In this document: in pieces, positions 1 to 37,214 of the stretch | How positions within the stretch are numbered: the stretch's first letter is position 1 | Layout of the letters: each line of letters begins with the position of its first letter | NCBI GenBank assembly: GCA_003559765.1 | Contig: PWKH01000146.1 | Span: 1 to 37,214 of the forward strand | Reading direction: 5' to 3' | Source: Spirochaetaceae bacterium | GTDB taxonomy: Bacteria > Spirochaetota > Spirochaetia > PWKH01 | Length of the DNA stretch: 37,214 bases | Made by a program: the position numbers and the translations under genes | Notes under the pieces: generated by a model | Database searches by the model: none | What the model was told of the DNA's origin: nothing | What the model saw: the letters and a program-made list of their open reading frames with translations, nothing else

Positions 1-311
1 TCAAAATCCTTTACGTAGACATCAATTTCGCCGGTAGCAAGGTTCGCATTTTCCATGCCCCCAGGACGCCGCCGGACGATACCCGCCGCAGCAATTACAT
101 ACTGCCCCCGGATCGTATGGGCAGCCTTATGTACTTCCCCCGATTCCTCGGGATTAAACACCACCTGGGTGATTCCCCAGCGGTCATAGAGATCGATAAA
201 TGTCACCCCTCCATGGTCCCGGTAGTTCGCCACCCAGCCGTTTAGCACCACTTCCCTTCCGATGTCATCTGCCCGCAGGGCGCCGCATGTGTGTGTTCTG
301 TACAGTCTCAT
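1..311 (-). CDS. aspS: Aspartyl-tRNA synthetase, N-terminal part (runs off window)
   Basis: Reverse-strand translation from ATG at 309-311: MRLYRTHTCGALRADDIGREVVLNGWVANYRDHGGVTFIDLYDRWGITQVVFNPEESG...RRRPGGMENANLATGEIDVYVKDF; matches the bacterial AspRS anticodon-binding domain. Confidence 0.93.
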   Translation of the reverse strand, partial: MRLYRTHTCGALRADDIGREVVLNGWVANYRDHGGVTFIDLYDRWGITQVVFNPEESGEVHKAAHTIRGQYVIAAAGIVRRRPGGMENANLATGEIDVYVKDF

Positions 312-331
312 AGGCTCTCCATGTATTTGTT

Positions 332-1747
332 TTAATCTGCTTCGGATATTCCCATTGCTTCCAGCAGGTATGCTTTGGCCTGCAGGGGGTCTGCCGCTCC
401 TCTGCTCTCCTGCATTACCTTGCCCATAAGAAATCCGACCGCCTTCACATTCCCGTCATGTATCTGCTTCACCGTATCCGGGTGCCGGGATATTACCAAT
501 TCAATTATCGCCTTCAGCTCGTCCTCGGCAACTCCTCCCTGAAGCTGCTCCTGTTCAATGATTGCCTCCGGAGCATCCCCGGTTTCGCCCATCAGGCGCA
601 GGACCTCCTTGGCCTGCTGCACCGTAACCGCTTTCTCATCACACAGCTTCAGCAGTCCGGCGAAGTGCTCCGGGGTCACCCGGCCTGACTCAGGACCGCC
701 GACCGCAGCCGGCTCCTCCTTGATCCAGGATCCGGCGGTTTTTGCATGATGATAATACTCCATGGTCTGTTCAAAAAACCGGCAGCGGGAACGCTCCTCT
801 GCAAGGTACCGGGCTGTATCCTCCGGCAGCTGATACTCCCGCAGATACCGGTCAAACACCTGCAGAGGAAGCTCGGTCATCCGGTCTTCAGCCTCCTGTA
901 CGAACCGCTCATCAAGCCAGAAGGGGGGCAGATCGGGTTCAGGGAAATACCGGTAGTCATGGGCCTCCTCCTTCGTCCGCATGGATTCGCTCCGTCCCCG
1001 TTTCTCATCCCACAGCCTGGTCTCCTGAACTATTTTTCGTCCGGTCCGCAGCAGTCTGGACTGTCTCCGGATTTCATATTCCAGGGCCTTGCGCACAAAC
1101 CGGGATGAGTTGAGGTTCTTGATCTCCACCTTGGTGCCCAGTCCCTTCCCGGGATGGTTGACCGAAACATTGGCATCACAGCGCAGGGAGCCCTCCTCCA
1201 TATTGCCGCTGCATACCCCCAGAAACCGCACCATGGTCCGGAATGCCTGAAGGAACTCCTCTGCCTCCCTTCCCGAGGAGAAGTCGGGTTCAGTCACAAT
1301 TTCAAGGAGACTGCATCCTGCCCGGTTGTAGTCAAGCTGGGCTCCCTCGGCGGTATGGATCATCTTCCCTGCATCCTCCTCAAGATGGATGTCGTGAATA
1401 CGGATCCGTCTGCGCTCCCCCTGGGTATCAAATTCTATCCATCCGTTCACCCCGAGGGGATGACTGAACTGGGATATCTGGTAGTTCTTCGCCATATCAG
1501 GATAGAAGTAGTTCTTCCGGTCAAACAGCGCCCGCTGCGCCATGGTGCAGTGAAGCGCCAGTCCGGTCATATATGCCTGCTGCAGCGCCTCCCGGTTGAG
1601 CACCGGAAGCACCCCGGGATATCCGAGGCAGACGGGGCAGACATTGGTGTTCGGCTCCCGGCCGAAATCGGCGGGACAGCTGCAGAACACCTTTGAACGG
1701 GTCAAGAGCTGGATATGGATTTCCAGTCCGATGAATACATCAGCCAT
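332..1747 (-). CDS. gatB: Asp-tRNA(Asn)/Glu-tRNA(Gln) amidotransferase subunit B
   Basis: [24 protein letters not shown]...NTNVCPVCLGYPG; start trimmed from the ORF-track start to the canonical Met at 1745-1747, overlapping the gatA 3' end. Confidence 0.97.
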   Translation of the reverse strand: MADVFIGLEIHIQLLTRSKVFCSCPADFGREPNTNVCPVCLGYPGVLPVLNREALQQAYMTGLALHCTMAQRALFDRKNYFYPDMAKNYQISQFSHPLGVNGWIEFDTQGERRRIRIHDIHLEEDAGKMIHTAEGAQLDYNRAGCSLLEIVTEPDFSSGREAEEFLQAFRTMVRFLGVCSGNMEEGSLRCDANVSVNHPGKGLGTKVEIKNLNSSRFVRKALEYEIRRQSRLLRTGRKIVQETRLWDEKRGRSESMRTKEEAHDYRYFPEPDLPPFWLDERFVQEAEDRMTELPLQVFDRYLREYQLPEDTARYLAEERSRCRFFEQTMEYYHHAKTAGSWIKEEPAAVGGPESGRVTPEHFAGLLKLCDEKAVTVQQAKEVLRLMGETGDAPEAIIEQEQLQGGVAEDELKAIIELVISRHPDTVKQIHDGNVKAVGFLMGKVMQESRGAADPLQAKAYLLEAMGISEAD

Positions 1748-3143
1748 GAAGCACCTCCCGGGGGTCCAGCCGAAGCGGCAGCGGATCCTTCGGCAGCACC
1801 TCCTGCAGACATCGGGCATAGTGCATCAGCAGCTCATCACTGCCCGCAGGCCCCAGCAGCTGCATCCCCGCAGGAAGTCCATCCTGCAGTCCCGCAGGAA
1901 ATGCCAGCGCGGGTATTCCTGCCATATTTGCCGTTAGGGTAAACCGGTCGGCGATTTTCTGCTGCAGCGGCGTCATGCCCGAGGCAGCCTCGAAAGCCTG
2001 CACCGGAAATACCGGCATCAGGATCATATCTGCCTGAGAAAAAATCTGATCAAACTCGCCTCGAATGCGGGTTCTGATCTTCTGGGCTTTAATATAGTAC
2101 TGATCCTGAAATCCTGAACGGAGCACATGGGTGCCCAGCAGGATCCGCAGTTTCACTTCCCTGCCGAAGGCTTCATTCCGGGTTTTGCGCACCAGCTCCT
2201 CCTGAGAGACAGCCCGGCTGCTGCGGTACCCGTATCGGATTCCCGTATACCGGGCGAGGTTGGCGCTTGCCTCAGCCATGGCGATGGTATAGTAGGCAGA
2301 CACCGCATACTTCAGTGAAGGAAGTGATGCCTCCTTCACCTCCCATCCGAGAGACCGCATCGCCTCTGCCGCCTGTCTGCATCCCTGTGCAATTTCGGGA
2401 GTGACTCCCTCCATACCGCTGAGCACCGCGGCAACTGGAGTGTTCTCTTCCGGTCTGTTCAGCGGTGCAATGGAATTACTGGTCTGATCGCCGGAATCCC
2501 GGCCGCTGACCGCTGCAAACACTTCCTGGAGCAGATCAATATCTCCGCTGAGCAGCCCGACGGTCTCCAGGGAAGAGGCGTAGGCTGCCAGACCGTATCT
2601 GGAAATCCTGCCGTAGGTGGGCTTCAGTCCGTAGATCCCGCAGAAAGCCGCCGGCTGGCGTACCGACCCTCCGGTATCGCTGCCGAGGGAAAAGGGCACC
2701 AGCCCTGCAGCTACCGATGCGGCTGACCCGCCGCTTGAACCGCCGGGCACCCGCCCGGTATCCCAGGGATTCCGGGTCATCTGAAAGGCGGAATTTTCCG
2801 TCGCAGACCCCATGCCGAATTCATCCATGTTGGTCTTTGCCACCGGCAGCGCCCCGATATCGAGAAGCCGCTGCACCGCAGCTGCGGTATACGGGGCGGT
2901 GAGTCCTTTAAGAATGTTTGAGCCGCAGCTGAACTGAAATCCCCGGACAGCAATATTGTCCTTCACACTGAAGGGAACCCCCGCCAGGGAGGAATCAGCA
3001 TCAAAGCGGCAGTCCTCAGCTCCGCATTCCGTATCTATCTGCAGCAGAGAGGAGATTTCGCTGTCCGCCCGGACAAGCGCCTCCTGATAGGCCCTTCGAG
3101 TCTGATCAGAAGCGGTAAGCGCCTTCCACGGTTCGTATTTCAT
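1740..3143 (-). CDS. gatA: Asp-tRNA(Asn)/Glu-tRNA(Gln) amidotransferase subunit A
   Basis: Amidase-signature family: [44 protein letters not shown]. Confidence 0.97.
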
Positions 3144-3427
3144 AGCATCACCTTCGGCAGCTTGACCGCAGTCCCGTCCAGTTCAGGAGCCTGCTTGAGC
3201 AGAAAACTGCGGCGCTGCATGTCGCTTTCCGGCTGGTCCCTGCGCATGACTGCATCCTCCGGGGAAAGCGCATGTGTGGTAGGCTCAAGATCATCCGCAT
3301 CCACCTCATCCATCACCGCCATGTGCTCAAGCATGACCTGAATTTCGCCGGACAGCTCGGCCAGTTCCTGTTCACTCAGTTCAAGCATCGCCTGCTGTTC
3401 GGTGAGCAGCAGTTCGTGTTTTTCCAT
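3140..3427 (-). CDS. gatC: Asp-tRNA(Asn)/Glu-tRNA(Gln) amidotransferase subunit C
   Basis: Small ORF 4 bp overlapping gatA; LSEQELAELSGEIQVMLEHMAVMDEVDADDLEPTTHAL is GatC-like. Start trimmed to MEKHELLL with a GGGGGA SD upstream. Confidence 0.88.
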   Translation of the reverse strand: MEKHELLLTEQQAMLELSEQELAELSGEIQVMLEHMAVMDEVDADDLEPTTHALSPEDAVMRRDQPESDMQRRSFLLKQAPELDGTAVKLPKVML

Positions 3428-3539
3428 ATATCCCCCAAAATATGCACTGTTAATGCATAAATATACAATATTTTTGGATGTTATTAAATAGGTATGCAGA
3501 ATTTTCGCCTGAATTTTCACCGTTTCGGCAGGTCAAACC

Positions 3540-3570
3540 CCTGAAAACCGGGGATTCCCGGAGCTTCAGG
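3540..3570. promoter_or_regulatory. Interrupted palindrome just upstream of the hpt promoter
   Basis: CCTGAA-aa-CCGGG-gatt-CCCGG-agc-TTCAGG, both arm pairs exact complements; ends 1 bp before the predicted -35. Confidence 0.55.
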
Positions 3571-3571
3571 C

Positions 3572-3601
3572 TTGACATCTACCGCTGATATCCGGTAAGA
3601 A
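3572..3601 (+). promoter_or_regulatory. Candidate sigma70 promoter for the purine operon
   Basis: TTGACA (3572-3577), 18-bp spacer, TAAGAA (3596-3601); consensus -35 but weak -10. Confidence 0.4.
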
Positions 3602-3629
3602 GAGGGTACCATCACGGGAAGGAACGGTC

Positions 3630-4190
3630 ATGCCATCAATAACAATTCCGCCGCTCAGTGAGGATCTCATCCGCGTACTGATTGACGCGGACACCATTGA
3701 ACGAAAAGTCAGTGAGCTTTCACGCCGCATATCTGAAGACTGTCCGGACGGGGCAGAGCTCGTTGTGGTGGGGGTGCTCAAGGGAGCGTTCATTTTTGCA
3801 GCTGATCTGTGCAGACAGCTCTCCGTCCCCCATACCGTAGATTTTATTGCCCTCTCCAGCTATGACAGCGGGAAAACGCTGTCCACCGGTAATGTGCGGC
3901 TGATCATGGATGTCCGGGAAGATCTGGCGGGGAAGCATGTGCTGATTGTAGAGGACATCCTCGACAGCGGCTACACCCTGGACTATCTGAAACGGAACTT
4001 CGAAACCCGCCAGCCAGCGTCACTGAAAACGGCCGCACTGCTGAGCAAGCCCGATCGGCTTTCGGTTGACATCAAGCTGGACTACCTCGGATTTGAAATC
4101 CCTGATGTATGGGTGGTCGGATACGGTCTGGACTTCGGCGAGAAACACAGAACCCTTCCCTACATTGCAGAAATGCGCCCTGGTGAATAA
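3630..4190 (+). CDS. hpt: Hypoxanthine phosphoribosyltransferase
   Basis: VLKGAFIFAADLCRQL...VDFIALSSYD...VLIVEDILDSGYTL (PRPP motif)...DVWVVGYGLDFGEKHRTLPYI. Confidence 0.93.
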   Translation: MPSITIPPLSEDLIRVLIDADTIERKVSELSRRISEDCPDGAELVVVGVLKGAFIFAADLCRQLSVPHTVDFIALSSYDSGKTLSTGNVRLIMDVREDLAGKHVLIVEDILDSGYTLDYLKRNFETRQPASLKTAALLSKPDRLSVDIKLDYLGFEIPDVWVVGYGLDFGEKHRTLPYIAEMRPGE

Positions 4191-4231
4191 GCTGTACCGG
4201 AAATCCGGTCAACCAGCAAAACGGAGCAGAA

Positions 4232-4762
4232 ATGGACACAAAAATCTATGTCACCTACAACGACATCCACAAAGCGGTGAAGCGTCTGGCCTGCAAAGTG
4301 ATCGAGTCGGACTTCGATCCTGATGTGATTGTCGCCATCGGATCAGGGGGGTTCATACCTGCACGGATTCTCAAGACTTTCATCAACCGGCCGATCTATG
4401 CAGTGGGAATATCCTACTACGGTATTGACAACATTCCCATGGACTCTCCCCAGAAAATTCAGTGGATCGATGAAGTGCAGCAGAAACTTGCGGGCAAGAA
4501 GATCCTGCTGATTGATGAAGTTGACGACACCAGGGTGACCTTGAGCTACTGCCTTGAGGAGCTGCTGTCCCATGATCCCGAAGAGATTGCCGTGCTGGTG
4601 ATCCATAACAAGCAGAAGGCAAAGGGGGCGCGATTTCCCGAAGCAATCACCCGCTACTTTGCCGCATTTGACGTAGAAGACCGATGGATCCGCTATCCCT
4701 GGGATGCCCCGGATATCGAAGAACATGACGAATGTGCAAGGCAGCACTATCTGAAAAAATAA
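4232..4762 (+). CDS. Phosphoribosyltransferase resembling yeast HPT1-type hypoxanthine/guanine PRTase
   Basis: [70 protein letters not shown]; motifs recalled from fungal Hpt1. Confidence 0.85.
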
Positions 4763-4784
4763 TCACGAGACCACAGGAGGTCCT

Positions 4785-6056
4785 ATGAGTGTGACCGCGA
4801 TTGTCGGAGCCCAATGGGGCGATGAAGGGAAGGGAAGAATTGTAGACTACCTGGCCCAGGATGCCGATATGGTCATCCGGTTTCAGGGCGGTGATAACGC
4901 CGGCCATACGGTGATCAATTCCTACGGGAAATTTGCCCTTCATATCATACCGTCGGGAATTTTCAATCCCGACACACTATGCCTGGTCGGCGCCGGCACG
5001 GTGGTGAACTTCTCCACCATGAAGGAGGAACTTGAGGGGGTCCGAGCCTCCGGACTTGCCGGGGACAACCTCAGGATAGACAAGCGGGCACATCTGATCA
5101 TGCCGTACCACTGTCAGCTCGACGGAGCGGAGGAACAGAAAAAATCCTCAAAATGGGCGATCGGCACCACAAAGCGGGGCATCGGCCCCGTGTATTCGGA
5201 CAAAGCAGCCAGAGTCGGTATCCGTGCAGCGGACATCCTCGAACCGGACCGGCTCAGAACTCGGCTGGAAATGCTTCTTCCGCAGAAAAACCGGCAACTG
5301 GCCTACTACGGTCTTCCTGAAGCAGATATCGAAGCGTTAATGGATCTGTGCGCCTCCTGGAGAGAGGAGTTCGGCGGCCAGATCATCGATTCTCTGCCTC
5401 TCCTGCGGGATGCGGTGCTCAGCGGGAAGAAGGTCATCCTTGAGGGACAGCTCGGGGTCATGCGGGATCTGGACTGGGGCATCTATCCCTATGTCACCTC
5501 GTCAAATCCGACCGCCGGGGGCGCCTGCTCCGGGGCGGGCATCTCCCCGAGACGAATCGACCGGATTGTCGGCATCGTGAAAGCCTATTCCACCTCAGTC
5601 GGCGGGGGACCCTTTCCGGTGGAGCTCTTCGATGCAGAAGGAGAGAAGCTCCGGGAAGTCGGCCAGGAGTTCGGCGCCACCACCGGCCGGCCGCGGCGGT
5701 GCGGATGGTTCGATGCGGTAGCAGCAGGATACTCCTGCTGGCTCAACGGCTTTACCGAAATTGCCGTAACAAAGATCGATGTGCTGGACACCTTCAGGAC
5801 CATAAAAATCTGCCGGGCATATACCATAAACGGCGAGACTATTGACTATGTTCCCGAGACGTCCCAGCAGGATATCGCTGAACCGGTCTATGAACAGTGG
5901 GAAGGATGGCAGTGCGACACCACCAAAGCCAGAAGCTGGGATGATCTGCCCCGGCAGACAAAGGCGTATCTGGAGCGGATTGAGGAACTCACAGGAGCTC
6001 CGGTGAACATTGTTTCAGTCGGACCTGAACGGGAACAGCTGCTGATAAAGGAGTAA
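4785..6056 (+). CDS. purA: Adenylosuccinate synthase
   Basis: [49 protein letters not shown] upstream. Confidence 0.97.
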
Positions 6057-6061
6057 ACCCC

Positions 6062-7480
6062 ATGTCATCGAATGATCAAAGCGGTTTCACCCACGGAACC
6101 TACATATCGCCCTTCAGCTGGCGCTACGGCTCAAAGGAGATGCGGACCATCTGGAGCGAGGAGCACAAGCGGCGGCTGCTCCGCCGGTTCTGGATTGCCC
6201 TGGCCGCAGCTCAGCAGGAAGCAGGTATTGTCTCGAAGGAAGAAGTGGATGATCTCAAGGCCCATGCAGACCAGATCGATATTGCCCGGGCCTCCGAAAT
6301 AGAAGCGGAGATCAGACATGATTTGATGGCAGAGATTAAGACCTTTGCTGAACAGTGTCCCGTGGGGGGAAGGATCATCCATCTCGGGGCAACCAGCATG
6401 GATGCCCTGGACAATGTGGAGGTGATGCGCCAGAAAGATGCCCTGTCGGTGCTCATCAGACAGCTGCAGGCCCTGCTGTCTGATCTCTCCCGGCTCATCA
6501 GCGACTACGCCCATGTGCCGTCCATGGCGTTCACCCATCTGCAGCCGGCGGAGCCGACCACCATCGGCTACCGGCTGGCACAGTACGGTCAGGACCTGCT
6601 GGCTGACTGCTGTGAAGTGCAGCGGGTTCATGATATGCTCAAAGGGAAAGGCCTGAAGGGGGCCGTAGGGACCAGTGCTTCATACGGTGAACTGCTCTCC
6701 GACAGCCCGATGAGCCCGAGGGACCTGGAAGAGCGGGTGATGAATGCGCTGGGGCTGGAGGCGTATGAAGCGGCAACCCAGGTGTATCCCCGGAAGCAGG
6801 ACTGGCTGCTGGTAAACTCACTGGCCGGAATTTCGGCTACCCTCTACAAAATGGCCTTCGACCTCCGGCTGCTGCAGTCCCCCCCCTTCGGGGAATGGAG
6901 CGAACCCTTCGGGAAAAAACAGGTCGGTTCATCGGCGATGCCATTCAAGCGCAATCCCATCAAGTCGGAGAACATCGATTCTCTGGCGCGGTTCGTCGCC
7001 TCACTGCCTTCGATTGCATGGGACAATGCAGCTCACTGTCTGCTGGAGCGGACCCTGGATGATTCGGCCAACCGCCGGATCATGATCCCCGAAGCGTTCC
7101 TTGCCGTGGATGAGATGCTCCGGACTGCCGGCGGGATATTTGCCGATCTGCAGATCCACTCCCGAGCGGTGGAGCGCAACCTGGAGGACTACGGGGTTTT
7201 CGCGGCAACCGAACGGCTGCTCATGGAGCTCAGCCGGAAAGGAGCCGACCGGCAGGATATGCATGAGGTGATCCGGGAGCACTGCATCCAGGCATGGGGA
7301 AGCCTCCAGGAGGGGTCCGGCAATCCCCTGGGGGAACTGCTCTCCGGGGATCCCCGCATAACCGCATATCTGAACCGCCGGGAGGTACTTGATTTTCTCG
7401 ACGCATCCGTATATATTGGGGATGCTTCAGCCAGGGCAGTTCATATTGCCGGAATCATCAGTGATTACTTGAGTTCATGA
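6062..7480 (+). CDS. purB: Adenylosuccinate lyase
   Basis: Fumarase/ASL superfamily signature GSSAMPFKRNPIKSENI; adjacent to purA. Confidence 0.95.
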   Translation: MSSNDQSGFTHGTYISPFSWRYGSKEMRTIWSEEHKRRLLRRFWIALAAAQQEAGIVSKEEVDDLKAHADQIDIARASEIEAEIRHDLMAEIKTFAEQCPVGGRIIHLGATSMDALDNVEVMRQKDALSVLIRQLQALLSDLSRLISDYAHVPSMAFTHLQPAEPTTIGYRLAQYGQDLLADCCEVQRVHDMLKGKGLKGAVGTSASYGELLSDSPMSPRDLEERVMNALGLEAYEAATQVYPRKQDWLLVNSLAGISATLYKMAFDLRLLQSPPFGEWSEPFGKKQVGSSAMPFKRNPIKSENIDSLARFVASLPSIAWDNAAHCLLERTLDDSANRRIMIPEAFLAVDEMLRTAGGIFADLQIHSRAVERNLEDYGVFAATERLLMELSRKGADRQDMHEVIREHCIQAWGSLQEGSGNPLGELLSGDPRITAYLNRREVLDFLDASVYIGDASARAVHIAGIISDYLSS

Positions 7481-7529
7481 GAGACATCCCCCCCGCTTCC
7501 GGCTCAGCCGGTGCAGGGATCATATAGAG

Positions 7530-7564
7530 AAGGCAGTATCAAACCTTTTGGTACTGCCTTTTTT
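7530..7564 (+). terminator. Intrinsic terminator after purB
   Basis: 14-bp stem aaggcagtatcaaa / tttggtactgcctt (one G.T pair), 3-nt loop cct, then TTTT run. Confidence 0.93.
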
Positions 7565-7568
7565 CGTA

Positions 7569-7574
7569 TATACT
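7569..7574 (+). promoter_or_regulatory. Candidate -10 element of the ankyrin gene
   Basis: TATACT ending 7 nt before ATG 7582; the -35 would fall in the terminator's right arm and is weak (TTTTGG at 7546-7551). Confidence 0.45.
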
Positions 7575-7575
7575 G

Positions 7576-10338
7576 GTGTCCATGGCAATACCGATCCGTA
7601 TATCAGCTTTAGTCATTATCCTGTGTACAGCACTGCTTTCGGTCAACAGCGAGTCCTACATACCCGAGGTCAAAGACCCGCAGCTGGAGCAGCTGCACAG
7701 ATTTATCGAGGAAAATGATCCTGATGCGCTCCAGCAGCAGATCCTCTGGGAGGAAGCTCCGGCAGATGCCGCTGACAGTGAGGGCAGAACCCTCCTGCAT
7801 TTTGCAGCCTATGCAGGACGGGCAGATGCCGCACGCGCGCTTATCCGCAGCGGCGCCAGCCTCGAAGCACGGGACAGCTCCGGCAGGCTTCCGGTCCACC
7901 TTGCCCGGGATCCCCGCCTCATCGATATCCTTTCCGGAGGCGGCAGGCTTCTGTTTATGCCTGACCATGCAGGAACAACCGCGGCGAAGCAACTGATTGA
8001 AACAGGTGAGGACCTTATCGGACCGCTGCTTGATGCCGGGTATGCCCATGTTTCCTCAGATGACGGAGTCACCCTGCTTCATACCGCTGCAGAGATGGGG
8101 GCTTTTGATGCTGCTTCCCTCCTCCTGGAAAGACAGGCCTATGTGAATGCAGCCGCTGATGACGGCACCCTGCCGGTCGATCTCTCCTTTACCCGACCGG
8201 AGAGCACCGCCCATCTGCGCACAGCCCATGTGCTGGTGCTGCACGGCAGTGCACCGCCTTCAGCAGATGCATACCGTTATGTTTTTGATGTCTTCAGAGC
8301 CGGGACATGGGATTACCGCTTCGACCGCCGGGTTTCGCTCCTCCACATTGCCGCCGAAAATGATCATTCCGGAGTGATAACGTATGCGCTTGACCAGGGA
8401 GCGTACATCGAAGCCCGGGATGAGGCCTACCGCACAGCCCTGCATACAGCTGCTGCAGCCGGGCACCGGGACATCCTCGAACTGCTGCTCGACGGCAGCG
8501 CAGACCCCGCAGCGCAGGATGCAGAAGGAGACACCCCCCTGCATCTTGCCCTCCGGAATCACAGAGATGCTGAGATGATCCGTATCCTGCTTCGTTCAGG
8601 AGCACCGGCCGACGCGTCAAACCGGGAGAGAAAGACTCCGCTGCATACCGCGGCAGCCCACAGCGATGACGCAGGAATCACGGAGATGCTGTTTGAGTAC
8701 ATCAGCAGTCCCGATGCAGAGGACATTCAGGGACGTACCGCTTTGCTGACGGCTGTTACCCGTCAGGCCTATGAGACCGCCCGGGTGCTGACTGCCCGCG
8801 GCTCCGACATCCATGCCGAAGACCTGGATGGGAATGCCCCTGTGACAGAAATCCTGCTCAGCAGTCCCGAAACGCTGTCCCGGCTGCTGTCGGAGTCTCA
8901 CATCCTGGATACTGACAGAGACGGGAATACCCTGGTGCACCTGGCCGCTTCGGCGGGTGCGGAACAGTCTGTCATTGAACTGCTGCTTTCCCTGGGGGCG
9001 GCGGCATACCGGGCAAACAGATTCGGGGATACTCCCCTGCATCTGGCCCTGAAGCACGGCCGATGCGCCGCCGCAGAGCTGCTGATCTCCCATGGGGCGG
9101 ATCCCTTCCGGCGGACTGATACCGGGCTCACCGCGTTTGAGCTTGCCTTCAGACAGGGCGCTGCCTGCACGGCCAAGGTGATAACCGACGAGCTGCTCTA
9201 TACCGCCGGCCCGGAGGGCGAGACTCCACTCCTGCTTGCCGCCCGGGGAGGGTTTCTCGATATCTGCGCTGACCTGCTGGACCGGGGTGCTGAGGGAGAA
9301 TCGGCAGTCCATATTGCCGCACGCCGAAATGATGTTCCCATGCTGCAGCTGTTTATCTGGAGCTCCGTCCCCCTGGAAGGCCGCAATGAAACTGGAAACA
9401 CCCCGCTCCATGAAGCCGCCCTCCATGGGGCAACCCGGGCAGCCAGACTGCTTCTCCTGGCCGGTGCGTTTCCCAATGCGAGGAATGACGACGGAAATAC
9501 CCCCATGCATCTGGCGGTGGAAGCTGATGACCCCCAGATGATCAGGACTCTCCACGAATTCCAGGCCTCCCTTGATATCCGCAACAGCCGAGGGATGACT
9601 CCCCTGCTCTCGGCAGCCGGATACGGCATTACTGATTCGGCCCGGCAGCTGGCATCCTTCAGCAGCAGCATCCACGCCGCCGACCCCCAGGGAAACAGCC
9701 CGCTCCACGGAGCTGTCCTGCACCGGGACCGGCCGCTGGTCATAGATCTGATTCACCGGGGAGCCGACATCCATGCCAGAAACCGCAGCGGCGAAACTCC
9801 CCTTACCCTTGCCGTCAAACTGGGACCGGAGCAGGTCACCTGGCTGATGGAAACCGGTGCAGTCATGCGGCGGGACCATGCAGGCAATACGCCCCTGCAT
9901 ATTGCCGTATCCAGGCACGCATCCCGAAGCACCCTTGAGCGGATGATCAAACTGGGCAGCTCCGTAGACAGCAGGAACAACCACCTGGAAACACCGCTTC
10001 ACCTCGCTGTATTGCATCTCCACCGGGAGGCTGCGGAAGTTCTCATCACCCATGGTGCGGATATCTTTATGAGCGACAGCGAGGGGGTTTCAGTAATTGA
10101 TGCCGCCTTGAACCGGCCGAGACATACCCTTGCATGGATTCTGGGTCAGGAAGTGTCGGTCACCGATGAAATGGGGAACACCCCCCTTCACTATGCTGTG
10201 GAACACAGCAATGCGGATGCGGTCATCTGGCTGCTGGACCGGGGAGCCGACCCCCTGAAGACAAACTCCTCCGGCATCACCCCGGCGGATGCTGCAGAGG
10301 GGACAGAGCTGGAGGAGATCCTGCGGTTATATGAATAG
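7576..10338 (+). CDS. Large ankyrin-repeat protein with probable N-terminal export signal (alternative start ATG 7582)
   Basis: About 22 ankyrin-like repeats (e.g. GNTPLHLALKHGRCAAAELLISHGADP); N-terminus MAIPIRISALVIILCTALLSVNS looks like a signal sequence. Confidence 0.93.
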   Translation: MSMAIPIRISALVIILCTALLSVNSESYIPEVKDPQLEQLHRFIEENDPDALQQQILWEEAPADAADSEGRTLLHFAAYAGRADAARALIRSGASLEARDSSGRLPVHLARDPRLIDILSGGGRLLFMPDHAGTTAAKQLIETGEDLIGPLLDAGYAHVSSDDGVTLLHTAAEMGAFDAASLLLERQAYVNAAADDGTLPVDLSFTRPESTAHLRTAHVLVLHGSAPPSADAYRYVFDVFRAGTWDYRFDRRVSLLHIAAENDHSGVITYALDQGAYIEARDEAYRTALHTAAAAGHRDILELLLDGSADPAAQDAEGDTPLHLALRNHRDAEMIRILLRSGAPADASNRERKTPLHTAAAHSDDAGITEMLFEYISSPDAEDIQGRTALLTAVTRQAYETARVLTARGSDIHAEDLDGNAPVTEILLSSPETLSRLLSESHILDTDRDGNTLVHLAASAGAEQSVIELLLSLGAAAYRANRFGDTPLHLALKHGRCAAAELLISHGADPFRRTDTGLTAFELAFRQGAACTAKVITDELLYTAGPEGETPLLLAARGGFLDICADLLDRGAEGESAVHIAARRNDVPMLQLFIWSSVPLEGRNETGNTPLHEAALHGATRAARLLLLAGAFPNARNDDGNTPMHLAVEADDPQMIRTLHEFQASLDIRNSRGMTPLLSAAGYGITDSARQLASFSSSIHAADPQGNSPLHGAVLHRDRPLVIDLIHRGADIHARNRSGETPLTLAVKLGPEQVTWLMETGAVMRRDHAGNTPLHIAVSRHASRSTLERMIKLGSSVDSRNNHLETPLHLAVLHLHREAAEVLITHGADIFMSDSEGVSVIDAALNRPRHTLAWILGQEVSVTDEMGNTPLHYAVEHSNADAVIWLLDRGADPLKTNSSGITPADAAEGTELEEILRLYE

Positions 10339-10914
10339 GCTGATGCCGCCGCTGATGGCAAGGTAGTACACCGCCATGCGGGGGAATCGGGACAGGCAGG
10401 CAAAGGCCACCCACCCTGGGGGTACCTGCATGAGTCCGGCAGTCCAGCAGATCGTGGAGAAGGGTACCGGAGTGAAGCCTGCAATGGCAACCGCCCATGC
10501 TCCGTACCGGTTAATCAGGCGCTCATTCTGTTCCCGGTATTTTTCCACCGACCGGTGAACCGCGGGCAGCCGGTTAAAGGAGCGGGCAATCCAGTAGCCG
10601 GTAAATCCCCCCGCAGCTGATCCGGTACTCATGACAAGAATCAGCGGAAGAGGGGACCAGCCGATGACAAAGGGAAAGATCACATCGACCGAAGTCGGCA
10701 GGATAAAGGTGTCGACGACGAGGGTGAACAGCGCCAGACCTCCGTATCCGAAGGAGCCGCTCAGCCACAATCCCCACCTATGGAGGGTGTCTACCGCCAG
10801 TACGTATATGATGATATACACTGCCAGCAGGATGCCGGTAATGATCAGCCCCTTTTTCATGAGATCAAACAGCAGGTCACGGTCATCCTCTTCACCCGTT
10901 CTCTTCCGCTTCAT
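10327..10914 (-). CDS. VTT/SNARE-associated (DedA/YqaA-like) membrane protein
   Basis: Multiple TM segments; FILPTSVDVIFPFVIGWSPLP, FTPVPFSTICWTAGLMQVP; start trimmed to MKRKRTGEEDD. Confidence 0.75.
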   Translation of the reverse strand: MKRKRTGEEDDRDLLFDLMKKGLIITGILLAVYIIIYVLAVDTLHRWGLWLSGSFGYGGLALFTLVVDTFILPTSVDVIFPFVIGWSPLPLILVMSTGSAAGGFTGYWIARSFNRLPAVHRSVEKYREQNERLINRYGAWAVAIAGFTPVPFSTICWTAGLMQVPPGWVAFACLSRFPRMAVYYLAISGGISLFI

Positions 10915-12130
10915 TGTCACTCCTTCTGATGTATGAAACAATGAATTCGCGAAGCTGATACAAAAATGATTCCGTACCCGACGGGTCCTTTCCGGCCCCC
11001 TGCCAGAAAGGAGGTTTTCCTCCTCCCTTCCCTTCTATGAGCGGCAGCAGCTCGGATCTGATCTGCTGAAAGGGCAGCTTGAGGGAAGGGCTTGCGGCGA
11101 TGCACCAGCGCACCTCGCCGTTGACCAGCGCCGCCAGGCAGAAAAAGCTGGGAAAATCAGGGGGAAGCATCCCGGGCAGATGTTTCAGCAGCTCCGGATC
11201 ATCCAGTTCCATCGACTCAAGAGCTACCCGGTATCCTGCAGCCGTCTCCCCGCGGCTGAAGATTCCCTGCACCATATCTGCTGCACGCTGCCGCTTCAGC
11301 TGATTTTTTTCATAGACAAGGCTGAGGTTCTCCTCCAGGAGTTTCTCCAGTCTGTCAGGCACTTCCAGGGGAGGAGCAGACGAAAGGGTCCCTGCCCGCT
11401 CGAGGGCGAGATGCTTCCGGTGATAATCCCTCAGCGCCCGTTCCCCGATCTTCCATGCAGTACGGATTCTGCCTCGGATCTTTTCGGTGGCTGTGCACAT
11501 TGCCAGAAGCACCTCGCCGGTACACCGCAGATGCACGCCCCCGCAGGCTGCATGGTCGTATCCGCCGAGGGAGATGACCCGAACGGTTCCGGATACTTTC
11601 GGCTCCCTCCGCAGCTTGCTGAGCTGAGCATCAGATTCATGAAGCAGATTCGGGGCAACCGGTAGATTTTCTCCGATGATCTGCTGGACCCGGAGGGTCA
11701 CCGAAAAGAGCTGTTCCTCTGTAAGGTCCGCACAGTCCGTTTCGATGGTAGTAACCTCATCCCCCTGATGCACCGAAACCGTGCTGATGCCGAAATCCTG
11801 ATGCAGCACCCCGGAGATAATGTGCTGACCGGTATGCTGCTGCATAAAATCATACCGATGGCCCCAGTCCAGTTCCAGCAGGGAGCTGTCCCCGGGGACC
11901 AGGGGCGGCGCCTGATCAAGCAGGTGGATGACTTCATCCCCGTCCCTGCGCACGTCCGCCACGGGGATTCCAGCGAGCATCCCTTTGTCGGCGGGCTGTC
12001 CCCCTCCTTCAGGATAAAAGATGGTGCGGTCCAGCAGCACCGCCCACCGGGTTCCCTGCTGAGTGACCGACCTGACCCGGGCGCTGCCGGTCTTCTGATA
12101 CGCATCATGATAAAAGATCAACTCTGTCAT
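10892..12130 (-). CDS. Alanyl-tRNA editing protein (AlaX long form)
   Basis: TIFYPEGGGQPADKG, QQHTGQHIISG (HXXXH), CGGVHLRCTGEV (CXXXH), long C-terminal DHHA1-like region. Confidence 0.9.
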   Translation of the reverse strand: MTELIFYHDAYQKTGSARVRSVTQQGTRWAVLLDRTIFYPEGGGQPADKGMLAGIPVADVRRDGDEVIHLLDQAPPLVPGDSSLLELDWGHRYDFMQQHTGQHIISGVLHQDFGISTVSVHQGDEVTTIETDCADLTEEQLFSVTLRVQQIIGENLPVAPNLLHESDAQLSKLRREPKVSGTVRVISLGGYDHAACGGVHLRCTGEVLLAMCTATEKIRGRIRTAWKIGERALRDYHRKHLALERAGTLSSAPPLEVPDRLEKLLEENLSLVYEKNQLKRQRAADMVQGIFSRGETAAGYRVALESMELDDPELLKHLPGMLPPDFPSFFCLAALVNGEVRWCIAASPSLKLPFQQIRSELLPLIEGKGGGKPPFWQGAGKDPSGTESFLYQLREFIVSYIRRSDNEAEENG

Positions 12131-12155
12131 AGCTGCTCACCCTCCGTTGTCAGCT

Positions 12156-12185
12156 ATGATACCGCGGAGGCCCGGGGGGAGGCAA
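12156..12185 (-). promoter_or_regulatory. Candidate promoter of the alaX gene
   Basis: Minus strand TTGCCT-N18-TATCAT. Confidence 0.35.
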
Positions 12186-12223
12186 CCATGCGGCCGCTGC
12201 AGCGCAGTTTTCTGCAGACATGC

Positions 12224-12252
12224 TTGAAAGCATTCCGAGAAATAGATATCTT
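12224..12252 (+). promoter_or_regulatory. Candidate sigma70 promoter
   Basis: TTGAAA (12224-12229)-N17-TATCTT (12247-12252), upstream of the ORF starting at 12289. Confidence 0.5.
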
Positions 12253-12288
12253 ATAGACACATACTGTATCATGAAAGGAGTAAAAGGC

Positions 12289-12900
12289 ATGTCAAGAATT
12301 CGATCTGCCATGGAAATCGCATTGGAAAAAACCGAGTCCGTGGAAAGCAATCCCGAAAAAATACAGGAAGAGGCTATGACCAAGGAAGGGCAGCGGCTCA
12401 TTTCAAAGCATCTTTTTGAAAAGGCCGTGTCCATGGATGAACTCAAGGAGGCTCTGGACAAGCACAGCGGAAATGAACGCCGCTATCTGATCTCAGGGAT
12501 GGCCCAGGCGGTCATTTCCAATATCTCTCTTCCCCAGGATGAGACCTATTCCCAGCGGCTGGATGAGATCAAGGAAATCGTGATGTCCCTCACTGAAGAC
12601 AATGAGGCAGCCGAGCATTTTGCCCAGCTGGACCAGTTTTTCCAGCAGTTCCTGCAGCAGCTGCAGCAGCTGCGCTCATCCCTGGAGCAGCAGTTTGCTC
12701 CGCGGCTGCGCCAGAAGCAGCAGCAGCTGGCGCAGCAGTACGGAAGCATGGTGGAGCTGACCCCGGATCAGGACCCGGAGTTCATTGAAACCTTCAACAA
12801 ACACCGCCAGCAGATGGAAGAACAGTACCAGGGGCCGCTGGACGGATTCAAGGAACAGGTGAAAGAGGCGCTCATCGCAGCCTATTCCGCCAGTTCATAA
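12289..12900 (+). CDS. Conserved hypothetical, Gln-rich coiled-coil protein
   Basis: MSRIRSAMEIALEKTESVESNPEKIQEEAMTKEGQRL...; AAAGGAG SD at 12273-12279; central QFFQQFLQQLQQLRSSLEQQ coiled coil. Confidence 0.8.
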   Translation: MSRIRSAMEIALEKTESVESNPEKIQEEAMTKEGQRLISKHLFEKAVSMDELKEALDKHSGNERRYLISGMAQAVISNISLPQDETYSQRLDEIKEIVMSLTEDNEAAEHFAQLDQFFQQFLQQLQQLRSSLEQQFAPRLRQKQQQLAQQYGSMVELTPDQDPEFIETFNKHRQQMEEQYQGPLDGFKEQVKEALIAAYSASS

Positions 12901-14045
12901 ATAGCTGCCACATCCGCCTTGGTGAGTTTACGGAAACTGCCCAGAGTTGATCCTCTTACCGCCTTGCCGGCCATTTGTGCAAAGTTCCGTTCGGTAATGC
13001 CCAGTTCCCGGATGGTCACCGGCAGCCCGATGGAGGAGAAAAACTCCTTCAGTTTCCGGATTCCCTCCAGGGCACAGCGCTCCTCCTCACCGGCGGTATA
13101 GGGGATGTCCCATACGCGCTGGGCGAACTGCAGGAACTTGGGGAGCTTTTCCTGATAGATAAACTGCATCCAAGCGGGGAATATCACGGCAAGCCCCGCT
13201 CCGTGGGCGACATCGTAGAATGCCGACAGCTCATGCTCGATATCGTGGGAGGACCAGTCCTCAATCCTTCCCCTGCCGAGCAGATCATTATGGGCAATCG
13301 TGCCGGCCCACATGATTTCAGCCCGGGCGTCATAATCCTCGGGATTTTCGATGACCCTCGGGGTCTGCTCAATCATGGTTTTCAGCAGGGCTTCGCACAT
13401 CCGGTCGGAAAAGGCGACATGAGGCTCGTTGGTGAAATAGCGCTCCATGACATGGGCCATGATGTCAGCCGCCCCGCAGGCAGTCTGGTACGGAGGAAGC
13501 GTAAAGGTCCGCTCAGGATTCAACACAGCAAAGACCGGACGAAGATGGTCGCTGAGCAGTCCGTACTTCTCCGTTGTCGCTTCATTGGTGATCACCGTCG
13601 CCGGACTTGCTTCGCTGCCGGCTGCAGGGATCGTCAGCACCACGCCCACCGGCAGGGCTTCTTTCACCTGCGCCTTGCCGATGTAGAAATCCCAGACGTC
13701 CCCCTCGTAGGGAACTCCCGCAGCAATCGCCTTCGCACTGTCGATGGCGCTGCCGCCTCCGACGGCAAGGATGCCTGAGGCCCCTTCATCCCGGCACAGC
13801 TGGATCCCCTCTTGTACGAGGGAAAGCCGGGGATTCGGTTTCACCCCTCCCAGTTCGATGAAATCCACCCCGGATGTTTTCAGGGAAGCAGCGGTCCGGT
13901 CATACAGCCCGGACTGCTTAATGCTGCCTTCCCCGTAATGCAGCAGCACCTTGCCTCCGAGCCGGAGGGACTGGGGACCAATTTCCTCTTCGCTCGTCCT
14001 TCCGAAGAGAATGCGGGTGGGAACGTAATAGATAAAATCCTGCAT
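12882..14045 (-). CDS. Iron-containing (butanol-type) alcohol dehydrogenase
   Basis: FIYYVPTRILFGRTSEEEIG, GILAVGGGSAIDSAKAIAAG, AAGSEASPATVITNE, HDIEHELSAFYDVAHGAGLAVIFPAWM. Confidence 0.93.
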   Translation of the reverse strand: MQDFIYYVPTRILFGRTSEEEIGPQSLRLGGKVLLHYGEGSIKQSGLYDRTAASLKTSGVDFIELGGVKPNPRLSLVQEGIQLCRDEGASGILAVGGGSAIDSAKAIAAGVPYEGDVWDFYIGKAQVKEALPVGVVLTIPAAGSEASPATVITNEATTEKYGLLSDHLRPVFAVLNPERTFTLPPYQTACGAADIMAHVMERYFTNEPHVAFSDRMCEALLKTMIEQTPRVIENPEDYDARAEIMWAGTIAHNDLLGRGRIEDWSSHDIEHELSAFYDVAHGAGLAVIFPAWMQFIYQEKLPKFLQFAQRVWDIPYTAGEEERCALEGIRKLKEFFSSIGLPVTIRELGITERNFAQMAGKAVRGSTLGSFRKLTKADVAAIYELAE

Positions 14046-14203
14046 ACAGCTGTCCTCCTTGCTGATAGATACACTTACAGCATATCATAGGATGGTGAAT
14101 CAGGGAAAATCATTTCCCGGGAGAAGAGAACTTCCGATGCAAAGAATCGGTGCGGTACTGCCCGCCGGTTCCCATAACAGGGAAAACTCGGTAGGATACG
14201 TTT

Positions 14204-14701
14204 ATGATAACCGTCAGATACGCTGAACTGGCAGACGTGCCTGCGATCACTGATATCTATAATGAATATGTGCTCTATTCAACCGCAACCTTCGACGTTG
14301 AGCCGAAAAGCATTGAGGATCGGACCGAGTGGTTCTATGCTCATCCCCGGGACAGCCACTACAAGCTGCTGTGCGCCGTTGATGATCAGCAGCAGGTAAC
14401 GGGGTTCACCGCAACCAATCCCTTCCGCCCGAAGGAAGCCTACCATACCTCTGTGGAGACCACCGTCTATGTCGCCCCGAATCAGCGGAATACAGGGATC
14501 GGGAAACTGCTCTATGCCGCATTATTTGAAGCAGTTGCAGAAGAGGATCTGCATCGGGCCTATGCCTGCATCGCCCTGCCGAATCCCTCGTCCATGTCGC
14601 TGCATCACTCCTTCGGGTTCAGTCCTGCGGGCCTCTTTCACGAAGCAGGAAGGAAATTCGGCCGGTATATCAGCATCCAGTGGATGGAAAAGTCTCTTTA
14701 G
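14204..14701 (+). CDS. GNAT N-acetyltransferase (phosphinothricin acetyltransferase-like)
   Basis: ITVRYAELADVPAITDIYNEYVLYSTATFD...VYVAPNQRNTGIGKLLYAALFE...LHHSFGFSPAGLFHEAGRKFGRY. Confidence 0.9.
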   Translation: MITVRYAELADVPAITDIYNEYVLYSTATFDVEPKSIEDRTEWFYAHPRDSHYKLLCAVDDQQQVTGFTATNPFRPKEAYHTSVETTVYVAPNQRNTGIGKLLYAALFEAVAEEDLHRAYACIALPNPSSMSLHHSFGFSPAGLFHEAGRKFGRYISIQWMEKSL

Positions 14702-15402
14702 TTCCTGCCGGTATCAATGACCAGCCGGATATTTGCTCCCTCAACCTGAAGCCGCTGTTCAAGAAAATCAAGTCCCATTTCCGCCGTCTCGAAATTATCG
14801 GCATACCCGGCCTGCAGGAAATAGGTATCCCCCTCTTTCCACACCGCAACTTCAAGTTCATTGATCTTGGTCCGGTAGGGCTCCGGTATGTCATCAATGT
14901 ATTCAGGATAGAGTTCCACTGCTTCTGTGATAATAACCCGGTATGCCTGCTCCGCGGAACGGCGGTTGTCAAAGATTCCGAACAGCAGCCAGTACTGCTC
15001 CACCCCTGCGCCGATCTGCGGACGCGGGGTAACCGGTACGGGCATTTCCACCACCGGAGCTTCCGGTTTCTTCGGCAGACGCACCACCGGCGCCTCCGGC
15101 CGCACCGGCCGGACATGGGAGATCTTGGGAGCATCAGGAACCTCGGGAAGGGGTGAGACAACCTCAGGCACCTCCGGCTTCGGGGGAACGGGAGTTTCAG
15201 GTCTCTGAACTGACGGCGCTTCGGGAACCGGTATCGGTTCAGGTTCAGGTTCAGGTTCAGGTTCGGGTTCAGGTTCCTCCGGCACTGGTACCGCCGGCGG
15301 CTCTTCCGGCTGCTGATATACATACAACATCGCACCGCCTACAACCAGAATCAGCACCACGATAATTATCAGCAGTATCCAAAGTACCCGTTTGCTTGCC
15401 AT
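14698..15402 (-). CDS. Membrane-anchored Pro/Glu-rich protein with C-terminal SPOR-like domain
   Basis: N-terminal TM, PEPEPEPEP linker, C-terminal VEQYWLLFGIFDNRRSAEQAYRVI...YFLQAGYADNFETAEMGLDFL. Confidence 0.8.
   Translation of the reverse strand: MASKRVLWILLIIIVVLILVVGGAMLYVYQQPEEPPAVPVPEEPEPEPEPEPEPEPIPVPEAPSVQRPETPVPPKPEVPEVVSPLPEVPDAPKISHVRPVRPEAPVVRLPKKPEAPVVEMPVPVTPRPQIGAGVEQYWLLFGIFDNRRSAEQAYRVIITEAVELYPEYIDDIPEPYRTKINELEVAVWKEGDTYFLQAGYADNFETAEMGLDFLEQRLQVEGANIRLVIDTGRN
15236..15277. repeat. Hexanucleotide tandem repeat (7 units of GGTTCA, variants in units 5 and 7)
   Basis: ggttca x4, ggttcg, ggttca, ggttcc; encodes Pro-Glu dipeptides on the minus strand. Confidence 0.95.
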
Positions 15403-15409
15403 AAACCTG

Positions 15410-16000
15410 TTAATCCTTTTTTGAAATAATCCTTAACATCTCATCAAGCTGCTTCCGCACAAACTCCCGTCCCCGGGTATTGCGGATACAGAACACAGCT
15501 CCCCTACATGCGACATTATACACGCGGATATGCTTCTGTGCACCTTCACGTTTGAAAAAATCTGAAAGATTTATTCCGTCACGAAACTTTGCCCGGTAGA
15601 ACCGCTGCAGCAGGGGGGCATGGACAAACACGGCATGATCGCACAGACCGTCCAGCTCCATATAATGCAGCAGGGCGGCATTGATCACGGAGTTTATCCC
15701 GGCTTCCTGATCCTTCCTGATCTGTTTTTCGCACTGCTGCTTCATCCAGGGATGCACCACCGATTCAAGGAGCAGCCGGTTACGGGAATTACCGAATACC
15801 AGCTGTCCGAGTCGGGAACGGTCAATGGTGCCTCCGCTGAGAATTTCTTCACCGAACAGTGCTGTCACTTCATGCTTCAGCTCTTCAAGCGCCTGATGAC
15901 CGAGCCCGTCCACCTCTATGACGTGCCACCGGTATTCCTGAAGCAGGGAGCCCACGGTGCTTTTACCGGAACAGTACCTGCCGGTAAGTCCTAACACCAT
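15410..16000 (-). CDS. coaE: Dephospho-CoA kinase
   Basis: MVLGLTGRYCSGKSTVGSLL (P-loop)...IEVDGLGHQAL...ESVVHPWM. Confidence 0.88.
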   Translation of the reverse strand: MVLGLTGRYCSGKSTVGSLLQEYRWHVIEVDGLGHQALEELKHEVTALFGEEILSGGTIDRSRLGQLVFGNSRNRLLLESVVHPWMKQQCEKQIRKDQEAGINSVINAALLHYMELDGLCDHAVFVHAPLLQRFYRAKFRDGINLSDFFKREGAQKHIRVYNVACRGAVFCIRNTRGREFVRKQLDEMLRIISKKD

Positions 16001-18690
16001 CAGTGCATATCCCCCCAGCTCATTCCTTCCTCAATGCTGACATGCAGCGGGACTGAAAGCTCCACGGTCTGCTCCATTTCTTCCTGCAGCAGCTGCTTTA
16101 CCCGGGGCACTTCAGCATCGGGAACCTCAAGGATAATCTCATCATGGATCTGCAGCAGCATAGCCGACTCAAGCGCCTCTGTCTCAAGTCTCCGGGCAAT
16201 CCGCACCATAGCCAGCTTCATGATGTCCGCGGCAGTTCCCTGGATCGGGGTATTTACCGCGACCCGCTGTGCGCCGAGGCGCTCCATCCGGTTTTTGCTG
16301 GTAATCGCCGGAATCCGGCGGACCCTGCCCATGAGCGTCTTCACTGACCCGCTCTCCTCAGCCTCCTTCACCACCGTATCGATAAACTGCCTGATGCCGG
16401 AGTACCGGGCAAAGTATGCCTCGATAAACTGATCCGCCTGGTTCCTGGGAATGCCGAGCTCCCGGGATAAGCGGAAGGAGGACATGCCGTACATCACCCC
16501 GAAGTTGATGGTCTTCGCAACCCGGCGCTGCTGGGAGGTAATCTCCTCAAGGGGCGTCTGGAATATCAGACTGGCGGTGTGGCTGTGGACATCCAGCCCC
16601 TTCACAAAGGCCTCCTTCAGTCCCGGATCATCAGCCAGATGGGCGAGAATTACCAGTTCGATCTGGGCGTAGTCGGCAGACACAAACCGGCATCCCGGCC
16701 GGGGGACAAAGGCTTTCCGGATTCTCCTGCCGGCTTCCGTCCGGATGGGAATATTCTGCAGGTTCGGATTTCTGCTGGAAAGCCTGCCGGTGGCTGTGCC
16801 GGTCTGGGTGTAGGAGGTGTGAATTCTTCCGGTCTCAGGATGAATGAGCTCAGGCAGGGTATCCACATAGGTGCTCTTCAGCTTCGCCAGCACCCGGTGG
16901 TCCAGAATGAGCCGGGGGACTTCATCCTGATCGGCGAGCGCTTCAAGCACCGAGGTGTCCGTGGAAAACCCCGTCTTGGTTTTTTTTACCGGCGTCAGTC
17001 CCCGCTGTTCAAAAAGCACCTGCTGCAGCTGCTTGGTGGAATGGATGTTGAACTCCCTTCCGCACAGATCAAAGACCTGTGATTCAATCTCGGAGAGCTG
17101 CCCCTCCAGCTCTCTGCTGTATTCCTTAAGCTTATCCGGCAGCAGGGTGATTCCGGCGAGCTCCATCTCCGCAAGGAGCATCTCAACCGGCATTTCCAGC
17201 TCATACATCACTCGTTCCAGCTGCTGTTCCTTCAGCAGCTGAGCAAACACCTCATAAAGCCGAAAGGTGACATCGGCATCTTCAGCAGCATACGTGACGG
17301 CCCGGTCGAAGGGAACATCGGTAAATGTGCCCCCCTTTTCCACGACATCGCTGTAGGGAATCGGCCGGTAGCCGAGATACCGTTCAGCAAGGGCATCCAT
17401 TCCGTAACTGCCCGAGCCTGAATCAAGGAGCCAGGCGGCTATCATGGTATCGAAAATGCTGCAGCGCACCGTAATTCCCCAGCGATGCAGCACCTTCATG
17501 TCATATTTCAGGTTCTGCCCGATGCACGTCAGTGATTCATCCTCCAGCACAGATTTGAGGGATGCCTTCAACTGATCCTCGGGAAGCATCTCAGCTCCCT
17601 GACAGATTAAGGGAATGTACCAGGCCCTGCCGGCCTCCAGGGCAATTGAGCATCCCGCCAAACGGGCATGCATTTCGTCGATATTGTCGGTCTCCACATC
17701 GAAGGCAAAGCAGCCGGCTTTTTTGACCTGCTCAATCACCCGGGTGAGCTCCTCAGTCGAGGTGACCCCGGTATAGACACCCTGCTCGGCCTGGGGTTCC
17801 TGCCGCCGGGATTCTCCGGTCTGCTGAATCAGGGACTTTGCTCCGATCCGGTCGAAATCCTCCACCGCCTGATCCCACCTGATATGATCCACCTCGGTAC
17901 CGGGCTGTGTGCTGCCCAAAGCCTCGATGTACCGGAGTGTCACCAGATCCCTGCTCAGCCGGACTGCTTCGAACCCTTCCTCAATTTTCTTCCGCTTTGC
18001 ACCCGTCAGCTCCGGCAGACCAGCTTTGATTCCTTCGAAGCTGCAGAACTGCTGAAGCAGCTGCACCGCCCCTTTCTCTCCGATTCCCTTTATCCCGGGA
18101 ATGTTGTCGGAGGAATCCCCCACAATTGAGAGATAGTCAACAATTTGTTCGGGAGAAACGGAGAACCGCTGCCGGACGGTTTCTGCGGTGTAGGTGACAT
18201 ACATGTTCTTTTCATACCGCAGAGCGGTAATCCTTCCCTCATCATCCACCAGCTGCAGCAGATCCTTGTCGTTGGAAACAATCGTGCAGGCATACCCCGC
18301 TGACGCGCAGTCCGTTGCAACCGTGGCAATCACGTCGTCAGCTTCATACCCGTCAATGCTCAGCCGCTGGATTCCCGTCTTATCGAGGATGGATTCAATC
18401 ACCGGAATCTGTTCATGGAGATCTTCGGGAGTTCTGTCCCGCTGAGCTTTGTACTCGGCATACAGTTCATGCCGAAAGGTAGGCACCCGTGAATCCATCG
18501 CAACGACAATCCGCTCAGGCCTGTGCTCCTGAATCAGTGAGAAAAGCGAACGGAAAAACCCGAAAACTGCCGATACATTGGTTCCCTCTGAGTCGGTGAG
18601 GGGTCTGTTGATGAAGGCAAAATAGGAACGGTAAATGAGACCGTATCCGTCTATCAGCATAAGATGCTGCCGATTGTCTTTGTCAGCCAT
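16000..18690 (-). CDS. polA: DNA polymerase I
   Basis: 5'-3' exonuclease (LMLIDGYGLIYRSYFAF), 3'-5' exonuclease (FAFDVETD), polymerase motifs (RFVSADYAQIELVILAHLADD, QIHDEIILEVP). Start trimmed to MADKDNRQH. Confidence 0.97.
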   Translation of the reverse strand: MADKDNRQHLMLIDGYGLIYRSYFAFINRPLTDSEGTNVSAVFGFFRSLFSLIQEHRPERIVVAMDSRVPTFRHELYAEYKAQRDRTPEDLHEQIPVIESILDKTGIQRLSIDGYEADDVIATVATDCASAGYACTIVSNDKDLLQLVDDEGRITALRYEKNMYVTYTAETVRQRFSVSPEQIVDYLSIVGDSSDNIPGIKGIGEKGAVQLLQQFCSFEGIKAGLPELTGAKRKKIEEGFEAVRLSRDLVTLRYIEALGSTQPGTEVDHIRWDQAVEDFDRIGAKSLIQQTGESRRQEPQAEQGVYTGVTSTEELTRVIEQVKKAGCFAFDVETDNIDEMHARLAGCSIALEAGRAWYIPLICQGAEMLPEDQLKASLKSVLEDESLTCIGQNLKYDMKVLHRWGITVRCSIFDTMIAAWLLDSGSGSYGMDALAERYLGYRPIPYSDVVEKGGTFTDVPFDRAVTYAAEDADVTFRLYEVFAQLLKEQQLERVMYELEMPVEMLLAEMELAGITLLPDKLKEYSRELEGQLSEIESQVFDLCGREFNIHSTKQLQQVLFEQRGLTPVKKTKTGFSTDTSVLEALADQDEVPRLILDHRVLAKLKSTYVDTLPELIHPETGRIHTSYTQTGTATGRLSSRNPNLQNIPIRTEAGRRIRKAFVPRPGCRFVSADYAQIELVILAHLADDPGLKEAFVKGLDVHSHTASLIFQTPLEEITSQQRRVAKTINFGVMYGMSSFRLSRELGIPRNQADQFIEAYFARYSGIRQFIDTVVKEAEESGSVKTLMGRVRRIPAITSKNRMERLGAQRVAVNTPIQGTAADIMKLAMVRIARRLETEALESAMLLQIHDEIILEVPDAEVPRVKQLLQEEMEQTVELSVPLHVSIEEGMSWGDMH

Positions 18691-19465
18691 GAGCCGCTCC
18701 TCGAACAGATTCAATTGACAGGGACAGACCGTCGTAGGCAGGACGGACTGAAGCAGGAAGCTGCATTTCCAATTCCTTCTGATCAATATCATGACACATA
18801 TGGGTGAAATAGGCCATACGAGGGCCGATCTTTTCTATCACCGCAAGCGCCTCATCCACGGAAAAATGGGTCGGGTGGGGCCGGTGCCGAAGCGCTCCGA
18901 TGATCAGCACCTCAACTCCTTCAAGCAGTTCAAAGCTCTTCGGGGGAATGCCGCTGCAGTCGGTCACATAGGCAAGGGGACCTGCCCGGTAGGCGGTGAT
19001 CACCTCCCTTCCGTGATTCACCGGAACCGGCTGAAGGATATATCCGCCGATTTCCGGCCCGCTTTGCTGAATATCCCGGAGATCAAGGTCCGCGATGCCT
19101 CCCCTGCCGCAGTTTCCTGCAAACATATAATCAAACTTCTCCCGGATAAACCGCAGGGTCTTCTCCGGTCCGTACACCGGCAGCTTCCGGTGCTTGGTGA
19201 ACACCCTGAGATCATCGATCCCGTAGACATGATCGGCATGGTGATGAGTGTAGCACACTCCGTCCAGACGGCCGAGTCCTTCCCGCAGGGCCTGAATTCT
19301 GAATTCCTGGGGGGTGTCGATCACCAGGGCGGTCTGCTCATCCTCCAGCAGCAGGGAGGAACGGGTTCGCCGGTTCTTCGGGTCCGGCGACCGGCATACC
19401 CTGCAGCCGCATCCGATGACCGGCACTCCATGGGACGTGCCGGTTCCGAGAAAGGTTATATTCAC
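18683..19465 (-). CDS. Metallo-beta-lactamase-fold hydrolase (PhnP-like)
   Basis: MNITFLGTGTSHGVPVIGCGCRVC, YTHHHADHVYGIDDLR (HxHxDH), overlaps the polA start. Confidence 0.88.
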   Translation of the reverse strand: MNITFLGTGTSHGVPVIGCGCRVCRSPDPKNRRTRSSLLLEDEQTALVIDTPQEFRIQALREGLGRLDGVCYTHHHADHVYGIDDLRVFTKHRKLPVYGPEKTLRFIREKFDYMFAGNCGRGGIADLDLRDIQQSGPEIGGYILQPVPVNHGREVITAYRAGPLAYVTDCSGIPPKSFELLEGVEVLIIGALRHRPHPTHFSVDEALAVIEKIGPRMAYFTHMCHDIDQKELEMQLPASVRPAYDGLSLSIESVRGAAHG

Positions 19466-19923
19466 TGTGTCACCATATTCATTAATCGTGTTCCAAGGGA
19501 CTCCAGTCCCTCTTCAAGCTCCTGAAACGCTTTGGGAAAATCAATATCCCTGGTGCGCTGATAAAAAAAATCCTGCACCCGCTGGGTATCAACTCCGCTG
19601 AAATCAATCCGGTTTTTGAGCATCTCAAAAACTTCCACTCCGGTTTCCCCGCCTCTCTGCACTGCTTCACGGGCAATTTCTTCGAGGGTCTCGGCATCAA
19701 TCTGGTCCATGATCCGCTTGATATCGCCCGGCTGCGCTCCGCTGTCGTGAAGCGCCTCCTCCAGCCGTTCAATGGTTATTTCAGCTTCCCCGGAGGGTCC
19801 TCCTGAACCGGTCACCCGCTGATGCACTTCAGGGAAGAACAGATACAGTCCGGCATATGCGGCGAGGGCAATACAGATGATGAGAACCAGTTTTCCGATA
19901 TATGATGATACTGCAGCAGACAT
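19462..19923 (-). CDS. Small single-TM hypothetical protein
   Basis: 4-bp overlap with the MBL gene; N-terminal TM LVLIICIALAAYAGLYLFF; GAGGTG SD. Confidence 0.7.
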   Translation of the reverse strand: MSAAVSSYIGKLVLIICIALAAYAGLYLFFPEVHQRVTGSGGPSGEAEITIERLEEALHDSGAQPGDIKRIMDQIDAETLEEIAREAVQRGGETGVEVFEMLKNRIDFSGVDTQRVQDFFYQRTRDIDFPKAFQELEEGLESLGTRLMNMVTQ

Positions 19924-19943
19924 GTTTCACCTCACAACAGTAC

Positions 19944-19971
19944 TGTATACGGCAGCACCAGGGAAGGTCAA
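19944..19971 (-). promoter_or_regulatory. Candidate promoter for the small membrane protein-MBL-polA-coaE cluster
   Basis: Minus strand TTGACC-N16-TATACA. Confidence 0.45.
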
Positions 19972-19997
19972 TGAGCTGAGAAAGCAGGAAAGGGCTT

Positions 19998-20891
19998 TTA
20001 CAGAACCGCCAGAGCGAACCGCAGCGACAGCAGCCGCGTGGCGGCACTGTCCCCCCGGGACGTCAGCACCGCCGGAATCGTGAGCCCGGCAATAATTCCG
20101 GCATGCTCAGATCTGCTGAACAGGGCAAGGGCTTTATTCACCGCATTGCCGGCATCGAGGTTCGGAAACAGCAGGATATCGGCATCGCCGGGAACCTCCC
20201 CGGTGATATGCTTGATCCGGGCTGCTTCGGCACTCACCGCCGCGTCAAAGGAGAGCGGTCCCTCAACAGCAGCATGTCCGAACACCTGTTTCTGCCGCTG
20301 CAGCTGCACGAGCTGCTGCGCATGGATGGTGCTCGTTATTCGTTCGCTGACTTTCTCCACCGGGGTGATCAGCGCCGCCTTGGGACAGCTGATTCCCAGC
20401 CTGCGGGCAATCTGCAGCGCATTCTGCAGGATCGCCTGCTTCTTCTCCAGATCCGGGTCAATATTCACGGCGCAGTCGGTCATCAGCAGGGGCTTATGAT
20501 AGCCCTCGGTCAGGAACAGGCTTACATGGGAAATCAGCCCGCCGGAAGGGACCAGACCTCTGGACTTGTCAAGCAGGGAACGGGTAAAGACCGAGGTATG
20601 CACATGTCCCTTCATCACAGCCTGCACATTCCCGGCAGCTGCGGCGTCCGCGGCAATGCCGCATGCCCGCTTTTCATCGCCCACATCAATGATATCCGCT
20701 TTTGACAGATCAAGATTGTATTTATCCCCCCGCCGTTTGATCGTCTCCAGATCGCCGATCAGCAGAAATCCCGCCAGATTCTCCTTCAGCGCCTGGTGCA
20801 CCGTCTCGAGGGCTTCCTTCTGCTCTGCCAAGGCGACAGCCACCTTCGCCTGTTTCGTTATCGGAAGACAGTCTGCTAACTTCATACACAC
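19998..20891 (-). CDS. ptb: Phosphate butyryltransferase (phosphate acyltransferase family)
   Basis: VKVAVALAEQKEALETVHQALKENLAGFLLIGD...PSGGLISHVSLF...LLMTDCAVNIDPDLEKKQAILQNA; next to buk. Confidence 0.88.
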   Translation of the reverse strand: MCMKLADCLPITKQAKVAVALAEQKEALETVHQALKENLAGFLLIGDLETIKRRGDKYNLDLSKADIIDVGDEKRACGIAADAAAAGNVQAVMKGHVHTSVFTRSLLDKSRGLVPSGGLISHVSLFLTEGYHKPLLMTDCAVNIDPDLEKKQAILQNALQIARRLGISCPKAALITPVEKVSERITSTIHAQQLVQLQRQKQVFGHAAVEGPLSFDAAVSAEAARIKHITGEVPGDADILLFPNLDAGNAVNKALALFSRSEHAGIIAGLTIPAVLTSRGDSAATRLLSLRFALAVL

Positions 20892-20894
20892 CTC

Positions 20895-21983
20895 CTAGGC
20901 CCGGACATAGGTCTGAACGGTCTGTTCCCCTGACAGTGCATTCATACCGTTTTCAGCCAGGGCCGCCATTTCCCGCTCACCGGGAATGATATGCACCGGC
21001 GCAATAAAGGAGACCCGCCGGATAATCTCATCGGTCAGCTCCTTGAGCCGTGACGCTCCGCCGGTGAGCACAATTCCGTCGACTTCACCGCATACATAGG
21101 CCGAAAGTCCGCAGATTTCCTTGCTCACCTGATAGGCCATGGCCCGAAGCACCAGCTCGGCCTTCTCATTCCCCTCATGGGCGCGTTGTGCAACCTCGGG
21201 CATGCTTTTTGTTCCGAGATATGCGACCACCCCGCCGCGGCCGCAGATCTTTTTCTGTATCTCCTCAAGAGCATACTCACCGGAATGCACCAGTCTGGCA
21301 AGCTGGCCGGCGGGAACTCCCCCGGAACGTTCCGGGCCGAAGGGACCGTCACCGTCCAGGGCGTTATTCACATCGGCGCACCGCCCTTCGGCATGGACTG
21401 CAACGGAAACTCCGCCTCCCAGATGAGCAACAATCAGCCGCGCCTCTTCATAGGCCAGCCCGATGTCTGCTGCGGCCTTTCTGGCAGAGCTTTTCTGGTT
21501 CAATGCGTGAAAAATGCTTTTTCGCTCAATTTCCGGCATTCCCGACAGCCTGGCTTCATCACACAGCTCATCCACCACCACGGGATCGGCAATAAACGCA
21601 GGAACCCCGAGGGTTTCGCTGAACTGCCGGGCGATCAGCGCCCCGAGATTGCTTGCATGCTCGCCGTAGCGGGCACTGCGGAGATCCGCAAGCATATCAT
21701 CATTCACTGCAAATACTCCGCTTTCAATCGGACGCAGCAGACCGCCTCGACCAACCACTGCATTGATGCGCCCCATCAGTTCTCCCTGGGAGACCAGGGC
21801 TTCCTGAATGCGCCGCAGCCGGTAGTCCTCCTGTTCAGCTATCGAAGCGAAGGCATCAAGAGCTTTCCAGTCATGGACGATTTCCTCGTACCACAACTGC
21901 TCGGTATCACGGTACACCGCTGCCTTGGTGGTGGTGGAACCGGGATTAATAATCAGCAAATACGTCGGCGTTTGCTCCGTCAT
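20895..21983 (-). CDS. buk: Butyrate kinase (branched-chain acyl kinase)
   Basis: YLLIINPGSTTTKAAVYRD, VVGRGGLLRPIESGVFAVND, LIVAHLGGGVSVAVHAEGRCADVNNALDGDGPFGPERSGGVP. Confidence 0.95.
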   Translation of the reverse strand: MTEQTPTYLLIINPGSTTTKAAVYRDTEQLWYEEIVHDWKALDAFASIAEQEDYRLRRIQEALVSQGELMGRINAVVGRGGLLRPIESGVFAVNDDMLADLRSARYGEHASNLGALIARQFSETLGVPAFIADPVVVDELCDEARLSGMPEIERKSIFHALNQKSSARKAAADIGLAYEEARLIVAHLGGGVSVAVHAEGRCADVNNALDGDGPFGPERSGGVPAGQLARLVHSGEYALEEIQKKICGRGGVVAYLGTKSMPEVAQRAHEGNEKAELVLRAMAYQVSKEICGLSAYVCGEVDGIVLTGGASRLKELTDEIIRRVSFIAPVHIIPGEREMAALAENGMNALSGEQTVQTYVRA

Positions 21984-23416
21984 AACAGCTCCGTTTCTGA
22001 GGAAATCAGTCCCTGCTGCTGCAGGTACGAAAGACTGGCATCAATAATCTTCAGATTGGCCTGCACGTGTTTCTCCTGCTTCACGCTCTGGGGAATCATT
22101 GAGCGGATCGTATCGATACTGAGCGCACCGGTGCAGGCAAGGTATGCACAGATCATCACCATATTGGCCGCCGCCAGCAGACCGGCATCCTTAGCAATAT
22201 CTGAAGCAGGCACATAAACCGTCTGCACACCCTTGCGGGTGACCTTCCGCTCAATAATTGAGGAATTGACGAAGATATGTCCGCCGGGGACAACATCCGC
22301 TTCAAAGGCCAGCAGGGAGGGCAGGTTCATGGCAATCAGCACATTCGGGGAATCCACCACCGGAGAACCGATGATTCTGCGGGAAAGAATCACACTGGCA
22401 TAGGCCTTTCCGCCCCGCATCTCGGGACCGTAGGAGGGAAGCCAGGTTGCCTCAAGTCCTTCAGCGATTGCCCCCTTAGCAAGAAACATCCCCGCAGACA
22501 GCACCCCCTGACCGCCGAACCCGGCGATCTTCACATACTGCTCCTCCTGAAGGGAGCTTTCTGCAAATTCCGTAATGGCCGCATCCCCCTGGAGCAGCTG
22601 CAGCAGCTGCTGCCCCGTCATCAGTTCGCTCTTCTGTCCCTTCAGCGGCTCCTCCTTGCTGTGATCCCGGAAATTCTTTACCGGAAACACCGGCTCCAAG
22701 TTGTCCTTCAGCCACTTCCGGGACGCCCCGGACTCCATCTTCCAGTTAATCGGGCAGGGCGAGAGAATTTCGATGAAGGAGAACCCCCGTTTTTCCATCT
22801 GATACTTCAGCCCCTTACGGACAGCCTTCCGGGCTTTGAGTACCCCTTGGGGAGTACTCAGGGAGACGCGCTCAATATAGACCGGCGAATGCAGGGCATT
22901 GAGCATTTCAGCCATGCCGATCGGTCCTCCGTCGTGCAGGGCATCCCGCCCTTCCGGGGTAGTCATGGTCTTCTGCCCGATCAGCGTAGTCGGGGCCATC
23001 TGCCCGCCGGTCATACCGTATATCGCATTATTGACGAAGAACACCGTGATATTCTCCCCCCGGTTTGCCGCATGGACAATCTCTGCCGTCCCGATGCCGG
23101 CAAGGTCCCCGTCCCCCTGATATGCCAGTATGACGGCATCCTCCAGAGTCCTTCGGACTCCTGTGGCCACCGCCGGGGCCCGGCCGTGGGCGCATTGAAA
23201 ATTCCCCACGTCGAAGTAGTAATAGGCAAAGACCGAACAGCCCACCGGAGACATCAGCACGGTCCTGTCGGTGATATCATAATCGACCAGCGCCTCGGCT
23301 ATCAGGTTATGTACTGTCCCATGACCGCAGCCGGGACAGTAATGAGAAACCTGCTGCCCCGCTCCTTTCCGCTCGAAGGTATCATACAGCGCTTTGGACT
23401 TTGCATGCTTAATCAT
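21980..23416 (-). CDS. 2-oxoacid:ferredoxin oxidoreductase, fused TPP-binding (beta) and gamma subunits
   Basis: QQVSHYCPGCGHGTVHNLIAEAL, YQGDGDLAGIGTAEIVHAANRGENITVFFVNNAIYGMTGGQMAPTTLIGQKTMTT, C-terminal VKIAGFGGQGVLSAGMFLAKGAI. Confidence 0.93.
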   Translation of the reverse strand: MIKHAKSKALYDTFERKGAGQQVSHYCPGCGHGTVHNLIAEALVDYDITDRTVLMSPVGCSVFAYYYFDVGNFQCAHGRAPAVATGVRRTLEDAVILAYQGDGDLAGIGTAEIVHAANRGENITVFFVNNAIYGMTGGQMAPTTLIGQKTMTTPEGRDALHDGGPIGMAEMLNALHSPVYIERVSLSTPQGVLKARKAVRKGLKYQMEKRGFSFIEILSPCPINWKMESGASRKWLKDNLEPVFPVKNFRDHSKEEPLKGQKSELMTGQQLLQLLQGDAAITEFAESSLQEEQYVKIAGFGGQGVLSAGMFLAKGAIAEGLEATWLPSYGPEMRGGKAYASVILSRRIIGSPVVDSPNVLIAMNLPSLLAFEADVVPGGHIFVNSSIIERKVTRKGVQTVYVPASDIAKDAGLLAAANMVMICAYLACTGALSIDTIRSMIPQSVKQEKHVQANLKIIDASLSYLQQQGLISSETELL

Positions 23417-24474
23417 CTGCCGCCCCCCTTATCTGCCTCTGCCTGAATCCGCTCAACAATTTCCGACACTGTTGGAATCACCCCGCCGAGCCAGCCGTAC
23501 CGCCTTACCGGTGCTTTACCGCTGACGGCCAGTTCTACATCATCGGCCATCATGCCGTTGCTCATCTCCGCCGCAATAAAGGTGACCTTTCCCTCGGCCA
23601 ACTGGGCGAGGCGCTCTTTAGGAAACGGATACAGCGTCTTCGGCCGAAGCAGTCCCGCAGGAATTCCCCGTTCCCGCAGCTCGTCCACTGCGCTCATGCA
23701 GATTCTGGCGGTGATGCCGTAGGCGATGCAGATGTACTCGGCATCCTCAGTTCTATACTCATGGTACTCGACGCAGTGCTGTTCAACTTCCCGGTATTTC
23801 TCCTGCAGCTTTCTGTTATGCTTCTCCAGCAGGACCGGATCCATGAAAATCGAAGTGATCAGATTCTCCTTGCTCTCCCGGTTCCCGTACACTGCCCAGG
23901 GCTTGCGGTCACCGGTCTCCATCTCTCCGGAGAGTTCAACCGCTTCCATCATCTGGCCGACGTAGGCGTCGGTGAGTATGCAGACAGTCATCCGATAGAC
24001 ATCAGCGAGGGCAAATGCCTTCCGGGTGAAATCACACATCTCCTGGGCCGAATAGGGAGCTAACACGATATTGCGGTAGTTTCCGTGGCCGCCGCCTTTG
24101 ATCACCATGTTGTAGTCGCTCTGTTCAGGCCAGATGTTTCCCAGTCCCGGACCGGCCCGCTGCACATCCACCAGCACTGCCGGCAGTTCAGCCCCCGCAA
24201 GATAGGAGAGCCCCTCGGACATCAGGGCAAACCCCGGTCCTGAGGAGGCAGTCATGACCCGTGCTCCGGCTCCGGAGGCTCCGTAGAGCATATTCACAGC
24301 GCTCACTTCCGACTCTGCCTGGAGAAAACATCTGCCCGATGCGGGAAAGTAATGGGCTGCCCCGTGGGCTATCTCACTGGCAGGAGTAATCGGATAGCCG
24401 AAGAAGTGGGTGGCCCCTCCCATCAATGCACCATGGACTACCGCTTCATTGCCCTTCATCAACCGCTTACCCAT
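23413..24474 (-). CDS. 2-oxoacid:ferredoxin oxidoreductase alpha subunit (VorB-like)
   Basis: KGNEAVVHGALMGGATHFFGYPITPASEIAHGAAHYFP, DVQRAGPGLGNIWPEQSDYN; start trimmed to MGKRLMKG. Confidence 0.92.
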   Translation of the reverse strand: MGKRLMKGNEAVVHGALMGGATHFFGYPITPASEIAHGAAHYFPASGRCFLQAESEVSAVNMLYGASGAGARVMTASSGPGFALMSEGLSYLAGAELPAVLVDVQRAGPGLGNIWPEQSDYNMVIKGGGHGNYRNIVLAPYSAQEMCDFTRKAFALADVYRMTVCILTDAYVGQMMEAVELSGEMETGDRKPWAVYGNRESKENLITSIFMDPVLLEKHNRKLQEKYREVEQHCVEYHEYRTEDAEYICIAYGITARICMSAVDELRERGIPAGLLRPKTLYPFPKERLAQLAEGKVTFIAAEMSNGMMADDVELAVSGKAPVRRYGWLGGVIPTVSEIVERIQAEADKGGGR

Positions 24475-24694
24475 GGGTCTCCTCCTCATCCTTGTACACC
24501 GTTATGGCTCCGAACTCAGGGCAGACATAAAAACAGATGCCGCAGGCGATGCAGGGAGATCCGGGAACAAACACGGCATACTGATATCCGATTTCATTGA
24601 TTGCATCACCGAGGGTGATGCAGTGCTTGGGACAGCTGGTAATGCAGACCTTGCAGCCTTTGCACAGATTCGGTTCTATAGTTATGTAGTTCAT
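24467..24694 (-). CDS. 2x[4Fe-4S] ferredoxin-type delta subunit
   Basis: CKGCKVCITSCP and CIACGICFYVCP motifs. Confidence 0.93.
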   Translation of the reverse strand: MNYITIEPNLCKGCKVCITSCPKHCITLGDAINEIGYQYAVFVPGSPCIACGICFYVCPEFGAITVYKDEEETHG

Positions 24695-25230
24695 TAGAAA
24701 TCTCCAAACAGATCATCAATCCCTTCCCCGAAGAAGTTAATGTGGCTCACGGTTCTGACTAGATCACTGGGAATATCGATGACTTCAAGCCGATGGCTCG
24801 GGCAGTTCAGTTTTGCACATACGTGCACCCGGTTATGCTCCCCCGGCAGGTAGAACACAATACCAGTATCTGAACTGCATCCCTCCTCGTCGCATTCATA
24901 GGGCTCCATCATGGACACGCGGCACTGGGGGCACCGGGCCTTCACCAGGGCATGATCATGGATGAATCCCGGGAAAAAGCTGAACAGTTTGGCATGGGAG
25001 CCCCAGTAGGAATCAATAAACATCACGCCGTGGCGGTTTTCAATGGTAACATCCAGCTTAATCGAGGGTTCTTCGTGAATCCTGACGGATTCCACAAGCA
25101 GGTTGTGACCGTGCCTGCAGAAGATAGAGTCCACCACAAGGAAATCATGGTCATTCCTCCTGCTGATTTTAAATCCGGGGGGAACGTTCCGCTTAAAGAT
25201 TTCCGGAATTTCTATTTTTTCTAAATTCAT
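24694..25230 (-). CDS. Uncharacterised Cys-rich (probable zinc-binding) protein, first gene of the oxidoreductase operon
   Basis: Motifs FCRHGH, CPQC, CDEEGC, CAKLNCPSH; 1-bp overlap with the ferredoxin gene; GGAGG SD. Confidence 0.82.
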   Translation of the reverse strand: MNLEKIEIPEIFKRNVPPGFKISRRNDHDFLVVDSIFCRHGHNLLVESVRIHEEPSIKLDVTIENRHGVMFIDSYWGSHAKLFSFFPGFIHDHALVKARCPQCRVSMMEPYECDEEGCSSDTGIVFYLPGEHNRVHVCAKLNCPSHRLEVIDIPSDLVRTVSHINFFGEGIDDLFGDF

Positions 25231-25278
25231 GCTTCCTCCGCATTCGCCTCAAGGCAGCGCCTCACCGTTTCTACCAGT

Positions 25279-25307
25279 ATGATAAACCCGCGGGCCCAGG
25301 TTGTCAA
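25279..25307 (-). promoter_or_regulatory. Strong sigma70 promoter of the oxidoreductase operon
   Basis: Minus strand TTGACA (25302-25307)-N17-TATCAT (25279-25284); about 40-nt leader to ATG 25230. Confidence 0.75.
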
Positions 25308-25331
25308 ATATTTGGTTAACTAAATCAAAAA

Positions 25332-26489
25332 TTATTCCAGTTCATCAAGATCTTCCTCTTCCATCGCTGCAGGCTTCGGCGACACAATTCTGAGTATTTC
25401 ATTGCGCACCTGCTCATCATGATTCATCAGCCGCTTCAGGGAGGTCGGGGTAAAGCGCTGAGTACGGATATCCCTCCTTCGGTCGTCAACTGCCTGCCTC
25501 AGTTCCCCGTCCAGCGCATCCGCAGCTTCCAGCGAATCAATACCCCGCAGGGCGGAGAGGACGTTCACGGCATTCTGATGCCTGATATGATGCTCTAAAG
25601 ACGCCAGGACATGGACAATCTGCTCCCGCTCCTGGGGATTGTACATATCCGCGAATTCATACTGCTCAAGGCATTTGAACATCTGGAGAATCGGCTCCAG
25701 CGCCTCCGGGGAGATGCAGTAAAACCGGTATCCCTGTTCATAATACGAGAGGGTCTTCAATCCCCCGACGGCCATGGACGGAACGATAAAGAACACCCGC
25801 GGATAGATCTGATCCCTCTCAGCACTTGCAGCCAGCTTCCCGGCGGTCTGTTTCGCCTGAGATGCCAGATAGGCCTGGAGGTTCTGGGACTTGGAAAGCT
25901 TCGCATCGAAAATCACGTACTGATCGAGAAACCGGATCATGCTGTCGGGCTTCAGTCCCTGGTCAAAGTCCTCGGGCAGCTGGGTGTTGTCATAAAAAGG
26001 AAAATAGAGATCATTCCGGGAGGTGAGCTCCCGAAGCAGGGAGAGGGTCTGCTGCTCATGGAGCGCCCACTGCCGGTCCCGGTTCTCCTGCTCCTGCTGG
26101 CGGCGCTGCCGCTGCTCTTCAATGATGCGCTCGCGCTGGTCCGTCAGGGCAGCACGGGCTTCTTCAAGGTCCCGGATGCGCTGCTCCTGCTCCCGGAGAC
26201 GCTGCTGTTCGGCATGCCGCAGCCCGGCAAGCTCCTGCTGGGCTAAAGCGAGCTGCTGTCTGGCCTGCTCCAGCCGCAGGGAGAGATCGCGTTTCTCCTC
26301 CTGGTCTGTACGCTGCTGCTGTTCAAGCTGCCGGAGGGACTGCTCATCAAGTCTGCGCTGCTGCTCCAGCTCATCCCGGCGGTATTCCGCCAGTTTCAGC
26401 GCTCCCCGGAGATGCATTCCCCACAGCAGCAGACCGAGAGAAGCCAGCAGTCCTGCCCCGATGATCCATATACCTGCACCTAGTTCCAT
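25332..26489 (-). CDS. RmuC-like protein (TM, long coiled coil, restriction-nuclease-like domain)
   Basis: N-terminal TM, Gln/Arg/Glu-rich coiled coil, then KPDSMIRFLDQYVIFDAKLSKSQNLQAYL resembling the RmuC PD-x-DAK core. Confidence 0.75.
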   Translation of the reverse strand: MELGAGIWIIGAGLLASLGLLLWGMHLRGALKLAEYRRDELEQQRRLDEQSLRQLEQQQRTDQEEKRDLSLRLEQARQQLALAQQELAGLRHAEQQRLREQEQRIRDLEEARAALTDQRERIIEEQRQRRQQEQENRDRQWALHEQQTLSLLRELTSRNDLYFPFYDNTQLPEDFDQGLKPDSMIRFLDQYVIFDAKLSKSQNLQAYLASQAKQTAGKLAASAERDQIYPRVFFIVPSMAVGGLKTLSYYEQGYRFYCISPEALEPILQMFKCLEQYEFADMYNPQEREQIVHVLASLEHHIRHQNAVNVLSALRGIDSLEAADALDGELRQAVDDRRRDIRTQRFTPTSLKRLMNHDEQVRNEILRIVSPKPAAMEEEDLDELE

Positions 26490-26504
26490 AGGCCCATCAT
26501 ATCG

Positions 26505-27998
26505 TTAAAACCGGTGATTTTCCACTCCCGGAAATACCATTTCGACCCGGGCACCGCCGAGAAGACAGGGATCCGCCGCCCTGATGATGCCCTGATGCAG
26601 CCGCATGATCTCTCGGCTTATGGAAAGACCGAGTCCTGCCCCGCCTGCTTCCCTCCCGCGGTGTCCGTCAATCCGATAGAACCGCTCAAAGATTTCATTC
26701 CGGTGCTCCGGACTGATTCCGGGTCCTGAGTCCTCCACTGAAATAATCAGCTCCCCCTGACGGCTGATGCTGCAGGAGACATCAACTGATCCGCCCCGGG
26801 GTGTATGGCGGAGGGCGTTCGCAAGCAGATTCGACAGCACCTGGGTGATTTTTTTCTCATCACAGAATATGACTGCCGACGCATCAGCAGGGAGGGCTCC
26901 GGGGGCGGCCGCCTGCTGGCGGGTGAAGGTTATGTGTCTTCCTTCAGCCAGTGCCGTAAATGCCGATATTCCCCGGTCTGCCAGCTGACATACCCGAAAT
27001 TCCTCCTTCCGGATCACCATGGTGCCTGCTTCAGCAGCAGAGAGTTCCTGGAGCTCTTCAATTAGCCGGGAGAGCTGCCGCACCTCAGCCTCCATTGCCG
27101 AGAGATGCTCCCGGTCGGCAGGGTACACCCCTTCCAGGAGCATTTCAATTTCTGCTGCCAGCAGCGAGACCGGCGTACGCAGTTCATGGGCGGCATCAGT
27201 TATCACCCGGCGTTTCCAGAGGTCGCTCCGGTGCAGGGATTCAACCATGGCGTTGAATGATTCTGAAAGTTCTCCCAGTTCATCCCGCCGCCTTGTGGGC
27301 ACCTTCACCTCATAGGTTCCTCCGGCGATCTGCTTCGATGCCCTGCTCAGATCTCCAACCGGAGCAACAATATGACGGAAGAGCAGCACGCTCACCGCTG
27401 CAGCCAGGACCGCTGCTGCCAGCGCCGTGATGATAATCCACCGATTCATGGAAACCAGTACCGCGCTGCGGTACTGGTCCAGGGACGGATCAATCATCGT
27501 GCCGGCAAATACATAGGCAACAGTTTCCCCGTCGGCATCCACCGGGGCGCCCCGCTCCGGGGACAGAGCTGAAATATCGGAGGTCTGCAGTCCGGACCCG
27601 TGGTGCAGCTGAATCTGCCCCCTGGTGTCGGTCACCACGATATCCTGCATCGGATCCTGCTCCCGATGCAGCATACTGTGAAACATGGGAAGTCCTGAAG
27701 CAGGTGACTCTCCCCGCATATGGTGACGCCCATGCTGCATGGAAGCCGGCTGCTGCTCCTGCAGCAGGGAGAAAAACCGCTCCTCGCTGATTTCATCGTC
27801 GGAGTCGTGATAGGAGAAGCTCAGTTCATCCGACAAGAGCCCCGCAATCTGCTGAGAAAGCTGGAGATCACTCACCTGTGCGTACTCAGCGAATTCCTGT
27901 TCCAGAGTGTATCTTGCAGAAACTGCAATCCCTCCTGCAAACAGGATGATCACCAGCAGAAAACTGGCGGACAGTTTGATCCATAACCGATTGAACAT
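26505..27998 (-). CDS. Membrane sensor histidine kinase (HAMP-HisKA-HATPase)
   Basis: Two TM segments, HAMP-like region, VITDAAHELRTPVSLLAAEIEML (H-box), NLLANALRHTPRGGSV (N-box), VEDSGPGIS, GAGLGLSISREI. Start trimmed to MFNRLWIK. Confidence 0.95.
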   Translation of the reverse strand: MFNRLWIKLSASFLLVIILFAGGIAVSARYTLEQEFAEYAQVSDLQLSQQIAGLLSDELSFSYHDSDDEISEERFFSLLQEQQPASMQHGRHHMRGESPASGLPMFHSMLHREQDPMQDIVVTDTRGQIQLHHGSGLQTSDISALSPERGAPVDADGETVAYVFAGTMIDPSLDQYRSAVLVSMNRWIIITALAAAVLAAAVSVLLFRHIVAPVGDLSRASKQIAGGTYEVKVPTRRRDELGELSESFNAMVESLHRSDLWKRRVITDAAHELRTPVSLLAAEIEMLLEGVYPADREHLSAMEAEVRQLSRLIEELQELSAAEAGTMVIRKEEFRVCQLADRGISAFTALAEGRHITFTRQQAAAPGALPADASAVIFCDEKKITQVLSNLLANALRHTPRGGSVDVSCSISRQGELIISVEDSGPGISPEHRNEIFERFYRIDGHRGREAGGAGLGLSISREIMRLHQGIIRAADPCLLGGARVEMVFPGVENHRF

Positions 27999-28011
27999 AC
28001 CCTTTACCTGT

Positions 28012-28704
28012 CTACTCCCGGGCAAAATAATATCCCCCTCCCCGCCGCGTAAGCAGATATCTCGGTCTGGAGGGATCATGCTCTATGATCTTCCTGATGT
28101 TCTTCACATGGGCATCAACCGTGCGTTCCAGGCCTTCATACAGGTCGCTGCTGAGATGATCAATGATCCGGGACCGGGAGAACACCATCCCGGGACGGCT
28201 CATCAGCAGATGCAGCAGCCGGTACTGCAGGGAAGTAACCGGAAGCTCCCGGCTGTTCTGCCATATCTGCTGGGAGTTCTCATCCACGGTAAAACCCAGA
28301 TGACTCCAGCTGTTTCTGCTCTGTCCCCCGGAGGTGCTTCCGGATCCGCCGCGGCGAAGCGCAACGGCAATTCTTGCTTCAAGTTCCCTGAGACTGAAGG
28401 GCTTCACCATGTAGTCATCAGTTCCCGCCTCAAATCCCTTGAGCTTATCCTCCTCAGCGCCTTTGGCCGTAAGCATGATGATCGGCACCGAACTGTGCTC
28501 CCGGATCCGGCGGGCTGCGGAGAGCCCGTCCAGTCCCGGAAGCATGATGTCGAGGACCGCCAGATCCGGCTGCAGCTGCTGAGCTTTTTTCACCGCAGCT
28601 AACCCGTCACCGGCCTCTATGACCGCAAACCCTTTTGCCGAAAGATAATCTGCAATAATTCTGCGAAGCCTCGGCTCATCTTCCACCACCAGGATTGTTG
28701 CCAT
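28012..28704 (-). CDS. OmpR/PhoB-family response regulator
   Basis: ILVVEDEPRLRRII, LAVLDIMLPGLDG, IIMLTAKG, DDYMVKPFSLRELEARI; winged-helix C-terminus RTVDAHVKNIRKIIE...YLLTRRGGGYYF. Confidence 0.97.
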   Translation of the reverse strand: MATILVVEDEPRLRRIIADYLSAKGFAVIEAGDGLAAVKKAQQLQPDLAVLDIMLPGLDGLSAARRIREHSSVPIIMLTAKGAEEDKLKGFEAGTDDYMVKPFSLRELEARIAVALRRGGSGSTSGGQSRNSWSHLGFTVDENSQQIWQNSRELPVTSLQYRLLHLLMSRPGMVFSRSRIIDHLSSDLYEGLERTVDAHVKNIRKIIEHDPSRPRYLLTRRGGGYYFARE

Positions 28705-28727
28705 GATCTGTCCTCCAGAAATCTTGA

Positions 28728-29453
28728 TTATCGCCGCATGCCCCTGCTGCGGTGCATCTGATCATGCAGATTCTGCATATCCTGCGGTTCTGCTGCTCTT
28801 CTGCCGTAAGGGAGGTTCTCCCCGCTGACCTCATCGCTCAAGGGACTTCGGCTTCCGTACCGTTCTCCTGCATCAGCCGGCTCCTGGAATTTTCTCCAGC
28901 CCCCGTGATGCATCCCGGCGGTACTGCCGTGCTCCCACCCGTAAGAAAACGCAGGACTGTCCTGCAGGGCTTTTTCAGCAGGAGCAGCCTCTCCCCATCT
29001 GCCGAATCCCCGGCTGCTGTGATGAGGGCCGTAGTGAGGGGAACCTGCTCTATCAGCCGGCAGGAGCAGTACGCCCTCCGGTGAGGTGATGCCGAGGGAG
29101 AAGGATTCACCGTCTATCACGGCCCGGGAGATCATCATCCGCTTCATATTTTCATAGGGCAGTTCACCGGGCATAATATAGCCGTAGACCGTCACTTCTG
29201 ATTCAGAATCTACGTCGATATCTGCGGCCAGATGGCGGTGATACTGCAGCAGATACCGGGTCTCTTCCGCCTCAAGCACGACCTGTCTGCCGAAAATCGA
29301 CAGCCTGCCGGTAACGCCGATCTCCCGAAGTTCAACTGTCGAATCCTCCGTCTCAGCAGATTCCGGCATCTGCTCCTCCACTGATCCCTGAGCAAAAGCG
29401 CTCAGGCTCATGGTCATCATCAGCACCAAAGTCAGCATTCCAATCCGATTCAT
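28728..29453 (-). CDS. Secreted His/Met-rich hypothetical protein
   Basis: Signal peptide MNRIGMLTLVLMMTMSLSAFAQG; C-terminal HYGPHHSSRGFG, HGSTAGMHHGGW, MQNLHDQMHRSRGMRR; GAGGAG SD. Confidence 0.82.
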   Translation of the reverse strand: MNRIGMLTLVLMMTMSLSAFAQGSVEEQMPESAETEDSTVELREIGVTGRLSIFGRQVVLEAEETRYLLQYHRHLAADIDVDSESEVTVYGYIMPGELPYENMKRMMISRAVIDGESFSLGITSPEGVLLLPADRAGSPHYGPHHSSRGFGRWGEAAPAEKALQDSPAFSYGWEHGSTAGMHHGGWRKFQEPADAGERYGSRSPLSDEVSGENLPYGRRAAEPQDMQNLHDQMHRSRGMRR

Positions 29454-29464
29454 AATCGCTCCTC

Positions 29465-29485
29465 GATACTCCCCATAGGAGTATC
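29465..29485. promoter_or_regulatory. Palindrome GATACTCC-N5-GGAGTATC overlapping the predicted -10/start site of the His/Met-rich operon
   Basis: Exact 8-bp arms around ccata. Confidence 0.6.
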
Positions 29486-29511
29486 ATATGTAAGTTTTCC
29501 TGATATGACTA
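29483..29511 (-). promoter_or_regulatory. Candidate promoter of the His/Met-rich protein-RR-HK operon
   Basis: Minus strand -35 TAGTCA (29506-29511), N17, -10 TATGAT (29483-29488). Confidence 0.45.
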
Positions 29512-29540
29512 TACGAAGGGTATATGAAAAATCTATGAAA
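29512..29540. promoter_or_regulatory. Three 11-bp-phased heptamers, candidate response-regulator site
   Basis: TACGAAG (29512), TATGAAA (29523), TATGAAA (29534), start-to-start spacing 11 and 11 bp, abutting the -35. Confidence 0.5.
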
Positions 29541-29605
29541 GCCCGATTTTTTTTCCACCCGAAAATTCCCTATTTTCCCCCGCTGTGCTATAGTCTGAAG
29601 CTATC

Positions 29606-31024
29606 ATGAACACCCCTGGTCAAACAGACAGCACCCTCAGAATCGGAAGGACCTCCATGATTGCCGCCGGGGTAATTCTGCTGGTGCTGATGACCGTCTC
29701 CGGCATCTTAACCCGCATGATCCCTCCCGGCGCCTTCGAGCGGACAGCGGAAAACGGGATGGAGATGATCCGGGAGGGAAGCTTCCGCTGGATCGATGCA
29801 GATCCCCTGCCGGTCTGGAGATGGTACACCGCCCCGGTTGAGGTCCTCTTCGGTCCCGACGGGGTGATGATCATCGGCATCATCGTTTTTATGTGCGCTG
29901 TCGCCGGGGCGGTCAACATTCTCTACTCCGGAGGGATTCTCACATATCTGCTGCAGCGGATCATGCATACCTTTTCCGGGCGCCGCTACCTCATGGAAGG
30001 GGTGATTATTCTGATGCTGATGCTCTTCGGAAGCCTGCTGGGAAGCATGGAGGAGGTGGTGGTCCTTGTTCCCATGTTCACAGCACTTGCAGTAAGCATG
30101 GGGTGGGACCGGCTCACCGGCCTCGGTCTGAGTCTGGGAGCCATCGCCTTCGGCTTCGCTGCCGCCCTGACCAACCCCTTCACCATCGGAGCTGCCCAGC
30201 GCATAGCAGGGCTGCCCCTCTTCTCAGGCCTCTTCTACCGGCTGATCATTTTCGTGACCGTCTACCTGCTGTACACCTGGTACGTCATCACCAAATCCAG
30301 GCAGCAGGAAAAAATCTCCGGCGGCAGCTGTGCTTCCTCGGAGATCGGCGCTGCGCCGCCGGCATCACCGGAGAAACACCGGGCGCTGGTGTGGTTTGCC
30401 GCCTGGATGGCGGTGATGGCGGCGGTGATTGCCGCCTTCTCCCAGAGCGCAGTTCTTTCGCAGTATATCCTGCCGGCTGTCATGGTCAGCTTTGTTGCCG
30501 CCGGGGCGGGCTCCGGCGCCTGTGCCGGCATGTCTTTCCGAAAGCTGGTCCGCCGGTTCTTCCAGGGGGCAGCCGGTATTGCTCCCGGAATCATCCTGAT
30601 TCTCATGGCCGCCAGCATCAAGCATATCGTCAGCACCGGGGGAGCCATGGATACGATTCTTTACCGCTCCCAGCAGTGGATTACCGGAATGGGCCCCTAC
30701 GGTGCGGTGATCATGATGTATGCCCTGGTGCTGGTGCTGAATATCTTCATCAGCTCAGGCTCGGCCAAGGCCTTCCTGGTGATGCCGGTGATTACCCCCC
30801 TCGCTGATATCGCCGGCGTATCCAGACAGAGCGCCGTGCTGGCATACCAGTTCGGGGACGGATTTTCGAACATTCTTTATCCTACCAATGCGCTGCTGCT
30901 CATCTGCCTGGCTATCTCCGGAGTCAGCTACCTGCAGTGGCTCAAATGGATATGGAAGATACAGCTGATATTTTTCCTCTGCTCCCTGTTATTTCTGCTT
31001 ATCGCTGTATATATTGGATACTGA
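29606..31024 (+). CDS. YfcC-family (C4-dicarboxylate/amino-acid anaerobic carrier type) permease; possible true start at 29657
   Basis: TRMIPPGAFERT, GSMEEVVVLVPMFTALAVSMGWDRLTGLGLSLGAIAFGFAAALTNPFTIGAAQRIAGLPLFSG. ATG 29657 has the better SD (GGAAGGA). Confidence 0.85.
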   Translation: MNTPGQTDSTLRIGRTSMIAAGVILLVLMTVSGILTRMIPPGAFERTAENGMEMIREGSFRWIDADPLPVWRWYTAPVEVLFGPDGVMIIGIIVFMCAVAGAVNILYSGGILTYLLQRIMHTFSGRRYLMEGVIILMLMLFGSLLGSMEEVVVLVPMFTALAVSMGWDRLTGLGLSLGAIAFGFAAALTNPFTIGAAQRIAGLPLFSGLFYRLIIFVTVYLLYTWYVITKSRQQEKISGGSCASSEIGAAPPASPEKHRALVWFAAWMAVMAAVIAAFSQSAVLSQYILPAVMVSFVAAGAGSGACAGMSFRKLVRRFFQGAAGIAPGIILILMAASIKHIVSTGGAMDTILYRSQQWITGMGPYGAVIMMYALVLVLNIFISSGSAKAFLVMPVITPLADIAGVSRQSAVLAYQFGDGFSNILYPTNALLLICLAISGVSYLQWLKWIWKIQLIFFLCSLLFLLIAVYIGY

Positions 31025-31036
31025 CAGGAGGAATGC

Positions 31037-32470
31037 ATGGTCTTCTTATATTCAGCAGGCATCATAGTGCTCCTGGCCGCTGCAGTCATCCTGGCGAGAG
31101 CCGCCGCCTGCAGAAGCACTGAGATCTCTGAAGCTCCCACGGTTACCTCACTTCCTCCGGCAGAACGTGCCGTCGGGCATCTCAGTGAAGCTCTTCGGAT
31201 TCCGACTGTCTCGCCGGGAGATCACCGGCAGGCCTTTGCGGACTTTGCCGCATGGCTGGAGCAGACATATCCCCTGGTGCATTCCTCTTTTGATCTGACC
31301 ACAGCGGCAGAATACACCCGGATGTATCACTGGAAAGGAAGGGACAATACCCTGAAGCCGGTGCTGCTGATCGCCCATCAGGACGTGGTCGCCCCAGGAG
31401 ATCCATCCTGCTGGAGTGTTCCTCCCTTCTCCGGCGAGCAGAGCGGCGGTTTTGTCTGGGGCCGAGGCGCCCTTGATATGAAGGGGCAGCTCATCGCCCT
31501 TCTGGAATCAGCGGAGTGGCTCCTTGCACAGGGGTTTCAGCCGAAACGGTCGATCTACCTGGTCTTCGGCCATGATGAAGAATCCCGGGGGGACGGAGCA
31601 AAGGAAGCGGCGCAGTACTTCAGAGACCAGGGGATCACCTTTCAGCTCCTGCTGGACGAGGGAGGACTGGTGAGCGAACAGGTGATCCCCGGCCTCAGCC
31701 GGCCGGCGGCTACCACCGGAATTGCAGAAAAGGGGTATCTGGACGTCAAGCTCACCTGCACCATGCCGGGGGGACATTCCTCCATGCCCCGACGGCGCAC
31801 ATCCTTAGGCATCCTTGCTGAGGTCCTCGCCGATATTGAACGCAGGCAGTTTCCCCTGCGGCTTACCCCGGTTTCCCGGCTGTTTTTCCAGGCCGTCAGG
31901 CCGCATATGCCCTTCTCCTACCGGTTGATTCTGGCCAACCTCCCGCTGTTTTCACCCCTGTTTCTCCGGTACCTCTCGAGGATCCCCGTGGGCAACGCCA
32001 TGGTGCGCACCACCACCGCAGTCACCATGGCCGCCGGAAGCGATGCGCCGAACAAACTGCCGGCAGTCTCCACAGCGATGGTCAACTTCAGGCTGCTCCA
32101 CGGTGATGACGAGCAGCGGGTGCTTGCCCATGTCAGATCATGCATCGGCAGCCGGCCGGTCACCTGCGAGGCGGTCAGGTCACAGCTGCCCTCACGGATA
32201 TCCGACCCGGAAAGCAGCGGGTATTATCTGGTACGCAGAACCATCCGGCAGGTATTCCCCGAGGCCGTCACCGTTCCGTACCTGATGACCGGAGGAACTG
32301 ACGCCAGGGCCTACGAAGATCTGGCTGATGCGGTCTGCCGGTTTTCTCCCTACCGGCTTTCCCAAGATGAGATCAACCGCATGCACGCCAGCGATGAGCG
32401 TATTTCCTATGAGAATATTGAGCGGGCTGTCCGGTTCTATCTCCAGCTGCTGGAGAATCTGCAGAACTAA
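31037..32470 (+). CDS. M20-family metallopeptidase, CPS1/PM20D1-like, N-terminally membrane-anchored
   Basis: [106 protein letters not shown]. Confidence 0.9.
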
Positions 32471-33462
32471 ATCCTGCCGATGGTGGCGGCCATGACCGCT
32501 TTGATGGTATGGATCCGGTTTTCCGCCTCGTCAAAGACCACGGAATGGGGGCTGGTGAACACCTCATGGGTAACCTCCATCTCCGTAAGTCCGAAACGCT
32601 GATGCACTTCTTTGGCAATATCGGTTTCAAGATCATGGAAGGCCGGCAGGCAGTGCATGAACTTCACCTGATCGTTCCCGGTCCGCCTGATCATCTCCAT
32701 ATTCACCTGGTAGGGCTTCAGTAGTTCTATGCGCCGTTCAAACTGGCTCTCCTCTCCCATGGATACCCAGACATCGGTATAGAGCACATCTGCACCAGCC
32801 ACCCCTTCGTCGATGCGGTCGGTAACTGTGATCTGCGAGCCCGTCGTTCCTCCCAGAGAGCGCATTTGGTCAAGCAGCCCGGCATCCGGTGCAAGCTCGG
32901 AAGGCGAGAGCAGCGTCAGGTCTATCCCCAGTTTCGCCGCTCCGATCATCAGTGAATTCGCCATGTTGTTCCGGCAGTCCCCGACATAGACCATCTTCAC
33001 ATCGCTGAAGGGTTTGGGAACATGCTCCTGCACCGTCATCATGTCGGCGAGCACCTGGGTCGGATGATAGGTATCAGTAAGGCCGTTCCACACCGGCACT
33101 CCCGCATGGGCGGCGAGAAGCTCCACGGTCTTTTGCTTGAATCCCCTGAATTCTATTCCGTCATAATAGCGCCCGAGGACTGCGGCGGTATCTTCAATTG
33201 ACTCTTTCTTTCCCATCTGGCTGTTGGTCAGGAAGGTAACTCTGCCGCCTTCATCAAACGCGGCCACTTCAAAGGCGCAGCGCGTACGGGTGGAGGCTTT
33301 CTCAAAGAGCAGAACAATATTTTTCCCTGCAAGCAGATCCCCTTGAATTCCCGAGCGTTTTTTCTGTTTCAGATCTATGGAGAGGTTCAGCAGATAGCGG
33401 ATCTCCTCAGGCGAAAAATCCATAAGCGTCAGCAGACTTCTTCCCCGTAATGTCAGCGGCAT
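32467..33462 (-). CDS. arcB: Ornithine carbamoyltransferase (catabolic context)
   Basis: [51 protein letters not shown]; downstream of arcA. Confidence 0.95.
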
Positions 33463-33474
33463 AGGTTCCTCCGA

Positions 33475-34704
33475 TTATAGTTCTTCCCGGCACAGAGGCA
33501 TGCTCATGCACCGGGGGCCGCCCCGGCCCCGCACCAGCTCTGATCCCCGGATGGGAATCACCCGTACGCCGTGACGTTCCAATGTCTCATTAGATACCAC
33601 ATTTCTCAGGTATGTGACAACGGTTCCCGGAGCAAGAGCGAAGGTATTGGTGCTGTCATTCCACTGCTCCCGGGCGGCGGCAATGCTGTCGCCGCCGCCG
33701 CTTCTGATCAGATCCACCGCCGGCAGCCGGAGGGAGCGCTTCAGCGCATCCTGGAGACTTCCGGCTTCACTGATTTCAAGTGAATCTGTTTTGTTTCTGA
33801 CCATGCGGAACACCTTGAGGGATGATTCAACCCCCGGGAAGATGCAGAATTTATCGCGGTCGACCATGGTGAAGACCGTATCAAGGTGCATATATGCCCG
33901 GGTGAAGGGAATCTGTATGACCAGCACCTCCCGAAACCCTTCACCGCCTCGTTCCACCGGATCGGTCATTTTCCGGGCAAAAGCCTCGATAGCCCAGACT
34001 TCGCTTCTGGCGCTGCAGCCGACTGCCGCGCAGGAGGGACCGGGGATGAGGATATCCCCGCCCTCGATGCTGCTGCCGGCGCTGTAGTCCAGGTGCAGCC
34101 GCGCTCCTGCAAACAGCGGATGATGCTGTGCTATCAGGGATATCAGCCAGTTTTCCCGGCGTCTGGATTCCGTCTTCATGACGTTTACCGCTACCCCGTC
34201 TCCCACCACGGTGGCCGGGTCCCGGGTAAAGTAGAGGTTCGGCAGAGGCGAAATGTAGTAGGGATAGGCGTCCCGAATAAAATAGGAAAGGGTCTTCTGC
34301 TTAACCTTGTGGTCCACTTCATTTTTCAGCAGCCCTCCGATGCAGTAGTCCACCAGTTGGCGCGAACCGGCCTCCCGGAGATGCTCGGTGATGATCTTTT
34401 TCAGCGACGGGGAAAACAGCTGGGAGCAATCCCCCAGATGCTCCACTGCTTCCTCCCGGAGCTTCGCATCAGCAAAAACCTCCTCAAGCAGGGTTTCGAT
34501 ATAGTGCACCCTGCAGCCCTCATCGGTCAGCACCCGGGCAAACATATCATGCTCATGCTGCATCTGCTCGAGATAGGGAATATCTTCAAAGAGCATGGAA
34601 TCAAGATACTGCGGAGTCAGCGACTCCAGCTCTCTCCCGGGACGGTGCAGCAGTACCGCTTTGAGCTTGCCCACCTCCGAGGAGACATGGATAGATTTGT
34701 TCAT
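33475..34704 (-). CDS. arcA: Arginine deiminase
   Basis: VSSEVGKLKAVLLHRPGRELESLTP, LPNLYFTRDPATVVGDGVAVNVM, SIEGGDILIPG, HLDTVFTMVD, RGGPRCMSMPL (catalytic Cys). Confidence 0.97.
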   Translation of the reverse strand: MNKSIHVSSEVGKLKAVLLHRPGRELESLTPQYLDSMLFEDIPYLEQMQHEHDMFARVLTDEGCRVHYIETLLEEVFADAKLREEAVEHLGDCSQLFSPSLKKIITEHLREAGSRQLVDYCIGGLLKNEVDHKVKQKTLSYFIRDAYPYYISPLPNLYFTRDPATVVGDGVAVNVMKTESRRRENWLISLIAQHHPLFAGARLHLDYSAGSSIEGGDILIPGPSCAAVGCSARSEVWAIEAFARKMTDPVERGGEGFREVLVIQIPFTRAYMHLDTVFTMVDRDKFCIFPGVESSLKVFRMVRNKTDSLEISEAGSLQDALKRSLRLPAVDLIRSGGGDSIAAAREQWNDSTNTFALAPGTVVTYLRNVVSNETLERHGVRVIPIRGSELVRGRGGPRCMSMPLCREEL

Positions 34705-35065
34705 ACAGGCAGTCCTTACCAGATATACCAGGATTGTATCAGCCTAGCCGAAAACTATCTCTTCTTCAACTCAAAAATTTCCTTATTACCGCCAGTTGCA
34801 GGACCGTGCAGTTTCAAAACGACTTTTTCGAATTCAGATAATACTGCCGGGGCCCGCGCCTCGGCTGTTTTCGGAATTTCTGCAGCATCTGATGCTGCTG
34901 CATACGGATTTCCGATATGCATAGGGTATCGTGCTGCGGGAGCCCCATATTCTGTCTCGGAGTCTTTGCTCAAATCTCTTTTCTCAGCAGCACCGTCACC
35001 AGTATTCAGCAGTGGCCAGTCTTGTTCCGGGGCGGCTGTTTTTACATCTTCCAGCAGCGCAGTGA

Positions 35066-36037
35066 ATACCCGGCAGAGACTATTACGACGCCCTCCTTTC
35101 CTGGTTCTCCCGCCGCTTCATCTGGGAGCTGAATACGGAATGGATTCTGCTGAGCCCGGGACTGATGTATGCAGTGGGAGCGGCAATCCGGGAGTTCACG
35201 AGCCCGGGGAACTCCGTAGTTATACAGACTCCGGTGTATCATCCCTTTTCTGAACTGGTCGTATCCAACGGGCGCACCCTCCGGAATAATCAGCTCCTGT
35301 ACCGGAACGGAACCTATGTCATGGACTTTACGGGCCTTGAAGAGATCCTTCAGCAGAAAACGGTCACTATGCTGATGCTGTGCAGTCCCCACAACCCTGC
35401 AGGACGAGTATGGCGGGAGAATGAACTGACGCGTCTCGGAGAGCTCTGTCTCCGCCATGGGGTGCTGGTAGTCTCCGATGAGATCCACAGCGACTTCGTC
35501 CTCTCCGGAAGGCATGTGCCGACAGCCTCAATTGACCGGGAGCTTGCGGCTTCGGTTATTACCTGCACCTCAGCGACAAAAACCTTCAATATTCCGGGTC
35601 TGCAGACAGCCGGCATCATTATCAGCGACAGCGGCCTGCGCAGCCGCATGGCTGCCAGATTTGCCGCCGACGGATTTTCCCAGCTCAACGTGATGGGACT
35701 GATTGCCGGTCAGGCCGCCTACACCTATGGAGAAAGCTGGCTGAATTCCCTTCTCGTGTATCTTCGGGGTAATCGCCTGTTTCTGAACACCTTTCTCAAG
35801 GAGCATATCCCCGAAGTTACCCTCACTGAAAGTGAAGCGACCTATTTGGCTTGGATGGACTTTTCCAGGATGGGCCTCTCGGACAGAGATCTGGAACAGC
35901 GCCTGCTTTATGACTGCGGACTCTGGCTCAGTCCGGGACCGCTCTGAGGTCCAGGCGGAAGGGGATTTCAGCAGCCGAATTTCGGCTGTCCACGAAGCAG
36001 ACTGGAAGAGGGGCTTGGAAAACTGGCCGAAGGATTA
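35066..36037 (+). pseudogene. Decayed PatB/MalY-type PLP aminotransferase / C-S lyase
   Basis: Homology begins at IPGRDYYDALLSWFSRR directly after an in-frame TGA (35063-35065); PLP-lysine region SATKTFNIPGLQTAGIII intact; second in-frame TGA then GPGGRGFQQPNFGCPRSRLEEGLGKLAEGL continues the C-terminus. The first ~70 residues are not found upstream. Confidence 0.8.
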
Positions 36038-36105
36038 ACCGCTGATGGGAACCGCAGGCAGCCGATTTCTCAGATGTAATTTCTGCAAAAGCACCCGGCA
36101 GATAC

Positions 36106-36519
36106 TTAATTCGCTCTTGCCTCGGCAAGCATGAGCTCGGAGAACTTCAGCAGTTCATCTGAGGTATCGGTAATCACTGCCTCAAGTATCGGGATGCTGA
36201 TTTCCTGGTACTCATGTACCGCGATATTCCTGAACCCGATCATGTTCCGCAAGTTTTTCGCCAATTCCCTGGGGATCATTCCTGCGTCAGCTGCAGCTTC
36301 GAAACTGCTGCCGGAGTCAACAGGAAGACCGAGTTTCCGTATGCGGACTACATAATTTGCTAAATCAATACTCTGCTGGCATGCACGGGTAATATTAAGG
36401 ATTGCCGCATCCTGGCGTGTATAGTCAGACGCAAAGTCCCTGGACAGTCGGTGTTCCTCCCGGGCACGCTGAATACAGTGCTGGATGCTGTGTACTTTAT
36501 TCAGGATTACATCATTCAT
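36106..36519 (-). CDS. hepT: HepT-like HEPN toxin (DUF86)
   Basis: Helical HEPN protein with RX4HXY motif RNIAVHEY; 4-bp overlap with mntA. Confidence 0.9.
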   Translation of the reverse strand: MNDVILNKVHSIQHCIQRAREEHRLSRDFASDYTRQDAAILNITRACQQSIDLANYVVRIRKLGLPVDSGSSFEAAADAGMIPRELAKNLRNMIGFRNIAVHEYQEISIPILEAVITDTSDELLKFSELMLAEARAN

Positions 36520-36935
36520 ACCTGCACCATCCTTCCTGAACGAAATACTTCAGCAAGAATCTCCCTCCGCTCTTCATTCAGAATCTGATAAAAAGAAAGG
36601 GTAAGCATTTCAAATATATCTGCAGCGTCGGCATCAGCGGTAAAAATCCGTGTACCGGTAAAGATGATCTCTTTTTTAAAAACAAGAGAGACATATCTGA
36701 TCGACACCAGATCTACCGGAAGGGAAAGGGCATCCTCAATTTCTGACCGCGCCGGAGAAAGCCCAAGATATCCCGGTTCATCAAAAGGCTTTTCCGGAAG
36801 CAGCAGCGCAATATCAATATCTCCTGCCTGGCTGATATCCCCCTGGGCTGCTGAACCAAAGAGATATATCGCCTGCAGAGCAGGGAAATGTCTGGTAAGG
36901 ATAGACCGTATCTTTTCGATTCCTTCTGCGTCCAT
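36516..36935 (-). CDS. mntA: MntA-like nucleotidyltransferase antitoxin (ORF track extends the start to 36962)
   Basis: AIYLFGSAAQGDISQAGDIDIALLLP contains GSX10DXD; start MDAEGIEKIRS preferred because a promoter overlaps the upstream extension. Confidence 0.85.
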   Translation of the reverse strand: MDAEGIEKIRSILTRHFPALQAIYLFGSAAQGDISQAGDIDIALLLPEKPFDEPGYLGLSPARSEIEDALSLPVDLVSIRYVSLVFKKEIIFTGTRIFTADADAADIFEMLTLSFYQILNEERREILAEVFRSGRMVQV

Positions 36936-36941
36936 GGGGGC

Positions 36942-36970
36942 ATTATCCACCGGTTCAGACATACTGTCAA
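36942..36970 (-). promoter_or_regulatory. Strong sigma70 promoter for mntA-hepT
   Basis: Minus strand TTGACA (36965-36970)-N17-GATAAT (36942-36947). Confidence 0.7.
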
Positions 36971-37131
36971 CTCAGCTGATTTCCTGCGGAAATACAAACA
37001 TGCATCTCATAGCTTACCAGGGCCAGCCGTCAGCGGCATAACCGAAGAGACTGAAAGAACGGTCAGATGAATAAAGCGGGATGTATTAATAGTTTTCTGC
37101 TCTCTTTTAGAGAGCGCATATACGAAAAAAA

Positions 37132-37214
37132 GCCTGGCGACGACCTACTCTCCCACGGAAAAACCGCAGTACCATCGGCGTAGGAGGGCTTAACTTCCGT
37201 GTTCGGAACGGGAA
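37132..37214 (-). rRNA. 5S ribosomal RNA, 3' portion (continues past window)
   Basis: Reverse complement ...TTCCCGTTCCGAACACGGAAGTTAAGCCCTCCTACGCCGATGGTACTGCGG...CGTGGGAGAGTAGGTCGTCGCCAGGC, then a T7 run. Confidence 0.96.

Follow-up and report, generated by a model that had tools for sequence, protein, structure and literature searches.

What is the role of a small secreted protein that is encoded directly before a two-component system, when both the protein and the kinase carry peptides rich in histidine and methionine? This question is raised by a locus of a Spirochaetaceae bacterium, within a stretch of 37,214 nucleotides (contig PWKH01000146.1) that was analysed as a whole and is called the window below. 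A sequence-only reading of the locus had proposed a metal- or envelope-sensing system with related His/Met modules in the sensor and in the secreted protein. This interpretation turns out to be half right.

The operon and its secreted protein

On the minus strand, three co-directional genes encode a secreted protein (SP), an OmpR-type response regulator (RR) and a histidine kinase (HK), in that order, which supports the earlier view that they form one operon. The Response_reg and Trans_reg_C domains of the regulator and the HAMP and HisKA/HATPase domains of the kinase are those of an OmpR-type two-component system. The features of the locus are as follows.

29522 to 29540, minus strand: tandem 11-bp box TTTCATAGATTTTTCATAT (P=0.002 against shuffles)
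29508 to 29513, minus strand: TATAGT, a candidate -10 element 8 bp past the box, read from the sequence
28728 to 29453, minus strand: SP, predicted secreted OB-fold protein of 241 aa, first gene of the operon, defined by a profile of homologues (no Pfam match at E<=1)
29391 to 29453, minus strand: predicted signal peptide of SP, about residues 1-21, MNRIGMLTLVLMMTMSLSAFA, read from the sequence, no lipobox seen
29088 to 29339, minus strand: predicted OB-fold core of SP, about residues 39-122 (AlphaFold2 pLDDT about 90; Foldseek)
28731 to 29087, minus strand: low-complexity C-terminal tail of SP with His/Met peptides, from the sequence
29007 to 29036, minus strand: SP peptide HYGPHHSSRG, from the sequence
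28896 to 28916, minus strand: SP peptide GMHHGGW, from the sequence
28731 to 28778, minus strand: SP peptide MQNLHDQMHRSRGMRR, from the sequence
28012 to 28704, minus strand: OmpR-type response regulator, 230 aa (Pfam Response_reg and Trans_reg_C)
26505 to 27998, minus strand: sensor histidine kinase (HAMP, HisKA, HATPase_c), start revised by alignment
27648 to 27740, minus strand: Met/His-rich, predicted disordered extracytoplasmic segment of the kinase, MQHGRHHMRGESPASGLPMFHSMLHREQDPM, between two transmembrane helices
25332 to 26489, minus strand: coiled-coil protein of 385 aa, 16 bp past the kinase, no significant Pfam match
29606 to 31024, plus strand: DcuC-family transporter, divergent from SP, with the same divergent layout in another genome of the genus

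The longest open reading frame of the kinase (26505-28079) overlaps the regulator gene by 68 bp (28012-28079), and the true start is probably Met28, at position 27998. The operon is flanked by the divergent transporter and the coiled-coil protein. Orthologues of the latter directly follow the kinase in two other genomes (49-55% identity) and none was seen in the remaining fetched loci; the gene is possibly a lineage-specific fourth member of the operon. The order SP-RR-HK is retained in the genus and in the family of the window's organism.

Computation predicts export of SP and an OB fold in its core. The predicted signal peptide consists of a hydrophobic stretch and an AxA site, and its position is conserved among homologues. 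AlphaFold2 and Foldseek point to an OB barrel in the core, in agreement with the OB-like domain guessed earlier. The signal peptide and this barrel make up the conserved part of the family. Foldseek searches with the model of the core recovered the OB proteins RPA, YgiW (1nnx) and NlpE, with a best E-value of 0.012; the match to 1nnx had a probability of 1.00 and an E-value of 0.08. These structural matches lie at E 0.01-0.1, and none in the PDB reached E<=0.001. Sequence searches of Pfam, NCBIfam and the PDB gave nothing meaningful for SP.

The three His/Met peptides attributed to SP from the sequence are all present in its tail. They are no more clustered than the composition of SP allows (P=0.96), and Met and His together make up 8.6% of the mature protein. 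Family-wide, the tails are variable and of low complexity, and are usually rich in Gly, Arg and Met, not in His. They are less Gly/Arg-rich in the window's own family than elsewhere. In an alignment of homologues, none of the Met, His or Cys residues of the core is conserved.

Distribution, partners and promoters

Homologues of SP occur in 12 of 60 relatives. A family profile built from 13 homologues was searched against 395 genomes of Spirochaetia (E<=1e-4) and matched 174 genomes in 88 of the 133 sampled genera, a prevalence that is an upper estimate because some of these hits are weak, at E near 1e-4. Other classes of the phylum contain a few matches as well. The named records found in a 5-row profile scan of the genome collection are Spirochaetes or Spirochaetales MAGs. 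Searches of the open-access literature turned up no description of the family. SP apparently represents a previously undescribed family that lacks a Pfam entry and is common in spirochaetes.

We fetched 92 loci around the better matches, with 94 SP genes. Directly downstream of 43 of these genes, on the same strand, are two-component genes: an OmpR-type regulator and a kinase in 20 cases, a kinase that is mostly followed by an NtrC-type regulator in 18, and a regulator-first or irregular order in five. These counts are not of independent events, since the loci share ancestry and were picked as top-scoring matches. The class labels are automatic and at least one is misplaced, an OmpR-type locus counted as kinase-first that is also one of the two kinase-first members for which the strict call gives no sigma-54 promoter. 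Kinases of the NtrC-type loci are nearest to the AtoS and ZraS models, far below the cut-offs, and their regulator is nearest to AtoC/NtrC/ZraR.

Each of these unrelated types of two-component system comes with a matching promoter type, a wiring that computation shows to recur across the class. In OmpR-type loci, the box has the consensus GTTCAYAT-NNN-GTTCACAT and is separated by a few bases from a following TA-rich hexamer that resembles a -10 element. The form in the window is among the weaker ones, and relatives have similar TA-rich hexamers at the same distance from the box. Upstream of SP in NtrC-type loci there are instead sigma-54 promoters that are close to perfect (TGGCACG-N4-TTGCA). 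At thresholds that were set, like the consensus, on part of the data and that shuffled sequences pass at a rate of about 0.5% for each type, the box precedes SP in 20 of 20 OmpR-type loci and the sigma-54 promoter in 16 of 18 kinase-first loci. The first of these figures is partly circular because the consensus was read from the same promoters, and independent support therefore comes only from orphan SP genes and from a strict scan of genomes. The 51 orphans comprise 24 with the box, 17 with a sigma-54 promoter and 10 with neither, and both types of promoter occur together in only two of the 94 SP genes. The strict scan of 395 genomes found 22 boxes, compared to six for a reversed control, and nine of the 22 are just upstream of SP. 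In the window's own genome it found two sites, equal to the reversed control, so we do not claim a wider regulon there. The tandem box, of a kind to which OmpR-type regulators bind, is likely to be the binding site of the response regulator. Feedback through the regulator, which had been suggested earlier, gains support from this conserved box upstream of SP.

Strict boxes in six loci are located away from SP, and could reflect either a wider regulon or chance. They precede genes for Cthe_2159-type carbohydrate-binding proteins (two genomes of one genus), an outer-membrane efflux protein, a VTC-domain protein whose gene is divergent from that of an OmpR-type regulator, a Fer4_5 membrane protein and a DUF2202 protein. 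At least six orphan SP genes have near-perfect sigma-54 promoters and no adjacent two-component genes.

Orphan SP genes also allow co-occurrence to be assessed where the genes are not neighbours. We searched with a profile of the kinase's sensor domain alone, and found such a kinase elsewhere in 17 of 20 genomes with an orphan box-type SP, in none of six genomes without SP and in neither of two genomes whose SP lacks the box (17/20 versus 0/8, one-sided Fisher test, about 5e-5, calculated by hand and ignoring relatedness). One genome has two SP genes and two copies of the sensor-domain kinase. The unlinked kinases mostly have a Met cluster, with a mean of 4.7, although the profile itself includes some Met columns. 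A search for co-occurrence of the module, as the sequence-only reading had advised, is thus positive both for adjacent and for separate genes.

The methionine-rich sensor loop

The His/Met-rich peptide that had been noted in the loop of the kinase is real: the segment at 27648-27740 contains 10 His and Met in 31 residues (P=0.0006 against shuffles of the same protein). In the AlphaFold2 model of the sensor domain, a long helix extends from the first transmembrane helix, the disordered, low-pLDDT Met segment comes next, and a small beta domain leads up to the second transmembrane helix. The fold is nearest to WalK, and the sensor domain of CusS is a very weak structural match (E 1.5).

Computation shows that a methionine-rich, predicted disordered periplasmic segment is a general property of SP-linked kinases. 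At least three Met per 30 residues are found in 34 of 35 linked loops. The best 30 residues of the loop contain a mean of 5.06 Met in the 35 linked kinases versus 2.07 in controls (P=8e-8), the controls being only 14 unrelated kinases from the same and related genomes. The cluster is present in both classes of SP-linked kinase. The recurring segment consists of Met with Arg, Gly and Pro around it, and methionine is the only residue conserved as a cluster. Three kinase orthologues of the window's family share the pattern MFxxMxHR.

Histidine behaves differently. The metal proposal had been made to depend on conservation of the His/Met residues in orthologues, and for His this conservation fails: its content in linked kinase loops (about 1.3-1.5%) is no higher than in controls, and SP tails contain 1.9% His in linked and 1.8% in unlinked proteins. 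Enrichment of His as a conserved feature is therefore ruled out. From the proposed pair of related modules there remain the low-complexity segments and the Met cluster.

The window's kinase scores below the cut-off of every curated model. The best score is that of BaeS/SmeS (NF012163, 235.4 bits, cut-off 500), and the scores of the heavy-metal sensor kinases CusS/CopS/SilS (TIGR01386, 169.6 bits, cut-off 292.55) and of CpxA (149.6 bits, cut-off 486) are lower.

Proposed function and alternatives

SP is best read, by analogy, as an autoregulated secreted accessory protein that would work like ZraP, CpxP or CopM, to which it is unrelated in sequence. ZraP of E. coli and Salmonella has a Gly/Met/His-rich tail. 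Like SP, it is an exported accessory protein and the main target of its own two-component system; for SP, the latter is suggested by a sequence signature only, namely the regulator-matched promoter upstream. ZraSR also resembles the NtrC-type SP loci in its sigma-54 promoter and NtrC-type regulator, and ZraS and ZraR are among the models nearest to these loci. However, ZraP has a helical LTXXQ fold while SP has a predicted OB fold, the window's system is OmpR-type and the kinases of SP loci score far below the ZraS cut-off. No LTXXQ family (CpxP/Spy/ZraP) matched SP in Pfam at E<=1 or was among the matches of 12 homologues. ZraP is both a chaperone and a repressor of the sigma-54 regulator system ZraSR (PMC8264917, PMC7657598).

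CpxP and Spy of E. coli are, like SP, associated with an OmpR-type regulator, under which these periplasmic proteins are strongly induced. Unlike SP, cpxP is transcribed divergently from its two-component genes, and the fold is different. CpxP inhibits CpxA, and inhibitory feedback on the kinase is the model for it (PMC6737893). The copMRS operon of Synechocystis has the same gene order as the window's operon, with a secreted Met/His-rich protein, an OmpR-type regulator and a kinase (PMC4335983). CopM has two DUF305 domains with an HH motif, whereas SP has no Pfam match to this family, and no copper gene adjoins the window's operon.

On balance, we consider it likely that this two-component operon senses conditions in the envelope, regulates its own expression and supplies a dedicated secreted accessory protein. 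The kinase would sense a periplasmic condition through its Met-rich loop, and the phosphorylated regulator would switch the operon on through the box. SP would then build up in the periplasm and act back on the kinase, either by sequestering the signal or by binding the sensor. From the analogy with ZraP acting on ZraSR and CpxP on CpxA, we infer that this feedback would be negative. SP would thus probably serve as a built-in damper or signal carrier in an envelope or metal-stress response, and may also protect envelope components. More tentatively, the envelope stress that serves as the signal could be of the soft-metal or a related thiophilic type, with Met clusters as suitable ligands.

In most spirochaetes, there has been little work on how stress outside the cytoplasm is sensed. 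If the proposed function is true, much of Spirochaetia is predicted to have a regulon for envelope or metal stress whose operator and output gene are defined and whose sensor segment can be tested. It would also mean that secreted feedback proteins have been used convergently, with the LTXXQ fold in Proteobacteria, DUF305 in cyanobacteria and the OB fold here.

Metal is a plausible signal, and a system dedicated to metal is possible, if doubtful. In such a system, Met and His of the kinase loop would serve as sites for Cu(I)/Ag(I) or Zn(II), with SP buffering or presenting the metal as in copMRS. Met clusters in both SP and the kinase are consistent with this idea, as is the precedent of CusS, in which part of the copper sensing is due to a disordered periplasmic loop that contains a Met triad and a His stretch (PMC10100754). 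The window's kinase has a comparable disordered Met/His loop but differs from CusS in its sub-threshold heavy-metal score and its sensor domain. A ZntA-like P1B ATPase of the Zn/Cd/Pb type (CPC motif, HMA domain) is directly upstream of SP-HK-RR in three genomes, and an EfeU/FTR1-type iron permease is upstream of SP-RR-HK in locus L019. However, the ATPase link is that of a single family, these hints (Zn/Cd/Pb and Fe) disagree while the Met clusters suggest Cu/Ag, and metal genes neither adjoin the window's operon nor occur in most of the 92 loci. The core of SP, without conserved Met, His or Cys, and the lack of conserved His elsewhere also argue against a metal system. Since the CusS residues are themselves not conserved in all homologues (PMC10100754), non-conservation of His weakens the metal reading but does not kill it.

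Neighbouring genes are hints to the signal, not proof. No effector neighbour is common to the family in the 92 loci, and none of the ATPase, iron permease, protease or flavoprotein genes discussed here adjoins the window's operon.

A general sensor of envelope damage seems rather unlikely. Here, the kinase would detect misfolded protein or membrane damage, SP would be a chaperone-like or polymer-binding protector and the Met/Arg segments would be docking sites between SP and the kinase. The curated models closest to the kinase are those of envelope-stress sensors, BaeS first, but it falls short of all their cut-offs. Locus L162 has an HtrA/DegP-type protease after SP-RR-HK, and strict boxes precede the above genes for the efflux protein, the Cthe_2159-type protein and the VTC domain; each such neighbour is limited to a single case or lineage. 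A precedent is YgiW/VisP, an OB protein of the periplasm that is linked to two-component systems and responds to polymyxin (PMC5636140).

We tentatively raise a further scenario, a signalling module found throughout the spirochaetes in which one SP family was wired more than once to OmpR-type and NtrC-type kinases. Both classes would have gained the Met loop because it makes up, together with the tail of SP, a common interface for a soft metal or a partner. SP would then be the recognition part and the two-component system would be interchangeable. That a single secreted family is paired with two classes of kinase is in any case a natural experiment on the role of the Met-rich loop.

Compositional drift, by which His/Met motifs would arise in disordered segments and have no ligand role, is improbable. 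The segments are indeed of low complexity and predicted to be disordered, their individual residues are not conserved and the SP peptides are not clustered beyond the protein's composition. Against this, Met clusters appear repeatedly in two unrelated classes of kinase, only together with SP, and the 14 control kinases lack them. Least probable is an oxidant sensor, in which oxidation of loop and SP methionines would change kinase activity and SP would be a sacrificial methionine pool: the conserved feature is Met rather than His, and CoA-disulfide-reductase-like flavoproteins directly follow the NtrC-type regulator of SP operons in four loci of one family (three called by score, one by position and length), but this link is limited to one lineage, no MsrPQ or comparable repair gene was noticed near SP and many carriers are probably anaerobes.

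The likely function as an autoregulated accessory protein has another analogue in the ygiW-qseBC operon of Aggregatibacter. According to PMC9019566, a secreted OB-fold protein is encoded first, followed by an OmpR-type regulator and a kinase, and regulator binding sites are upstream (citing Juarez-Rodriguez 2013, 2014). The predicted OB-fold and export of SP agree with the BOF/YgiW family (PF04076), yet membership was rejected, with no Pfam hit and a profile probability of 2.5% in hhalign. YgiW is not known to have a Met-rich tail. The window's genome has no BOF gene, and another spirochaete genome has several YgiW/BOF-family genes in tandem.
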